Positions 1-64,000 of a stretch of DNA of 64,000 bases are shown here, in pieces. Below the pieces are notes generated by a model. That model had not been told where the DNA came from. It made no database searches and saw only the letters and a program-made list of their open reading frames with translations. The DNA comes from Chromohalobacter marismortui (lineage in GTDB: Bacteria; Pseudomonadota; Gammaproteobacteria; Pseudomonadales; Halomonadaceae), in contig NZ_SOBR01000003.1 of NCBI RefSeq assembly GCF_004364315.1, positions 186,001 through 250,000 on the forward strand, in the 5' to 3' direction. Every line of letters starts with the position of its first letter. Within the stretch, counting starts at the first letter, position 1. The translations under genes and the position numbers were made by a program.

Positions 1-1
1 T

Positions 2-1165
2 GCCGCCTTGACCATGCTGCTGTTGTCGGTCGCCTTTCCTTTCATCAGTTTCGAAGCCCGCGGCGTCACCAACCGCATCGAGTTGACCGATACCGCCTCG
101 ACACTCGTCGGCTTTCATGAACCGCTGGTCGCGATTTGTGTGCTATTGACCGTCATCATTCTGCCTGCGGTCTATTTGTGTGGTGTCAGCTGGCTCTCAC
201 TCGGGCTCCTCGGGCGCCGCGTACTGCCTCATTCACGCGGCATCGCCCGCGCCTTGTCACATCTGACCCCCTGGATGATGGCCGATGTCTTCGTCATCGC
301 CGCACTGGTCAGCCTGATCAAGATCGCGGGCATGGCCGATGTCAGCCTAGGACTTTCGTTCTGGACATTTTGCGTCTATGCCTTGCTGTTGCTGCTGACC
401 ACCCAGTCCATCGATAGCGACTGGATGTGGTTTGCGCTGGCTAGCGAGCCCCTGGCGCCGGCGGGAGCCCGCCCGGGTGAACCCGCGACGCCACAAGGAT
501 TGGGCGGCTGCGCAACCTGCGGGCTGGTCAATCGCCTCGATGCACAGGGGCATGGCCGCTGTCGCCGTTGTGGAGAAACGCTCCACGCAAGGACGCCGCA
601 TAGCCGTCAACGCACGCTGGCACTGCTGTTGGCAGCGTTGGTGATGTACATTCCCGCCAATCTCTATCCGATCATGAGCACGACGTCGCTGGGTAATACA
701 TCGCCTTCTACCATCATCGGCGGTGTCATGCTGTTTCTACAGCACGGCGATATTCCCATCGCGGTGATCATCTTCACTGCCAGCGTGGTGGTCCCCATCG
801 GCAAGATTCTCGCGCTGGGTTGGTTATGCTATGCCGTCCGCCATCGGGGCGAGCCGCTAAGCAATGCCACCCGCGTGCGCCTCTATCGTATCACCGAGTT
901 CATCGGTCGATGGTCCATGGTGGACGTCTTCGTGGTCGCCATCCTCGTGGCACTGATTCGCGCCGGCGAGTTGATATCAGTCACGCCGGGGCCGGCCGCC
1001 CTCTCCTTCGCCAGCGTCGTGGTCATCACCATGCTGGCCGCCAACAGCTTCGATCCGCGCATCATTTGGGATGACCTCCCCGAGCGCCCGGGTCGCACCT
1101 GGCGGTCCGCTCTGAAACGACGCACTGCCACCGCTTCAACACGCAAGGAATCCAACGATGCCTGA
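2..1165 (+). CDS. pqiA: Paraquat-inducible protein A, 5'-truncated by window edge
   Basis: Polytopic inner-membrane subunit of the Pqi intermembrane lipid transport system, which works with the MCE protein PqiB and lipoprotein PqiC across the periplasm. The reading frame is open to the window edge; the first in-frame start-like codon is a TTG at 8, already inside a hydrophobic segment, so the true start and the first cysteine motif lie outside. What remains shows the family's second zinc-ribbon-like motif (CATC...CRRC, about residues 169-190) between two blocks of membrane helices, as expected for duplicated PqiA domains. About 388 codons are visible against roughly 415 in E. coli. It overlaps pqiB by 8 bp, indicating translational coupling. 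The family call is secure from both motif and neighbours. Confidence 0.93.
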   Translation, partial: AALTMLLLSVAFPFISFEARGVTNRIELTDTASTLVGFHEPLVAICVLLTVIILPAVYLCGVSWLSLGLLGRRVLPHSRGIARALSHLTPWMMADVFVIAALVSLIKIAGMADVSLGLSFWTFCVYALLLLLTTQSIDSDWMWFALASEPLAPAGARPGEPATPQGLGGCATCGLVNRLDAQGHGRCRRCGETLHARTPHSRQRTLALLLAALVMYIPANLYPIMSTTSLGNTSPSTIIGGVMLFLQHGDIPIAVIIFTASVVVPIGKILALGWLCYAVRHRGEPLSNATRVRLYRITEFIGRWSMVDVFVVAILVALIRAGELISVTPGPAALSFASVVVITMLAANSFDPRIIWDDLPERPGRTWRSALKRRTATASTRKESNDA

Positions 1166-2798
1166 TGCTCCACAGCGCGCGACCCGCCAACACCGCCGGC
1201 GCCTCTCGCCGATCTGGATCGTCCCATTGGTCGCGGTCCTCATCGGTATGTGGATGCTTTACGACAACCTTGCGGGGCTGGGCCCAACGATCACCTTGGA
1301 AATGAAAAACGCCGAAGGTATCGAAGCGGGCAAGACCTTGATCAAGACACGCAATGTCGAGGTCGGACGCGTCGAAGAGGTCGCGCTTTCCGATGACATG
1401 TCGCATACCGTGATCACCGCCCGCATGAAACCCGGCACCGAACGCATGCTCAATGACGAAACACGTTTCTGGGTCGTCAAGCCACGTATCGACCGTGAAG
1501 GCATCAGCGGCCTGGGGACCGTGCTCTCGGGGGCCTATATACAGCTACTCCCCGGCAATGCCGACGCATCTCAGCGCAACTTCGATGTACTCGACCAGCC
1601 TCCCGTGGCGCCTCCCGATGCCCCCGGCATTCGCATCAATCTGGTCAGCCAAGTGGGCAGTTCCCTGCGCACCGGCGACCCCATCACCTACCAGGGCTTC
1701 ACGGTCGGACGCGTGGAAAACACCGCATTCGATCCCCAAGAAAAGGAAATGCGCCATCGCCTCTACATTCAGTCGCCCTATGATGTACTGGTCACCGATA
1801 CCACGCGTTTCTGGGTGTCGTCGGGCATCGATCTAAACCTGAATTCACAGGGTTTCCAGGTCAACGTGGAGTCGATCGAGTCGCTCATCGGTGGCGGCGT
1901 GACATTTGGGGTCCCCGAAGACGTCAAGATGGGGCAGCCCGCCGAACCCGGTGCCACCTATCAATTGTTCAGCGACCGGGAAAGTGCCCGCGAAGGAACC
2001 TTCGATCGTTATCTCGATTATGTGCTGCTCGTCGACGATACCGTTCGAGGCCTGGGCAAGGGGGATCCGGTGGAGTATCGAGGCGTGCGCGTCGGCACGG
2101 TGGAAGCCGTACCGTGGCGTTTCTCCGCCCCCCAGCCCGATACCTTGAGCCGCTTTGCGATTCCGGTCTTGATCCGCATCGAGCCCCAGCGCTTCGATGA
2201 CATTCAGGCGGACTTCAATGCCGATGAGTGGCGCGGGCGCTTGCGAGGAATGTTCGAAAACGGCTTACGCGCGACGCTCAAGGCTGGCAATCTGTTGACC
2301 GGCGCCTTGTTCGTCGACCTTAACTTCAAGGAAGATTCCGCCGCTTATAAAGCGCTGACCTTCGAAGGCAAGCCGGTCTTTCCCACCACCTCCGGGGGAT
2401 TTGCTCAAATTGAACAGAAGGTCGCGAATCTGCTCGACAAGCTCAACGAGTTGAAGGTCGACCCCATCCTTGACTCGCTCGACCAGACGCTGGCGACGAC
2501 ACAGGCAACGATGCGCAAGGTCAACGAGATAGCCACTTCCGTGGAGACCGTGCTGAACGATCCGGCGACGCGCCAACTGCCGCAAAATCTCAACGCGACG
2601 CTGCGTCAGACCCGTGAGACGCTAGAAGGCTTCGCGCCAGGCTCGCAAGGGTATCGCGAACTCAACGATACTCTCTCGCGGCTCGAATCGTTGATGCGCG
2701 ACCTGCAACCCATCGCGCGCACATTGAGCGAAGAGCCCAACGCCCTGATCTTCGACAGTCAGGACACTCCCGACCCACAACCGAAGGCGCCACGATGA
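1158..2798 (+). CDS. pqiB: Paraquat-inducible protein B, MCE-family lipid transporter
   Basis: 546-residue periplasm-spanning MCE protein. A short basic cytoplasmic N-terminus is followed by one membrane helix (about residues 17-35, IWIVPLVAVLIGMWML) and three MCE repeats; recurring 'GxxVxYRGxxVGxVE'-type segments are visible near residues 50-75, 170-190 and 295-315. The last ~130 residues are predicted helical (NATLRQTRETLE..., RLESLMRDLQP), like the needle-forming C-terminus of E. coli PqiB, which is of about the same length. The ATG overlaps the end of pqiA and a purine-rich AAGGAA lies just upstream. In E. coli the PqiABC complex moves phospholipids between membranes; that role is inferred here from family and gene order. 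Confidence 0.95.
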   Translation: MPDAPQRATRQHRRRLSPIWIVPLVAVLIGMWMLYDNLAGLGPTITLEMKNAEGIEAGKTLIKTRNVEVGRVEEVALSDDMSHTVITARMKPGTERMLNDETRFWVVKPRIDREGISGLGTVLSGAYIQLLPGNADASQRNFDVLDQPPVAPPDAPGIRINLVSQVGSSLRTGDPITYQGFTVGRVENTAFDPQEKEMRHRLYIQSPYDVLVTDTTRFWVSSGIDLNLNSQGFQVNVESIESLIGGGVTFGVPEDVKMGQPAEPGATYQLFSDRESAREGTFDRYLDYVLLVDDTVRGLGKGDPVEYRGVRVGTVEAVPWRFSAPQPDTLSRFAIPVLIRIEPQRFDDIQADFNADEWRGRLRGMFENGLRATLKAGNLLTGALFVDLNFKEDSAAYKALTFEGKPVFPTTSGGFAQIEQKVANLLDKLNELKVDPILDSLDQTLATTQATMRKVNEIATSVETVLNDPATRQLPQNLNATLRQTRETLEGFAPGSQGYRELNDTLSRLESLMRDLQPIARTLSEEPNALIFDSQDTPDPQPKAPR

Positions 2799-3445
2799 TG
2801 ACCGAGACGATCGTCCATACTCGACGCCCGGCCCCCCTGAGACGACTCATCGTCATTATGGGGCTGGTTGTCGTCATGTTGGTGCTGGCCGGTTGTGCCA
2901 GCCAAGGCATCGAACAATCCCGTTATAGACTGCCCAGCGAGGTCAATGACATCGAGATCGCCGGTCATTTCGAAGGGAGCGTATGGCTCGCTCCCCCCAG
3001 GCTGGCCGGTTACCTGAAGGATGGCGGCATCGTCATGCAATTCGGTGACATTCGTATCCACCAGGCCCGCCACCATCTTTGGGCTGAGCCCCTGGCGCAC
3101 CAATTGCAGGAACGCATGCGCCAGCATCTCGCCAAGGCCTTGCCCGATGCCGAGGTGTTACGTCGCGGCCAGCCCGCGACGGCGCCCTCGCCGGCGCTGC
3201 ATGTCCAGCTCGACATCGACCAATTTCAGGGCCGCAACGATGGCATGGCCGTGGTCAGCGGCGAGTGGCGTATCCGCGATGCTCAAGATCGCACGCTGTC
3301 GCACGAGCCCTTCAAGGTCGTGCGTCCTCTGCAAAACGATGGCTACCCCGCGCTGGTAAGGACACTGGGGACCGCCTGGGATATCCTCGGCGATCGCCTG
3401 GCCGATACCCTGGCAGAGACCGCCGTCATGGCGAAGGCGGACTAG
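2795..3445 (+). CDS. pqiC: PqiC lipoprotein (YmbA family), outer-membrane partner of PqiB
   Basis: 216-residue lipoprotein of the PqiC/YmbA (ABC-type transport auxiliary) family. A basic N-terminus leads into a hydrophobic stretch and a lipobox, LAGC (Cys about residue 33), so the mature protein begins with a lipidated cysteine. The following YRLPS and 'I.....YLKDGGIVMQFGD' segments are typical of the family. It overlaps pqiB by 4 bp (ATGA), and a second ATG three bases downstream is an equally possible start. Its stop codon TAG is unusual: the TA is the apparent target dinucleotide of the adjacent MITE-like element and the final G is the element's first base, so the insertion may have reset the C-terminus by a few residues. 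Confidence 0.9.
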   Translation: MMTETIVHTRRPAPLRRLIVIMGLVVVMLVLAGCASQGIEQSRYRLPSEVNDIEIAGHFEGSVWLAPPRLAGYLKDGGIVMQFGDIRIHQARHHLWAEPLAHQLQERMRQHLAKALPDAEVLRRGQPATAPSPALHVQLDIDQFQGRNDGMAVVSGEWRIRDAQDRTLSHEPFKVVRPLQNDGYPALVRTLGTAWDILGDRLADTLAETAVMAKAD

Positions 3446-3615
3446 GCACTGTCTGAAAAGTCGACGAGCGAAGGTCAGACAAGGCAAAAATCAGCGAAAA
3501 CGGACCGGGCTGGCGCACCAGTTTACGGGGTGTCAATGAGCATTTTGATCGGACTCGCGCCCGAGCTGAGTTTTAACGCAGTATGACCGAGCGCAGACAG
3601 TTTTCAGACAATGCC
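3445..3615. mobile_element. MITE-like element with 15-bp terminal inverted repeats
   Basis: A 171-bp non-coding block begins GGCACTGTCTGAAAA and ends TTTTCAGACAATGCC; the ends are inverted repeats matching at 14 of 15 positions. It is flanked by TA on both sides (3443-3444 and 3616-3617), consistent with a 2-bp target duplication as made by some IS5-group (IS427-like) or IS630/Tc1-type transposases. It contains no credible ORF, so it would be a non-autonomous derivative. The family assignment is inference; only one copy is visible here. Confidence 0.6.
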
Positions 3616-3739
3616 TAACGCAGCCGAGTGGTACACGGCGTTATATGCCTACCAGCGGTGATAGCGCGATGAGCCTTGTGCTCGTCCCCAGCGGCCCTCA
3701 TTATCGCTATCGCCATTGTGACCATAAGATACTTTTCCC

Positions 3740-5464
3740 ATGACTTTCTCACGGCTACCGGAAGACGACGTCGAAGAAGCCGAGCGCATCGCGGCGTTAC
3801 GCCGTCTGGGTATGTACGAGGCGCCTCGGGATGCCGAGCTCGACCGCCTGGCGCACATGATCGGCGAGCTCTTCGAGATCCCCTGCGTGATGATCAACGC
3901 CGTGGATCGCGAGCGTACCTGGTGCCTGGCCCGTTCGAGTGATATCGGCCCACCGCCACGACGTGAAGAGTCCTTCTCGGCCCTCACGGTGGATCATGAC
4001 ATGGCGCTCTTCATTGAGGACGCCCATGCCAGTGACGATTTCCGGGAGCATCCTCTGGTGACCGGCGCTCCGTTTCTGCGCGCCTTTGCCGGCGAAAGGC
4101 TTGTGTCGCTGAATGGCCATGTACTGGGCACACTATGCTTGTTCGATACCCAACCTCATGTCTTCGACAGCCTTTCTCGTCAACGCTTGGCCGATCTCGC
4201 CAGGCTGATCTCATTGCGCCTCAACCAGCGTCAGATCGACGAACAACGCGCGGCCGACGATGCCGTGGTCGAACGCCATACTCGACTGCTCGATCACTTG
4301 CCGGAAGGCATCGTGCTGCTCAATGATCGCCGCCACGTGCATTATGCCAATGCCGCCGCTCAACGGCTCTTGAATGGCAAGGGGCCAAGCGTAGTGGGGA
4401 CAGACTTCAACCGTCTCGTGACACACCCCGAAGGACATTACTTCGCCACAGCGTCTTACACGCAATTGCCGCTTGAGGTCCACGCATTACCCCCCTTTCA
4501 GGGGTTCGAGACGCTTCAACTCGGCGACCGCAGTACATTGGTCAGCACACACAGGGCCTTGCAGCGCTTGCGTAGCCTGGTCGATAGCTGGCCCGACGGC
4601 ATTCTCGTGTGCGATTTTGGAAGATTGCATATCTACGAATGGAATACGGCCGCGCGCCAGCTGATCGATGCGCAGGAGGACGCCATCGAAGGCTCGCGAT
4701 TATCGCAGTGGTTTGTGTCCAGTGATCGACGTGTTTTACAGCGACGCATCCGCCAGGAGCTTGCCGCACAAGGCGACACACTTCGCCAGAATCTGACACT
4801 GCATAACGATACGCCGGTCGAGATTACCCTGGTGCCGATGCGTGACCTCGACGATACCTCGCTGATCGTGGTATTACGCGACCGGCGTCCTTACCTCGAT
4901 CACCTGCGTACGGTGAAGCGTCAGCTCGCCAAGGCCGAGGAAATGATCAGCCAAGATGCGCTGACGGGATTGCTCAACCGGTTCGGCTTCGAGCAAGCCA
5001 TCGAGGAGTTCATGGCCGAGGCGCGGAGTGGAACGCCTTTCGCCTTGATGATCGCGGATATCGATCATTTCAAGGACATCAACGATACCCATGGTCATCA
5101 GCTAGGCGATGAGGCACTGAAAGTGGTTGCCTCGCGTCTGGCCGAACAACTCCGCGACAACGATGCAGTAGCACGCTATGGCGGGGAGGAGTTCTGCATC
5201 CTGATGGCGGTTCCCGACACACGCGTGGTAAAAATCGCCGAGCGCATGCGGCAAGCAGTGGCGGCGACACCGATCATCCTCGACGATGGTCATCAGTTAA
5301 GACTGACGATCAGCATTGGCGCCACCTATTATCAGCCGGAACTGAGCGCAGACGCCATGTTCGAGCGTGCCGACGAGGCACTTTACGAAGCCAAGGAATA
5401 CGGCCGCAACCGGACGGTCATGTTGCAGCCGTTATCCGGCAACAGCATGGATGAGGAAGAATGA
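3740..5464 (+). CDS. GAF-PAS-PAS-GGDEF diguanylate cyclase
   Basis: 574-residue cytoplasmic sensor that should make cyclic di-GMP from two GTP. Residues ~15-165 look like a GAF domain of the type fused to GGDEF proteins (IPCVMINAVDRERTW..., GTLCLFD). Two PAS-like segments follow (~180-270 and ~280-385, each opening with 'LPEGIVLL'/'WPDGILV'). The GGDEF domain spans ~400-565 with intact catalytic motif GGEEF at 481-485, metal-binding Asp in the IADIDHF segment (~440-444) and an RxxD inhibitory site (RDND, 472-475) five residues before GGEEF, so product feedback is expected. No membrane segment is visible. It sits next to the flagellar block and converges on fliA with a 3-bp gap, fitting a role in the motile/sessile switch. 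The signal is unknown. Confidence 0.92.
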   Translation: MTFSRLPEDDVEEAERIAALRRLGMYEAPRDAELDRLAHMIGELFEIPCVMINAVDRERTWCLARSSDIGPPPRREESFSALTVDHDMALFIEDAHASDDFREHPLVTGAPFLRAFAGERLVSLNGHVLGTLCLFDTQPHVFDSLSRQRLADLARLISLRLNQRQIDEQRAADDAVVERHTRLLDHLPEGIVLLNDRRHVHYANAAAQRLLNGKGPSVVGTDFNRLVTHPEGHYFATASYTQLPLEVHALPPFQGFETLQLGDRSTLVSTHRALQRLRSLVDSWPDGILVCDFGRLHIYEWNTAARQLIDAQEDAIEGSRLSQWFVSSDRRVLQRRIRQELAAQGDTLRQNLTLHNDTPVEITLVPMRDLDDTSLIVVLRDRRPYLDHLRTVKRQLAKAEEMISQDALTGLLNRFGFEQAIEEFMAEARSGTPFALMIADIDHFKDINDTHGHQLGDEALKVVASRLAEQLRDNDAVARYGGEEFCILMAVPDTRVVKIAERMRQAVAATPIILDDGHQLRLTISIGATYYQPELSADAMFERADEALYEAKEYGRNRTVMLQPLSGNSMDEEE

Positions 5465-5467
5465 GCC

Positions 5468-6166
5468 TCAAGCCGCGAGCCGTCCCCTGAGACGTGCTAC
5501 GGCCTGGCTGTGCAACTGGCATACCCGCGATTCGCTGACGCCCAGGACGGCGCCGATTTCCTTGAGGTTGAGTTCTTCCTGGTAATAGAGCCCCAGCAAC
5601 AGCTTTTCGCGTTCGGGCAGTTGCTCGATGGCCTCGAGCAGATGCGTGCGCGCATCGCCTTTGAGCAAGGCGTCGTGGGGGGTTGCCGGCGCGGTTTCGC
5701 CCGCCGGTGGCTCGCCCAGCTCGGACACGACCTCATCGAAGCCCATCAGATAGCCATTGTTGGCATCCAGCAGCAATTGATGATACTCGTCGACACGCAT
5801 GTCCAGTGCGCTGGCAATCTCACGCTCGTCCGGCGCACGCCCCAGCGATTGTTCGAGCTTGTGTACTGCCTGATCCAGCGCCCGGACGCTACGCCGTACA
5901 CTGCGCGGCATCCAGTCGCGGCTGCGCAGCTCATCGATCATCGCGCCGCGCACGCGTTGATTGGCGAAGGTGGAAAAACTCGCCCCCTGGGCGGTATCGA
6001 AGCGCTCCAGCGCGTCGAGTAACCCCACCATGCCGGCTTGAATCAAATCATCGAGTTCGACACTGGCCGGTAAGCGTACTTGCAACGCCAGCGCATGACG
6101 CCGCACGAGCGGCATGTACTGCTCCAGCAATGCGCGTTGGTCGATTTTGCCCTGTGCCGTATACAT
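5468..6166 (-). CDS. fliA: Flagellar RNA polymerase sigma factor FliA (sigma-28)
   Basis: 232-residue sigma-70-family factor for late flagellar and chemotaxis genes. Region 2 is clear (LVRRHALAL, DDLIQAGMVGLLDALERFD, FSTFANQRVRGAMIDELR); region 3 follows (VRALDQAVHKLEQ...), and region 4 carries the -35-binding helix-turn-helix (LKEIGAVLGVSESRVCQLHSQAV). Length matches FliA of E. coli and Pseudomonas. The ATG has a GAGG Shine-Dalgarno 8 bp upstream. It is the last gene of the minus-strand block, after flhE, separated by 136 bp that include a short CCCTC-GCGA-GAGGG hairpin (6255-6268), so it may have its own promoter. Candidate target promoters occur before motA and fliD. Confidence 0.97.
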   Translation of the reverse strand: MYTAQGKIDQRALLEQYMPLVRRHALALQVRLPASVELDDLIQAGMVGLLDALERFDTAQGASFSTFANQRVRGAMIDELRSRDWMPRSVRRSVRALDQAVHKLEQSLGRAPDEREIASALDMRVDEYHQLLLDANNGYLMGFDEVVSELGEPPAGETAPATPHDALLKGDARTHLLEAIEQLPEREKLLLGLYYQEELNLKEIGAVLGVSESRVCQLHSQAVARLRGRLAA

Positions 6167-6302
6167 CTCTATCGCCTCGGATGTTCGGGTCGACGCGCGA
6201 CGCGACGCCCGCTGACATTATCGAGCATCCGGCCCGACGCCCAAGACCGGAATAACCCTCGCGAGAGGGGCCTTTTCCCACATTTATGCCCACCGCGCTC
6301 AC

Positions 6303-6734
6303 TCAGTGGTAATTCACGATCAACTGCAGGTCCTCGATGCGGACGCTGGGCCCCGCTACGCCTATGGAAATGGCACGCCTGAAGCGCAATACGAAGGGCC
6401 CTGCAGCGGATAATCCCTCCAGCGCCCGGGTACCCCCACGCTGGGTCGCCAATTCGATACAACGACGTGGGTGGCATAACCACGCGCGTACTGCGTGCGG
6501 CTCCTGCATGGCATAGCGCCAGGATACCCGCGTGATGCGACCATCGCCGACCAGATCGGCGGCAGGCGGATGCAACGGCTGGGTGCGTTCGTCGCGTCCC
6601 GGCGTCGTCAATAACGGACCTCGCGGCAGCGACACCGCCCAACTGCCGGCATCGGCGGCATGCGCGCTTGAGACCACGCCCGACGCGACACCAAGCGCAG
6701 CCACCACGATCAAAACGCATCGCCAGACGCCCAT
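6303..6734 (-). CDS. flhE: Flagellar protein FlhE, periplasmic
   Basis: 143 residues with a signal peptide (hydrophobic ~5-22, cleavage probably after AHA ~26). The mature part resembles enterobacterial FlhE: a 'TRVSWRY' strand, a two-cysteine segment (LCHPRRCIEL) matching the LCSQSRCVEL segment of Salmonella FlhE, and a C-terminal 'LQLIVNYH' matching the family's VIVNYR end. FlhE is a periplasmic factor tied to the export apparatus and proton leakage through it; its exact job is debated. Its ATG overlaps the preceding gene's stop (TGATG), so it is coupled to the FlhG remnant and flhF, flhA, flhB. In E. coli flhE directly follows flhA; here two genes lie between. Confidence 0.85.
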   Translation of the reverse strand: MGVWRCVLIVVAALGVASGVVSSAHAADAGSWAVSLPRGPLLTTPGRDERTQPLHPPAADLVGDGRITRVSWRYAMQEPHAVRAWLCHPRRCIELATQRGGTRALEGLSAAGPFVLRFRRAISIGVAGPSVRIEDLQLIVNYH

Positions 6735-7168
6735 CAGCGGCGCTCACTCGTAGGACGTGTTTTCGCCAGCCACTCAGCGGGATCCACGACCAGCTCGATC
6801 GCCAGAAAGCGACGCGCCGTCTCCACCAGGTTGTCCAACGGCATATCGCCTGATCCGACCGGATCGCGTATCACCAACAAAGGAGGAAGACGCTCGTGCT
6901 GCGACCACCGCTTGAGCTCGCGATAGGCACGCTGCAGACCTTCCGCTCCCGACGCGACCCAGATCCCCCAGTGCGGCGAAGTGCGCTGGGCGGCATTCAC
7001 CTCACCGACGGCGAGAGGCAATGTCTCCCAGGCTTGCCCACTGAGTGACGCAAGCCGTTCGCAGATGGCCGTCACCGCCTGGGGCGAGGGATGGCCGATC
7101 GTCACCAGGCTTGCCTTGTCGCGCCGTTGACTGGCGTAGGCCCGCAATCCCGCCGCTTGATCGCTCAT
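6734..7168 (-). CDS. FlhG/FleN-like remnant: DQAxxLR motif kept, P-loop lost
   Basis: 144 residues from the ATG at 7168, preferred over a GTG at 7174 because GAGG lies 5 bp before it. It sits directly after flhF (7-bp gap), where FlhG (FleN, a MinD-type ATPase that limits flagellar number) is found in Pseudomonas and Vibrio. Residues 3-9 are DQAAGLR, the FlhG N-terminal motif known to activate FlhF GTPase. After it, where FlhG has its KGGxGKT loop, the sequence reads TIGHPSPQAVTAICERLAS, with no Gly-Lys-Ser/Thr. Later parts (GIWVASGAEGLQRAYRELK, PPLLVIRD) keep a Rossmann-like strand-helix alternation, but the ~280-residue family length is halved. There is no frameshift or stop, and coupling to flhE (TGATG) suggests an expressed, reduced protein. 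The FlhG relationship is inference from motif plus position. Confidence 0.65.
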   Translation of the reverse strand: MSDQAAGLRAYASQRRDKASLVTIGHPSPQAVTAICERLASLSGQAWETLPLAVGEVNAAQRTSPHWGIWVASGAEGLQRAYRELKRWSQHERLPPLLVIRDPVGSGDMPLDNLVETARRFLAIELVVDPAEWLAKTRPTSERR

Positions 7169-7175
7169 CGCCACC

Positions 7176-9344
7176 TCACGATGCCTGCGACAGCGCAGTA
7201 TGCGCCGTCAACAAGTGCATCAATCCATGCAGCAGGGTCTCGGGGCTACGCCGTTTACGTTCGCCTGCAAGGCGTTTAACCAGTGGCCGTGTGTCCACCG
7301 CCCACCCTTCGTCACTGAGTTCCATGCGCAGCGACAAGGCCGCCAATTGTGCCGCCAGATAGACCCGCAATTCACAATCCATCGACGCCCCCAACTGTTG
7401 CCAGGCCGTGCGCATCAAGCGCAGCAGGTCGTCCTGCTCGAGCTGCCGATAAACACAGGCACGCATATCGATCTCCAGCGCATCGCCTCGATGCCCCAGC
7501 CAATGGTACACGCCACGCTGGCGACCGCTTTCGGGATCATGGCTCGTCGCGATCCACAACTGCAGCGCCTCGGTATCGTCTGCGGTCAAGGACACGGGCA
7601 AACACGCGAGCGTCACCCGACGCTCGCGTCCACGCAGGCGGCAGGTATGCTGGCCACAAGACTCGGCCAGGTCGACCACGTCGCCTATCGCCAGACGTTC
7701 ACCGGCATACCAGACACGCTGCTGTACACGCGCACGTGCAAGCCAAGGGCTGCCAGCCTCCTGCAACTGTTGTCTAACCTCGACGTCGGGCATCCGCGCG
7801 AACACATGCCAATGACTGCCCAGATGACGACGCGCCAGGGTCAGGCGTTGCGTATCGGAGGGCGGCCAGCGGTGCAAGGGCCACGCCATCGGTAACACAT
7901 CGCCGTGGGCATCCAGCGGCAACATTGGCGCCATCCAGTCCATCCCCCGCGGCCTGCCGCCGGGCCAGAACAAGCCGGTCGCCTGGGCCTCACGCCATGT
8001 CTTGACCATCGGCGGCGGCGTCAAATGCGACTCGAGCCACGTTTGCTGCATGGCACGCGGCGACTCGCGGTGTCGCCACGCGGCGGCCATTAACGCCATC
8101 CCCGGGACATCTCGCTGCAACGTTTCCATCACTCGCATCAACTGATGGCGCTGGGCCATGAGATCACGCGACAACGCCTGCAAGTCCTGCCCGGCGTCGG
8201 TGGGCCGCAGCATGTCGGTGAGCACGTTCTCATCGAAGGTGAACGGCGAGCCCTGACCAACGGCCAAAGCCTCATCCAATAATGCTGGCGCTTCGGCCAG
8301 GCGGATGTCTTCGGGCACCCGCTGACCATGGGAAACATAATATAGCCGCAAGCCGTGACGCATGACGACATCCAGCGCGGCGCCCAGGCGGGGCGCCTCA
8401 TCCACCTTGGTCAATAGACATCCATACAATGGCGCTCCTGCATCGCGAGAGGCACGCTGATAGGTCTCGGCCACCTCTTCGAGCGTATCGCCATGGCTGG
8501 CCGCGTTCAGCAACAGCAGACGCCGAACCGGGCGACCCGCACCGCCGAGACGCGCAATCTGCCCTGCCACACGCTGATCGCGTTGACTCATGCCGACGGT
8601 ATCGACGATGACCATGCGTTTGCCTTCAAGCGCCGACAGCAAGCCTTCGAGATCGTCTTCATGGTGTACTGCATGGACATCGACGCCCAACAGACGCGCA
8701 TAGATGCGCAACTGCTCATGGGCCCCGATACGATAATCATCGGTGGTCACCAACGCCACGTCCTCGCCACCGAAGCGCATCACGTAGCGTGCGGCGAACT
8801 TGGCGGTGGTCGTGGTCTTGCCTACCCCGGTCGGGCCCACGAGCGCGAACACGCCACCGTCCTCGAGCATCGCCGCCTCGTCATCGAGCACCGCAAGACG
8901 CGTCTCCAATTGGCGCCGCGTCCAGGCCAGCAAACGCGGATCGTCCGCCGCGACATCGCTGAGTTCGTCGGGCAGTGCCGCGAGCATTTCGCGTACCAGG
9001 CGTGCGCTGAAGCCGGCGGTAATCAAGCGCTGACGTAGAACGCCATGCACCCCGGGGCGTGCCCTGCGTGGGCGCGGCGTCTCGGCAATATGCGACATCA
9101 AGAGTTCGCGCATGGCCTGCATTTCGGCATACAGGCGGTCCTGACCCGGTGCAGACGAAGCGGGCGCCGCCACGGGCTCGGCTTGCTCGACTAGCGAAGA
9201 CTGTACCTCGTCGGCCACTGCCACGACCTCGACACCCTCCTCCACGCGTTGATTGGAGAGTATCAGGGCATCGTCCCCCAGCGCGTCTCGCACCTGGCGC
9301 ATTGCCTCGCGGCTGTTGACGCCGAGAAAGCGCATCACGCTCAT
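7176..9344 (-). CDS. flhF: SRP-type GTPase FlhF with long C-terminal extension
   Basis: 722 residues. The N-terminal B domain (~1-95; starts MSVMRFLGVNSREAM) and helical N region (~96-165) precede an SRP-GTPase G domain: P-loop GPTGVGKTTT (170-179), TTDDYRIGAHEQL (~200-212), DTVGM (248-252) and the TKVDEA guanine-specificity motif (312-317). FlhF normally ends soon after this; family members are about 380-480 residues. Here about 350 residues follow (370-722), rich in Trp, Arg and Leu, with no membrane helix or motif I recognise. Known FlhF proteins place polar flagella and recruit early basal-body parts. The ATG overlaps the flhA stop by 4 bp, and the FlhG-like remnant follows. The core call is firm; the tail's function is unknown. 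Confidence 0.95.
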   Translation of the reverse strand: MSVMRFLGVNSREAMRQVRDALGDDALILSNQRVEEGVEVVAVADEVQSSLVEQAEPVAAPASSAPGQDRLYAEMQAMRELLMSHIAETPRPRRARPGVHGVLRQRLITAGFSARLVREMLAALPDELSDVAADDPRLLAWTRRQLETRLAVLDDEAAMLEDGGVFALVGPTGVGKTTTTAKFAARYVMRFGGEDVALVTTDDYRIGAHEQLRIYARLLGVDVHAVHHEDDLEGLLSALEGKRMVIVDTVGMSQRDQRVAGQIARLGGAGRPVRRLLLLNAASHGDTLEEVAETYQRASRDAGAPLYGCLLTKVDEAPRLGAALDVVMRHGLRLYYVSHGQRVPEDIRLAEAPALLDEALAVGQGSPFTFDENVLTDMLRPTDAGQDLQALSRDLMAQRHQLMRVMETLQRDVPGMALMAAAWRHRESPRAMQQTWLESHLTPPPMVKTWREAQATGLFWPGGRPRGMDWMAPMLPLDAHGDVLPMAWPLHRWPPSDTQRLTLARRHLGSHWHVFARMPDVEVRQQLQEAGSPWLARARVQQRVWYAGERLAIGDVVDLAESCGQHTCRLRGRERRVTLACLPVSLTADDTEALQLWIATSHDPESGRQRGVYHWLGHRGDALEIDMRACVYRQLEQDDLLRLMRTAWQQLGASMDCELRVYLAAQLAALSLRMELSDEGWAVDTRPLVKRLAGERKRRSPETLLHGLMHLLTAHTALSQAS

Positions 9345-11425
9345 GAGCGGGCTCCGATATTGGTGGTGACACGCAAGGTGCGGTCATCGGGGATTTCGGC
9401 ATTGGACATCACCACCAGGTGGGTGATGCGGCGGCGCAGGAAGCGGGCCAGCAAGGCACGCAAGCTATGCTGCACGACCAGTACGGCAGGCTCGCCCCGC
9501 CCTTCCTGGCGTTCCACGGCGGCCACCGCCTGTTCCATCAAGGTGTCGGCCAGCCCCGGTTCCAGGCCGCCCCCGTTGCTCAATGCTTGCGTCAGTACCT
9601 GTTCGAGATTGGCCTCCAGGCCGATGACATGCATCTCCTGATTGCCGGGGAACCACTGTTGGGTAATCGAGCGTCCCAGCGCCACACGCACCATGGCGGT
9701 CAGTTCGTTGGGATCGGCCTGCTGTGGCGCATACTCGGCCAGCGTATCGAGGATGGTACGCATATCACGAATCGAGACCTCCTCGGCGAGCAGGTTCTGC
9801 AGGATGCGCTGCATCGCGGTCAGGGTCAGCAGCTTGGGCACCACGTCCTCGACCAGCGCCTTGTTCTCGGCGGCGATCTTATCGAGCAATTGCTGCACTT
9901 CCTGACGACCCAGCATGTCATTGGCGTGTCGATGCAGCAGATGGTTGAGATGCGTGGCCACCACCGTACTCGCATCGACCACGGTATAACCGTACACCTG
10001 AGCACGTTCACGCTGCGCGGCATCGATCCATACAGCAGGCAGGCCGAAGGCCGGGTCGTGGGTCGGCGTGCCCTCCACCTGACCCGACACCTGCCCGGGG
10101 TCGATGGCCAACCACTGGCCGGGATGCGCATCGGCGCGGCCCACTTCCACGCCCTTGAGGGTAATGACGTAGGTCGACGGCCCCAATTCGAGGTTGTCGC
10201 GAATATGTACCACCGGCGGCAGAAAGCCGACATCCTGAGCGAACTTCTTGCGCACGCTCTTGATACGCCCCAGCAACTCACCTTTCTGGCGATGATCGAC
10301 CAGCGGAATCAAGCGGTGGCCGACTTCAAGCCCCAGGGTATCGACCAGTTGCACATCGTCCCAACTGGCGTCGGCCACTTCAGGCTGCGGTGGCGGCGTC
10401 TGCGGGGATGCCTCCGGAGTCGCTTGTTGCTGATTGCGACGCCATATCCACCAGGCCAGCCCCCCCAGCAACGCCGTGAACAGCAAGAAAACCAGATTGG
10501 GCATGCCCGGCACCAGGCCCAGCAGGCCCATGACACCGGCGGCCAGTACCAATACCTGCGGGTTATTGAAGAGCTGGCTGATCAGTTGCTGGCCGACATC
10601 CTGGTCGGTATTGACACGCGAGACGGTGACACCGGCAGCCGTGGAAATCACCAGCGCCGGAATCTGCGCCACCAGACCGTCGCCGATGGTCAACAAGGTA
10701 TAGGTATGGGCCGCCTCGGAAAAACTCAGGCTATGTTGCGCCATGCCGATCGCCAGACCACCGATCAAGTTGATCAGCATGATGACGATGCCGGCAATGG
10801 CATCACCACGCACGAACTTGCTGGCCCCGTCCATGGAACCGTAGAAATCGGCGTCCTGGGAGATTTCTTGGCGCCGCGCTCGAGCTTCCTCATCCCCGAT
10901 CAAACCGGCATTGAGATCGGCGTCGATGGCCATCTGCTTGCCGGGCATGGCATCCAGGGTGAAGCGCGCACCGACTTCAGCGATACGGCCAGCGCCTTTG
11001 GTGATGACCATGAAGTTGATCACCACCAGGATCATGAAGACCACCAGACCGACGGCGAAATTGCCGCCGATCAAGAATTCACCGAACGCCTCGATCACCT
11101 TGCCGGCCGCATCGCCCCCCTCGTGCCCCTCCATCAAGACCACGCGCGTGGAAGCGACGTTGAGTGACAGTCGTAACAGGGTCGTGAAGAGCAAGATCGA
11201 CGGGAAGGCCGCGAAATCGAGCGGTTTCTGCGTGAACATGCTCACCAGCAGTACCATGACCGCCAGGGTGATATTGAAGGTAAAGAGAAGGTCCAGCACG
11301 AACGCCGGCAACGGCAGGATCATCATGCTCAGGATCATGATGATCAAGATGGGTCCGGCCAGAACCTTCATACGGGTGTCGGTAAGCCATTCACGACGCC
11401 CCCATAGCTGACTCAACGCATTCAT
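9341..11425 (-). CDS. flhA: Flagellar type III export gate protein FlhA
   Basis: 694 residues, the usual FlhA length. The N-terminal half has about eight membrane helices separated by the conserved cytoplasmic FHIPEP-type loop (ARFTLDAMPGKQMAIDADL..., ~residues 155-190). A linker rich in Pro, Gln and Ala (~335-350) leads to the soluble C-terminal domain that forms the nonameric ring docking chaperone-substrate complexes, among them FliS-FliC, FliT-FliD and FlgN complexes. The FHIPEP signature makes it unambiguous. It overlaps flhB upstream and flhF downstream by 4 bp each, so flhB-flhA-flhF are translated as one coupled unit. Confidence 0.98.
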   Translation of the reverse strand: MNALSQLWGRREWLTDTRMKVLAGPILIIMILSMMILPLPAFVLDLLFTFNITLAVMVLLVSMFTQKPLDFAAFPSILLFTTLLRLSLNVASTRVVLMEGHEGGDAAGKVIEAFGEFLIGGNFAVGLVVFMILVVINFMVITKGAGRIAEVGARFTLDAMPGKQMAIDADLNAGLIGDEEARARRQEISQDADFYGSMDGASKFVRGDAIAGIVIMLINLIGGLAIGMAQHSLSFSEAAHTYTLLTIGDGLVAQIPALVISTAAGVTVSRVNTDQDVGQQLISQLFNNPQVLVLAAGVMGLLGLVPGMPNLVFLLFTALLGGLAWWIWRRNQQQATPEASPQTPPPQPEVADASWDDVQLVDTLGLEVGHRLIPLVDHRQKGELLGRIKSVRKKFAQDVGFLPPVVHIRDNLELGPSTYVITLKGVEVGRADAHPGQWLAIDPGQVSGQVEGTPTHDPAFGLPAVWIDAAQRERAQVYGYTVVDASTVVATHLNHLLHRHANDMLGRQEVQQLLDKIAAENKALVEDVVPKLLTLTAMQRILQNLLAEEVSIRDMRTILDTLAEYAPQQADPNELTAMVRVALGRSITQQWFPGNQEMHVIGLEANLEQVLTQALSNGGGLEPGLADTLMEQAVAAVERQEGRGEPAVLVVQHSLRALLARFLRRRITHLVVMSNAEIPDDRTLRVTTNIGARS

Positions 11426-12591
11426 GGTGTGTCCTTGGCGTCGGCAACGTTTTGCCGAGACGGATCTAACTCATCGGGCACGGGCAGGTCCTGTGGCGTT
11501 TGCGGCCACTCGCCCCCCTCCTCGCGCACGCGTTTCAAGCGGTAGGCCCAAGCCAGAACCTCCGCCACGGCGGTATAAAGATTCGCAGGCACCTCTTGGT
11601 CGAGGTCCACATGCTGATGCAGCGCACGTGCCAGCGGCGGCGCCTCCAGCAACGGCACACCATGCGCTTCACCGAGTTCGCGAATGCGCGTGGCGACCAT
11701 GTCGGCCCCTTTGGCCACGATGCGCGGCGCTTCCATCTGACTCCCTTCATACTGCAATGCCACGGCGTAATGCGTCGGATTGGTGACGATGACATCCGCG
11801 TCCGGCACCTTGGCCATCATGCGTCGCCGTGCCATGGATTGTTGCTGGGCGCGCATGCGCGCCTTGATCTGAGGATCGCCCTCGGTTTCTTTATGCTCTT
11901 TCTTGATCTCGTCCTGGGACATGCGCAGCTTTTTGGTAAAGCTCCATAACTGAAACGGCACATCGATCAATACCACCACGATGAGCGTCGAGACGGATAA
12001 GGCCAGACACAGGGCGGCGAGATCCATCCCGCGCGCCAATGCTTCGCTCAGCGGCAGGTTCCTCAAGCCGAGAAAATCGCCACGATGCCCCCACAGAAAA
12101 GCCACGGCGACACCCCCCACCAACGTCGACTTGGCCACCGCCTTGCCCAGCTCGGCCAGCACCTGCGAGGAGAACATGCGCTTCAAGCCCTTGAGAGGAT
12201 TGAGCTTGGAGAGCTGTGGCTGCAGGGATTTCGCCGATATCAACCAGCCGCCCAGCATGACCGGCGCGAACAAGGCGACGACGGACACGATGAGAAACAA
12301 CGGCAACAAGGACAACAGCATGTTCTTGCCCAGCGACCAGATATGCGACATCAGTACGGCGGTATCGAACACTTCGCCACGCGAGAAGATGAACGACTGC
12401 TCCATGGCCGCTCCCAAGCTGTCGTAGAGGTGCCCCCCCAACATCCAGAGCGTCGCCACGCCCGACGCCAAGATCATGAAGGTGGTCAGTTCACGCGAGC
12501 GCGCGACCTGTCCGTCCTCCTTCGCCTTCTCGAGACGTCGGGGGGTCGGGTCTTCGGTCTTTTCCTCGTCGCTTTCGCTACCCTCGGCCAT
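11422..12591 (-). CDS. flhB: Flagellar export switch protein FlhB
   Basis: 389-residue inner-membrane component of the flagellar type III export gate that switches substrate class from rod/hook to filament. The N-terminus is the typical 'ESDEEKTEDPTPRRLEKAKEDGQVARSREL' region (opening residues only cited here as TEDPTPRRL), followed by four membrane segments. The C-terminal domain contains the autocleavage motif NPTH in the context VIVTNPTHYAVAL (~residue 270). It leads the flhB-flhA-flhF-flhG'-flhE run. The 199 bp upstream, to the end of cheZ, should hold its class II promoter. A second short gene encoding only the FlhB C-terminal fold lies at 26153-26440. Confidence 0.98.
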   Translation of the reverse strand: MAEGSESDEEKTEDPTPRRLEKAKEDGQVARSRELTTFMILASGVATLWMLGGHLYDSLGAAMEQSFIFSRGEVFDTAVLMSHIWSLGKNMLLSLLPLFLIVSVVALFAPVMLGGWLISAKSLQPQLSKLNPLKGLKRMFSSQVLAELGKAVAKSTLVGGVAVAFLWGHRGDFLGLRNLPLSEALARGMDLAALCLALSVSTLIVVVLIDVPFQLWSFTKKLRMSQDEIKKEHKETEGDPQIKARMRAQQQSMARRRMMAKVPDADVIVTNPTHYAVALQYEGSQMEAPRIVAKGADMVATRIRELGEAHGVPLLEAPPLARALHQHVDLDQEVPANLYTAVAEVLAWAYRLKRVREEGGEWPQTPQDLPVPDELDPSRQNVADAKDTP

Positions 12592-12756
12592 GGCCCCTCT
12601 GACATGGTGGCGCTAGGCGCCCGTGCTCGGCCCACCGCCAAGACACCGGACCACCGCATACATCGAATACGAGCTATTTTCTCGGGAACACGGGGCGACC
12701 GATCACTGGAATAGCGACTACTTCACCGTGCTATTCAGGCGACGCAAGGGCGAGAC

Positions 12757-12779
12757 GCTGCCGGCGGGCCACCGGCAGC
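12757..12779. terminator. Stable hairpin just past cheZ
   Basis: Perfect 8-bp inverted repeat GCTGCCGG / CCGGCAGC with a 7-nt loop, starting 12 bp past the cheZ stop in the minus direction. No U-tract follows, so it may stabilise the mRNA 3' end or act with Rho rather than as an intrinsic terminator. The remaining ~165 bp up to flhB (12592-12756) contain no gene and presumably the flhB promoter. Confidence 0.4.
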
Positions 12780-12790
12780 AGGAGGAGGGA

Positions 12791-13480
12791 TCAAAAACCC
12801 AGGCTATCGAGCAGGTCGTCGACCTGGTCCTGGTTGTTGACGATGTCGGCTCCTTCGGGCTTGACCTGCGGCCCATTGAGCAACTCATCACCACCCTTCT
12901 GAGGTTTGCGTGAACGTTCGTCGGCGAGCTGCTGCAACTCTTCCTTGTTATGACCATCCGGTGCGGTATCGATCAGCACTTGCACTAGCTGCTGTTCGAT
13001 CTCACGAATGACATCCATCATTTTCTTGATGACCTGACCGGTCAAATCCTGAAAATCCTGGGCCATCATGATTTCGAGCAACTGCGCGTTGGTCGCCTTG
13101 GTCTGGAGCGGCACATCCCGCAGGAACTCGCGCGTATCCTTCACCAACTCCTTGGCATCATCCAGCTCGACGGGCGCTGCGAACCATTCCTCCCAACGCT
13201 GGTCGAGCTTCTCGGCTCCCGACTCCATGCGCTCTTGCAGCGGCTGTGCCTGGTCGATGGCATTCAGTGACCGTTCCGCCGCTTGCTCGGTCATGTCCGC
13301 GACATAACTGAGGCGATCCCGCGCATCGGGAATCGCTTCGGCCGCCTTTTCGATCTCCTTGTCCAGCCCCAGCTCGCGCATGCTTTCATGCAGCATGCGC
13401 GTCATCTTGCCGATCTTGTGGATCAGATCGTCAGCGGGGGTGCCATCCGTACTATGCTCCGGCTGCGTTTCACCGCTCAT
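12791..13480 (-). CDS. cheZ: CheY-P phosphatase CheZ
   Basis: 229-residue, largely helical protein that speeds dephosphorylation of CheY and ends the chemotactic signal. Long amphipathic helices fit the dimeric four-helix bundle; the active-site segment [17 protein letters not shown] (~residues 140-156) contains the conserved Gln (QDFQDLTGQ) that positions the attacking water. The last residues, [11 protein letters not shown], match the CheY-binding C-terminal helix of E. coli CheZ ([10 protein letters not shown]). The start has a GAGGAGGG ribosome-binding site. Immediately downstream of cheY, as in enterobacteria. Confidence 0.97.
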
Positions 13481-13502
13481 GGCCTGCCCTCCTCGTGCGA
13501 AC

Positions 13503-13892
13503 TTACTTGCCCAGTTTCTCGAAAATCTTGTCCAGCTTCTCTTCCAGCGTGGCGGCGGTGAACGGCTTCACGACATATCCATTCGCCCCCGCCTGCGCGG
13601 CGGCGATGATGTTTTCCTTCTTGGCTTCCGCCGTGACCATCAGCACCGGCAGTTCCGAAAGGGCATCGTCCTGACGGATCTCCTTGAGCATCGATAGCCC
13701 ATCGAGGTTAGGCATGTTCCAGTCCGAAACCACGAACTCGAAGCCACCGGCCCGCAGCTTGTTGAGGGCTTCCTGACCGTCTTCCGCTTCATCGACGTTA
13801 TTGAAGCCCAACTCCTTGAGCAGGCTGCGCACGATGCGCCGCATGGTCGGGAAGTCATCCACGACCAGAATGCTCATGTTCTTGTCTGCCAT
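13503..13892 (-). CDS. cheY: Chemotaxis response regulator CheY
   Basis: 129-residue single receiver domain that binds the flagellar switch protein FliM when phosphorylated. Acidic pocket Asp residues lie in [11 protein letters not shown], the phosphoacceptor Asp in [13 protein letters not shown] (~residue 58), the conserved Thr in VLMVTAEA (~88), and Lys in [16 protein letters not shown] (~110), all as in E. coli CheY (129 aa). It precedes cheZ with a 22-bp gap and follows the 4HB-type receptor gene. All functional residues are present, so it should be the active motor-control CheY. Confidence 0.98.
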
Positions 13893-13952
13893 ACATCCTC
13901 CGATTCATTCAACTTGGCTGATTCATTCGCGTCGCGAGCCTGTACTCTAAAG

Positions 13953-13973
13953 GGGCGCATTGAACACGCCCCG
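13953..13973 (-). terminator. Weak hairpin between MCP gene and cheY
   Basis: On the minus strand GGGGCG-N9-CGCCCC is followed by TTTAGAG. The 6-bp all-GC stem and short T run suggest a partial terminator or attenuator that could lower cheYZ read-through from the receptor gene; functional status is a guess. Confidence 0.3.
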
Positions 13974-13984
13974 GGCGGCATGGC

Positions 13985-15688
13985 TTAGAACTCTTCCCAT
14001 TCGTCTTCTTCTTGGGTGGCCGGCGCGCGCTTGGCCGGCACACGCTGAGAGGCACCCTGCGCAGAAGTCGTTGGCGTGGCGGACGACCCGGCGGACTTGC
14101 CGGCCGACGTATTGGCACGCGGCAACTGGCGCGTGCTGCCGCCCGGCAAGCGGAACGTGGACACCACATCTTCCAGGCGCTGCGCCTGTTCCTCGAGCGA
14201 CGCAGAGGCGCTGGAGGCTTCCTGAACGAGAGAAGCGTTCTGCTGGGTCACCTGGTCCATCTGGGTCACGGCCTGGCTGACCTGCTCGATACCATCGCTC
14301 TGCTCCTGCGACGCCGCGGAGATTTCATCCATGATGTCACTGACGCGTTTCACCGCCGCGACGACATCGCGCATGGTGGTTTCAGCGTTGCCCACCAGTT
14401 CGGAGCCCTGTTCGATCTGGGTGGTCGAGGTATGAATCAAGCCCTTGATTTCCTTGGCGGCTTCGGCGCTGCGGCTGGCCAGATTACGCACCTCGCTGGC
14501 GACCACCGCAAAGCCACGTCCCTGCTCCCCGGCACGCGCCGCCTCGACCGAGGCGTTCAACGCCAGGATGTTGGTCTGAAAGGCGATCGAATCGATCATG
14601 CCGATGATATCGGAGATCTGCTTGGAGCTTTCAGTGATGCCCTGCATGGTCGTGGAGACCTCCTGCATGACATCGCCACCGCGCCCGGCCGTGGTCGAGG
14701 CATCGCTGGCCAGGGAACTCGCCTGACGCGCATTGTCGGCATTCTGGCGCACGGTGGAGGTCAGCTCTTCCATGCTGGAAGCCGTTTCTTCGAGCGAGGC
14801 GGCCTGCTGCTCGGTGCGCGACGACAAATCGGCATTCCCGGAAGCAATCTCGCGAGCGCCGCCATGAATCGAGCCACTGGCGTCACGTACGGAGGTGACC
14901 GTCCCCACCAAACCGTTTTGCATGTCGCGCATGGCGTTGAACAACCGCCCGATCTCGTTCTTGCCGCGCTCGGCGATGGTGTGCGAGAGATCGCCCTTGG
15001 CGATGTGCTCGCAATGCTCGACCGCTTCGTCCAGCGGCTTGACCACCGACTTGACGAGCATCAGGCGCACCAGGATCGCCACGACGATGGCGAGAACCAA
15101 CAGCACGATGGAGAGGATTTCCATCAACCGGCTGTTGTCGGCATCGGCGGCGATGGCCGCGTCGACGCGAGCTTCAGCGTACTGGATGAAATCGCGCACG
15201 CTGTCGTCGAGAGTATTCATCAACGGGTTGATACGCTGATCATCCTCGGTACGCACGGCCTCCTCGCCCGCGGTCATCTGGCGCTGGATCTCGTCACGCA
15301 AGGCGACAAAGGCATCGTCGATACGTGCCGCGTACTCTTGTCCAGTATCGGTCTTGGCCACGTCATCGAACTGACCAATGCGCGTGCCGGCGTTTTGCAG
15401 CGCCGCCTCGATCTCGTCTTGAAGCTGCTGCGCGCGCTCGCTATGTTCGGCTTCCACCGCATTGCGATAGCTGGCCAGCAGACCGCGCGCGCGTATCAGG
15501 TTCACGGTGGCACGGTTGATGGTGTTGGTCTGCTCGAACCCGATGGTGCCGATGGTACCCATCGCCTCGGCGCTTTTCTGGTTGGAATAGAATCCCATGG
15601 CACTGATGATCGCGCACATGACGACCATGACGGTCAATGCGATCGTCAAGCTGGCCCTGACCGAAAGGTCGTTCAGCATTTTTCCCAT
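13985..15688 (-). CDS. Methyl-accepting chemotaxis protein, 4HB ligand domain
   Basis: 567-residue transmembrane receptor. TM1 is near residues 12-34 ([19 protein letters not shown]), then a ~150-residue periplasmic helical domain of the four-helix-bundle (Tar-like) class, TM2 near 190-212 ([17 protein letters not shown]), a HAMP domain (~213-265), and the methylation and signalling helices with the invariant hairpin ([33 protein letters not shown]; cited by start [11 protein letters not shown]). The C-terminus, after a flexible Ala/Pro/Thr-rich linker, ends DEWEEF, resembling the NWETF tether that recruits CheR and CheB in enterobacterial Tar and Tsr. It occupies the slot where E. coli has tar/tap, though here it is between cheB and cheY. 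Ligand unknown. Confidence 0.95.
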
Positions 15689-15775
15689 GTCGTCTCCTGA
15701 TGAGTTCCCTGACGTCGGTTGCGGTGGTTGAGTCGATGATGAATAAGGGGGCCCCGGTTTGTTGTCTAGGTCGCG

Positions 15776-16849
15776 TCATACCCGCTGTGCGCGTCCGGAG
15801 GCTTCGGCGCGTTTCATCAGCGCAGCGGGGATCTCGGAGAGCGCGATGGTATCGATCGCCGCCCCCGCGACGATCGCCTCGCGCGGCATGCCGAACACCA
15901 CGCAGCTTTCTTCGTCCTGGGCCAGGGTGTAGCTCCCGGCCTGGCGCATCTCCAGCAAGCCCGCCGCACCATCCCGGCCCATGCCGGTGAGGATCACGCC
16001 GATGGCGTTGCGTCCTGCGCTTTGCGCAGCGGAATGAAACAACACGTCCACCGAGGGACGATGGCGATTCACGGGCGGCGCATCATCCAGACGTATTACA
16101 TAGTTGGCGCCCGACCGCGCGAGTTTCATGTGCCAGTCGCCGGGCGCGATATAGACGTGACCGGGCAGCACACGCTCACCGTCGACGGCTTCCTTGACCG
16201 AGATGCGGCATAGCTTGTCGAGACGTTCGGCAAAAGATTTCGTGAAACCGCCCGGCATGTGCTGCGTAATCAGGATCGCCGGGCTATTGGCCGGCAGAGG
16301 CTCCAGCACATGGCGGATGGCTTCGGTGCCCCCCGTCGAGGCACCGATGATGATGACTTTCTCACTCGACAGGATCGGCGCCTTGAGCGGTGCTGCATCC
16401 TTCGCCGGCGGCTGCTTGGCCACGGCCTTGGGACGCGAGCGCGCTGCCGCGCGGATCATGTCGGCGATCATTTCGGTGTATTCGAGCATGCCTTCGCGGA
16501 TGCCCATCTCCGGCTTGGCGACGAAATCGACGGCGCCGAGTTCCAGGGCACGCAGGGTGATCTCGGATCCCTTTTGCGTCAGCGACGACACCATCAATAC
16601 CGGCATGGGGCGTAAACGCATCAAGCGCTCGAGAAAATCGAGCCCATCCATGCGGGGCATTTCCACATCCAGCGTCAACACGTCGGGGTTGGTACGCTTG
16701 ATGAGATCCCTGGCCACCAGGGGATCGGGTGCCGTTGCCACGACCTCCATATCCGGCTGACTGTCGATGATCTTGCTCATCAGGTCGCGAATCAGCGCCG
16801 AGTCATCGACACATAGCACCTTGATCTTATTCGAGGACAACGCCACCAC
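15776..16849 (-). CDS. cheB: Chemotaxis methylesterase/deamidase CheB
   Basis: 357 residues. Receiver domain at ~8-130 with Asp pair ([11 protein letters not shown]), phosphoacceptor in [12 protein letters not shown] (~60) and Lys in FVAKPEMGI. After a basic linker (~140-165) comes the methylesterase domain with catalytic Ser in [12 protein letters not shown], His in [11 protein letters not shown] and Asp in [10 protein letters not shown]. It removes methyl groups from receptor glutamates and deamidates glutamines, adapting the response; phosphorylation by CheA activates it. It follows cheR by ~117 bp, which carry a possible sigma-28 promoter, and precedes the 4HB receptor gene. Confidence 0.97.
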
Positions 16850-16936
16850 TCCTTAATCTTCGTGTCAGGGCACGTCAGGCATGACCCATGAAGCCAGCCA
16901 ACGTACTACCAGGCACGGCAAACCGATATGCATGTT

Positions 16937-16963
16937 CTATCGGCCGGTCGCGTGAACACTGAA
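16937..16963 (-). promoter_or_regulatory. Possible sigma-28 promoter before cheB
   Basis: The minus strand carries GCCGATAG (revcomp of 16937-16944), close to the FliA -10 consensus GCCGATAA, preceded at 15 bp by TTCA, or at 14 bp by TCAG, where TCAA/TAAA is expected. The -10 is good and the -35 is weak. Confidence 0.4.
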
Positions 16964-16966
16964 GGG

Positions 16967-17839
16967 TCAGCGCGATAATTCGTACACGGTCTGGCCACGT
17001 AGCTTGAAGCGCTGCGTCAGGTAGGAAAAATTTTCCGAATGGCCGGTAAACAAAAGGCCATTGGGTTTCAACAAGGGCGCGAAACGCTCGAGGATGCGCG
17101 CCTGGGTTTCCTTGTCGAAGTAAATCATGATGTTACGGCAGAAAATGGCATCGAAGGGTCCCTTGGCCGCCCACCCCGACGCCGTCAGATTGAGCGGCTG
17201 GAAATCGACCATGGCCGCCAGCTCGGGGCGTACTTTGGCCATGCCAGCGCGAGCGCCGCTGCCACGCAGGAAGAATCGCCGACGGTATTCCTCGGAGACT
17301 TTTTCCAGCTGATCTACTGAGTAAATGCCCTGACGCGCCTTGTTCAAGGCATCGGTATCGATGTCGGTGGCCAAGACTTCGGCCTGCTGCGCACGACTCC
17401 CCAGAGCCTCGCTGAGCGTGATGGCGATCGAGTAGGGCTCCTCGCCCGTCGAGGCCGCCGCACACCAGATACGCACCGGAGACGTCGCCTGCTTGACGTG
17501 CGCCGCGAGCAGCGGGAAATGGTGTGCTTCTCGGAAAAACGAGGTCAGGTTCGTCGTCAGGGCGTTGGTGAACGCTTCCCACTCGGAGGAGTCAGGCCGC
17601 TGATCCAACCGGTCCAGATACTCAGCGAAACGACGCATCCCGTGTAGCCTTAGCCGTTTGGCCAAGCGGCTATAGGCCATCTCACGCTTGTGCGACGCCA
17701 GCACGATGCCGGCGCGCTGATAAATGAGCGTGCGTATCTTGTCGAAATCCGCCTCCGTGAATTCGAGATCACGGTCGGCGGTTCCGAACAGGCCAGGATG
17801 TTCCTCCTGCGGCGCAGGAAACTGACGAAAATCGCTCAA
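16967..17839 (-). CDS. cheR: Chemotaxis protein methyltransferase CheR
   Basis: About 290 residues from a TTG at 17839. A GTG at 17851 gives a longer frame, but the TTG is preceded by GGGAG at 5 bp and forms a TTGA 4-bp overlap with the stop of the upstream receptor gene, so it is the better start. The N-terminal helical domain ([17 protein letters not shown]...) is followed by the SAM-binding Rossmann fold ([21 protein letters not shown], with the GEEPYS motif; [23 protein letters not shown]). It methylates receptor glutamates using S-adenosylmethionine. The W-E-x-F tails of both receptors here would be its tethering sites. Confidence 0.95.
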
Positions 17840-20058
17840 AAGGACTCCCACTCCTCTTCATGTGATGCCTGGTGAGCGCCTGCCTCCTGCGATTGCTGAC
17901 GCCGGGACACCAGTGAGGTTTCCTGACGCTGTGCGGAATCGGAAGAAGACGTCGCTTTACCCTCTCCGCCATCACGCGAGACGGCCTGCGGCTTGGCAAG
18001 ACTCGCCGAGCTCTTGTTACGTCTCACCGTCTCGACCCCGTTACCCGCCAGGCGGAAGACGGCCACCGAGCGTGACAGATCCTGCACACTGGACTCGAGC
18101 TGTGCGGCGACCGAGGCCGTCTGCTGTACACGATGCGCGTTTTGCTGGGTGACATCGTCCATCTGGGTGATGGCCTGATTGATCTGCTCGATGCCACTGC
18201 TCTGCTCATCGGAGGCAGCCGTGATCTCGTTCATGATGTCGTTGACACGCGTCACCGAATTGACGACCTCCTCAATGCTTCCTTCGGCCTTGCGTACCAG
18301 GTCGGTACCGCCTTCGACCTCCTTCGTGGAGTTGTCGATCAACTCGCGAATTTCCTTCGACGCCTGGGCACTGCGACTCGCCAGGTTACGCACCTCGCCG
18401 GCGACGACGGCAAAACCACGCCCTTGCTCACCAGCACGGGCCGCTTCGACGGAGGCATTCAACGCCAGAATATTGGTCTGAAACGCAATCGAGTCGATCA
18501 TGCCGACGATGTCGGCCACCTGATGGGAGCTATCGCGGATACGCCCCATGGTGCTGACCACCTGGCCCATGACCTCGCCACTCTGACGCACCGTCTCGCT
18601 CGCCGTGCTCGAGAGCTGACTTGCCTGGCGCGCATTGTCGGCATTCTGCTTCACGGTGGCGGTCATCTCTTCCATGCTGGACGCTGTCTGGGCAAGCGAT
18701 GCGGCTTGCTGTTCGGTCCGCGAGGAAAGGTCTTCGTTGCCTTCGGCAATGTTGCGCGTCGCGGGTGACACCACGCCCACATTATCGTTGACCTCCTTGA
18801 CGATATTGCCAAGGCTGCGGCGCATGGTGTCCAGGGCACGGGTGAGGCGCCCGATTTCGTCTTGCTTGCCGCCCTTGAGGCTGGCGCCAAGATTACCGGC
18901 CGCGATCTGCAGTGAGAAATCCAGGGCCTCGCGCACGGGACGCAGGGTCGAACGCACCGTGATGATCCCCAACACCACCAACACGATCAGCCCAACGATG
19001 AACACGCCCGCTTGCCATAGCAACATCTCTTGCTGCGTATCGGCCGCTTCAGTCGCCATGGACAAGGCCGCCTGGCGTTTTTCATCGATCAGGGCATTGA
19101 GCTGCTCGCTGACCTGATCGCTTTTACCTTCGAGAACATCGTTGTAGGCCACATAGGCCTCGTAGAAATCGCCCGCATTGAGCGTATCCAGCACGATCTG
19201 CATACCATCGTTGAGATAGCGTTGCACGGACGCATCAAACGCCTTCGCCGCCTCGGTATGATTGGCGGGGCGATCCTGATAATAAGCACGCCATGTGTCG
19301 CGCAACGTCGCCATCAACGACTCGGCTTTCTGGGTCACTACCTTCATGTCACCGGACATGGGGTTGCTGACCGGCTTGTCGACCAGGTCACGCCCCTGGG
19401 ACATCAATTGGCCGACCTGCTGCAAGCGCGCCACGTCTTGCAGCCCTCTCTGGGACAAGTCTTGCAGCTTGTCGCCTGCACCTCGCAAACTCACCATCGA
19501 CAGTGCACTGCTGACCGCCAGCATCAACACGGCGACCACGACCATGCTCACCAGTCGCCCTTTGAAGGTATTGATCTTGACGCGCTTGAGACGTGCCAGA
19601 ACACCAGTATGCCGGATCTCGCCACGTGCGAGCTTTACCCCGCGGCGCTTGCCGGCCGACATGGCCGCATAGGTCCGCTCCGCATCAGCACGCGCCTTGG
19701 CGGAAGGCTTCACGCGCACCGAGGTATAGCCGACGATCTCGCCGCCCTCGAAGATCGGCGTCACGGTGGCGTGTACCCAGTAGAAGTCACCGTTCTTGCA
19801 ACGGTTCTTGATCACCCCGCTCCAGATCTCTCCTTTCTTCAGCGTGACCCAAAGATTTTCGAACGCCGCCGGCGGCATGTCCGGATGACGTACGAGGTTG
19901 TGTGGCGCCCCCACGAGCTCTTCATAGCTAAAGCCGCTGATCTCGACGAAAGCCGGATTCGCGTAGGTGACGACCCCTTTCAAATCGGTGCGGGACAACA
20001 GGTAATCTTCATCCGATAGCTCATGCTCGCGCTGAGTAACGGGCTGGTTATTGCGCAT
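17836..20058 (-). CDS. PAS-containing methyl-accepting chemotaxis protein (Aer-like)
   Basis: 740 residues. The N-terminal cytoplasmic PAS domain (~15-115) resembles the Aer type ([26 protein letters not shown] opening; [33 protein letters not shown]), which in Aer binds FAD for redox sensing. Unlike Aer, two membrane helices (~170-192 and ~345-368) enclose a ~150-residue periplasmic region, so it could sense both inside and outside. HAMP (~370-425) and the conserved signalling hairpin follow. The C-terminus ends EEWESF, a CheR/CheB tether-like pentapeptide. It lies between cheW and cheR in the chemotaxis operon. FAD binding is not shown by sequence alone. Confidence 0.93.
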
Positions 20059-20127
20059 GATACGGTTCCCTGGTGTTCGTTTTTATTGGTTGGCGTTGGC
20101 GTTTTCTCGTGACGACACGCGACGGCT

Positions 20128-20622
20128 CTATTGTGCTTGTTGCTCGACCAATGCCATTTCCTCGCTGGTGAGCAGTTTCTCGATATCGACGATGACCAGC
20201 ATGCGGTCCTCGAGACTGCCCAGGCCGCTGAGATAATCGGCAGACAGCGTCTCACCGAACTCCGGCGCGGGCTTGATCTGGTCCGACGACAGCGTCATGA
20301 CGTCGGACACCCCATCGACCACGATGCCCACGACGCGGTCGGCGACGTTGACCACGATCACCACGGTTTGACCTTCGTACTCGACCTTGTCGAGATGGAA
20401 CTTGATGCGCAGATCGACGATCGGCACGATCACGCCACGCAAATTGGTCACGCCCTTGATGAAATCAGGCGCATTGGCGATACGGGTAACGTTTTCGTAG
20501 CCACGGATTTCCTGGACTTTCAGGATATCGACGGCGTATTCCTCGCTGCCCAGCGAGAACACCAGGTATTCCTGGCTTTGCGTATCGATGGCCGCTTCGG
20601 CGGCCTGGGTCATATCGCTCAT
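20128..20622 (-). CDS. cheW: Chemotaxis coupling protein CheW
   Basis: 164-residue CheW-fold adaptor linking receptors to CheA. Typical strands are present: [22 protein letters not shown] near the start, then [16 protein letters not shown] (the conserved N-L-R-G-x-I-x-P-I-x-D-L-R motif, ~residues 57-75), and [11 protein letters not shown]. Its ATG overlaps the cheA stop by 4 bp, so the two are coupled. Length and motifs match E. coli CheW (167 aa). Confidence 0.97.
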
Positions 20623-22796
20623 GAGACTACGTCCTCCTGGCGTGATGCAGTTAGTTCGGCGTGTTTGGGGGCATTGGCACGCTGACGATGCAAGCGGTTG
20701 ATATCGGCGACGTCGAGAATCAGCGCCACGCTGCCGTCCCCGAGGATCGTCGCGGCCGAAATGGCCGGCACCTTGCGATAATTGGTTTCGAGATTCTTGA
20801 CCACCACTTGTTGCTGACCGACGAGATCATCGACCAACAAGGCATAGCGTCGCCCTTCGGCCTGCAGGATGACCGCGATACATTGGGTCGGATCCTGCTC
20901 GGCGCCCTCGATGTTCAGGATGTCGTACAAGGCGATCAGCGGCAGGTACTCGTCACGCACCTTGAGCAGCTTGTCGTTGCCCGCCATCGAGTAGATGTCA
21001 TCGTTGCTGGGCTGCAATGATTCGAGCACCGCCGAGAGTGGCAGGATGAAGATTTCCGGCCCACTCTTGATCGACATGCCATCGAGAATGGCCAGGGTCA
21101 GCGGCAATACCACGCGGGTCGTGGTGCCTTTCCCGGGCCAGGACTGGATTTCGACGTGCCCCCCCATGGCCTGGATGTTGCGCTTGACGACGTCCATGCC
21201 CACGCCGCGCCCGGAAACATCGCTGACTTGATCCGCGGTCGAGAATCCCGCCGCGAAAATCAGCTGCCAGACCTCGTCGTCGCTCATGCTGTCGGAAACG
21301 GTCAGCCCATTATGAGCGGCCTTGGCGAGAATCTTCTCGCGATTGAGTCCGCCACCATCGTCCTTCACTTCGATGAGAATGTTGCCGCCCTGATGCTGGG
21401 CGGAAAGCGTCAACTGCCCGGTGCGCGGCTTGCCCGCCGCCTCGCGTTCATCAGGCATCTCGATGCCGTGATCGAGGCTATTGCGCACCAGGTGCGTCAA
21501 AGGATCGATGATGCGCTCGGTCAGGCTCTTGTCGAGCTCGGTGGACTGCCCCTCGGTGACCAGCTCGATGTCCTTGCCCAGCTTGCCGGTGAGATCGCGA
21601 ACCAAGCGTGGAAAGCGGCTGAAGACGTAATCCATCGGCACCATGCGGATCGACATCACCGACTCTTGCAGATCACGCGCATTGCGCTGCAACAGATTCA
21701 TGCCATTGACCAACGGGCCATGGGCGGCCACATCGAGCTCACTGGCGGTTTGATCGAGCATGGACTGGGTAATGATCAGCTCGCCGACGAGGTTGATGAT
21801 CTGATCGACCTTTTCCACCGGCACGCGAATCGTTGCCGACTCTCCCCCGGTTTTTTTCTTGGCACCACCGCCCTTGCCACCCGGGGCCGCATTCGCCGGC
21901 TTGTCACCGGTCGCGGCCCGGGCCGGTGCTTTTTCTTCTGCGGGAGCCTCCGCCCGCTCGGCAGCGGCCGGCGCCTCGGACACAGGCGCGTCGTCCTGAG
22001 ACACGGCGGACGCCGAGGTCGTCTCTGGCGCCCCTTGTGTCGGCTCGGCCGGCGCCGCAATCGCGGCGACACTCAATTGCTCGGGCTCGACGATGAAACA
22101 CATCACGGCTTCGATATCGTCACGGCTGGTGGCGCTTTCGAGCACCACTTCATAGCGAGCCGCATCACCGTGCTGCTCTGTCACCGTGCCCAGGTTCCCC
22201 AGCTCTTCGACGAGGAGTTCGCGATCCTTATCGGACACATTCAAGAGCACGACACGTAGCCAGCCACTGTCGGCGGACGGCGCCGCTTCCTGAGGGGCAG
22301 CTGCCGCCTCCTGTTCTACCGCCTCCTCGACGGCCGAACGTTCAGCCTTCTCGGTCACGTGTTCGGGAGACGCGATCTCGGCATCCGGTTCGCTCCCCAC
22401 GCCACGCCCCAGCTCCTCCAGCGCCAACTGCTTCAGCGTCTGGCAAATGCGGGCAAAGGCTTCCGGGTCCGGCTCGTCGCCATTGCGGTAAGCATTAAGC
22501 TGGTCGTGAAGCATATCCTTGGTTTCCAGAAAGAGATCGACAATGTCCGTGCGCAAGGTGAGTTCGCCCTGCCGAGCGTAATCCAGCAGGTTTTCGAGCA
22601 TGTGCGTGGTTTCCTGCAGCACGCTGAACCCGAACGTGCCCGCACCTCCCTTGATCGAGTGTGCGGCACGAAAAATGGCATTGAGTTGCTCCGGGTCCGG
22701 CTCGTCGAGATCCAGCTCGAGCAGATGCCGTTCCATGTCGCCCAGTAGCTCTTCGGCCTCTTCGAAAAAGGTCTCGTAGAATTCAGTTATATCCAT
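20619..22796 (-). CDS. cheA: Chemotaxis histidine kinase CheA
   Basis: 725 residues. P1 phosphotransfer domain at ~1-110 with phospho-His in [14 protein letters not shown] (~residue 46). An Ala/Glu/Pro-rich low-complexity linker surrounds a P2-like CheY/CheB-binding domain (~175-245, [20 protein letters not shown]) and continues to ~310. P3 dimerisation starts at [23 protein letters not shown]; the P4 ATPase shows N-box ([18 protein letters not shown]), G1 ([15 protein letters not shown]) and G2 ([15 protein letters not shown]); the P5 CheW-like domain closes the protein. All catalytic boxes are intact. Kinase activity sends phosphate to CheY and CheB. Confidence 0.98.
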
Positions 22797-22820
22797 GCTC
22801 GTTCCACGTGATCGTGATCG

Positions 22821-23819
22821 TTAGGGCGATGGCTGATCTTGCCCTTCACCGCCACCGGTGGTGCGTTCATAAACTTGAGGAAGCGCATTGCGCATTATCG
22901 AGTTGCCGCCCTGCGTCGGCGACAAGCTTGGCGTGCGCGGCGCGTCGTCCATGCTGTCAAGCATTGCTTCGGGACTCGCCGCCCCAACCTCGCCACGGTT
23001 GCGTATTTGCTCGGCAGCCTTCTCCGACAACACGACGATGCTGATGCGTCGATTGACGGCGTCACTGGGCTTGGTGCCTTCGAGATTGACGCGCGATCCC
23101 ATGCCGGCAACCCGCAGCAGCTTGTCGGCGTCGAGCCCCGCCGCCACTAAAGCGCGCCGCGAGGCGTTGGCACGGTCCGCCGACAACTCCCAATTGCTGT
23201 AGCCTTCTTCGCCCCCTGCGTAGCGCAAGTTATCCGTATGGCCGGTCAGACTGATCGCATTGGGGACGCTATTGAGCTCAGGCGCCAACGCTTGCAGCAG
23301 GTCGCGCATATAGGGAGCAAGCCGTGTACTGCCCAGTTCGAACATGGGACGCTTGTCGGTATCGACCAGCTGTATGCGCAGCCCTTCAGGAATGAAGCCA
23401 GTGCGCAGCTGCGAACTCATCCTGCGCAGATTCGGATCTTCACGAACCTGGCGCTCCAGGCGTTCGCGAAGCAACCTCAAACGACGCATTTCGTCGCTGG
23501 GCCGCGAGTGCTGGCGCACATCCAGGCGCCGTTCCTCGCCTTCCGAAAAAGTCGGATCCGCCCCACCGCCAGGGATAGCGCTGGTGCTTGCCGTCGATTT
23601 GTCGCCCCCCGCCAGTGCCACAGCCAGCGGGGTGCGAAAATACTCGGCGATATGACTGAGTTCGTTCTTAGGCACCATCGACAGGATCCAAAGCACCAGA
23701 AAAAGCGCCATCAAGGCCGTCATGAAGTCGGCGTAGGCAATCTTCCAATTCCCACCGTGGTGTCCCTTGCTGACGACCTTCTTGCGCTTGACGATGATCG
23801 GACGGCGTTCGCTGCTCAT
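22821..23819 (-). CDS. motB: Flagellar stator protein MotB
   Basis: 332 residues. A short basic cytoplasmic N-terminus leads to one membrane helix with the proton-binding Asp (YADFMTALMALFLVLWIL, Asp ~residue 32), a plug/linker (~55-140), and an OmpA-like peptidoglycan-binding domain (~165-280; ISLTGHTDN, SADRANASRRALVAAG, NRRISIVVL). It anchors the stator to the cell wall and completes the ion channel with MotA. The C-terminal ~50 residues are Pro/Gly/Thr-rich and probably disordered. Proton versus sodium use cannot be decided from sequence by eye, a fair question in a halophile. Confidence 0.97.
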   Translation of the reverse strand: MSSERRPIIVKRKKVVSKGHHGGNWKIAYADFMTALMALFLVLWILSMVPKNELSHIAEYFRTPLAVALAGGDKSTASTSAIPGGGADPTFSEGEERRLDVRQHSRPSDEMRRLRLLRERLERQVREDPNLRRMSSQLRTGFIPEGLRIQLVDTDKRPMFELGSTRLAPYMRDLLQALAPELNSVPNAISLTGHTDNLRYAGGEEGYSNWELSADRANASRRALVAAGLDADKLLRVAGMGSRVNLEGTKPSDAVNRRISIVVLSEKAAEQIRNRGEVGAASPEAMLDSMDDAPRTPSLSPTQGGNSIMRNALPQVYERTTGGGEGQDQPSP

Positions 23820-23821
23820 GC

Positions 23822-24703
23822 TTAGCCCGTCCCCGTGCCACGCGTCGCACTGCCTTCCGAGCGAACATGATCTTCAAGCTCGGTAAACGAAGGACGTTCG
23901 GCGATGAACAACGCCTTGCGCCCGAACTCCACTGCCAATTGCGGCGCCATGCCGTTGAGACTTGCCATGAGCGTCACGCGGATGCACTGCAACATCTTGA
24001 TCGCCTCGGTGACCTGAAGCTGGAGGCGCTGGGAAACGGGAATCACGAACCCGTAGGCCAGCAATATCCCCAAAAAGGTCCCCACCAGCGCCTGCGCGAT
24101 CATCTGCCCCATGGCGGCAGCCCCCTGGTCCGCCGCCCCCAAGGCGTGAACGACGCCCATCACGGCCGCCACGATGCCGAACGCCGGCAAACCGTCGCCG
24201 ACGCTATGCAAAGAGTGTACGGGTATTTCCGCCTCATGCTGGAAGGTATCGATCTCATGCTCCATGAGCGTATCGATCTCGAAGGGATCCATGTTGCCAC
24301 TGACCATCAAACGCAAATAGTCAGTGATGAATGCCATGATCAAGGGGTCGTTGGAGATCTTCGGGTAGTCGGAGAAGATCGCACTATCCTCGGGGGAGTC
24401 GATATCGCGCTCGATGGCCAGCATGCCGTCCCGCCGTGCCTTGGCCAGCAAGCGGTACTGCAATGCCATCAGTTCCATGTACATCGCCTTGTTGTACTTG
24501 TTCGTACGCTTGAGTTTCGAAAACGTACGCAGCGTGGCCTTGATCGCCTTGCCATTGTTGGCCGCAATGAAGGCCCCCACGGCAGCACCGACGATCATGA
24601 GAATTTCGGATGGCTGGAACAGCGCACCGAAGTGGCCTCCAACGAGGGTGTAGCCCCCCGCGATCGATGCGATAACAATCACATAGCCGATTAGAATCAA
24701 CAC
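23822..24703 (-). CDS. motA: Flagellar stator protein MotA
   Basis: 293 residues, four membrane helices: ~2-20 (LILIGYVIVIASIAGGYTL), ~30-50, ~170-192 (FGIVAAVMGVVHALGA) and ~202-225. The long cytoplasmic loop between helices 2 and 3 holds the charged residues that touch FliG (KARRDGMLAIERDIDSPEDS...). Length and layout match E. coli MotA (295 aa). Two bases separate it from motB. A sigma-28-type promoter lies 46-72 bp upstream, so it heads the class III motAB-cheAW transcript. Confidence 0.97.
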   Translation of the reverse strand: MLILIGYVIVIASIAGGYTLVGGHFGALFQPSEILMIVGAAVGAFIAANNGKAIKATLRTFSKLKRTNKYNKAMYMELMALQYRLLAKARRDGMLAIERDIDSPEDSAIFSDYPKISNDPLIMAFITDYLRLMVSGNMDPFEIDTLMEHEIDTFQHEAEIPVHSLHSVGDGLPAFGIVAAVMGVVHALGAADQGAAAMGQMIAQALVGTFLGILLAYGFVIPVSQRLQLQVTEAIKMLQCIRVTLMASLNGMAPQLAVEFGRKALFIAERPSFTELEDHVRSEGSATRGTGTG

Positions 24704-24748
24704 AGCAGAACGCTCCTAGCGACATGCATGACTGGCCCGTTGATATCT

Positions 24749-24775
24749 CTATCGGCAGGAAACGACACGCCTTGA
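24749..24775 (-). promoter_or_regulatory. Sigma-28 (FliA) promoter for motAB-cheAW
   Basis: Minus strand TCAA (24772-24775) - 15 bp - GCCGATAG (24749-24756). FliA consensus is TAAA or TCAAG - N15 - GCCGATAA, so spacing is exact and only the last -10 base differs. It lies ~50 bp before the motA ATG. Confidence 0.8.
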
Positions 24776-24778
24776 ATG

Positions 24779-24849
24779 AAAAAACACAGAAATGCGACAC
24801 GCCGGCTCCCGGTGTCGCGCGTCATCCTAGGATCACGACGACACCGGGA
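24779..24849 (-). terminator. Overlapping alternative hairpins between flhC and motA
   Basis: On the minus transcript, an 11-bp perfect inverted repeat (24839-24849 with 24807-24817) forms first, 10 bp past the flhC stop, and encloses a 10-bp palindrome ATCCTAGGAT (24824-24833). Its 3' arm overlaps a second pairing, GCGACAC (24812-24818) with GTGTCGC (24794-24800), which is followed by ATTTCTGTGTTTTTTC. The two pairings exclude each other, the layout of a terminator with competitor, or simply the end of the flhDC transcript. Confidence 0.5.
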
Positions 24850-24858
24850 TCGCCTCGC

Positions 24859-25470
24859 TCATCTAGCGACGAGGCGACGTGCGGTCATGACGTCCGGCTC
24901 AGGTGTCGACGCAGGCTGGCGAGGCGGCGTGGTCACGCGATCCTCGGTCTGGCGTTTCTTGCGCGTCTTGCCGGCACGCGATGGCGGCTGGCAGATACCG
25001 CATACGAAGTCGTGATCGGGACTGTGCGCGTGGGCCACGAACCGTCCACCACAACTCGTACAGGCAGAGAGTTGCATCATGCCGCTTTCGAAGAAGCGAA
25101 TCAGCGTCCAGGCGCGCGTCAGCCCCAACACCGGCTCGCTCTCATCGAGACTCACCTGCTCCAGGTAGAGCCTGAAGGCTTTGACGAAAGCCGACATCCG
25201 CTCGCAGTCTCGCGCGTCGAGCAGATTTGCATAAATGTTGTAAAACAACGAGGAGTGGATGTTCGGCATCCAGGTGATGAACCAATCGGTCGAAAACGGC
25301 AACATGCCCTTGGGAGGTGACATGCCACGCACCTCCTTGTACAGCTTGATCAAACGCCCACGACTCAAATCCGTCTCGGTCTCGAGTACCTGTAGACGCG
25401 CCCCGAGATCGATCAATTCGATGGCGAGCTGCACCTGCAGCATTTCGCCCACTAGACTTTTGTCACTCAC
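24859..25470 (-). CDS. flhC: Flagellar master regulator subunit FlhC
   Basis: 203 residues from a GTG at 25470, chosen because GAGGAG lies 7 bp upstream and the protein then starts [12 protein letters not shown] like E. coli FlhC (MSEKSIVQEA). The family core [25 protein letters not shown] and [11 protein letters not shown] are near-identical to E. coli (fragments). A C-terminal Cys4 zinc site is visible: CTSCGG ... CGICQ (~residues 135-160). FlhD4C2 activates class II flagellar promoters. It follows flhD by 11 bp. The tail after the zinc site is basic ([11 protein letters not shown]), possibly aiding DNA contact. Confidence 0.96.
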
Positions 25471-25481
25471 GACGACACTCC

Positions 25482-25811
25482 TCAATTCGAAGAGACGGAC
25501 GAGCACTCGTGGTGTGCGCTCGCCATCAACAGGGCAGCATGCGTCTGCCCCAGCCCCTGCTCCCGCTGATTGTGCGTCAGCTTGTAAAGTTGCCCCGGCT
25601 CCTCATAACAGAGCCGGCAGAGCAGTTGATTCGTTCGCGCGAGTTGTGTCAGTTGCTTGATCGACAAGGACGAGATCAAGTCCGCCATTTCGTCGTCCAT
25701 CTTGAGACGAAAGAGGGCGGTGGTACGATCTTCGCTGATCATGCGCTGCGCAAGCAGCAGGTAGGACAGATTGATATCTTGGATATCATCCAGAAGGCTA
25801 TCGGTTTCCAT
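25482..25811 (-). CDS. flhD: Flagellar master regulator subunit FlhD
   Basis: 109 residues, helical, matching Flh[18 protein letters not shown] near the N-terminus corresponds to the E. coli [16 protein letters not shown] dimer region, and [10 protein letters not shown] to its C-terminal helix-turn-helix. With FlhC it forms the heterohexameric activator at the top of the flagellar cascade. ATG at 25811 is the natural start. It is preceded by a ~300-bp AT-rich gene-free stretch that should carry the flhDC promoter and its regulatory inputs. Confidence 0.96.
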
Positions 25812-26110
25812 ATTATTCCCTGCGTACGACGTTATTTTGGCGAAGGAGGCTTCTACGGCCCCTCTCCGGAGAGTCTTTTTTGCTTTTTACTGCTGACTCG
25901 ATTCTTACCGTCGCATTATTTTGAGACGTTTTTATGAAAAAATTCAACATCTCTCACATGGAAACCAACAATTCATTACAAAAAAAGCATGAGTATTCTC
26001 ATCCTTGCGTACGATATCGCCCACCCCCGGTGACGCCACAACACGCCAAAGGCAAGCCATGACGGTACGTCAACGCTTGCCATAGCAGGCTCAACATTCG
26101 CAAGCTATAT
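25812..26110 (-). promoter_or_regulatory. AT-rich flhDC upstream region
   Basis: Gene-free 300 bp, clearly richer in A and T than its surroundings (A/T runs around 25874-25890, 25913-25945, 25970-25990). By position it is the regulatory region of flhDC. A plus-oriented CTCTCCGGAGAG palindrome followed by TCTTTTTT (25862-25881) could end antisense transcripts. I could not pick a confident sigma-70 promoter or CRP site by eye. Confidence 0.4.
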
Positions 26111-26138
26111 AAAAAGGGCGCGACAATAAGCCGCACCC
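26111..26138 (-). terminator. Rho-independent terminator of the fliD-fhlB operon
   Basis: Minus strand GGGTGCGGC - TTATT - GTCGCGCCC - TTTTTATA: a 9-bp stem with two G-U pairs and a T tract, 14 bp past the fhlB stop. Confidence 0.8.
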
Positions 26139-26152
26139 CTTCGTCGTACCTA

Positions 26153-26440
26153 TCATTCAGCGCGTGTAGCCGCCTCTTCACGCTCCAGGTCATAGAGCCA
26201 GGCCAGCAGCTCAGCTATGACTTGATATAGCATGGGGGGAATCTGGGCATCGAGGTCGACCTGCATCAAAAGCGCCACCAATTCGGGCGCATCATGCACG
26301 AAAATGCCATCACTCTTGGCGGTGGAGACGATACGCTCGGCCAGTTCGCCATACCCTTTGGCCACCACCACCGGCGCTGCCGACGGGTCTTGATACGCCA
26401 ACGCAACGGCGCGGCGCCTTTCGTCGGGGGTCTCACTCAT
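26153..26440 (-). CDS. FlhB C-terminal-like protein (FhlB/YlqH family)
   Basis: 95 residues from the ATG at 26440, whose ATGAGTGA overlaps the preceding stop by 8 bp; an in-frame start at 26467 would only add poorly conserved residues. It has the fold pattern of the cytoplasmic domain of FlhB: RRRAVALAYQ, APVVVAKGYGELAERI, GIFVHDAPELVALLMQVDLDAQIPP, YQVIAELLAWLY. It lacks membrane helices and the NPTH autocleavage motif (residues there read AYQDPSAAPVVV). Family members such as B. subtilis YlqH/FhlB can partly stand in for the FlhB C-terminus, and the gene sits next to a FliK-like gene, the usual partner in export switching. Its role here is inference. Confidence 0.85.
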   Translation of the reverse strand: MSETPDERRRAVALAYQDPSAAPVVVAKGYGELAERIVSTAKSDGIFVHDAPELVALLMQVDLDAQIPPMLYQVIAELLAWLYDLEREEAATRAE

Positions 26441-27653
26441 GGTGCTCCTCGCTCGTCTCTGCGTCACTCAGGCGCCGCACGTCGATAGCGGCCTGCACTC
26501 CCAACGCCTCGAGGCGTTCATGCAATGTCGCGACTTGCTCGGATAGGCGTGACAGAGCGGCCCCTTCGGGCGCCGAAATCGCCACCGATGCCTGCTCGGC
26601 ACGCAGCGTCATGGCGATATGCACATCACCTAGATGCGGCAAGGAAATATTCATCTCGCTATGCCATGGGGACTTGTCATGCTCTCGAGATGACGATGGA
26701 TCACCAGTGTCTTGATCCTCGCCACCTGACCATTGCTGCAGGGTCATGGCCAGCATGATGCCTGGCCACAGCATGCCTTCCCAGCGCAGGGTCGGCGTTA
26801 CCAGCATTTCCAGCTGGTGGCGGACGATTGCCTGCAACGTCTCGTTTTGATCCGTGCCGACCTGCTGCAAGGCTACACTCGCCTGTGTCGCTCCCTGTGC
26901 ATTCGAGAGCCCTTCCCCGCGCGCCAAGGGCAGATCGGGGGACGCGGCGGGTGGCGAAGCAAGCAGGGGGGCATTGACGAAGCGGTTGACGGCAAACGCG
27001 GGACGCAAGGAAGTGAGCGTTGGCAGCGTCGTCTCGGCCATGAGCGAACGAGTGGCCGTCGGCCTCGTATCCGATGAACGCATCGTGACCTGATCGGCAC
27101 CCAGACCGGACATTCCCGTCATCCGCGGCGCCAATGCCATTTGCGGTTCACGCGCCAAGGCAGCCGTCGACCATTCGCCTTTCAGCCAACGCGCCAGGTG
27201 TGACTCGTAAAATACGCCACTGTGCTGAATGTTTTGCTGCAATTGAGATGCCAGCAGCCTCGGCGAGGCATCGCCTGCCTGGAGCAACGCCTGCGGCGAG
27301 GTAATCGACGAAGGCGGCGCTGGAAAGCGTGCCAGCACATCGGCAATGGTACGCGCGGCAGTACTCAAATGCGTGGTGGATGAATGAGGCGATGCCGAGG
27401 GCGGATTGTCCCCGGCTTTGCCTGACGATACTTCCACCCCAGGAGATACCGGCATCTTCTTTGCCGACGCGAGTTCAGCTTGCGAAACGCCCTGCTGCTG
27501 TAATCCTCCCCTCTCACGCGTGAATGCTTCAATGGCATTACCGTTAAGCACCGGCTTGACCGGCGCCGGTAAGTCACGCGCTTTCAAGGCATCGACCCGC
27601 TGCCCCAGCACTTGGTGCAGCAGGGTGTCAATGATGGAGTTAATACCACTCAC
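26433..27653 (-). CDS. fliK: FliK-like flagellar hook-length control protein
   Basis: 406 residues from a GTG at 27653 that overlaps the fliT stop (GTGA). A long, low-complexity Ala/Ser/Pro/Gln N-terminal part (~1-270) precedes a compact C-terminal domain typical of the FliK C-terminal family: MNISLPHLGDVHIAMTLRAEQASVAIS and LSEQVATLHERLEALGVQAAIDVRRL (~residues 330-395). FliK measures hook length and triggers the FlhB switch. The neighbouring fhlB gene fits this. Because fliK is more often beside fliJ or flgD, this could be a second FliK-domain protein; the fliF/fliJ region is not in the window. Confidence 0.7.
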   Translation of the reverse strand: MSGINSIIDTLLHQVLGQRVDALKARDLPAPVKPVLNGNAIEAFTRERGGLQQQGVSQAELASAKKMPVSPGVEVSSGKAGDNPPSASPHSSTTHLSTAARTIADVLARFPAPPSSITSPQALLQAGDASPRLLASQLQQNIQHSGVFYESHLARWLKGEWSTAALAREPQMALAPRMTGMSGLGADQVTMRSSDTRPTATRSLMAETTLPTLTSLRPAFAVNRFVNAPLLASPPAASPDLPLARGEGLSNAQGATQASVALQQVGTDQNETLQAIVRHQLEMLVTPTLRWEGMLWPGIMLAMTLQQWSGGEDQDTGDPSSSREHDKSPWHSEMNISLPHLGDVHIAMTLRAEQASVAISAPEGAALSRLSEQVATLHERLEALGVQAAIDVRRLSDAETSEEHHE

Positions 27654-28033
27654 GTGCGACCTTCAGAGCCCCGGGAGGGGCGTGTGCGCTGCGATAATGT
27701 GCCCTGCCCCTGATTATAGGCGCGTACCAACGCTTGCTGGCGCCGAGAGCTGCCCATCAACTGTGTGAGCTCCTCGCAACGCGCATCGAGTTGCGCTCGA
27801 ATGGCACGATCATGCTCGAGAATTTCCTCGATCATGCGTGCGCAATACTGACGCTCTTGCGCATTGAGTCGACCGTCTTGCGGCATGCGCTGCAACGCTT
27901 CGACATCGTCCACGTAGCGGGCTCGCTGCTGTATCAGCGTATCCCACTCCTGTTGCTGCGCGCTTTCACGCATCGCCCGAGAACACTCGAGCATGTCCTC
28001 GTAGATGCCCAGGCGATCCGACGCATGCTTCAT
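27650..28033 (-). CDS. fliT: FliT-like flagellar export chaperone
   Basis: About 127 residues from ATG 28033 (one base past fliS); ATG 28045 is an alternative that overlaps fliS. The protein is all-helical and charged (LGIYEDMLECSRAMRESAQQQEWDTLIQQRARYVDDVEAL; fragment LGIYEDMLECSRAM), with 'WDTLIQQRARYVDDVEAL' resembling the FliT W-D-x-L/M-x-x-x-x-x-x-Y motif. FliT binds the FliD cap protein before export and, in Salmonella, also FlhDC, lowering class II expression. Position after fliD-fliS is the enterobacterial order. Sequence conservation in FliT is low, so the call rests on context plus motif. Confidence 0.8.
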   Translation of the reverse strand: MKHASDRLGIYEDMLECSRAMRESAQQQEWDTLIQQRARYVDDVEALQRMPQDGRLNAQERQYCARMIEEILEHDRAIRAQLDARCEELTQLMGSSRRQQALVRAYNQGQGTLSQRTRPSRGSEGRT

Positions 28034-28034
28034 G

Positions 28035-28433
28035 TCATGATCCATCCACTTGAGGGGCGATGTCCCGCCAGGCCGAACCGATATCTTCCAGCAAATGCGC
28101 GGCTTCATCGAGGGCGGCCTGATCGTTGCGCAGGTTGGCTCGCAGCAATAGACGCGCCACATAGTCATACAAACTGCTCAGACGCTCTGCAATTTCGCCA
28201 CCGCGTTCATGATCGAGCGCCGCCGCCAAACCATTGTTGACGATATCCAGCGACTTGGAAATGGCCTGTCCCTTGGCCGCCGCATTGCCATCTTCCATGT
28301 GCAGCTTGGCGGCGCGAATGGAGGCTTGCGCGCCGTCGAACAGCATCACGATCAACTGATGAGGACTCGCCGACATCACCCCGGATTCGACACCGACACG
28401 GGCATAAGCCTGGGCACCTCGCATCATGTTCAT
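28035..28433 (-). CDS. fliS: Flagellin export chaperone FliS
   Basis: 132-residue four-helix protein that binds the C-terminus of flagellin in the cytoplasm, prevents early polymerisation and delivers it to FlhA. Conserved features: AYARVGVESGVMSASPHQLIVMLFDGA near the N-terminus (YxxxxxxxxxPHxLIxMLYDG pattern), AKLHMEDGNAAAKGQAISKSLDIVNNGL, and LYDYVARLLLRANLRND. The length matches E. coli FliS (136 aa). It begins 10 bp after the fliD stop. Confidence 0.95.
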   Translation of the reverse strand: MNMMRGAQAYARVGVESGVMSASPHQLIVMLFDGAQASIRAAKLHMEDGNAAAKGQAISKSLDIVNNGLAAALDHERGGEIAERLSSLYDYVARLLLRANLRNDQAALDEAAHLLEDIGSAWRDIAPQVDGS

Positions 28434-28443
28434 GATCGTTCCC

Positions 28444-29817
28444 CTATTGATTCAATTGTGCGTTCAAACTATCGAATTGCTGCGTCAAGTAAGAACTCGT
28501 CGAGTTCATCTGCGACACCAGCGCGTCCAAATCGGCAAACTGCGTGCGGTAGCGATCCACTGTCGCGTCGATGGACGCCTGCATGCTGGTATAGCGCTCG
28601 CCCAGGCGTTCAAGGGACGTATCGATGCCACTGGTGGCGGTATCCAGCGCCCCGCCATCATCCAGCAGACTATCCAGCACCGTATCCAGATCGGCCGCAA
28701 ACCCACCGCTTTCTTCGTCCCCAGCGAAAAACGTCCTGACGCCATCGAGGTTATCTGCAATCGCGCCATCGAGCGTGTCATCATCGATCTCGAGCTTGCC
28801 ATCGAGCGCCAGGGAAATCCCCATGTTGCTCAACAATGCATAGTCGCCGCCCCCGACGCGCCCCATGGCATTGCGCAATTGCGATTCCACGCCGCGCAGT
28901 GTGGAATTGCCCAGCAATTCCCCCGCCGCCCCGGTCTCGGCATCGAACGATGTCAGACTCGACATGGTCCCTTGCAGCGAGTTGTAGGCGTTGACGAAAT
29001 CATTGATGGAACCTTTGATCGCCGCATCGTCGCGACTGAGCGTCAACGCATCCGCCGCGCCTTCATTGGTCGCCTTCAGATCGAGGGTGACGCCCTGCAG
29101 CGCACCTTCGACATGATTCGAGGTACTGGTGATGGCGATACCGTTCACGCTCAATGCTGCATCCTGAGCCGCTACCGTCTCACGCATGTCGCCAGCCGTG
29201 GGCGCGCCTGAATCAAAACCGAACGCCGTTTGCAGCGCCGCAGTCGTGGAAGAAATCGCGATCTGATTCGTCTCGCCCGTTTCAGTGGCGGTCAACACCA
29301 ATCGTTGAGGCGTGACGCTGCCGTCGTTGATGATCGAGGCGCCGATGCCGGCACCCTGGGCATTGATCGCGTCCCGCAACCCTTCCAGGGTGTTGTTGTC
29401 GGCATCGAGCGTAATGGAAAATGTTTCATCGCCGACGCTGAAGGAAAGCTCACCGAGATCCAGTTCGGCCGCTTCTTCAAAACCGCCGGACGCCAGCGTC
29501 TGGGCCTGGGCCAAGGCTTTGACGTCGATCTGATAGCGTCCCGGCATCGCACTGGCATCGGTGGAGACACTGACGGCATCGCCTTCCATCTGGCTGTCGA
29601 GCGCCTGAAAAGTGTCGGCGTCATCGAGCGCCGCCGCCGACTCACGCAGCGACTCCAAGGCATTCTCCAGCTTTCCGAAAGCCGACAGTTTGGCCTTGTA
29701 GTTTGCTCGCTGCTCGATAATCGGCTCCAGCTTGGCGCTTTCAGCTGATTTCAGTTGATCCAGCAAGCCACTCAAATCCAGCCCCGAGCCGACGCCCAGG
29801 GAAGTAATCGTTGGCAT
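28444..29817 (-). CDS. fliD: Flagellar filament cap protein FliD
   Basis: 457 residues. The N-terminal FliD family signature ITSLGVGSGLDLSGLLDQL is present, followed by coiled-coil D0 (EQRANYKAKLSAFGKLENAL), the variable D2-D3 domains rich in Asp, Thr and Gly, and a C-terminal coiled coil (RTQFADLDALVSQMNSTSSYLTQQFDSL...). FliD caps the growing filament and directs flagellin folding. It is somewhat acidic, as expected for an exposed protein of a halophile. It leads the fliD-fliS-fliT-fliK-fhlB operon under a strong sigma-28 match. Confidence 0.96.
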   Translation of the reverse strand: MPTITSLGVGSGLDLSGLLDQLKSAESAKLEPIIEQRANYKAKLSAFGKLENALESLRESAAALDDADTFQALDSQMEGDAVSVSTDASAMPGRYQIDVKALAQAQTLASGGFEEAAELDLGELSFSVGDETFSITLDADNNTLEGLRDAINAQGAGIGASIINDGSVTPQRLVLTATETGETNQIAISSTTAALQTAFGFDSGAPTAGDMRETVAAQDAALSVNGIAITSTSNHVEGALQGVTLDLKATNEGAADALTLSRDDAAIKGSINDFVNAYNSLQGTMSSLTSFDAETGAAGELLGNSTLRGVESQLRNAMGRVGGGDYALLSNMGISLALDGKLEIDDDTLDGAIADNLDGVRTFFAGDEESGGFAADLDTVLDSLLDDGGALDTATSGIDTSLERLGERYTSMQASIDATVDRYRTQFADLDALVSQMNSTSSYLTQQFDSLNAQLNQ

Positions 29818-29906
29818 GACATGCCCTCACTGAATGGATTGATCTTTTTATCACGTGCCCCGTTGACGCTAGCACCAAAAAGACGAACTTTACGCGCGTT
29901 ATTCGT

Positions 29907-29933
29907 ACATCGGCCCCCGACGCGCAAACTTTA
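29907..29933 (-). promoter_or_regulatory. Sigma-28 (FliA) promoter for fliD operon
   Basis: Minus strand TAAA (29930-29933) - 15 bp - GCCGATGT (29907-29914): exact -35, exact spacing, six of eight -10 bases. It lies ~90 bp before the fliD ATG. The rest of 29818-30070 shows no gene. Confidence 0.8.
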
Positions 29934-30070
29934 GGCCTGGCGCCACATCGTTCCGCTGGCGTCGAGAGACGCTGACGCCCCACCGCGTACCGCGGTGGAC
30001 ACTGGCAATAGCACGCCTCAATGAGCGATGATAGAGATCCTCGAACCGACCGCTAGGAGCCTCAGTCATA

Positions 30071-30571
30071 ATGGATTCGACATCGCTTTTCGCCGATTAC
30101 GCACGCTGGCAACGTTTTCAGCAGCAAGATCAATTGCACCGTGAGCATACGGCAGCCGTGCGTAAACTGGCCGATTCCGGTGCGATGGCATCGCGTGTCG
30201 CCGAGGGGTATCGCAGCATGGCGGAAAAAGGGGCCGCAGAAGGCGCTTGCTACCGCACGCTTTTCCTTCGCCAACGCCCGCATGAAGCGTCTCTGGCCTG
30301 CGAAGGCTGGCTATTCGTGCGTCGCGTGCTCGCCGAGGGCGGCATCACCCGCGTGCGCGGTACGATACTGGAGAGTTTCACGCTCGAGGATGGAAGCATC
30401 ACGCCCGGCGACAAGCCGGCGCTCAAGGTCACGCTCGATATTTACGATGAAATTCTCGTCCAACGCAGCATGAAAATGGGGTGCCGCATCGACCGTCAGG
30501 ATGATGATCGAGACACCCACTTCATCACCTTTCTCGATAGTGTACGTGGCGACCTTCGCCGGCACATGTGA
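30071..30571 (+). CDS. Hypothetical protein, 166 aa
   Basis: I do not recognise this protein. It has a helical, Gln/His-rich N-terminal part (~1-60, FADYARWQRFQQQDQLHREH) and a mixed alpha/beta rest with hydrophobic strands (GWLFVRRVLAE, TRVRGTILESFTL, KVTLDIYDEILV) ending in an acidic-basic helix. No signal peptide, membrane helix, cysteine cluster or nucleotide motif is visible. AGGAG 11 bp before the ATG and normal codon use support it as a gene. It is divergent from fliD and 71 bp upstream of a CBS-domain gene in the same direction, so the two may be co-transcribed. No function is proposed. Confidence 0.7.
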   Translation: MDSTSLFADYARWQRFQQQDQLHREHTAAVRKLADSGAMASRVAEGYRSMAEKGAAEGACYRTLFLRQRPHEASLACEGWLFVRRVLAEGGITRVRGTILESFTLEDGSITPGDKPALKVTLDIYDEILVQRSMKMGCRIDRQDDDRDTHFITFLDSVRGDLRRHM

Positions 30572-30642
30572 ACCCTACTTTCCAGGCTGCGTCCTGCGGT
30601 TTGCAACGTGGTCTGGTGGTTTAGCAAGCGAGGCAATGCAGC

Positions 30643-31257
30643 ATGACGACATCTTCCACACCCCGCCTTTATTCCACGCTGACCCTGTCCGAGCTCGACG
30701 GTGTTACCGGCATCGCGCAGCCACGCACAGCCCATCACAAGCTGACGCTGGACAGCTCCGCCGTGCGGCTCTTGACCGACTTCAGCACTCAGCGTGCCCA
30801 GACCATCCTGACCTCCAACACGATCTCGCAGGCCCTCAACACCATGAAACAGGCAGGCGTGCGCATGCTCATGGTCATGGATCCGGACGGGCGATTCACC
30901 GGCGTCATCAACGCGCGCGAGCTGGTCGGCGGCCGCAAGATCACCATCGCCATGCAGCAGCATGATGTGCCGCGCGAGGAAGTCACCGTGGATATGATCC
31001 AGACGCCACGCGAAGAGTTGCACTCACTGTCGCTAGCACAACTCGAAACGGCACGCGTCGGCGATCTCGTGGAAACGCTCAAGGCGTCCGGCGACCAGCA
31101 CTTGCTGATCACCGCCCCCGGAGACAAGGGCGTGGTCATTCGTGGGCTGGTCTCGGCCTCCGATATCAGCCGATCGCTGGGGATCGATCTCGATCACCCG
31201 CCGGAAGCGCGCAGCTTCGCGGCCATCTGTCAGGTGATTCTGGGGCACGATCTATAG
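30643..31257 (+). CDS. CBS-domain pair protein
   Basis: 204 residues carrying two CBS motifs: ~55-115 (ILTSNTISQALNTMKQAGVRMLMVMDPDGRFTGVINAREL core) and ~140-195 (VGDLVETLKASGDQHLLITAPGD...IRGLVSASDISRSLG core). Such tandem CBS modules usually bind adenosine nucleotides and act as soluble regulators. There is no fused enzyme or channel domain. The N-terminal ~45 residues (LYSTLTLSELDGVTGIAQPR) and the linker TVDMIQTPREEL are unassigned. It is flanked by two unknown genes in the same orientation beside the flagellar block; partner and ligand are not evident. Confidence 0.88.
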   Translation: MTTSSTPRLYSTLTLSELDGVTGIAQPRTAHHKLTLDSSAVRLLTDFSTQRAQTILTSNTISQALNTMKQAGVRMLMVMDPDGRFTGVINARELVGGRKITIAMQQHDVPREEVTVDMIQTPREELHSLSLAQLETARVGDLVETLKASGDQHLLITAPGDKGVVIRGLVSASDISRSLGIDLDHPPEARSFAAICQVILGHDL

Positions 31258-31306
31258 CACGCTCTCACCAACCCGACGACGTCACTTGAGGGCCGAAGGA
31301 GTTTGC

Positions 31307-31795
31307 ATGCTCAAGTGGTTGCAAGACCGCCTGTCCCGCCGACAGGGCATTGCTATCTGGGTGATCAAACAACTCGACGACACCACCCTGCACCTGTGTG
31401 GTAGCGGCATGGCGGAGGGCACGGAGCGGATGTCGCGTCGTCGACGCGCCTTGGCCCAAGGTACGTTCGTGGGGCCGGTGCGTATCGGCGAGCATCACGA
31501 GGTCTTGCACTCCGATCTCTTCGCGCGGCTACCGCTACACAAAGAGCTATGCCTGATCGATGAACGTGAAGCCGAATACGCAGGCCGACGTTATCATGTG
31601 TCCTGGGTCCCCGAGCGTTGCTGGCGTTTCCAGGGCCGGCTGATTTCCCAGCCCCAGCGCAACGACGGGGCATTGCGCTTCGTCAGCCATGAAGACGTCG
31701 CTGCCATACGCCAGAAGGCTGTCGCCCCGGACGCCACAGCCACGCCACCACGCCGTTCCGATGGCTGGTCGCTGACCGAGAGAGATGCCGACTAG
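31307..31795 (+). CDS. Hypothetical protein, 162 aa
   Basis: Not recognised. The ATG at 31307 is preceded by GGAG at 6 bp, so an in-frame TTG at 31286 is less likely. The sequence suggests a small mainly-beta protein: IAIWVIKQLDDTTLHLCGSG, RHHEVL/DLFARL, YAGRRYHVSWVPERCWRFQGRLIS (fragments), with many Arg and Trp and a disordered Pro/Thr-rich C-terminus. No signal peptide or membrane helix. It follows the CBS gene by 49 bp and precedes ansA by 47 bp in the same direction. Confidence 0.65.
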   Translation: MLKWLQDRLSRRQGIAIWVIKQLDDTTLHLCGSGMAEGTERMSRRRRALAQGTFVGPVRIGEHHEVLHSDLFARLPLHKELCLIDEREAEYAGRRYHVSWVPERCWRFQGRLISQPQRNDGALRFVSHEDVAAIRQKAVAPDATATPPRRSDGWSLTERDAD

Positions 31796-31842
31796 CCGTC
31801 CATTACACTCATCAAGATACTCCCGCGGACACCCGTGACAAC

Positions 31843-32880
31843 ATGACTTCCAATACCGTTCTCGTCCTGTATGCCGGCGGCACCCTGGGCATGCGCGACG
31901 GACCTCGAGGACTGCGCCCCGGCGGCGACTTCGAGGCGCGTCTACGCCAAGCCTTAACGCGCCTCACGACGTCCCGGCGCGACGCCATCCCGCCTTTCGA
32001 AATGCTCGAGTACACGCCCCCTATCGACTCGAGCAGTGCCACGCCCGCCGATTGGCAACGTCTGGCGCGTGACATCGCCACCCGCTATGCCGACTATAGC
32101 GGCTTCGTGGTCTTGCATGGCACCGATACGTTGGCGTGGTCGGCCTCGAGCCTGGCCTTCCAATTGCAGGGGCTAGGCAAACCCGTCGTTGTGACAGGCG
32201 CGCAAAAACCATTGGAAGCGCCTCACGGCGATGCACTCGGCAACGTCGAAACGGCACTGCGCTTCGCCGCCCTGACGGACCTTACCGAGGTAGCCATCGC
32301 CTTCGATGGCAAGCTCATGCGCGGCTGTCGCACGCGTAAATGGGACACTCAGGCCTTCGATGGCTTCCATTCTCCCAACTGGCCGCTTCTGGGCGAGATC
32401 ATCGAGAGCCACCCCGTCCTCTATACGGCGCGACTCCTGCCTTCGAACGGCGCACCACGCTTCGAGCTTCCCGACCTGAGGCCCCTGTCGTCGATCGTGC
32501 GCCTGCCATTGTGGCCCGGCATCCAAGCACACCAAGTGGCACGTCTACTCGACGACGACACGGTACGTGGCGCAGTGCTCGAATGCTGGGGCAGCGGCAA
32601 CGTGCCCGAAGACAACGCCCTCATCGGCGCCCTTGCTGCCGCCAGCAGCAGCGGCAAGTTGCTTGCCGTCATCAGCCAGTGTCCGCACGGCCCCGTATCC
32701 CTGAGCACTTACGCCAGCGGCAGCGCCCTCAAGGATATCGGCGCGCTCGCGGGCGACGACATGACCCCAGAGGCGACATTCACCAAGCTCGTCCACCTGG
32801 TGTCGCAGCCGCTGCCCGACGCCCAGCAACGCCATCAATTCCTGACGCCGCTATGCGGCGAGCGCAGCGCGCTTGAATGA
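31843..32880 (+). CDS. ansA: Type I (cytoplasmic-type) L-asparaginase
   Basis: 345 residues, no signal peptide, so cytoplasmic AnsA type: L-asparagine to aspartate and ammonia. First catalytic motif LVLYAGGTLGMR (Thr ~15) and second motif GFVVLHGTDTLAWSASSLAF (Thr-Asp pair, ~residues 90-93) are both intact, along with the Lys in VVTGAQKPLE. The C-terminal half has the typical LECWGSGNVPED segment. Length matches E. coli AnsA (338). A GC-rich hairpin (32883-32907) follows the stop. Confidence 0.93.
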   Translation: MTSNTVLVLYAGGTLGMRDGPRGLRPGGDFEARLRQALTRLTTSRRDAIPPFEMLEYTPPIDSSSATPADWQRLARDIATRYADYSGFVVLHGTDTLAWSASSLAFQLQGLGKPVVVTGAQKPLEAPHGDALGNVETALRFAALTDLTEVAIAFDGKLMRGCRTRKWDTQAFDGFHSPNWPLLGEIIESHPVLYTARLLPSNGAPRFELPDLRPLSSIVRLPLWPGIQAHQVARLLDDDTVRGAVLECWGSGNVPEDNALIGALAAASSSGKLLAVISQCPHGPVSLSTYASGSALKDIGALAGDDMTPEATFTKLVHLVSQPLPDAQQRHQFLTPLCGERSALE

Positions 32881-32882
32881 CA

Positions 32883-32907
32883 CGGCTCGCGGGCACCGCC
32901 CGAGCCG
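32883..32907 (+). terminator. GC-rich hairpin after ansA
   Basis: CGGCTCG ... CGAGCCG inverted repeat, with further inner GGGC/GCCC pairing, begins three bases after the ansA stop. There is no T tract, so intrinsic termination is doubtful. The following 145 bp to queC hold no gene or riboswitch that I recognise. Confidence 0.35.
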
Positions 32908-33052
32908 CGCAGGCCTGATCCGCAGCGACTAGCCGGCGAACGATGTGCCGGTTACACTATACCGCTTCGCCCGGACCGGATCCCGGGCGTGTCTCCTGCA
33001 GGTACCGCGATACTTGCGGGAGGCTACAAATTCTCCGCCCAGGATTGATCTC

Positions 33053-33808
33053 ATGACCGACGTAACGCGTCACGCTCTCCGGCCACCCGAGGCTGGAGCG
33101 CCCGCCATCACCGCACTCACCACGCCCGACGATACCGCCAAGGCCGTGGTCATCTACTCCGGCGGGATGGACTCCTATACCGTGCTGCACCGTGCCCTGA
33201 GTGCCGGGTTCGAGGTTCATGCCCTCTCGTTTCACTATGGGCAGCGCCATTCGCGCGAACTGGAAGCCGCACGCCGAGTGTGCCAGCAGTTGGAGGTCAC
33301 CCACCAGGTGGTCGACATTCGTGCCATTCATGGCCTGATCGGCAACTCCGCCTTGACCGATACCCAACGCGACATGCCCGGCGGCGATTACGATGCCGAC
33401 AACATGGCCGCCACGGTGGTGCCCAACCGCAACATGATCCTGCTCTCGCTGGCCATCGGTCACGCCATCAACATCGGTGCCAACGTCTGCTTCTATGGTG
33501 CTCATGGTGGCGATCATGTGCTGTATCCCGACTGCCGCCCCGAATTCGTCACGGGCGTCAACGCGGTTGCCGCCCTCGCGGATTTCAATCCCGTGCGCAT
33601 CGCCGCCCCCTATTTGTATGCCAGCAAGCATGAAATCCTGGCCGACGGCGTTTCCATGGGATTGGACTACGCCCAGACGTGGACCTGCTACCTGGGCGGT
33701 CAGCGTGCCTGCGGACAATGCGGCAGCTGCCGGGAGCGTCTGGCGGCCTTCGCCGCGCAGGAAATGGCGGACCCGCTCGACTACGCCGAGCCGGAGGTGA
33801 CGTCCTGA
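33053..33808 (+). CDS. queC: 7-cyano-7-deazaguanine synthase QueC
   Basis: 251 residues from ATG 33053 (AGGA 8 bp upstream); a longer in-frame start at 32945 adds a non-conserved stretch. ATP pyrophosphatase-like P-loop [14 protein letters not shown] (SGGMDS, ~residues 36-41), [21 protein letters not shown] and a C-terminal zinc site [15 protein letters not shown]. It converts 7-carboxy-7-deazaguanine to preQ0 using ATP and ammonia, on the way to queuosine in tRNA. Its stop overlaps the queE start (TGATG). Confidence 0.97.
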
Positions 33809-34452
33809 TGTACAGCGTCAAGGAAGCCTTCTATACGCTCCAGGGCGAAGGCGCCCGTGCCGGACGTGCCAGCGTTTTCTGCCGCTTCACCGGCTGCAAT
33901 CTGTGGTCGGGGCGTGAACGTGACCGCGCCACCAGCCACTGCCGCTTTTGCGACACCGATTTCATCGGCACCGATGGTCAGCACGGCGGTCGCTTTGCGG
34001 ATGCTCAGGCCTTGGCGGCTCACCTCATGAGCCTCTGGCCGCATGACCAGGACGTGGGCGTGCCCTATGTGGTATTCACCGGTGGCGAACCGTTACTGCA
34101 GCTTGATACGCCACTCATCGACGCCATGCACGCCCAAGGGGTCGAAATCGCCGTCGAGACCAATGGTACGCTGACGCCTCCCGACGGCATCGACTGGCTC
34201 TGCGTCAGCCCCAAGGGCGACGCACCGTTGCGCATCACGCAAGGCGACGAATTGAAGCTGGTATTTCCGCAGTCGGATGCGATGCCTGAGCACTTCACGC
34301 ATCTCGCCTTCACGCATTTCTTCCTACAGCCCATGGATCTCGTGCCACGTGGCGGGCAAGGCACGACCATGCGCGAAACCGTGTCTTACTGTCTGGCTCA
34401 TCCCACATGGCGGCTTTCGCTGCAAACCCACAAGATCGCGGGAATCGACTGA
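33808..34452 (+). CDS. queE: 7-carboxy-7-deazaguanine synthase QueE (radical SAM)
   Basis: 214 residues from ATG 33808, which shares its A with the queC stop (TGATG) and has GGAGG at 33792-33796. It starts [20 protein letters not shown], as QueE does. The iron-sulfur ligands form the QueE-type CX14CX2C (CNLWSG...HCRFC), confirming a QueE rather than a generic CX3CX2C radical-SAM enzyme. YVVFTGGEPLLQ binds SAM. It turns 6-carboxytetrahydropterin into 7-carboxy-7-deazaguanine. The stop again overlaps the next start (TGATG). Confidence 0.97.
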   Translation: MYSVKEAFYTLQGEGARAGRASVFCRFTGCNLWSGRERDRATSHCRFCDTDFIGTDGQHGGRFADAQALAAHLMSLWPHDQDVGVPYVVFTGGEPLLQLDTPLIDAMHAQGVEIAVETNGTLTPPDGIDWLCVSPKGDAPLRITQGDELKLVFPQSDAMPEHFTHLAFTHFFLQPMDLVPRGGQGTTMRETVSYCLAHPTWRLSLQTHKIAGID

Positions 34453-35291
34453 TGACGCTTTTCGTCAATCACCTCACCCATATCGACGCCTCGGTGTGGT
34501 CGCCGACCCATGGACTGATGGGTGCCAGTTGGCATGTCGATGCCGAACTCGATGGCGAACTGGGCCCCGACGGCATGCTGTTCGACTTCGGCGAGGTCAA
34601 GCCCTGGATCAAGGCACGCCTCGATAGCGGCCTTGACCACACCTTGCTGGTCCCCACCCAGGCCCCGGGCCTTCAGGTATTCGATTGCGCCGAAGGGCTC
34701 TGTTTGCGCACGCAGCTCCCCTACCACATGGAACTGCGGGGACCGCGTCAGAGCTTTACCTTGCTCCCCTGGTCCGACATCACCGTGGCAGACGTGGCCG
34801 CGCATCTCTCCACTGAACTCAGTCGTCGGCCACCCGCGCAGGTCGAGACGATTCGTTTACGCTTGCGCGAAGAAGAAATCGAGACGGCTGCCTATAGCTA
34901 CAGTCATGGGCTCAAGCATCATGCGGGCAACTGCCAGCGTATCGCCCACGGCCACCGTTCGCGCCTGCACATCTGGCGAGACGGTCGACGCGCCCCCGAG
35001 CTGGAGCGACAATGGGCACAAGCACTGGATGCCAGCTATTTGATCCACGAGGAGGACCTCGCACCGCAAGCCGACGAGTGCCGGGAGACACTCAGCGTGG
35101 CCTACAGCGCCGATCAAGGCCGCTTTCACCTGACGCTTCCCCGCGAGCGCTGCCATCTCCTTGCCACGCCCACGACCATCGAGCATATCGCCGCTTGGCT
35201 GGCCGACAAGATCGCCCGGGAGACGCACGGCAGGATACGTGTCCAGGCGTTCGAGGGCATCGACAAAGGCGCCATCGCTGAATCATCGTGA
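34452..35291 (+). CDS. queD: Double-length 6-carboxytetrahydropterin synthase (QueD-like)
   Basis: 279 residues, about twice a normal QueD (~120). The first half has the family strand-turn 'HGLMGASWHVDAELDGEL..DGMLFDFGEVK' pattern (key bits: THGLMGASWHV, GMLFDFGEVK, LDHTLL) but HGH is replaced by HGL. The second half starts again with YSYSHGLKHHAGNCQRIAHGHRSRLHIW (fragments SHGLKHH, CQRIAHGH), which has the catalytic Cys and HGH zinc ligands but no DFGxxK segment. The active-site parts are thus spread over two half-domains. QueD makes 6-carboxytetrahydropterin from dihydroneopterin triphosphate. TGATG coupling to queE supports this pathway role. Confidence 0.88.
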   Translation: MTLFVNHLTHIDASVWSPTHGLMGASWHVDAELDGELGPDGMLFDFGEVKPWIKARLDSGLDHTLLVPTQAPGLQVFDCAEGLCLRTQLPYHMELRGPRQSFTLLPWSDITVADVAAHLSTELSRRPPAQVETIRLRLREEEIETAAYSYSHGLKHHAGNCQRIAHGHRSRLHIWRDGRRAPELERQWAQALDASYLIHEEDLAPQADECRETLSVAYSADQGRFHLTLPRERCHLLATPTTIEHIAAWLADKIARETHGRIRVQAFEGIDKGAIAESS

Positions 35292-35343
35292 CCGCAGCAT
35301 TCAAGACGACCATCTCTAGTTTATGCACCCTACGGAAAACGCC

Positions 35344-35601
35344 ATGTCTTGCCGCGTCGGTTGTGGCGCGTGTTGCATCGCGCCGACCATCAGCTCAGCT
35401 ATTCCCGGCATGCCCGAGGGCAAGGCCGCGGGCGTTCGCTGCGTCCAGCTCGACGAAGACAACCGCTGTCGTCTGTTCGGCGACGCCCGACGGCCTAGCG
35501 TCTGCCATCGTTTCGATTACGATCGCTCGGTCTGCGGCGACAGTCGCGACGAGGCACTGATCATCCTTGAAGACCTCGAACGTCACACCGGCACATCATA
35601 A
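35344..35601 (+). CDS. YkgJ-family cysteine cluster protein
   Basis: 85 residues from ATG 35344; the upstream ATG at 35323 is possible, but the family usually begins M-x-CRxGCGACC as here (MSCRVGCGACCIAP), and GGAAA sits 5 bp before it. Cysteines: CRVGCGACC, RCVQL, CRLFG, VCHRF, VCGDS, the CxxxCxxCC...C pattern of the YkgJ/Fe-S (zinc- or iron-chelating) family. Biochemical role in this subfamily is not established. It lies 52 bp after queD and is followed by a strong terminator, so it is probably the last gene of the que operon. Confidence 0.85.
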   Translation: MSCRVGCGACCIAPTISSAIPGMPEGKAAGVRCVQLDEDNRCRLFGDARRPSVCHRFDYDRSVCGDSRDEALIILEDLERHTGTS

Positions 35602-35643
35602 GACCAGGTAACGCTTTCCAGCGGCATCATCGGCACAGCCGAC

Positions 35644-35675
35644 AAAAAAGCGCGGCTCTTGGAGCCGCGCTTTTT
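35644..35675. terminator. Bidirectional rho-independent terminator
   Basis: GCGCGGCTC - TTG - GAGCCGCGC, a perfect 9-bp stem with A6 before and T5 after, lying between the convergent que operon and ppiD; it should serve both. Confidence 0.92.
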
Positions 35676-35698
35676 GCTTACCGGTTGGGCATCGACCA

Positions 35699-37507
35699 TC
35701 AAAGGCGCTGGATATCGGCTCGCTCGCGCAGCGTCTCGATCAGTCCTTGAATGACGGCCTGTGCACGCAATCGCTGAACCATTGGCGCACTGCTGCTCGC
35801 TGCTGATGTATCGCCCTCATGCACGCTGGTCAACTCGATGACCGCGACCCCATTTTCGGTCGGCGCCTGCCCGAAGCTACTCCCCTCGCCGGGATGCGGC
35901 AGGCGGAAAGCCTGGCGCAATACCGAATCGGGAGCGCTGTCGCCATCGCGCGTGATGCCCTCGACTTTTTGCCAGTCGAGCGACACCGACGTGCCACTTT
36001 GGAGTGACGCGAGCAGTTCCTGAGCACGCGCTTCAAGCGCTTCGCGCGTTTTCGCTTCCTTGACCGCCGCACGAACCTGCTTTTTCACTTCATCGAGCGG
36101 CAAGCTCGTGGCTTGACGATGGTCGACGACGCGCACCACGGCACGGCGCTGAGCGTCGAGCTCCAGTACATCGCTGTTATACCCATTTTCCAGTACATCC
36201 GTGCTGAACACGGCATCCATCACGCCAGGCTCGGCGAGGAGACCTTGCGCACTGTCTCTGGAAACCCAGCCACTGGTGCGCACGTTCAGCCCCAGATCGT
36301 CGGCCACGCTCTGCAAGTCTTCAGCGGCATAGCTTTGGTCTTCCAACGCCTGAACGCGCTGATTGAATGCATCGCTGGAGTTATCGAGACGCACTTGCTC
36401 GGCGAGCTGGTCACGCTGCTCATCGAAGCTGGGAAACTCGATGTTGGTCACTTTGATCAAGTGCAAGCCGTCGCCGCCATCGACGATCGACGACACCTCT
36501 CCTTCCTTCAACGAAAAAGCGGCGTTATCAAAAGCATCGCCGAAGAAACCACGCTTGATCACGCCCAGATCGCCGCCCTCATCGGCAGACGTCGCATCGT
36601 CGGAGTACTCGGCCGCCACGGACGCGAAATCTTTACCCTCATCGAGCTTGCGCTGCGCCTCCTTGATACGCGCCATGGCCTCTTCGCGTGTGCGCTCCTC
36701 GCCATAATCGACCATGATGTGCGCAACCTCACGAGGAGCATCCTGGCGCTGCTGAGCATAAGCATCTCGCAATTGCTGCTCATCGACCTCGATATCCTGC
36801 GCCACCTGTTGCTGATTCAGCACGACATAAGCGACCTTGACCTGCTCGGGGCGCTGATACTGGTCACGGTGCGCATCGTAATAGGCTTTCAGGTCTTCTT
36901 GGCTAACCTCGACCGGCGCTTGCAGGTCTGTCGGCGTGAGCACTGCATAGCGGAAATCGCGTGTCTGATTCTGCAGCGCCTGCAGACGATTCGCTTCGCC
37001 AGGCAGCACGAACGTCGACAGCGCCAGCCCTTGCTGAAGCTGCTGGCGCTTCATGTCACGGCGCAGCTCGTGACGAAAGGACAAAGGCGTATAACCGGCT
37101 TGCGCAAGACGGTTGGTGAAGATTTCCTGCGAAAAATTGCCCTGCGAATCCTGAAATACGGGTCGGCTGACGATGAGCTGGTCGATCTGGGCATCGGAGA
37201 GATGCATGCCCCCTTCATCAGCGTATTGATCCAACAATTTCGTGGTGATCAGCCGGTCGAGGACTTCTTTACGAAGCTCGCGCTCCTGATCGGGCGGCAC
37301 TTGCCCTGAACGAATGGCGCGCTGTACCTGCAACTCGACCGCTCGCTTGCCGATCGATTCGCCGTTCACGGTCGCGGCGTCATTACTGCCGGAGGTAAAG
37401 ACCCCGACCAGGGACTCGGCCCCGAAGAGTGCGAACGTCACGATGATCGCCCCGACGATCACTTTGGCGGCCCACCCTTGGGAACCCTCTCGAATTCGTT
37501 GCAGCAT
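35699..37507 (-). CDS. ppiD: Periplasmic folding chaperone PpiD (SurA-N/parvulin family)
   Basis: 602 residues from ATG 37507 (MLQRIREGSQGW, the typical PpiD start); the longer frame is rejected. One N-terminal membrane anchor (~15-35, VIVGAIIVTFALFGAESLV) places the rest in the periplasm. Then follow a SurA-N-like helical chaperone region (~40-230), a parvulin domain (~240-340, REVAHIMVDYGEERTREEA..., DFASVAAEYSDDAT, GGDLGVIKRG) and a C-terminal helical region. PpiD sits at the Sec exit and helps outer-membrane and periplasmic proteins fold; the parvulin domain is often inactive. Located downstream of hupB as in E. coli. Confidence 0.95.
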   Translation of the reverse strand: MLQRIREGSQGWAAKVIVGAIIVTFALFGAESLVGVFTSGSNDAATVNGESIGKRAVELQVQRAIRSGQVPPDQERELRKEVLDRLITTKLLDQYADEGGMHLSDAQIDQLIVSRPVFQDSQGNFSQEIFTNRLAQAGYTPLSFRHELRRDMKRQQLQQGLALSTFVLPGEANRLQALQNQTRDFRYAVLTPTDLQAPVEVSQEDLKAYYDAHRDQYQRPEQVKVAYVVLNQQQVAQDIEVDEQQLRDAYAQQRQDAPREVAHIMVDYGEERTREEAMARIKEAQRKLDEGKDFASVAAEYSDDATSADEGGDLGVIKRGFFGDAFDNAAFSLKEGEVSSIVDGGDGLHLIKVTNIEFPSFDEQRDQLAEQVRLDNSSDAFNQRVQALEDQSYAAEDLQSVADDLGLNVRTSGWVSRDSAQGLLAEPGVMDAVFSTDVLENGYNSDVLELDAQRRAVVRVVDHRQATSLPLDEVKKQVRAAVKEAKTREALEARAQELLASLQSGTSVSLDWQKVEGITRDGDSAPDSVLRQAFRLPHPGEGSSFGQAPTENGVAVIELTSVHEGDTSAASSSAPMVQRLRAQAVIQGLIETLRERADIQRL

Positions 37508-37611
37508 GCTTGCCTCGACGTGATGGAGATTCTTTGAACCAGGACGGATTATACCGGCAACGAGTGTATCCCGGTCAAAACAGGGCACGCTACCGGAATG
37601 GCCATCGCATG

Positions 37612-37645
37612 AAAAAGGCGCACCGCTTACGCGATGCGCCTTTTT
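37612..37645 (-). terminator. Rho-independent terminator after hupB
   Basis: Minus strand GGCGCATCGC - GTAA - GCGGTGCGCC - TTTTTC. The single mismatch in plus orientation becomes a G-U pair in the minus RNA, so it favours ending hupB transcripts. Confidence 0.85.
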
Positions 37646-37737
37646 GGCTGGGCCGAGCCGACACGACATCTCGCTTCAGACACGGCTTCCGTCATGCGTC
37701 GCGCTCACGACGGTCACTCGACCCCGCTCTACCGGTC

Positions 37738-38010
37738 TTAGTTGACCGAATCCTTGAGCGCCTTGCCTGCTTTGAAAGTCGGCACCTTGGCGGCGCTGAT
37801 TTCGATCGTCTGACCGGTCTGAGGATTACGACCAGTACGCGCAGCACGCTCCTTGACAGAGAATGTGCCAAAGCCTACCAGTGCGACAGAATCGCCCTTT
37901 TTCAGACTATCGGAGACGGTATCGACCATGGCGTCGAGCGCACGGCCTGCAGCCGCCTTGGGAATATCGGCAGATGCAGCAATGGCTTCGATCAGCTCGG
38001 ACTTGTTCAC
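37738..38010 (-). CDS. hupB: DNA-binding protein HU-beta
   Basis: 90 residues, full-length [18 protein letters not shown] start, [26 protein letters not shown] (the GFGTF and RNPxTG arm motifs) and an [19 protein letters not shown] end. It bends and compacts DNA as a homo- or heterodimer. Position after lon and before ppiD is the standard gammaproteobacterial order, which marks it as hupB rather than hupA. Confidence 0.97.
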
Positions 38011-38186
38011 ACTTCACCCCTTGACTGTTTCGGTAATGACTGGAAATCGGCGCGAAACTTCCACTTCCTGAAGCGTCACAACAAAGGCTGGAATTTATAG
38101 CAATGCCACGAAACTCTTGTCAAGAAAGCTTCGCGCCGAGCCGCGCCATGCGCGGGTTCATACCGCGACATGGCCGCTAAATTCTG

Positions 38187-40595
38187 TCAATGCGTGCTTA
38201 TGTTGGAACGCGAAGGCTGACTAGTCTCCGCTAAGGAGTCACCTGTTTCAACCTCTGCCTTTCCAACCAGCGCCGCGTCGAGAACTTCATCTATCCATTT
38301 CACGGGCCGGATATCCAAGGCATCCTTGATATTGTCCGGCACTTCCTTGAGATCCCGGCGATTTTCCTCCGGTATTAGCACCGTCTTTATACCACCGCGT
38401 CGCGCCGCCAGCAATTTCTCCTTGAGACCGCCGATCGGCATCACCTCGCCCCGCAGGTTGACTTCGCCGGTCATGGCCACGTCACAACGGACCGGGCGCG
38501 CGGTATACGCCGAGACCATCGCGGTCACCATGGCGACACCCGCACTCGGGCCATCCTTGGGCGTCGCCCCTTCCGGCACGTGGATATGCAGGTCTTCCTT
38601 CTCGAAACGGTCAGGATCGATGTCCAACGCTCTAGCACGAGCTCGCACCACGGTATGCGCGGCATCCACGGACTCTTTCATGACATCGCCAAGTGAGCCC
38701 GTCTTGTTGAGACGCCCCTTGCCTGGCGACACCACCGATTCGATGTTGAGTAGCTCGCCGCCTACCGAGGTCCAGGCAAGACCGGTCACACGGCCTACCT
38801 GATCTTGCTGATCGGCCAGCCCATAACTGTGACGGCGCACACCGGCGTAGCCTTCGATATCCGATGCAGCAAGCCACTGCGGCCCCTGAGCGCCTTGCTT
38901 TTTCTCGAGCTCGACCCGCTCGCGCAGTACCTTACGGCTGACCTTGGCGATTTGACGCTCCAGCTCGCGCACGCCCGCTTCACGTGTGTAATAGCGCACC
39001 AGTTCCAGCAGCGCGTCATCCGAGAAGCTGAGTTCGTCATCCTTGAGACCGTTGGCCTTGAGCTGCTTGGGCACCAGATACCGCTTGGCGATCGCCAGTT
39101 TTTCGTCTTCGGTATAACCGGGCAGGCGGATGATTTCCATCCGGTCGAGCAATGGCTCGGGAATGTTCATCGAGTTCGCGGTGCAGATGAACATGACATC
39201 GGAAAGGTCGTAATCCAGTTCCAGATAATGATCGCTGAAACTGTTGTTCTGCTCGGGGTCGAGCACCTCAAGCAGTGCCGACGATGGGTCGCCACGATGA
39301 TCCATGCCGATCTTGTCGACTTCGTCGAGCAAGAAGAGTGGATTGCGCACCTCGGCCTTGCTCATGCGCTGAATCATCTTGCCCGGCAGCGAGCCGATGT
39401 AGGTACGCCGATGACCACGAATCTCGGATTCATCGCGAATGCCACCCAATGCCAGACGCACGTAACGCCGATTGGTGGCGCGTGCGATCGACTGCCCCAA
39501 CGAGGTCTTGCCCACCCCGGGCGGCCCCACCAGGCAGAGCACCGGGCCCTTGAGCTTCTTGACGCGCTTCTGGACGGCCAGGTATTCGAGGATGCGCTCC
39601 TTGACCTCTTCCAGGCCATAGTGGTCTTCATCGAGCACTTTCTGGGCATTCACCAGGTCGTGCTTGACGCGCGAGCGCTTCTTCCAGGGGACCGCCACCA
39701 GCCAATCGAGGTACGAGCGCACCACCGTTGCTTCGGCCGAGGTCGGCGCCATCATCTTCAGCTTGCCGAGTTCCTGGCGCGCCTTATCGGCCGCCTCCTT
39801 GGGCATGCCCGTGGATTCGATCAGCTGCTCGTACTTGTCCGCCTCATTGGGCGCATTCTCGAGCTCACCCATTTCTTTCTGGATGGCTTTCATCTGCTCA
39901 TTGAGATAGTACTCGCGCTGCGACTTCTCCATCTGATCCTTGACGCGCGAGCGAATGCGCTTTTCCACCTGCAGCAGGTCGATCTCCGACTCGATCAGCG
40001 CCATCAAGTGCTCGATGCGATCACGCACGCGATCCATCTCGAGCAACTCCTGCTTGTCGCCGATCTTGAGCGACAGATGAGCGCAGATGGTGTCCACCAG
40101 ACGACTGGGATCCTCGATGCCGGACAACGAATTGAGCACTTCGTTGGGCACCTTCTTGGACAGCTTGACGTATTGCTCGAACTGATTGAGCAACACGCGC
40201 ACCAGCGATTCCTGTTCACGCTCGGTCAGGTTTTCGCTTTCGCGACGGACGGCCTCGGCCGAGACGTACCCGGCATCGTTCTCCTGGATGTCACTGATGT
40301 CAGCTCGGTAATCGCCTTCGATCAAGACTTTCACGGTGCCATCGGGCAGCTTGAGCAGCTGCATGATTTCAGCCACCGTGCCGACATCGAAGAGATCGCC
40401 GAATTCAGGGTCGTCCTGACCGGCCTCGCGCTGCGCAACGAGCAATATCCGCTTGTCGTGCTCCATGGCCGTCTCGAGCGCGCGTATCGACTTTTCGCGC
40501 CCCACGAACAGCGGAATCACCATCTGCGGATAGACGACCACGTCCCGCAGCGGCAAAAGGGGAAGACTCAGGGTCTGTTCAGCGTTCTGCTCCAT
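38187..40595 (-). CDS. lon: ATP-dependent protease Lon
   Basis: 802 residues. N-terminal substrate domain (~10-200), coiled-coil segment (QMEKSQREYYLNEQMKAIQKEMGE region), AAA+ module with Walker A GPPGVGKTSLG and Walker B LFLLDEVDKIG, and a C-terminal Ser-Lys protease domain with PKDGPSAGVAMVTA (catalytic Ser) and the Lys in LKEKLLAARRGG. It degrades misfolded and regulatory proteins in the cytoplasm. E. coli Lon is 784 aa. A sigma-32-like promoter stands about 60 bp upstream. Confidence 0.98.
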   Translation of the reverse strand: MEQNAEQTLSLPLLPLRDVVVYPQMVIPLFVGREKSIRALETAMEHDKRILLVAQREAGQDDPEFGDLFDVGTVAEIMQLLKLPDGTVKVLIEGDYRADISDIQENDAGYVSAEAVRRESENLTEREQESLVRVLLNQFEQYVKLSKKVPNEVLNSLSGIEDPSRLVDTICAHLSLKIGDKQELLEMDRVRDRIEHLMALIESEIDLLQVEKRIRSRVKDQMEKSQREYYLNEQMKAIQKEMGELENAPNEADKYEQLIESTGMPKEAADKARQELGKLKMMAPTSAEATVVRSYLDWLVAVPWKKRSRVKHDLVNAQKVLDEDHYGLEEVKERILEYLAVQKRVKKLKGPVLCLVGPPGVGKTSLGQSIARATNRRYVRLALGGIRDESEIRGHRRTYIGSLPGKMIQRMSKAEVRNPLFLLDEVDKIGMDHRGDPSSALLEVLDPEQNNSFSDHYLELDYDLSDVMFICTANSMNIPEPLLDRMEIIRLPGYTEDEKLAIAKRYLVPKQLKANGLKDDELSFSDDALLELVRYYTREAGVRELERQIAKVSRKVLRERVELEKKQGAQGPQWLAASDIEGYAGVRRHSYGLADQQDQVGRVTGLAWTSVGGELLNIESVVSPGKGRLNKTGSLGDVMKESVDAAHTVVRARARALDIDPDRFEKEDLHIHVPEGATPKDGPSAGVAMVTAMVSAYTARPVRCDVAMTGEVNLRGEVMPIGGLKEKLLAARRGGIKTVLIPEENRRDLKEVPDNIKDALDIRPVKWIDEVLDAALVGKAEVETGDSLAETSQPSRSNISTH

Positions 40596-40653
40596 CGCAG
40601 ACGTTCCTCAACAAATTCGGTGGATGGGCCGCGAAACGGCATCAATGCCTGAG

Positions 40654-40681
40654 AAATGGGGATACATCCAGCATGATGCAA
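40654..40681 (-). promoter_or_regulatory. Sigma-32-like heat-shock promoter for lon
   Basis: Minus strand TTGCAT (40676-40681) - 14 bp - CCCCATTT (40654-40661). The -10 matches CCCCATNT fully and the -35 matches TTGAAA at four of six. lon is a classical heat-shock gene. Confidence 0.65.
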
Positions 40682-40726
40682 CCTTGCGGCTCGTCGGTTT
40701 CATGGCTCGATGGCAGGAACACATAC

Positions 40727-40749
40727 GAAAAGGGGGCCCTTGGGCCCCC
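40727..40749 (-). terminator. Rho-independent terminator after clpX
   Basis: Minus strand GGGGGCCC AA GGGCCCCC TTTT, 20 bp past the clpX stop. The self-complementary G/C block and T run separate clpX from lon. Confidence 0.75.
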
Positions 40750-40769
40750 ATGGCGACTCGGGCCGGACA

Positions 40770-42050
40770 TCAACCGTCCTTGCCCGCCACCTTGCTTTCT
40801 TCCTGCTGGGAATATATCAGCAGCGGTTCGCTGTCACCGGTAATGACCGAAGCGTCGATGACCACCTTGGAAACGTCCTCGAGTGACGGCACCTCGTACA
40901 TGGTATCGAGCAGCACGGACTCGAGAATCGAGCGCAGGCCACGTGCACCGGTATTGCGCGCCATGGCCTTGTGCGCCACGGCACGCAAGGCGTCCTCACG
41001 GAAATCCAGCTCTACACCTTCCATCTCGAACAAGTGCTTGTATTGCTTGATCAGCGAGTTCTTGGGCTCGGTCAGAATCTGAATCAACGCTTCTTCGCTA
41101 AGCTCGGTCAGTGTCGCGATGACCGGCACACGGCCCACGAACTCCGGAATCAAACCGAACTTGACCAGGTCTTCAGGCTCGACGCCCGCGAGAATATCGC
41201 CCATCGCCTTGTCGGAGTCCTTGCTCTTCACCTCCGCATTAAAGCCGATGCCACCTTTCTCGACGCGATCACGAATCACCTTCTCCAGTCCCGCGAACGC
41301 CCCACCGACGATGAACAGCATATTGCTGGTATCGACCTGCAGGAATTCCTGCTGGGGGTGCTTGCGCCCACCCTGAGGAGGTATCGAGGCCGTCGTTCCT
41401 TCAATCAGCTTGAGCAGAGCTTGCTGAACGCCTTCACCCGAGACATCGCGGGTAATCGAAGGATTATCCGATTTGCGCGAAATCTTATCGATTTCATCGA
41501 TGTAAACGATGCCGCGCTGCGCCTTATCGACATCGTACTCGCACTTCTGCAGCAGCTTCTGGATGATGTTCTCGACATCTTCACCCACATAGCCGGCTTC
41601 GGTGAGCGTCGTCGCATCGGCAATCGTAAACGGAACGTTAAGCAAACGGGCCATCGTCTCGGCCAGCAAGGTCTTGCCACTACCCGTCGGACCGATCAGA
41701 AGAATGTTCGACTTGCCGAGCTCGACATCGTCGGTCTTCACGTCGGCACGGAGACGCTTGTAGTGGTTGTAGACCGCCACCGACAACACCCGCTTGGCAC
41801 GGTCCTGTCCGATGACATAGTCATCCAGGGTATAACGGATCTCACGCGGTGCCGGGAGGCGCTCTTCATCGCCCTCGGCATCGGCCTCCAACACTTCTTC
41901 GCGAATGATGTCGTTGCATAGGTCGACACATTCGTCACAGATGTAGACGGAAGGACCCGCGATCAGCTTGCGCACTTCGTTCTGATTTTTGCCGCAGAAC
42001 GAGCAGTACAGCAATTTGCCGCTCTCGTCTTTGCCTTTGCCGTCAGCCAT
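40770..42050 (-). CDS. clpX: ClpXP unfoldase subunit ClpX
   Basis: 426 residues. N-terminal zinc-binding domain CSFCGKNQ...CDECVDLC (~residues 16-46), AAA+ domain with Walker [13 protein letters not shown] and Walker [11 protein letters not shown], pore-loop motif VGEDVENII context (GYVGEDVEN), and the ClpP-docking loop IGF (GGIGFNAEV). It unfolds tagged substrates and feeds them to ClpP. All elements are intact; E. coli ClpX is 424 aa. Confidence 0.98.
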
Positions 42051-42139
42051 TCGTGTACCTCGTGATAGCGGCGGCCCTGACGAACCGCCGGTAATAAATG
42101 CATGTCTCGCTAATCGCTACCATGTGGGGCTAAACGCTA

Positions 42140-42760
42140 TCAGGATACGGGACGCTTATCCAGCATGGCATCGATGAGGCCGTACTCGGCCGCCTGATTG
42201 CCGTTCATGAAATTATCGCGATCCGTGTCTCGCGCCACCGTTTCAACATCTTGGCCGGTATGCTTGGCGAGGATCTCGTTGAGCTGCTGACGAATGTTGA
42301 GAATCTCTTTGGTATGGATCTCGATATCCGCCGCCTGGCCCTGGTAGCCGCCCAACGGCTGATGGATCATCATCCGCGAATGTGGCAAGCAGTAGCGCTT
42401 GCCTGCGGCACCACCGGCAAGCAGCAATGCCCCCATGCTCGCAGCCTGACCAACGCATACGGTCGATACGTCGGGCTTGATGAACTGCATGGTGTCGTAG
42501 ATCGACATCCCCGCTGTCACCGAGCCGCCAGGCGAATTGATGTACAGGTGGATGTCCTTGTCGGGGTTCTCGGACTCGAGAAACAATAACTGAGCGACCA
42601 CCAGATTGGCCATGTAGTCCTCGACCGGGCCGATCAGAAAGATGACGCGCTCTTTGAGCAGGCGAGAATAGATGTCGTAGGACCGCTCGCCACGCGCGCT
42701 CTGCTCCACGACCATGGGGACTAAACCGCCGGCATTGCTGATATCGAACTCATTGCCCAT
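42140..42760 (-). CDS. clpP: ATP-dependent Clp protease proteolytic subunit ClpP
   Basis: 206 residues. Catalytic Ser in [13 protein letters not shown] (~residue 100), His in [11 protein letters not shown] (~125) and Asp in DTDRDNFM (~174). It forms the two-ring tetradecamer that works with ClpX, encoded 89 bp downstream. Length and sequence ([19 protein letters not shown]) are those of the housekeeping ClpP1. Confidence 0.98.
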
Positions 42761-42806
42761 TGCGTGGCTTCCTTAAATCCGGTGACTGATTGCTCCAGTG
42801 ACTAGA

Positions 42807-42826
42807 GACCCGGCCGTAGCCGGGTC
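42807..42826 (-). other. Hairpin between tig and clpP
   Basis: Perfect 8-bp stem GACCCGGC - TACG - GCCGGGTC without a T tract, 32 bp past the tig stop. It may be a processing or partial-termination signal within the tig-clpP-clpX transcript. Confidence 0.35.
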
Positions 42827-42857
42827 CAGGCACTTGCGACGGCACGCAAGAGAACGC

Positions 42858-44207
42858 TTAAGCGTTGGTCTCTTCCTGTGCTTCGCCCTCATCATCTGCT
42901 TCTTGCTGCTGTGCCGCTTGCAACGCTTGCTCGTAGGACATCTCGACATCCTTAACCTGAGCTTGCTCCAGCAGCTTGTCAACCGCCTTGTCTTCAAGAA
43001 CCGAAGACTTGATCTGGTTTTTCATTTCATCGTTCTTGAGGTAGTACTCAATCACTTGCTCGGGCTGCTGGTACTGCTGGGCCAGTTCTTCGACACGCGC
43101 CTTGATTTCGTCATCGCTGGCGTCGAGCTCGTGAACCTTGACGACTTCGGCAAGCAATAGCCCCACCTGCACACGCTTCTTCGCCTGGTCGGCGAACAGC
43201 TCGTCGGGCAGTTGGGAAACATCGAAGTCTTCGCCCAGGCCGAACTGCTGCGCAGCCTGACGCTTGAGCCCTTCGGTCTCCTGTTGAATCAGTGACTGCG
43301 GGACCGGAATGTCATTGGCCTGCTGCAATGCTTCGAGCGCCTGCTGCTTGACACGATTGGTCACGGCCTGGGACAGCTCGTGCTCCATGTTCTTCTGCAC
43401 GTCGGCGCGGAAAGCAGCGACGCCACCTTCTTCGATACCGAAGCGCTTGATGAATTCATCATCGACTTCCGGCAACTGCTTGCCGGCCACCTTGTGCACT
43501 TTCACCTTGAAAGTGGCTTCCTGACCCGCCAAGTGCTCCGCCTGATAATCGTCGGGGAAGGTGACCTTGATCTCGAGATCATCGCCGGCCTGGGCACCTG
43601 CCAGTTGCTCTTCGAAGCCGGGAATGAAGCTATTGGACCCAAGCTCCAGCTCATGGCCTTCTGCCGCGCCGCCTTCGAACGGCTCGTCACCCAGGAAGCC
43701 CTGGAAATCGATGGTGACCTGATCACCATCGGCCGCAGGGCGATCGACCTCTTCCCATTCGGAATTCTGCGAACGCAGCGTATCGATCATCTGGTCGACA
43801 TCGGCTTCGGTCACCTCTGCCTGAGGGCGTTCGATGTCGGTGCCTTCGATGGTGTTGAGTTCGAACTCGGGGTACACCTCGAGGGTCGCGACGAACTCAA
43901 GGTCCTTGCCGTCTTCGTCCACGGTCGGCTCGACCTGCGGCGAGCCCGCCGGATTGAGGCTTTCCTGGGTGATCGCCTGCACATAGTGCTGGCGCATCAT
44001 TTCGCCCACCACTTCGTTGCGGACTTCTTGGCCGAAACGCTGGCGCACGACCGTCAGCGGAATCTTGCCACGCCGAAAGCCGTTCAGCCGCACGTTCTTG
44101 GCGGTTTCCTGAAGACGGGTAGACACGGCTTGATCGACTTCGGCCGCCGGCACTTGGACGGTGACACGACGTTCGATCTGGGAAGTCGACTCAACGGAAA
44201 CTTGCAT
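42858..44207 (-). CDS. tig: Trigger factor
   Basis: 449-residue ribosome-associated chaperone. The N-terminal ribosome-binding domain has the signature GFRRGKIPLTVVRQRFG (~residues 43-60); the FKBP-type PPIase domain is mid-protein (~150-250, DQVTIDFQGFLGDEPFEGG, FKVKVHKV), followed by the long helical substrate-cradling C-domain ending in a Gln/Glu-rich tail. It meets nascent chains at the exit tunnel. Upstream of clpP-clpX as in most gammaproteobacteria. Confidence 0.98.
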   Translation of the reverse strand: MQVSVESTSQIERRVTVQVPAAEVDQAVSTRLQETAKNVRLNGFRRGKIPLTVVRQRFGQEVRNEVVGEMMRQHYVQAITQESLNPAGSPQVEPTVDEDGKDLEFVATLEVYPEFELNTIEGTDIERPQAEVTEADVDQMIDTLRSQNSEWEEVDRPAADGDQVTIDFQGFLGDEPFEGGAAEGHELELGSNSFIPGFEEQLAGAQAGDDLEIKVTFPDDYQAEHLAGQEATFKVKVHKVAGKQLPEVDDEFIKRFGIEEGGVAAFRADVQKNMEHELSQAVTNRVKQQALEALQQANDIPVPQSLIQQETEGLKRQAAQQFGLGEDFDVSQLPDELFADQAKKRVQVGLLLAEVVKVHELDASDDEIKARVEELAQQYQQPEQVIEYYLKNDEMKNQIKSSVLEDKAVDKLLEQAQVKDVEMSYEQALQAAQQQEADDEGEAQEETNA

Positions 44208-44302
44208 GAATGATCCTCTACCGACTGGGGGCGTTCAAAAAAAGCGTAATAAGACGAGGATTCTATGAATCCCCATTCGCGCTGGCAAGCGTATTGCGTG
44301 GT

Positions 44303-44331
44303 TTATGGGGCTGAAAGCCTCATCTTACAAG
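44303..44331 (-). promoter_or_regulatory. Sigma-32-like promoter for tig-clpP-clpX
   Basis: Minus strand CTTGTAA (44325-44331) - 14 bp - CCCCATAA (44303-44310), against consensus CTTGAAA - N13-15 - CCCCATNT: six of seven and six of seven defined bases. It is ~95 bp before tig. Confidence 0.6.
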
Positions 44332-44343
44332 GGTAAATACACG

Positions 44344-44372
44344 AAAAAAGAGCGAATGCACGCCACGGCGTG
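44344..44372 (-). terminator. Possible terminator of the tRNA operon
   Basis: Minus strand CACGCC-GT-GGCGTG, then nine bases, then TTTTTT. The gap between stem and T run weakens the call. Confidence 0.35.
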
Positions 44373-44462
44373 ATATGAAGCCTGATCGAGACACGCGTCA
44401 AGACTGAATGACAAGCAACGGGGATGGCGATACACAAACAACAGGAAGGGAAACATCATCGC

Positions 44463-44538
44463 TGGGGTGGATGATGGGGATCGAACCCACGACCACCGGA
44501 GCCACAATCCGGGGCTCTACCACTGAGCTACATCCACC
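44463..44538 (-). tRNA. tRNA-His (GTG), copy 2
   Basis: 76 nt including encoded CCA. Anticodon stem CCGGA / TCCGG with loop TTGTGGC gives anticodon GTG. Acceptor GTGGATG pairs with CATCCAC, and the extra G-1 facing C73, the histidyl-tRNA synthetase identity element, is encoded (44538). Sequence is identical to the copy at 44571-44646. Confidence 0.95.
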
Positions 44539-44570
44539 ACGACGACGAATTACTGCAACGCATACAAGCA

Positions 44571-44646
44571 TGGGGTGGATGATGGGGATCGAACCCACGA
44601 CCACCGGAGCCACAATCCGGGGCTCTACCACTGAGCTACATCCACC
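44571..44646 (-). tRNA. tRNA-His (GTG), copy 1
   Basis: 76 nt, same cloverleaf, anticodon GTG, G-1 (44646) and encoded CCA as the downstream copy; separated from it by 32 bp. Short flanks (CACGAC on the 5' side, TG... on the 3' side) are shared too, pointing to a recent tandem duplication. Confidence 0.95.
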
Positions 44647-44721
44647 ACGACTTGATACGCACGGGAATTTTCCCGACATCGACACGCTTCATCGGTTAAC
44701 GACGTACATCAATTAACCACT

Positions 44722-44798
44722 TGGCGCGCCCAGCAGGACTTGAACCTGCAACCTACGGCTTAGAAGGCCGTTGCTCTATCCGGTTGAGCTATGAGCGC
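44722..44798 (-). tRNA. tRNA-Arg (TCT)
   Basis: 77 nt with encoded CCA. Acceptor GCGCTCA pairs with TGGGCGC (one G-U); anticodon stem ACGGC / GCCGT with loop CTTCTAA gives TCT, reading AGA and AGG; T-loop GGTTCAAGTCC. Second gene of the cluster. Confidence 0.95.
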
Positions 44799-44854
44799 CT
44801 GACAACGCCGACACAGACCCAACCTGGAACCGACCCTCGAAAAGGCTCGGATAC

Positions 44855-44931
44855 TGGTCGGGGTAGAGGGATTTGAACCCCCGACATCCTGCTCCCAAAG
44901 CAGGCGCGCTACCAGACTGCGCTATACCCCG
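44855..44931 (-). tRNA. tRNA-Pro (TGG)
   Basis: 77 nt with encoded CCA. Acceptor CGGGGTA / TACCCCG, anticodon stem CCTGC / GCAGG with loop TTTGGGA gives TGG. It is the 5'-most gene of the Pro-Arg-His-His cluster. Confidence 0.95.
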
Positions 44932-45142
44932 TCGCTCCGAGACCGCTTGGGCATGGCCAATCGAGCCCGTCGATGCGCAGCGTATTCTACGCATCTTCCT
45001 TGCCAGGTCAAGCCCTTACGCCCTCTCTTCTGCCTCTCCCACGCGAGGGATAGATTGACTGCACCTCCCAGCGTGCGAAAATTGCGCCTCTTTCATAACG
45101 TCGCCCCACGCGCCGGGCCAAGCACACCAAAGGAACGAGTCG

Positions 45143-46006
45143 ATGACCGCTCAGTTGATCGACGGCAAAGCGATTGCCGCGAATGTCCGCGAACAGGTAT
45201 CTCGCCAGGTCCAGGCACGCCGCCATGATGGCAAGCGCGCTCCCGGGCTCGCGGTCGTCCTCGTCGGTGAAGACCCCGCTTCCGAAGTCTACGTGCGCAA
45301 CAAGCACCGCGCCTGTGATCAAGCCGGCCTGCACTCGGTGCAGCACCCACTGCCCACCACCACCACGCAGGCGGAGCTCGAGGTATTGATCGACTCGCTG
45401 AATGCCGATACCGACATCGACGGCATCCTGGTGCAATTGCCTTTGCCCGAACACCTCGACGAACGCCCGATACTCGAACGCATCCGCCCCGACAAGGATG
45501 TCGATGGCTTTCACCCCTACAACCTCGGCCGCCTTGCTCAACGCCTCCCCGTACTACGTCCATGCACGCCGAAGGGCATCATGACGCTTTTACAGGAGAG
45601 CGGCATTCAGCCACGCGGCTTGGATGCCGTGATCGTCGGCGCGTCCAATATCGTCGGCCGCCCCATGGCCATGGAACTGATGCTGGCGGGCAGCACGACC
45701 ACTGTCTGCCACCGTTTCACCCGGGATCTCGAATCGCACGTGCGGCGTGCCGACCTGCTCATCGTCGCCGTTGGCAACCCCGGGCTGGTCAAGGGCGAAT
45801 GGGTCAAGGAAGGTGCCATCGTCATCGACGTAGGGATCAATCGCCAGGCCGATGGCAAGCTCGCGGGGGATGTCGAGTTCGCGCCCGCCGCCGAACGCGC
45901 CCGTTTCATTACCCCCGTACCGGGCGGCGTCGGCCCCATGACGGTCGCTTCGCTACTCGAGAACACCCTGCTCGCGGCGGAACTCCACGACAGCATGCAT
46001 GCCTGA
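45143..46006 (+). CDS. folD: Methylene-THF dehydrogenase/cyclohydrolase FolD
   Basis: 287-residue bifunctional enzyme interconverting 5,10-methylene-, methenyl- and 10-formyl-tetrahydrofolate with NADP. Signature residues: YVRNK in [16 protein letters not shown] (Tyr and catalytic Lys ~residues 51-55), [24 protein letters not shown] and the nucleotide-binding [13 protein letters not shown]. Length matches E. coli FolD (288). A purine-rich AAAGGAA precedes the ATG. Divergent from the tRNA cluster, with a 211-bp shared upstream region. Confidence 0.98.
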
Positions 46007-46054
46007 CTTACAGGCGTTACAATGAATGCCGAGATTGAGAAAAGGAGTGGATAG

Positions 46055-46522
46055 ATGAGCGATAAAGAGATGAATGTCGAAAGCTTCAACCTCGACCACA
46101 CCAAGGTCAAGGCACCTTATGTGCGTCTGGCCGGCATCAAGACGGGCGAACAAGGCGACGCCATTCATAAGTATGATTTGCGCATCTGCCAGCCCAACAA
46201 GGCGCACATGGACATGCCCGCGCTGCACTCCCTGGAACACCTGATGGCCGAGTTGTCACGCAACCATACCGATAAGGTGCTCGACATCAGCCCCATGGGT
46301 TGCCAAACCGGCTTTTACATCTCACTGATCAACCATGATGACTACGACGGCGTGCTCGATCTGATCGACAAGACGCTCAATGACATCCTCGTCGCCAAGG
46401 AAGTACCGGCCTGCACCGAAATGCAGTGCGGCTGGGCCGCCAGTCACAGCCTGGAAGGTGCCCAGACCCTGGCCCGCGACCTGCTGGCCAAACGCAATGA
46501 ATGGAACCAGGTGTTTGCCTGA
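46055..46522 (+). CDS. luxS: S-ribosylhomocysteine lyase LuxS
   Basis: 155 residues. Metal ligands in [10 protein letters not shown] (HxxEH) and the catalytic Cys and remaining ligand region [10 protein letters not shown] / [13 protein letters not shown] are intact. It splits S-ribosylhomocysteine into homocysteine and DPD, the precursor of the AI-2 signal. GGAG lies 7 bp before the ATG. mtnN, which makes its substrate, starts 24 bp downstream, so the pair forms a complete two-step S-adenosylhomocysteine detoxification unit. Confidence 0.97.
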
Positions 46523-46545
46523 TCGAGAGAGGGACCACGCCCCAC

Positions 46546-47253
46546 ATGCGCAAGATCGCCATCATCGGTGCCATGGCCGAGGAGGTTGAACTCCTCGCCT
46601 CGCATCTCGACAATCGCCAGACCCACCAGCACACCGGCTCGACCTTTCACACCGGTCACTTGCACGGTGTCGATGTCGTTATCCAGCAATCGGGTATCGG
46701 CAAGGTGAATGCAGCCGTTGGCACCACGCAGATGCTTGAGCTTTACAAGCCCGATGTGGTCATCAACACGGGGTCGGCTGGCGGTTTCGGAGCCGATCTG
46801 GACGTCGGGGACGTGGTCATCTCCAGCGAGGTTCGCCACCACGATGTCGACGCCGTGGTGTTCGGCTATGAGTACGGCCAGGTGCCACAGATGCCGCCCG
46901 CCTACCTGCCCGATGCTCGCCTGGTCGAGGTCGCTCGGGAATGCATCGAGGGGCTCGGTGAGCTGCGCGTCACGGAAGGCCTCATCTGCACGGGCGATAT
47001 CTTCATGGCGGATGAGGCCGTCGTGGGACAGGCGCGCGCACGCTTTCCGAACATGCTGGCCGCGGAAATGGAAGCGGCCGCCATCGCCCAGACCTGCCAT
47101 CTCTACCACTGCCCGTTCGTCGTCATACGTGCGCTTTCCGATATCGCCGGCAAGGAATCCAGTCTTTCTTTCAAGGCCTTTATCGATAAAGCCGCCACGC
47201 ATTCGGCGATGATGGTCGAAGCCATGGTCAAGCGCCTGGGCACGACATCTTGA
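46546..47253 (+). CDS. mtnN: 5'-methylthioadenosine/S-adenosylhomocysteine nucleosidase
   Basis: 235 residues from ATG 46546 (MRKIAIIGAMAEEVELL, the canonical start). Conserved QSGIGKVNAAVGTTQ and GSAGGF segments, catalytic Asp in IRALSDIAGKES and the substrate Glu pair in AAEMEAAAIAQ. It removes adenine from methylthioadenosine, S-adenosylhomocysteine and 5'-deoxyadenosine. The last matters here because the nearby QueE and similar radical-SAM enzymes may release 5'-deoxyadenosine. Co-directional with luxS. Confidence 0.96.
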   Translation: MRKIAIIGAMAEEVELLASHLDNRQTHQHTGSTFHTGHLHGVDVVIQQSGIGKVNAAVGTTQMLELYKPDVVINTGSAGGFGADLDVGDVVISSEVRHHDVDAVVFGYEYGQVPQMPPAYLPDARLVEVARECIEGLGELRVTEGLICTGDIFMADEAVVGQARARFPNMLAAEMEAAAIAQTCHLYHCPFVVIRALSDIAGKESSLSFKAFIDKAATHSAMMVEAMVKRLGTTS

Positions 47254-47285
47254 GCGAATGACGACACCCGTCGGCAAGCAACAAC

Positions 47286-47315
47286 AAAGCCCGCGGCCAT
47301 CACGCCGCGGGCTTT
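47286..47315. terminator. Bidirectional terminator between mtnN and cysS
   Basis: AAAGCCCGCGGC - CATCAC - GCCGCGGGCTTT, a perfect 12-bp stem with A and T ends, between convergent genes. Confidence 0.85.
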
Positions 47316-47342
47316 GTATATCGAGCTTCCGGCAGACATGGA

Positions 47343-48728
47343 TCAGTCGCCTTCGAGGACCCACGTCGTTCCCTCACGGGAATCCTTCAGCACGATTCCC
47401 AGTGCCGCCAATTCATCGCGTATGCCATCGGCGGTAGCGAAATCCTTGGCCTGCTTGGCCTGCGCCCGCGCCTCGATGCGCGACTCGATATCTTCCTCGC
47501 TCATCGGCAACCGGCCCGCGCCTGCCTGCAAGAAACGTTCGGGATCCTGGCCGAACAAGCCCAGCACACCGCCAAGTTCCTTGAGCTCATGCGCCAGAGC
47601 CGGTGCATGCGCGGGCGCCTCCTGCTTGGCGCGATTCAACGCTCGCGCCAGATCGAACAGCACCGCCAGCGCCTCGGCGGTATTGAAGTCGTCATCCATC
47701 GCGGCGATGAAACGTTCGCGATAACCCGCTTCCACCTCGCCGGCCACCGGAGCGACCCCCTGGAGTGCATTGTAGAAGCGCTCCAGCGAACGACGCGCGT
47801 CGCTCAAGGCATCCGGCGCATAATTGATCGGGCTGCGATAATGGCTTGCCAAGAGCAGGTAGCGCACGACTTCAGGAGCATGCGCTTCCAGCACCTCGCG
47901 AATCGTGAAGAAGTTGCCCAGCGACTTGGACATCTTCTCATGATCGACCCGCACTGCCCCGGCATGCATCCAGGTACTGACGTAGGGCCGCCCGGTCGCC
48001 GCCTCGCTCTGCGCGATCTCGTTTTCATGGTGCGGAAAGACCAGATCCGGGCCACCGCCATGAATGTCGAAAGTATCGCCCAGGCAGCAGGTCGACATCG
48101 CCGAGCACTCGATGTGCCAGCCAGGACGCCCTTCACCCCAGGGCGACGGCCAACTCTCTTCACCCGGCTTGGCGGCCTTCCACAGCACGAAGTCCAGCGG
48201 ATCTTCCTTGGCGGCCTCGATGTCGACACGCGCACCCGAGCGCATGTCATCGAGATCGCGATTGCTGAGCTTGCCGTACCCCTCGAAACGCCGCACGCGA
48301 TAATAGACATCGCCATTGGCGGCGGGATACGCGTACCCCTTGTCGACCAGACGCTGGACCATGGCGACGATGTCATCGACATGGGCCGTGGCACGCGGCT
48401 CGCGGTCCGGACGCAATACACCAAGACGCCCTTCGTCTTCGTGCATGGCCGCGATCATGCGCTCGGTCAATGCCGCGATGGGCTCGCCATTCTCGTCGGC
48501 GCGCTTGAGGATCTTATCGTCGATATCGGTGATATTGCGCACGTAATCGACCTCGAAGCCACGCCAGCGCAGATAACGCGTGATCATGTCGAACGCCACC
48601 ATGACGCGGGCATGGCCGATATGGCAGTAGTCGTAGACGGTGATACCGCATACGTACATGCGCACTCGCCCCGCGTCGAGCGGCGTGAACGTTTCCTTGC
48701 GTCGCGTCAGCGTGTTGTAGATCTGCAC
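47343..48728 (-). CDS. cysS: Cysteinyl-tRNA synthetase
   Basis: 461 residues from a GTG at 48728 with GAGGGG upstream. Class I synthetase: zinc/cysteine ligand and HIGH motif in [22 protein letters not shown] in [12 protein letters not shown], and additional zinc ligands in IECSAMS and [14 protein letters not shown]. Full length compared with E. coli CysS (461). It charges tRNA-Cys. Directly downstream of glnS (12 bp), probably co-transcribed. Confidence 0.98.
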
Positions 48729-48740
48729 GGCAATCCCCTC

Positions 48741-50420
48741 TCAGCCTTTCTTCTGTGCCTTGGCCCAACCATCCTTGAGCCCGACCGTACGATTGAATAC
48801 ACGCTTGCCATCGCGGCACGCATGACGGTCGGCGCAGAAATAGCCCACGCGCTCGAACTGGTAGCGGCTCTCGGGCTCGACCTCGGCCAGGCTCGGCTCG
48901 GCATAGCCTTCGACGATACGCAGCGACGCGGGATTCAAGTGCTCCAGAAAATCGACGTCGCGATCGCGATCCGGCGCCTCCACCTGGAACAGGTTATCGT
49001 AGAGACGCACTTCGACCGGCACGGCGTGCGCGGTGCTCACCCAGTGAATGACGCCTTTCACCTTGCGGCCCTCGGGGTTCTTGCCCAGGGTGTCGAGGTC
49101 GACACTGCAGCGTAGTTCCTGAATGTCACCGGCGGCATCCTTGATGACCTCATCGCAACGGATCACGTAAGCATTACGCAGACGTACCTCCTGGCCCGGC
49201 GCCAGGCGGAAGAACTTCTTGGGCGGTTCTTCCATGAAGTCGTCCTGGTCGATCCACACTTCACGGGTCAGCGGCAAGTGGCGCACGCCCATGTCGTCAC
49301 GCGCCGGATGACCGGCCACCTCGAAGGTTTCCTGATGCTCCTCGGGAAGATTGGTCAACACCACCTTGAGGGGCTTGAGAACGCACATCGCGCGCGGCGC
49401 GTTGTCTTCCAGATCGGAACGAATCGCATGGTAGAGCATGGCGATATCCACCATACCGCCATCGGCCCGCGTCACGCCGATCATCTCGCAGAACTTGCGC
49501 ACGGACCCCGGCGTGTAGCCCCGGCGCCGCATCCCCGAAATCGTCGGCATTCGCGGATCGTCCCAGCCATCCACGATTCCCTGATCGACCAATAGCTTGA
49601 GCTTGCGCTTGGAAGTCACCGTGTGCGCGAGATTGAGACGCGCGAACTCGATCTGACGCGGCTTGCTCGGCACCGGCAGATGGTCGAGGAACCATTCATA
49701 GAGCGGCCGATGGTCCTCGAACTCCAGCGTGCACAGCGAATGCGTGACGCCCTCGAGCGCATCCGACTGCCCGTGCGTGAAATCATAGGACGGGTAGATC
49801 TTCCACTTGTCCCCCGTCTGATGATGATGGGCATGGCGGACACGGTAAAGAATCGGATCGCGCAGGTTGATATTGGAGGCGGCCATGTCGATCTTGGCAC
49901 GCAATACCTTCTCGCCCTCAGAGAACTCGCCCTGGCGCATGCGCTCGAGCAAATCGAGGTTTTCCTCGGGCGACCGGTCGCGATACGGGCTAGGTTGGCC
50001 CGCCTCGGTCAAGGTGCCGCGGTATTCACGAATCTCGTCAGGGGACAGGTCATCGACATACGCCTTCCCCTCACGCACCAGATGCTGCGCCCAGGCATAC
50101 AATTGATCGAAGTAATCCGAGGCATAGCGCACCGCCCCGTCCCACTCGAATCCCAACCAGGTGATATCGGCCTTGATGGCGTCGATGTACGCCTGCTCTT
50201 CCTTGGCAGGATTGGTGTCGTCGAAACGCAGATGGCATTGACCGCCAAACTGCTCGGCAAGCCCGAAATTCAGACAGATCGACTTGGCGTGGCCGATATG
50301 CAGGAAACCATTGGGTTCCGGGGGGAACCGAGTGACGATGGCCTCCTGGCGACCGGCCTCGATTTCCTCGCGAACCTGATTGCGGATGAAGTTCGGGGCG
50401 GAGTGGCTGTCTACGCTCAT
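48741..50420 (-). CDS. glnS: Glutaminyl-tRNA synthetase
   Basis: 559 residues from ATG 50420 ([14 protein letters not shown]); the longer frame to 50516 is rejected because it adds a non-conserved Arg/Cys-rich lead. HIGH region [15 protein letters not shown] and the KMSKS equivalent [12 protein letters not shown] are present, with an anticodon-binding beta-barrel C-terminus ([31 protein letters not shown]). E. coli GlnS is 554 aa. Divergent from ppiB. Confidence 0.97.
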
Positions 50421-50587
50421 GGGCTGTCTAATGAACCTCTGTTCGTTCGCGGAGTGACCGGAGGGCGCGCCGAAGCACCGACTGGCGCCTCGACACGGTT
50501 TCGCCCGCGGGTGCAAAGCCGCTATTATAGCGCGACGCCAGCGCGCGACGCCAAGTCGCGCTCAGTTCTCTTCGCCAGGATACGCCC

Positions 50588-51082
50588 ATGATCGTTCTGC
50601 AAACCAATTACGGCCGCATTCGACTGCGCCTCGACCATGACAACGCGCCCAAGACCGCGGCCAACTTCGAGCAATACGTGCGCGACGGCCATTACGACGA
50701 CACCCTGTTCCATCGCGTCATCGACGGCTTCATGGTCCAGGGCGGCGGCTTCGACATCCAGTTCGAGCAAAAGCCCACCCGCGCGCCGATCGACAATGAA
50801 GCGGACAACGGCCTGAAGAACGTCAAGGGGAGCGTGGCCATGGCGCGTACCCAGGACCCACATTCCGCCAGTGCGCAGTTCTTCATCAACGTCGCCGATA
50901 ACGACTTCCTCAACCATCGTGACAAGTCCACGCAAGGCTGGGGCTATTGCGTCTTCGCCGACGTCGTCGAAGGCATGGACGTGGTCGAGAAGATCAAGAA
51001 CGTCCCCACCACGCGCCGAGGCATGCATGCCGATGTCCCCGCCGAGGACGTCATCCTCGAACGTGCCTATCTGGAAGACTGA
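50588..51082 (+). CDS. ppiB: Cyclophilin-type peptidyl-prolyl isomerase PpiB
   Basis: 164 residues, no signal peptide, so cytoplasmic. Cyclophilin motifs: [20 protein letters not shown] (catalytic Arg in FHRVI), [21 protein letters not shown] and [19 protein letters not shown]. Length equals E. coli PpiB (164). It catalyses prolyl bond isomerisation. lpxH follows by 83 bp in the same direction. Confidence 0.97.
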
Positions 51083-51165
51083 CCTCGCGCCGCCGCGCCC
51101 AACATCGGCGCGGCGTTCAGATACCTGCCGCACGCCATACGCACGCCCATGAGGACACCAGCACG

Positions 51166-51894
51166 ATGACCACCCTGCTGATTTCCGATCTGCACCTCCA
51201 CGCAGGCCAACCGGACATCGTCCACGGCTTTCTGAATTATCTGGAGCGCGAGGCGCGACACGCCGACTCGCTCTATCTGCTCGGCGATATCTTCGAAGCC
51301 TGGATCGGCGACGACTATCTCGGTGACTTGGAACGACAGGTCATTGAGGCACTGAAAAAGCGCAGCGATGCCGGCACCCGGATTTATTTCATGCACGGCA
51401 ACCGTGACTTTCTGGTCGGCGATGCCTTTGCCGAGGCTGCCGGCGTCACGCTGCTTGAGGACCCCTGTCTGACCACCCTGGGTAATCGGCGTGTGTTGCT
51501 GATGCACGGCGACAGCCTGTGCACCGGCGATGAGGAGTACATGACCTTTCGTGCCATGGCACGAGATCCCGAATGGCAAGCCAAGATTCTCGCCCTGCCC
51601 GTCGAGCAACGTCTGGAACTCGCCAAGAGCCTGCGCCTGCAGTCCTCGGATGCCAACACCCAAAAGGCCGATGCGATCATGGACGTCACACCGGCGGAAG
51701 TCGATGCGATCATGCGCGCGCACGGCATTACCACGCTCATCCACGGCCACACGCATCGGCCGGCGGTACACGACTTCGAGCTAGACGGTCAGCATGCTCG
51801 ACGCATCGTACTCGGCGACTGGCGGCCCGGCAGCGGCTGGGAAATACGTGTCGAGGACGACGCCGAACCACAGCTACGCGAATTCACGATCTGA
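51166..51894 (+). CDS. lpxH: UDP-2,3-diacylglucosamine diphosphatase LpxH
   Basis: 242 residues from ATG 51166; the frame upstream reads poly-Arg and overlaps ppiB, so it is not coding. Calcineurin-like metallophosphatase motifs in order: ISDLHLHAG, LLGDIFEAWIGDD, FMHGNRDFLVGD, LLMHGDSLCTGD, LIHGHTHRP. It hydrolyses UDP-2,3-diacylglucosamine to lipid X in lipid A synthesis at the inner membrane. Convergent with the next gene (16-bp gap). Confidence 0.97.
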   Translation: MTTLLISDLHLHAGQPDIVHGFLNYLEREARHADSLYLLGDIFEAWIGDDYLGDLERQVIEALKKRSDAGTRIYFMHGNRDFLVGDAFAEAAGVTLLEDPCLTTLGNRRVLLMHGDSLCTGDEEYMTFRAMARDPEWQAKILALPVEQRLELAKSLRLQSSDANTQKADAIMDVTPAEVDAIMRAHGITTLIHGHTHRPAVHDFELDGQHARRIVLGDWRPGSGWEIRVEDDAEPQLREFTI

Positions 51895-51910
51895 AGACGC
51901 TGACCTGCCG

Positions 51911-54900
51911 TCACCACCGTTCGTGCTGCGGTTCGCGGACACGATCGAGTTGCAAGCGCCAGCGCACCAGCATCGGGGCATCGGTCAACGAGACCTGATT
52001 CAGCAATTGTCGGAACCGTTGCCGCATGTCGGCGTCGTCGGGGTCGATCAGCGTTAACCAGACTTCGCAGGCGTTGATCTGGTGATGTCGATTCTCTTGT
52101 TCGTCCGCCACACGCCAGGCCTGTTCGGCCAGGCGACGCACGTCTTGAGGGGCATGCCTCAGCGCGTGGCGCACGCGCACCATTTGCAGGGTGAGTTCCG
52201 GCAAATACAACGAACCGCGTTCACGCGCGACCATCAAGCACTGGTCCAGATAGTCTTCGGCCCGCGCATATTCTCCCAGCGCCAGACAGGCGTCGCCATA
52301 CCACAGCAAAGGACGTTGATAACGATCCTGCCCCGTCGCCTCTGTTCCACGCGCCATGCTTTCTTCGAGCAATGCCAGGCCCTGCGGGTCGCCGCTCATT
52401 GCCTTGTGCCAACCGAGAATGCCCTGCGCCGCGTAGTGCCAGAGATGCAGGTCCGGCGTCGACGTCAGCTCATGCGCGCGCTCGGCGCGTGCCGCCGCCA
52501 TGTGCACATGTCCCAACTGGCGATACAACGCCGCCGCAAAAATCAGCGACAGCGCCAACGAGCCAGGGTGCTTGATCGACTCGGCCAATCGTATCGCCGA
52601 CTCGATCTGCTGCTCGGCCCGCAGATAATCCCCGCGCAAGCACAAGGCCCAGGCATGGTAGCAAGCCGCTGCGACCTGTGGATGATCGGAAAACGGCAGC
52701 CACTCGAGCACCATCGGCTGATGCAGCGGGTCGATTTCCTCGAGATGCTCGAACGCATGCCGCACACGCCCCGCCCAGTATTCGCAATGAGCCCTCGCAT
52801 AATCCGCCAGACGCTGGTAACGCGGATCGACGAGACGCTCGGCGAACGCCGACAAGCGCGCCGCCAGGGCAAACGCGTCGGCATGTGCATGCCGCTGGCT
52901 ACAACCGACCCATAACCCCCAGGTCACCAGGAACGGCTGTTCGTCGTCCGGATCGTCATCGTCGACACGCCGCGCTTCCAGCGTTTCCAACATGTCCTTG
53001 GCACGCACGAAGCTCTCGAGCGCCGTGGGTGAACCATGCCCCTCGAGGGCGAAGGCAGCCTGGCCGCGCACCGTCAAAAGACTGATATGGCGCTCTTCCT
53101 GCAAGGCGAGGTCTTGCAGACACTCCAGGCCCGAGTCGGCCATCCGCAGCGCCGTGCGATTGGCACTCAATTTGAGGGCCGCCCGCGCAGCCAGCTCAAA
53201 GTAGCGGGCCGCCCGCGCATGGTCGCCACTGCGACGCAAATGCGACGCGAAATAGCCTGGATGTTGGCCGATCAAGGCCGGGAAACGCTCTTCGATGAGA
53301 GAGACGACTTGGTGGTGTAGCTGCTCCCTGACATCGCGAGGACAAGAGAGATAGGCGGCTTCCTGCAACAACTGATGAACGAATTGGTAGTCGAACGGGC
53401 TGTCGCCATGGCACGGCTCGATGATTTCCAGGCGCAGCATGTGATCGAGCACCTGCTTGAGACGCGTCTCGCCGAGACCAGTGCATTCGCGCAGGAAGGC
53501 GAACCGGAACTGGCGCCCGAGGACTGCCGCGACATGGGCCACATCGCGATCGGCATCGAGTTGTTCGATGCGGCTGGAAAGAAGCCCCAACAACCCGCGC
53601 GGCAACTCGTCCACCTGGACGCGCCGCCCCTCGCGCCGATCCATGTCGAGACGCCGGCAAACTTCCTGCAGGTAAAGCGGCACCCCATCGCACCGCTCGA
53701 TGAGCTGCTCGCGCAGACGCGGGCTGATATGCAGTCGATAATGCTTGGCCAGCTGCACCAGCAAGCGTGACGACTGGGTGCTATCCAGGCGCCCCAATAC
53801 GATGTGCTGGTCCCAGTTGAGGCGCACCGACAAGGCCTCGCGTCCATGATGACTCGCCACCAGCATGAAGGGGACATTGATCGGCAGACGGGCCTGTAAT
53901 GCCAGCAACACCTTGAGCGAGAGTTCATCGAGCCATTGCAAGTCATCGATGATCAAGGCCAACGGGCGGCTCGCGGTGATGCGCTCTATGAGTGAATGAA
54001 AGAGCTGGGTGACCGGTTCGAGACTCTCGCCGATGTCGCCATCCCCGCCCTCACTCAGTGCATCGAAGAGCACTTCGCGCCGCGCGTCGTCCAGCGCCGG
54101 CTCATTGGCCAGCCAGGCGGTCAGTGTCGAGGCATCGACATCGCGGTCGAGATACCAGCGCAATAGCGCGCGTACCACGCCGTAAGGCGTCTGACTCGAC
54201 AACCGCGTCGTCGGCTGCCAACACAGCGCAATTTCCTGGCTTTGTTCCAGTTGCCGAAAGCTCACCAGCAACGCCGACTTGCCCATGCCCAGTGCGCCTT
54301 GCACCAGCACGCTCTGGCGCAAGCCGATGACCACCCTGGCCAATGCATCGCGCAGCTGGCGCAGCGCCGCTTCGCGTCCGATCAAGCTCGGCGGCGTGGC
54401 ATCGCGCCCCCCTTCGTCGACGCCCAGGACCAGCGCACGCAAGCGCACGCGTCCATCGGCGGCCAGCAGGCGTGTCGTCAAGCGCGGCTGAAGATCCAGC
54501 GCGGGCGGCATGTGCTGACTCGCTTCCTGCGAAATCACCAGCTCACTCCCCTGGGCGGCACTCATGAGCTCGAGTGCCGGTTGCGTCACCTGTCCCAGGG
54601 GATCGGCCAAACAGCGTTCGGGCAGATACAACCCCCGCCCACTATTGAGCCCCGCGGCCAGTTCGAAACGTGGCACCGGGTCACCCCCTGACCAATGACG
54701 CTGGATCTCTTCGGGTAGCTGGCCTCGGCAATGTTCATACAAGGCGACCAGCTCGGCCAGTTGATGCGCCGGCCCATGCGTGCCGAAACAGGCCAATCCC
54801 AGCCCACCGGTGGCACCAGGCAGCCAGAACCCGCCCAAGAGATGGCATTGACGTTCCAGCCAGCGCATCAACTCCAGTTGCAGGAGCAGACAAGCATGGC

Positions 54901-55795
54901 CTTGAGCACGTTCCTGCCAGTCGCCCTGCAAGTGCAGGCGAATCGCCATCACCGATAGCTGTCGATAGCCAATCTCGTCTTCTCGCACGGGAGCGCTATC
55001 CAGCGCCACCGCCCGCGAAAAGGCCCCCTGAGGCGACGTGGGCGGCGGCGCTTGCGTGCCATCCGACCAATAGCGCGCCAGCTGTAGAAACTCGGCATCG
55101 GGCTGCTGACCGGAAAGCGCCAGCAATTCCAGGTAAGCATTGAAGCGCTCATGCGCGGCGGCGATTTGGCCCTGCTCGGCCAGTTGGTGTACCAAGCGCT
55201 GATGAAAGGGGCCATATCCCGAAAAACGGCTCACCAGCTGCCGCAGCACGCCCTCGGAAACGTCTTCGACGCCGCTCAGTGCTTCCTCGATATAGGCGAT
55301 CATGCGCTGACGCCATTCGCCGCGTGTCTTGACCAACCAGCGTTGAAAGTCACTGCACTGCGGCAAGTGCAGCTCTTCAACCAGGTCTCCCCGATACAAC
55401 GAGAGCAACTCATCGATGGCCTCGAGGTCGGGCGGCGCTTGCAGGAGCGTCTCGAGGCGACGCACATCCAGCGTCCAATGCACTCCCGGATGCAGCTCGA
55501 TACTTTGACGCGAGACCGTCAAGGCCGCATCGGCTTCGGCACCGAGACATTGTCGTAGACAATGCAAGGCATGACGCAAGTTGGTTCGCCCCGACGACAA
55601 GCCTTGGTCGGGCCACAACATTTCCGCCAGCCCGGCACGATTGATCGCCTGCGCATTGAGCAGCAAGTAGACCAATAACGCCTTGACCTTGTCATAACTG
55701 AACTGAGTGCGGGTGGCATCCCCCACGCGCATCGAAAAATGCCCGAACAGCGTCAAGCGAGGCGATGCCGGGGTGTCCTGGGTCATGGTCGTCAT
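51911..55795 (-). CDS. BTAD (SARP-like) regulator fused to cyclase-like, STAND ATPase and repeat domains
   Basis: 1294 residues. Residues ~12-105 look like a winged-helix DNA-binding domain of the SARP/OmpR type (LTLFGHFSMRV..., LLVYLLLNAQAINRAGLAEMLW, SGRTNLRHALHCLRQCLG). Residues ~107-245 match the BTAD helical repeat domain. Residues ~278-460 resemble a class III nucleotide cyclase fold (LSVMAIRL; GGFWLPGATGGLGLACFG; ELAAGLNSGRGL; ALELMSAAQGSELVISQEA) but the metal-binding Asp residues are missing. A STAND/AAA_16 ATPase follows (Walker A GALGMGKSA 500-508; Walker B LALIIDDLQWLD 612-623), and the last ~450 residues are helical TPR-like repeats. This suggests an ATP-dependent, ligand- or partner-gated transcription factor; targets are unknown. 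Likely monocistronic. Confidence 0.8.
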   Translation of the reverse strand: MTTMTQDTPASPRLTLFGHFSMRVGDATRTQFSYDKVKALLVYLLLNAQAINRAGLAEMLWPDQGLSSGRTNLRHALHCLRQCLGAEADAALTVSRQSIELHPGVHWTLDVRRLETLLQAPPDLEAIDELLSLYRGDLVEELHLPQCSDFQRWLVKTRGEWRQRMIAYIEEALSGVEDVSEGVLRQLVSRFSGYGPFHQRLVHQLAEQGQIAAAHERFNAYLELLALSGQQPDAEFLQLARYWSDGTQAPPPTSPQGAFSRAVALDSAPVREDEIGYRQLSVMAIRLHLQGDWQERAQGHACLLLQLELMRWLERQCHLLGGFWLPGATGGLGLACFGTHGPAHQLAELVALYEHCRGQLPEEIQRHWSGGDPVPRFELAAGLNSGRGLYLPERCLADPLGQVTQPALELMSAAQGSELVISQEASQHMPPALDLQPRLTTRLLAADGRVRLRALVLGVDEGGRDATPPSLIGREAALRQLRDALARVVIGLRQSVLVQGALGMGKSALLVSFRQLEQSQEIALCWQPTTRLSSQTPYGVVRALLRWYLDRDVDASTLTAWLANEPALDDARREVLFDALSEGGDGDIGESLEPVTQLFHSLIERITASRPLALIIDDLQWLDELSLKVLLALQARLPINVPFMLVASHHGREALSVRLNWDQHIVLGRLDSTQSSRLLVQLAKHYRLHISPRLREQLIERCDGVPLYLQEVCRRLDMDRREGRRVQVDELPRGLLGLLSSRIEQLDADRDVAHVAAVLGRQFRFAFLRECTGLGETRLKQVLDHMLRLEIIEPCHGDSPFDYQFVHQLLQEAAYLSCPRDVREQLHHQVVSLIEERFPALIGQHPGYFASHLRRSGDHARAARYFELAARAALKLSANRTALRMADSGLECLQDLALQEERHISLLTVRGQAAFALEGHGSPTALESFVRAKDMLETLEARRVDDDDPDDEQPFLVTWGLWVGCSQRHAHADAFALAARLSAFAERLVDPRYQRLADYARAHCEYWAGRVRHAFEHLEEIDPLHQPMVLEWLPFSDHPQVAAACYHAWALCLRGDYLRAEQQIESAIRLAESIKHPGSLALSLIFAAALYRQLGHVHMAAARAERAHELTSTPDLHLWHYAAQGILGWHKAMSGDPQGLALLEESMARGTEATGQDRYQRPLLWYGDACLALGEYARAEDYLDQCLMVARERGSLYLPELTLQMVRVRHALRHAPQDVRRLAEQAWRVADEQENRHHQINACEVWLTLIDPDDADMRQRFRQLLNQVSLTDAPMLVRWRLQLDRVREPQHERW

Positions 55796-55829
55796 ACTCT
55801 GATTGGGCCGTTAGCGCCGATGAGCACGA

Positions 55830-56456
55830 TCACGCTGCCGACGGCACACCGCTGTGGAACCGAAAGCAGGTATCCGGTGATTCGATCAGCGCGCGCTCTC
55901 GCTCGGCAAAAAACGCGATACGTGGCGCGATATCCTGCGTGGCATACTGTTGCGCCAGTGCCAGGTAATCTTCGTAGTGGCGTCCTTCCGACTTAACCAG
56001 AGCGCGATAGAACTTGGCAAGCTCGTCATCCAGAAAAGGGATCAGCGCCGCAAAGCGCTCGCAAGAGCGCGCCTCGATGAAGGCGCCGACGATGAGGGTA
56101 TCGATCAACCGTTGTGGATCGTCCTTGCCGACATGCTGTCGTAATCCCGCCGCATAGCGCGAGGCGCTGAGCTGGCGATAACGCACGCCCCGTCCACGCA
56201 TCAAGGTCACCACCTGCTCGAAATGCAGCAGTTCCTCACGGGCCAACTGGGACATCTTGGTCAGCAACTCGGTATGCTCGACATAGCGATACATCAGATT
56301 CATCGCCGTGGAGGCCGCCTTCTTTTCGCATTGGGCATGATCGATAAGCAGCAGCGCCGGGTTGGCCAGCGCCTCCTGTACCCAAGCATCCGGGGTCGGG
56401 CACGACAAGAAGTTCAACAATTCCTGGGGTAACAAGGCGTTTGTGTCAGTGGACAT
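55830..56456 (-). CDS. miaE: tRNA hydroxylase MiaE
   Basis: 208 residues, ferritin-like di-iron enzyme that hydroxylates the ms2i6A-37 side chain of tRNAs to ms2io6A. Iron ligands visible: Glu and His in QLAREELLHFEQV (ExxH), Glu in FIEARSCERF and SEGRHYEDYL (ExxH), plus the first Glu in DHAQCEKKAA. All are intact. Its start has the MSTDTNALLPQELL pattern. Length agrees with Salmonella and Pseudomonas MiaE. Confidence 0.93.
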   Translation of the reverse strand: MSTDTNALLPQELLNFLSCPTPDAWVQEALANPALLLIDHAQCEKKAASTAMNLMYRYVEHTELLTKMSQLAREELLHFEQVVTLMRGRGVRYRQLSASRYAAGLRQHVGKDDPQRLIDTLIVGAFIEARSCERFAALIPFLDDELAKFYRALVKSEGRHYEDYLALAQQYATQDIAPRIAFFAERERALIESPDTCFRFHSGVPSAA

Positions 56457-56489
56457 GGCTTTCTTCTAAAAGATGGGCGGTCGTGAGCG

Positions 56490-56957
56490 TTAAACGGGAG
56501 GCTCGGTCGGCGCCGTCGTCAGGCGACAGAGCGCCTCCTGCAACAGTGCCTCTTGAAGCGCCGCGTACAAGGCATCGGGCGCGAGCCGAGCGACGCTTGC
56601 ATGGCGTCGTAGACCATAGCGACTCAAATCCTGCATGCGCGTGCGCCCCACGCGCAGCAGTTCCACGGCCCGTGACAACGACGGTTGCTCGCGGCGAAAA
56701 CGTATCCTGTGACGCACCAACTGCGCCTCCAGAGAGGCCGGATCGTCGACATGCAAGAAACGCGACGCGACCCGTACACGCAAGGCATCCAAGGCCTGCA
56801 TGCGAGCTGTACGGGCCTCGGGGTCGAGCGCGAACCAGTCGCGAATCTCATCATCCGTGCGCTGGCACCCCCGACAGACGCGATCACCGACGGTCGTCGA
56901 GCACAATCCCACGCATGGTGACGGGATACGCTTTGCTTGGCTCTCGTTGGCAGCCAT
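56490..56957 (-). CDS. DUF1289 family protein
   Basis: 155 residues. The N-terminal ~50 residues hold the DUF1289 signature PSPCVGLCSTTVGDRVCRGCQRTDDEI, with four Cys (CxxxC...CxxC), probably a small metal-binding module. The remaining ~100 residues (RVASRFLHVDDPASLEAQLV, LLRVGRTRMQDLSRYGL) are basic and helical and longer than in minimal members (~60-70 aa). No function is established for the family. GGGGAGG precedes the ATG. It lies 33 bp upstream of miaE in the same direction and could be its operon partner. Confidence 0.85.
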   Translation of the reverse strand: MAANESQAKRIPSPCVGLCSTTVGDRVCRGCQRTDDEIRDWFALDPEARTARMQALDALRVRVASRFLHVDDPASLEAQLVRHRIRFRREQPSLSRAVELLRVGRTRMQDLSRYGLRRHASVARLAPDALYAALQEALLQEALCRLTTAPTEPPV

Positions 56958-57229
56958 CTGACCTCCCCTTTTCCCGAGCCTTCATGGTATCGCGCGCGCA
57001 TCGCCAGGGCGACCGTCGTGCATGCTTCATGCCTTTGACCATTGTCCCAGAGCCCGGCACAGAGGGGATTCTTAACATTGTCGACAGTTTCGAGTAGAAT
57101 CTCGCTGCCTATTTAGACCGGTGACAACCTTTGCCAGGTCGGTCGTGTCCGCCGTGCGCGTGCGAGGAAATGATGATCGCCACGCGCATCGCCCCCGCCC
57201 TGGTTTCGATGACTGACGAGGGTCCCAAC

Positions 57230-59833
57230 GTGCTTGAAGCCTACCGCCAACATGCCGAGGAACGCGCCAGCCAAGGCGTGCCGTCCCAGCCGCTCAACGC
57301 CGAGCAGACCGCCGAGCTGGTCGAGCTGCTCAAAGCGCCGCCCACTGGCGAGGAAGAAACGCTTCTCGAGCTACTCACCAACCGTGTCCCGCCCGGCGTG
57401 GACGAGGCGGCTTACGTCAAGGCCGGCTTCCTGACCGCCCTCGCCAAGGGCGAGGCCACTTCGCCGCTGATCGACAAGACGCATGCGGTCAAGCTGCTGG
57501 GCACCATGCAAGGCGGCTACAACATCGCCACCCTGGTCGAGCTCCTCGACGATGACGCCCTCGCCCAGGAAGCCGGCGAACAGCTCAAGCATACCCTATT
57601 GATGTTCGATGCCTTCCATGATGTCGCCGAGCGTGCCAAGAACGGCAACGCCATCGCACACGCCGTGCTCGAATCCTGGGCCGAGGCGGAATGGTTCCTG
57701 GCCAAGCCGGCCCTCCCCGAGAAGATCAGCATCGCCGTGTTCAAGGTGCCGGGCGAAACCAATACCGATGACCTTTCCCCCGCGCCGGACGCCTGGTCGC
57801 GCCCCGATATTCCGCTGCATGCCAATGCCATGCTCAAGAACCCGCGTGAGGGCATTACACCGGAAGCACCGGGCAGCAAGGGACCCATCGCGCAGATCGA
57901 CGCAGTCAAGGCGAAAGGTTTCCCGGTCGCGTATGTCGGCGATGTCGTCGGCACGGGCTCATCGCGCAAGTCGGCCACCAACTCCGTGTTGTGGTTCTTC
58001 GGCGACGATATCCCCAACGTTCCCAACAAGCGCGCGGGCGGCTTCGTGTTCGGCGGCAAGATCGCCCCGATCTTCTTCAACACCATGGAGGATGCTGGTG
58101 CCCTGCCCATCGAGATGGATGTCTCCAAACTCGAGATGGGTGATGTCATCGACGTCTACCCCTACGCGGGCAAGGTGACGCGTCACGACAGCGACGAGGT
58201 CGTTTCCACCTTCGAACTCAAGACTCAGGTCATTCTGGACGAAGTCCGCGCCGGCGGCCGCATTCCGTTGATCGTGGGCCGTGGCCTGACCGAGAAAGCA
58301 CGCAACGAACTCGGCCTCCCCGGCTCCGAGATCTTCCGCAAGCCGGAGCAGCCGGTCGATACCGGCAAGGGCTTCACCCTGGCGCAGAAGATGGTCGGCA
58401 AGGCCTGCGGCATGGACGGCGTTCGCCCGGGCATGTACTGCGAGCCCAAGATGACCACCGTCGGCTCGCAGGACACCACCGGGCCGATGACCCGCGACGA
58501 GCTCAAGGACCTGGCCTGTCTCGGCTTCCAGGCCGACCTGGTCATGCAGTCGTTCTGCCACACCGCCGCTTACCCCAAGCCGGTGGATGTCGAGACGCAT
58601 CACACCCTGCCCGATTTCATCATGAACCGTGGCGGCGTTTCGCTACGTCCGGGCGACGGCATCATCCACTCATGGCTAAATCGCATGCTATTGCCGGACA
58701 CCGTCGGTACCGGCGGCGATTCCCACACGCGCTTTCCGATGGGCATCTCCTTCCCGGCGGGCTCTGGCCTGGTCGCCTTCGCCGCCGCCACCGGCGTCAT
58801 GCCACTGGACATGCCGGAATCCGTGCTGGTGCGCTTCAAGGGCGAACGCCAGCCGGGCATCACACTGCGCGATCTGGTCCATGCGATTCCCTACTACGCC
58901 ATCAAGGACGGCCTCTTGACGGTCGAGAAGTCGAACAAGCAGAACTTCTTCTCGGGTCGTATTCTGGAAATCGAAGGCCTCGAGGATCTCACCGCCGAGC
59001 AGGCGTTCGAGCTGTCCGACGCCTCTGCCGAACGCAGTGCCGCTGGCTGCACGATCACCTTGGGGGAGGAGCGTGTTTCAGAGTACCTGACCTCCAACAT
59101 CACCCTGCTCAAGTGGATGATCGATAACGGCTACGGTGATGTTCGCACACTCGAACGGCGTATCCAGGCCATGCAGGAATGGCTGGCCGACCCCAGCCTG
59201 ATGCGTGCCGATGGCGACGCCGAGTATGCCGCCGTGATCGAGATCGACATGAGCGAGCTCGATCAGCCCGTGCTGTGCGCACCCAATGACCCGGACGACG
59301 CGCGCCTGCTCTCCGACGTCGCCGGCGAGCAGATCGACGAAGTCTTCATTGGCTCGTGCATGACCAACATCGGCCACTTCCGCGCCGCCGGCAAACTGCT
59401 CGAGAAACAACCCCCCGGCAGCCTGAAGACCCGCCTGTGGCTTGCACCCCCCACCAAGATGGATCAACATCAGTTGACGGAAGAAGGCTATTACGGCATT
59501 TATGGGCGTGCCGGCGCACGCATGGAAATGCCGGGTTGCTCGTTGTGCATGGGTAACCAGGCACGCGTGGCGCCCAAGTCCACTGTGGTCTCGACCTCCA
59601 CGCGCAACTTCCCCAATCGCCTGGGGGATGGCGCGAATGTCTATCTGGCCTCCGCCGAGCTGGCCGCCATCGCCGCCGTCGAAGGCCGCCTGCCCACGGT
59701 CGAGGAATACAAGGGATATATGAGCGAGTTCAATGCCATGGCGGGTGAAATCTACCGCTACATGAACTTCCATGAAATCGAAGAGTTCCAGAATGCGGCC
59801 GCGAACGTGATTCCGGTCGCCGAGGAAGCCTGA
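57230..59833 (+). CDS. acnB: Aconitate hydratase B (bifunctional)
   Basis: 867 residues from a GTG at 57230, chosen because GAGGG lies 7 bp upstream and translation then starts V(M)[12 protein letters not shown] like E. coli AcnB (MLEEYRKHVAERA; 865 aa); the frame extends to 57131 without conservation. N-terminal HEAT-like domain (~1-160) is followed by the swivel domain (~165-370, [13 protein letters not shown]), then the catalytic domains. 4Fe-4S ligands: Cys in [11 protein letters not shown], and [10 protein letters not shown] with [10 protein letters not shown]. It isomerises citrate and isocitrate; E. coli AcnB also handles 2-methylisocitrate and binds mRNA when it loses its cluster. Confidence 0.97.
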
Positions 59834-59883
59834 CCACTCGTCTCCAATGCTCGCCTATTGAGGAAGAGTGCAGGTCACCGAAA

Positions 59884-59909
59884 CGCCCCGCCAATGCGGG
59901 GTGTTTTTT
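59884..59909 (+). terminator. Rho-independent terminator after acnB
   Basis: CCCCGC - CAAT - GCGGGG followed by TGTTTTTT, 50 bp past the acnB stop. The rest of 59910-60130 is gene-free and presumably holds the promoter of the next gene, with AAGAGGAAT just before its ATG. Confidence 0.88.
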
Positions 59910-60130
59910 ATCGTGTCGCCATGTCCCAACGCCCGCGTACGTTTTTTAACACTGTTCGACTTGTCAGCGGGTCCTGCAGACGCTTAGATATGAAACGCTC
60001 GTTCGCGTCCTCATTCCATGCGGGCATGGGATGAGACGGCAGGATGCCATGACATGCCGGCGATCCTGACGCCACGCCTCGAGGCCGGCACACCAGGGTA
60101 CGTCGCGATGAGGAAATCAAGAGGAATTCC

Positions 60131-60733
60131 ATGAAACTCAAGACACTGCTTACTGCTTCCGTGGCCACGTCAGGGCTACTCATCTTACCCCCCAACGCCA
60201 TGGCCGCTCCCAGTCCGGATGGTTTGTACTTCGGTGTCGGCACTGGCTTCAGCTCGCTGGAAAACGATGACGACGACGTTGACGATTTCATCGAGTCCGG
60301 CAGCGAGGACTTCGACACCGACGACGACGACAATGTCTTCAAAGGCTTCGTCGGCTACAACTTCAACCGCTATTTCGCCACCGAAGCGTTCTATGCGGAT
60401 CTCGGGCGTGTCAAGCTCGAAGGCAACGACGCCGTCAATACCGACCTCGAATCACAAGCCTATGGCGTCAGCCTCGTCGGCAAGTTACCCATCACGAATT
60501 GGTTCGAGTTGTTCGCCAAGGCGGGCATGGCGAAATGGGAAACCGACGTCGACGGCAATCTCGGCGGTGCCAGCACCGATCTGAAGGATAACGACGGTGT
60601 CGACCCCGTCTACGGCGCCGGGGCACAATTCAACCTCACACCCTTCCTGGTACGTGCCGAATACGAGCGCTACGACTTCGACAGCGACTACCAGGTGGAT
60701 TCCTTCACGGCATCCGTGGGCTGGCAGTTCTAA
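60131..60733 (+). CDS. Acidic outer-membrane beta-barrel protein (OmpA/OmpX-like)
   Basis: 200 residues. Sec signal peptide (~1-26, cleavage after AMA). The mature part alternates beta strands with Gly/aromatic residues (GLYFGVGTGFSSLE, NVFKGFVGYNFNRYFATEAFYADLG, AYGVSLVGKLPITNWFELFAKAGMAKWE; fragments) and ends in GWQF, the C-terminal Phe signal for BAM insertion, consistent with an eight-stranded barrel. The first surface loop (~residues 40-67) is extremely acidic with two Asp runs (DDDD at ~45 and ~64). This fits haloadaptation or Ca/Mg binding. Family: porin-like OMP_b-brl. Function not known. Confidence 0.85.
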   Translation: MKLKTLLTASVATSGLLILPPNAMAAPSPDGLYFGVGTGFSSLENDDDDVDDFIESGSEDFDTDDDDNVFKGFVGYNFNRYFATEAFYADLGRVKLEGNDAVNTDLESQAYGVSLVGKLPITNWFELFAKAGMAKWETDVDGNLGGASTDLKDNDGVDPVYGAGAQFNLTPFLVRAEYERYDFDSDYQVDSFTASVGWQF

Positions 60734-60756
60734 GCGCCAAGATTTCTCGTAGCGAC

Positions 60757-60784
60757 AAAACGCCGGGCACCGTCCCGGCGTTTT
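60757..60784 (+). terminator. Rho-independent terminator after the OMP gene
   Basis: AAAACGCCGGG - CACCGT - CCCGGCGTTTT, an 11-bp perfect stem with T run, 24 bp past the stop. Confidence 0.88.
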
Positions 60785-60895
60785 GTCATTTTACTAGTGG
60801 TCATTCACCCAAGGCAGCACTGGCATACCGCCCTTGGCGTGGCATGATGGCACCTGCTATTGCGCTTCCCTATCGAGTATCCGCAAGGAGACAAC

Positions 60896-61387
60896 ATGCC
60901 ATCCATGATCGTCACTCCCGATATCTGCGATGCCTATCCGGACGTCAAGGTCCTCGAGCCGTTGTTCCTCAACCTCGGCGGCCCTGATGCCTTTTACGGC
61001 CCCGTCCGCACGGTCAAGTGCTTCGAGGACAACTCGCGCGTCAAGGAAGCCGTCGGCGAACCTGGTGATGGTGCCGTGCTGGTGGTCGATGGCGGTGGCT
61101 CTCAGCGTTGCGCCCTGCTCGGCGACATGCTCGCCGCCAAAGCCGTCGACAATGGTTGGGCCGGCATCATCGTCCATGGCTGCGTGCGCGATATCGATAT
61201 TCTCCACGAGACCCCCATCGGCATTCAGGCACTTGGCACCCACCCTCGCAAGAGCGAGAAACGCGACGAAGGCCAGCGCGATATTCCCGTTACGTTCGGC
61301 GGGGTGACGATCGCACCGGGGCAATGGCTTTACGCCGACAACAACGGCATCGTGATTGCCGATGAGGCGTTGACGCTAGACGCCTGA
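60896..61387 (+). CDS. rraA: RraA family protein (RNase E inhibitor-like)
   Basis: 163 residues from ATG 60896 with AAGGAG 5 bp upstream; a frame start at 60860 is less likely. RraA fold: [18 protein letters not shown] start, [43 protein letters not shown] (key parts [20 protein letters not shown]) and a [11 protein letters not shown] end. In E. coli RraA binds RNase E and lowers its activity. Related family members are 4-hydroxy-4-methyl-2-oxoglutarate aldolases, which use the same GD...RD residues, also seen here, so enzymatic activity cannot be excluded. Confidence 0.88.
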
Positions 61388-61447
61388 TCGTCGCCGAGTT
61401 GCTAGCGCCGCAAGACACCACGGGGCTGACGACACAGGCGCCATGTC

Positions 61448-61468
61448 GCGGGCCCGCCGGCCCGCTTT
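61448..61468 (+). terminator. Possible terminator after rraA
   Basis: GCGGGCC - CGCC - GGCCCGC followed by TTTC; strong 7-bp GC stem but a three-base T run, between convergent rraA and ppsA. Confidence 0.45.
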
Positions 61469-61495
61469 CAGTCGCGCCGGTGGGCATGAACCGCG

Positions 61496-63886
61496 TCAGC
61501 CGACTTTTTCGCCAGCCAACATGAACCAAGTTTCAAGCACCGCGTCGGGATTCAATGATACCGAATCGATCCCCTGCTCCATCAACCATTTGGCCAATTC
61601 AGGATGATCCGACGGCCCCTGGCCGCAGATGCCGACATACTTGCCCTGCGCCCGGCACGCCTGAATGGCCATGGCCAGCAGTTTCTTGACCGCGGGATTT
61701 CGCTCATCGAAGAGATGCGCCACGATACCCGAGTCGCGATCCAGCCCCAGCGTCAACTGAGTCAGATCATTGGAGCCGATGGAGAAGCCATCGAAATGCT
61801 CCAGGAACTCATCAGCCAAGAGCGCATTGGCCGGCAATTCGCACATCATGATGACCTTCAGCCCCTTGCCCTCAGGAGACGCCGCTTCGCCGCGCTTGAG
61901 CCCATTGGCGGCCATCAGCGATACGACCTCGCGTCCTTCGTCGGGCGTTCTCACGAAGGGCACCATGATCTCGACGTTATCGAGGCCCATGACATCGCGA
62001 ACCCGCTTCAGGGCACGGCACTCCAGCTCGAAGCACGGGCGGAACGTCTCCGAGATATAACGCGAAGCGCCACGAAACCCGAGCATCGGATTCTCTTCAC
62101 CGGGCTCGTAAAGCTTGCCGCCGATGAGGTTTTCGTACTCGTTGGACTTGAAATCGGACAGCCGCACGATGACGCGCTTGGGATAGAACGCCGCCGCCAG
62201 CGTGGAGATGCCCTCCACCAGCCGATCGACGTAAAAGCTGACCGGGTCATCGTACCCAGCGGTACGCAGATCGATCGTCTGCTGCAAATCGGCAGGGAGC
62301 GTCGCGTAATCGAGCAATGCCTTGGGATGGACCCCGATCATGCGATTGATGATGAACTCCAGGCGCGCCAGCCCTACGCCCGCATTGGGCAAGCTGGAAA
62401 AGCCAAAGGCACGATCGGGATTGCCGACGTTCATCATGATATGGAAAGGCAGCGACGGCATGTTGTCGACCGTCGTGGTCTGACAGTCGTAATCCAGCAA
62501 ACCATCGTAGACATGCCCCGTGTCACCCTCGGCACAGGACACGGTCACCTCATGACCATCGGCCAGGGCTTGCGTCGCGTCACCACAGCCCACGACGGCG
62601 GGAATACCCAGCTCGCGCGCGATGATCGCCGCATGGCAGGTGCGTCCACCCCGGTTGGTGACGATCGCGGAGGCACGCTTCATGATCGGCTCCCAATCGG
62701 GGTCGGTCATGTCGGTGACCAGCACATCGCCATCGTAGACCTTGTCCATCTGCTCGGGGCTGGCCACGATCTTCACCGCGCCACGCCCGATACGCTGCCC
62801 GATGGCGCGGCCATCCACCAGCACGCGGCTTTTTTCCTTGAGCTGAAAACGCTCGAGCTTGCCGCCTTCTACGTTGGAGACCACGGTTTCCGGGCGTGCC
62901 TGGACGATGTAAAGCTTGCCATCGTCACCATCACGCGCCCACTCGATATCCATCGGGCGGCCATAGTGCTCCTCGATGGTCACCGCTTGCCGGGCCAATG
63001 CCATGACCTCATCGTCACCGAGACAGAAACGCTGACGGTCGGCATGGGGCACATCGACTGTCTTCACGGAGCGGCCCGCGGTGCTTTCCTCGCCATAGAC
63101 CATCTTGATCAGCTTGGAACCCAGTGTCCGCCGTAGAACGGCGGGACGCCCCGCCGCCAAGGTGGGCTTATGCACGTAGAACTCATCGGGGTTGACCGCC
63201 CCTTGCACCACCGTTTCGCCCAGCCCCCAGGACCCGGTAACGAACACCGCGTCGCGATATCCGGACTCGGTATCGAGCGTGAACATCACGCCACTGGCCG
63301 CCGTCTCGGAACGCACCATTTTCTGCACGCCGGCGGAAAGCGCCACGTTTTCGTGCGGATAACCGCGATGCACGCGGTAGGCGATGGCACGGTCGTTGAA
63401 CAGGGACGCAAAGACCTCGTGAACGGCGCGTTTGACGTTGTCGAACCCCTCGATATTGAGGAAGGTTTCCTGCTGTCCGGCGAACGACGCGTCGGGTAGA
63501 TCCTCAGCCGTTGCGGAGGAGCGCACCGCCGCCTTGAGATGCGGATGCTTATCCTGCAGCTGGCCATACGCCTCGGCCAGGATCCGCTCGAACGCCGGCG
63601 GCAGTGGCGTATCGATGACCCACTGACGGATCTGCGCCCCCGTCTCGGCGAGTGCCGTGACATCGTCGACATCCAGGCGCGCCAACGCGTCGTTGATGCG
63701 CTCGTTGAGCCCCTCATGGGCGAGGAATTCGCGATATGCCAAGGCGGTAGTGGCGAACCCGCCCGGCACCGTGACACCGGCATCCGCCAGGTTGGAGATC
63801 ATTTCCCCGAGCGACGCATTCTTGCCGCCTACCCGCTCGACATCGTCCATGCCAAGCTGATCGAACCACACGATATACTCTTCCAA
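61496..63886 (-). CDS. ppsA: Phosphoenolpyruvate synthase
   Basis: 796 residues from a TTG at 63886 (GAGGGGG upstream). It makes PEP from pyruvate with ATP, giving AMP and phosphate, for gluconeogenesis. N-terminal nucleotide-grasp domain ([36 protein letters not shown]), swivel domain with phospho-His in [21 protein letters not shown] (~residue 420), and the C-terminal PEP-binding TIM barrel with [14 protein letters not shown] and the Cys in [15 protein letters not shown]. coli PpsA is 792 aa. The 114 bp beyond its start reach the window edge and show no further gene; a divergent ppsR regulator is common there but would lie outside. Confidence 0.97.
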
Positions 63887-64000
63887 GAGAACCCCCTCGA
63901 GTCAGGACGGTGGCGATGACCACATCGTCACCGCCAGTACCGCGCGTGGCGCGGCGGATGGTCGTACCCTATCAAGGGCGCCTGGTATTCGCCATTGGTC

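Follow-up and report, generated by a model that had tools for sequence, protein, structure and literature searches.

FlhF and FlhG determine the place and number of flagella. Already described are FlhG itself, its enhancer helix, and its ATPase. The glutamine of the DQAxxLR motif of FlhG is co-catalytic and completes the FlhF active site (PMC12826062; this and all papers below are cited from excerpts). In peritrichous Bacillus subtilis, an FlhG Q8A variant closely resembles an flhG deletion, a hydrolysis-dead FlhG variant has no discernible effect, and FlhG without its membrane sequence has a modest effect, about 10% fewer hooks (PMC12327844). According to a 2025 review, enteric flagella were acquired from betaproteobacteria, with flhF and flhG either not transferred or soon lost; the same review asks whether such enteric flagellation is regulated or random (PMC12826062).

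We found no description, in the excerpts of the open-access literature available, of an FlhG that lacks the P-loop or is half-size and is kept with FlhF across a family. The locus examined here very likely encodes such a protein. It would represent a natural separation of two FlhG activities, in which the FlhF-activating motif is kept and the ATPase is gone, in agreement with the B. subtilis mutants, and the genomes that carry it are apparent intermediates for the enteric loss of FlhF and FlhG.

A short gene between flhF and flhE

The window, that is, the whole 64,000-nucleotide stretch of Chromohalobacter marismortui DNA that was analyzed, carries on its minus strand the order flhB, flhA, flhF (722 aa), a 144-aa gene, flhE, and fliA (Table 1); flhA and flhB are named from their sequences. 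The 144-aa frame runs from ATG 7168 to 6734. An alternative GTG start at 7174 would give 146 aa, and the ATG is the more likely start, with a GAGG Shine-Dalgarno-like site overlapping the flhF stop. At its other end, the stop of the gene and the start of flhE share one base (TGATG).

The N-terminus of the protein reads (V-A-)M-S-D-Q-A-A-G-L-R, and LVTIGHPSPQAV occupies the place of the FlhG P-loop strand. Searches of the 144-aa protein against Pfam and NCBIfam gave no match near the cut-off. The original prediction had described a gene at the flhG place after flhF that begins SDQAAGLR, and we confirm both its position and its start; the strand, which was not given there, is minus. The ORF and its translation likewise agree with the description of an intact gene of ~144 residues that has GHPSPQA instead of a P-loop. 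Beyond the flagellar genes and convergent to fliA, positions 3740-5464 encode a 574-aa protein that looks by eye like a GAF/PAS diguanylate cyclase.

Table 1. Features of the window, with the full-length FlhG loci of Burkholderiaceae used for comparison
Feature	Position	Strand	Basis
fliA, flagellar sigma factor	5468..6166	-	Pfam/NCBIfam
flhE	6303..6734	-	PF06366, E 6.6e-20
FlhG-derived gene (very likely) without P-loop	6734..7168	-	ORF and alignment with 74 other distinct homologues
Residues 68-132, aligning with the C-terminal half of the FlhG MinD-like domain	6779..6973	-	hhalign
LVTIGHPSPQA, strand 1 and loop at the place of GKGGVGKT in FlhG; Walker A absent	7076..7108	-	Sequence and alignment
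DQAAGLR enhancer-helix motif	7142..7162	-	Sequence; role from PMC12826062 and PMC12327844 (excerpts)
GAGGT, putative Shine-Dalgarno-like site overlapping the flhF stop	7173..7177	-	Sequence
flhF, 722 aa, SRP-type GTPase with long C-terminal extension	7176..9344	-	ORF, Pfam/NCBIfam
FlhF C-terminal extension, main part (about residues 436-722)	7176..8039	-	Aligns with Cupriavidus FlhF extension
flhA	9341..11425	-	ORF and gene order
flhB	11422..12591	-	ORF and gene order
flhC, half of the FlhDC master regulator	24955..25467	-	PF05280, E 3.5e-84; match G000:C3:210955-211467 converted by window offset
Burkholderiaceae full-length FlhG loci	L119:5959-6768, L120:8188-8988, L121:8071-8883, L152

Probable descent from FlhG

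The short protein very likely descends from FlhG, because the sequence evidence adds to the fold, which alone would not decide. Profile-profile comparison by hhalign of the short family (55 rows, 49 distinct, 46 kept) with 28 FlhG sequences (24 canonical and four from Burkholderiaceae) gave P values of 2.2e-4 for the local and 5.2e-8 for the global alignment. With the motif removed on both sides, the local score against FlhG was 35.5 (P 1.2e-4), a value that none of 400 column shuffles of FlhG reached (maximum 27.8, mean 13.2). Seven other flagellar or chemotaxis families used as controls scored at most 16.0 against the motif-less body; cheZ, with one sequence, was left out of this set. The body-only global comparison was weaker (P 0.002), still above 400 of 400 shuffles. 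The match was convincing only with the deeper, DQA-bearing FlhG set, early comparisons with 11 or 12 FlhG sequences having been weak (probability 2.9% and 1.8%). These comparisons with shuffles and control families support the FlhG ancestry put forward in the original prediction.

Single FlhG/FleN sequences matched the family in one register in 13 of 13 cases, with scores of 14.7-27.8. From the same genome, MinD, Mrp, and three ParA-like sequences, each compared singly and not by profile, scored 10.8-14.3 in scattered registers, with a narrow gap to the lowest FlhG/FleN. A MinD derivative was rejected on these lower single-sequence scores and scattered registers. Descent from the FleN of the order was also rejected, as those FleN lack the motif and the FlhF of the order falls outside the long-FlhF group in the tree described below.

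The alignment covers the second half of the FlhG domain, including the helix that follows "SITDAY" and the strand that precedes the C-terminal region. Of the 322 FlhG columns, the local match extends no further than column 249, 14 residues before the end of the window protein; the C-terminal region that bears the FlhG membrane-targeting sequence is absent from the short protein. The DADLGLANxD segment after helix 1, a defining feature of FlhG, has no counterpart in the short-family alignment. With neither this segment nor the C-terminal region nor a Walker A loop, the short protein is not classed here as an FlhG ATPase.

Among 229 genomes of the class, the family profile gave nine matches at E <= 0.1 outside its own genome (best 7.6e-4). 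Full-length FlhG accounts for five of these, of which four match by way of the motif region and one (L108) by way of the body; at L106 there is no readable gene, and L109, L111, and L112 are the remaining three. A profile search of the PDB with 16 family members yielded three weak, unrelated matches (best E 0.0056), the first 22 residues had no match in the PDB, and BLASTP between a Cupriavidus FlhG and the Litchfieldella protein found the motif alone in common.

We also compared predicted structures. The model of the window protein is weak (pLDDT 61), and its motif helix at residues 6-15 is predicted at low confidence. Foldseek placed succinyl-CoA ligases first for this model and FlhG/FleN at ranks 12, 17, 22, 30, 32, and 48, none significant; no FlhG was among the best 50 VIA-align rows, at the top of which were cobalamin and receiver domains. 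The model of a relative from Litchfieldella anticariensis has a mean pLDDT of 84 and a pTM of 0.72, with the body mostly above 90, and is predicted to form a helix at residues 6-16 followed by five strands with helices between them. For this model, Foldseek ranked flavodoxins first, FleN at 14 and 22, and FlhG at 27 and 50. Nothing reached E <= 0.001 in Foldseek for either model. In VIA-align of the L. anticariensis model, run over the 1000 chains ranked highest by Foldseek, the top row was FlhG 4rz3, with Z 8.2 and an rmsd of 4.5 over 128 residues (model 38-171 on chain 21-234), and FlhG 4rz2 was third; rows within 1 Z count as tied, and receiver domains lie within 1 Z of FlhG. A fold without relation to MinD, which the original prediction had named as evidence against itself, is thus not what the relative's model gives, FlhG being at the top in a tie with receiver domains.

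Could the protein instead be a small alpha/beta protein without relation to FlhG that gained a DQAxxLR helix? The lack of a significant Pfam, NCBIfam, or PDB sequence match for the window protein and the many generic alpha/beta folds returned by Foldseek are compatible with such an origin. We consider it very improbable in view of the body-only profile match to FlhG that no shuffle equaled, the register consistent with FlhG/FleN and not with MinD/ParA, the exact flhG position, the first place of FlhG in VIA-align for the relative's model, and the full-length, P-loop-degenerate FlhG proteins of Burkholderiaceae.

A separate full-length flhG elsewhere in the genome had likewise been named as contrary evidence, and the profile search of the genome found none: the best match to the full-FlhG profile is MinD. 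Six proteins of this genome match PF10609; from their sequences, we take them to be Mrp, MinD, three ParA-like proteins, and one Wzc-like protein. Strong matches to the full-FlhG profile (E <= 1e-40) occurred in 15 of 21 other genomes of the order and in none of 37 family genomes, where the best value was 6.1e-24. Two Azotobacter and three pseudomonad genomes have a separate full FleN besides the short gene, and the FleN of A. vinelandii is unlinked to flagellar genes (PMC2885672).

Conservation and co-occurrence with long FlhF

A homologue search with the window protein matched 21 of 58 genomes, its own included. All 10 genomes of the genus carry the gene, the nine others at 76-87% identity and with open frames, and ten matches in other genera of the family have the N-terminal motif and are preceded by flhF. 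One candidate (L021) was rejected as a chance match, antisense within an outer-membrane efflux gene. The mean dN/dS over 45 within-genus pairs is 0.082. Given this value and the conserved motif gene across loci, the short gene is maintained under strong purifying selection and is not decaying, so that the term "relic" used in the original prediction is not borne out. A decaying, functionless flhG pseudogene would account for the loss of the P-loop and about half of the length, and for a frameshift in one genome (G532); such decay is scarcely credible beside the low dN/dS, the frame open in 10 of 10 genus genomes, and 75 distinct intact homologues. G532, a 93% complete genome, has frameshifts in flhF as well as in the short gene (L178, G532:C1:723896-726120), owing to either an assembly error or a recent loss.

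A scan of the contig collection gave 42 named loci. Short-gene Halomonadaceae include Litchfieldella, Aidingimonas, Modicisalibacter, Billgrantia, Franzmannia, and Onishia; outside the halomonads, the gene is found in Azotobacter vinelandii, A. chroococcum, Pseudomonas linyingensis, P. sagittaria, Stutzerimonas stutzeri K1, and Pseudidiomarina salinarum. In these Azotobacter, Pseudomonas/Stutzerimonas, and Pseudidiomarina loci (L067, L069, L078, L101, L103, L092), it accompanies a long-FlhF cassette.

Across 75 distinct homologues, six of the seven motif columns (D, Q, A, G, L, and R) are invariant, and the Walker A loop is absent from all 75 aligned proteins; L087, which lacks its N-terminus at a cut contig, was excluded from this alignment. 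On average, the majority residue accounts for a fraction of 0.98 in the motif vs 0.50 in the body, where W49, L116, and L128 are invariant. The 75 of 75 motif count arises partly by choice, because the contig scan pattern included DQAAGLR[RE]W and the locus pattern was DQ[AS]..[LMIV]R. A fairer count comes from 36 loci chosen by long FlhF alone (L028-L041, L154-L175): a DQAxGLR gene directly follows flhF in 33 (33 of 33 genes), and flhE directly follows it in the other three, so no gene at the place after flhF lacks the motif. The flhF at eight loci missed by the motif pattern was identified by phmmer. At L188 and L189, a second match to the motif pattern ~1.7 kb downstream, in another gene, was discarded as chance.

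We then surveyed the family for co-occurrence with FlhF. FlhF was present at E <= 1e-30 in 125 of 151 family genomes, 109 with a long form and 16 with a short one, the latter comprising one fragment and frames of 424-477 aa. In 84 genomes, each of them with long FlhF, the short protein was detected by the family profile, and the coordinates place its gene next to flhF. The other 25 long-FlhF genomes comprise 22 with a divergent DQAxGLR frame right after flhF and three with flhE there. Overall, the short gene stands beside flhF in 106 of 109 long-FlhF genomes, in 0 of 16 short-FlhF genomes, and in 0 of 26 FlhF-less genomes, the zeros in the last set resting on a profile that missed 22 divergent genes. 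The 22 belong to two genera in which the body is too divergent for the profile and the motif is kept. The proposal that the gene evolved together with an extended FlhF therefore holds for co-occurrence; it probably does not hold for timing, as the extension probably predates the halving of FlhG (see below).

The remaining genomes show what stands at this position otherwise. In the short-FlhF genomes, fliA follows flhF with no motif gene between them at 15 of 15 positions read (L042-L047, L181-L189; the sixteenth, G484, was left out), and the full-FlhG profile found nothing elsewhere in the six short-FlhF halomonads searched. The short-FlhF halomonads have FlhF without FlhG. One genus (L041, L174, and L175 in G015, G434, and G448) has a divergent long FlhF (~30% identical) followed by flhE, with no short gene in three of three genomes; an FlhF of this kind can thus do without the short gene. 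Five FlhF-less genomes with FlhC were read over 40 kb around flhC. We located flhA in four of them and not in G025; it is followed by flhE (G011, G024), by fliA (G021), or by nothing recognized (G026), with no motif gene. These four (L191, L192, L194, and L198 in G011, G021, G024, and G026) have FlhC and flhB-flhA without flhF and the short gene. Enteric bacteria have a similar flhB-flhA arrangement without flhF.

FlhC was detected in 24 of 24 long-FlhF, 0 of 6 short-FlhF, and 5 of 7 FlhF-less genomes of a smaller family set, and the flagellar system that accompanies long FlhF is therefore of the FlhDC type. Both A. vinelandii and Chromohalobacter are peritrichous, and the flagellar genes of A. 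vinelandii most closely resemble their counterparts in Chromohalobacter salexigens and Cupriavidus necator (PMC2885672). In a genome of the same genus (G009:C1:211783-213982), the FlhC match falls in two pieces ~1.65 kb apart, and its flhC may be interrupted.

Probable order of loss, proposed function, and known systems

The main part of the FlhF C-terminal extension had no Pfam match, and a search of 229 genomes of the class gave only two weak matches outside its own genome. The halomonad extension (40 of 58 halomonad-type rows, of which hhalign kept 30) aligned with two Cupriavidus rows over 327 columns (P 1.4e-4, probability 52%). Because the Cupriavidus extension aligns by profile, the extension may be a conserved domain. 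FlhF of Burkholderia glumae has no extension.

In the plasmid collection, the FlhF proteins closest to that of the window belong to Burkholderiaceae, with 49-54% identity in the GTPase part. The FlhG of the four Burkholderiaceae records is full length (about 267-271 aa), keeps DQAExLRR, and has a degenerate P-loop from which the lysines are lost. That of B. glumae pBGF2 reads GGPVGVGCTS, vs GGKGGVGKT, and those of three Cupriavidus proteins read GCEAGAGTTT, AADAGAGATT, and GAEQGVGTTT. Canonical FlhG of the class has GKGGVGK in 24 of 24 sequences extracted from 30 loci.

A tree of the FlhF GTPase part, built from 53 of 113 rows chosen partly at random, unites halomonad-long, pseudomonad-long, Pseudidiomarina, and Burkholderiaceae FlhF in one group (support 97/96), which also holds the class member L108, whose FlhG P-loop is intact, and the divergent G015 at its base. 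The FlhF rows with the short gene form one group (99/98), and these with Burkholderiaceae FlhF reach 93/92, just below the mark of the tool; short halomonad FlhF lies elsewhere. The nesting of Azotobacter, Pseudomonas, and Pseudidiomarina FlhF among halomonads suggests horizontal transfer.

The full-length FlhG of Burkholderiaceae with its degenerate P-loop is likely an intermediate. Cupriavidus pairs an extended FlhF with such an FlhG, and judging from these sequences the extension is probably older than the halving. The simplest order places P-loop decay and FlhF extension first and halving later; the tree does not prove this order. Flagella of B. glumae are FlhDC-controlled and polar (PMC3885665), so peritrichous flagella are not the only setting of P-loop decay. 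We give roughly even weight for and against a stepwise dismantling of FlhG, in which the ATPase dies, the protein is halved, it disappears next to a divergent long FlhF, and finally flhF and the short gene are both gone. With the same evenly divided confidence, Burkholderiaceae would represent the ATPase-dead, full-length stage, and halomonads, Azotobacter, some Pseudomonas, and Pseudidiomarina the halved stage; FlhDC-bearing halomonads left with flhB-flhA-flhE-fliA could, on an equally balanced view, be the end state. If true, these bacteria are living intermediates towards the enteric state free of FlhF and FlhG, and FlhF activation is the last FlhG function to be lost.

As for function, we think there is a good probability that the short protein is a dedicated, ATP-independent activator of the FlhF GTPase in an FlhDC-type flagellar system. 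We infer ATP-free activation because the protein keeps the part of FlhG whose loss matters in B. subtilis. In the proposed mechanism, the DQAxGLR helix would dock on the GTP-bound FlhF homodimer, and glutamine Q6 would complete the FlhF active site, so that GTP is hydrolyzed and FlhF leaves the dimer state. Without ATP-driven dimerization or membrane binding, the protein would act as a plain, unswitched activator that sets the turnover of FlhF in multiflagellated cells, in which there would be no further need to count flagella by means of ATP. A scaffolding role would fall to the body, whose partner may be the FlhF extension or the C-ring.

The invariance of W49, L116, and L128 suggests that the stub is kept folded, perhaps holding the helix near FlhF, and it also leaves room for another role of the body. 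An FlhG-derived protein whose body does most of the work, for instance by linking the FlhF extension to the C-ring as an adaptor, and for which GTPase activation is secondary, would fit these residues, the confident fold of the body in the L. anticariensis relative, the co-occurrence of the short gene with extended FlhF, and the binding of FlhG to FliM or FliY (PMC12826062). We regard it as unlikely, since conservation is much higher in the motif than in the body, and the motif stays in the two genera (22 genomes) whose body escapes the family profile. As the favored FlhF activator, the short protein would be a minimal natural one for structural and synthetic work.

Among known systems, the short protein is most readily set beside FlhG/FleN/YlxH, the MinD-like ATPase, with which it shares the position after flhF, an N-terminal DQAxxLR motif, and a body that aligns with the second half of the domain; unlike these proteins, it has no Walker A or C-terminal region, a shortened core, and about half the length. 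The FlhG of Burkholderiaceae (Cupriavidus and B. glumae pBGF2) resembles it in following an flhF of the same clade, in its DQAExLRR motif, and in its degenerate P-loop, and differs in being full length. The Pseudomonas-type FleN of the order is alike in gene position and MinD-like domain but shows the reverse combination, with the P-loop intact in 11 of 11 proteins read and no DQAxxLR; Pseudomonas FleN is also described as lacking this motif in the excerpt available (PMC12713375). By function only, the short protein would recall the SRP RNA acting on Ffh/FtsY, which, although RNA and not protein, is likewise a small non-ATPase part that completes the active site of an SRP-type GTPase (PMC12826062).
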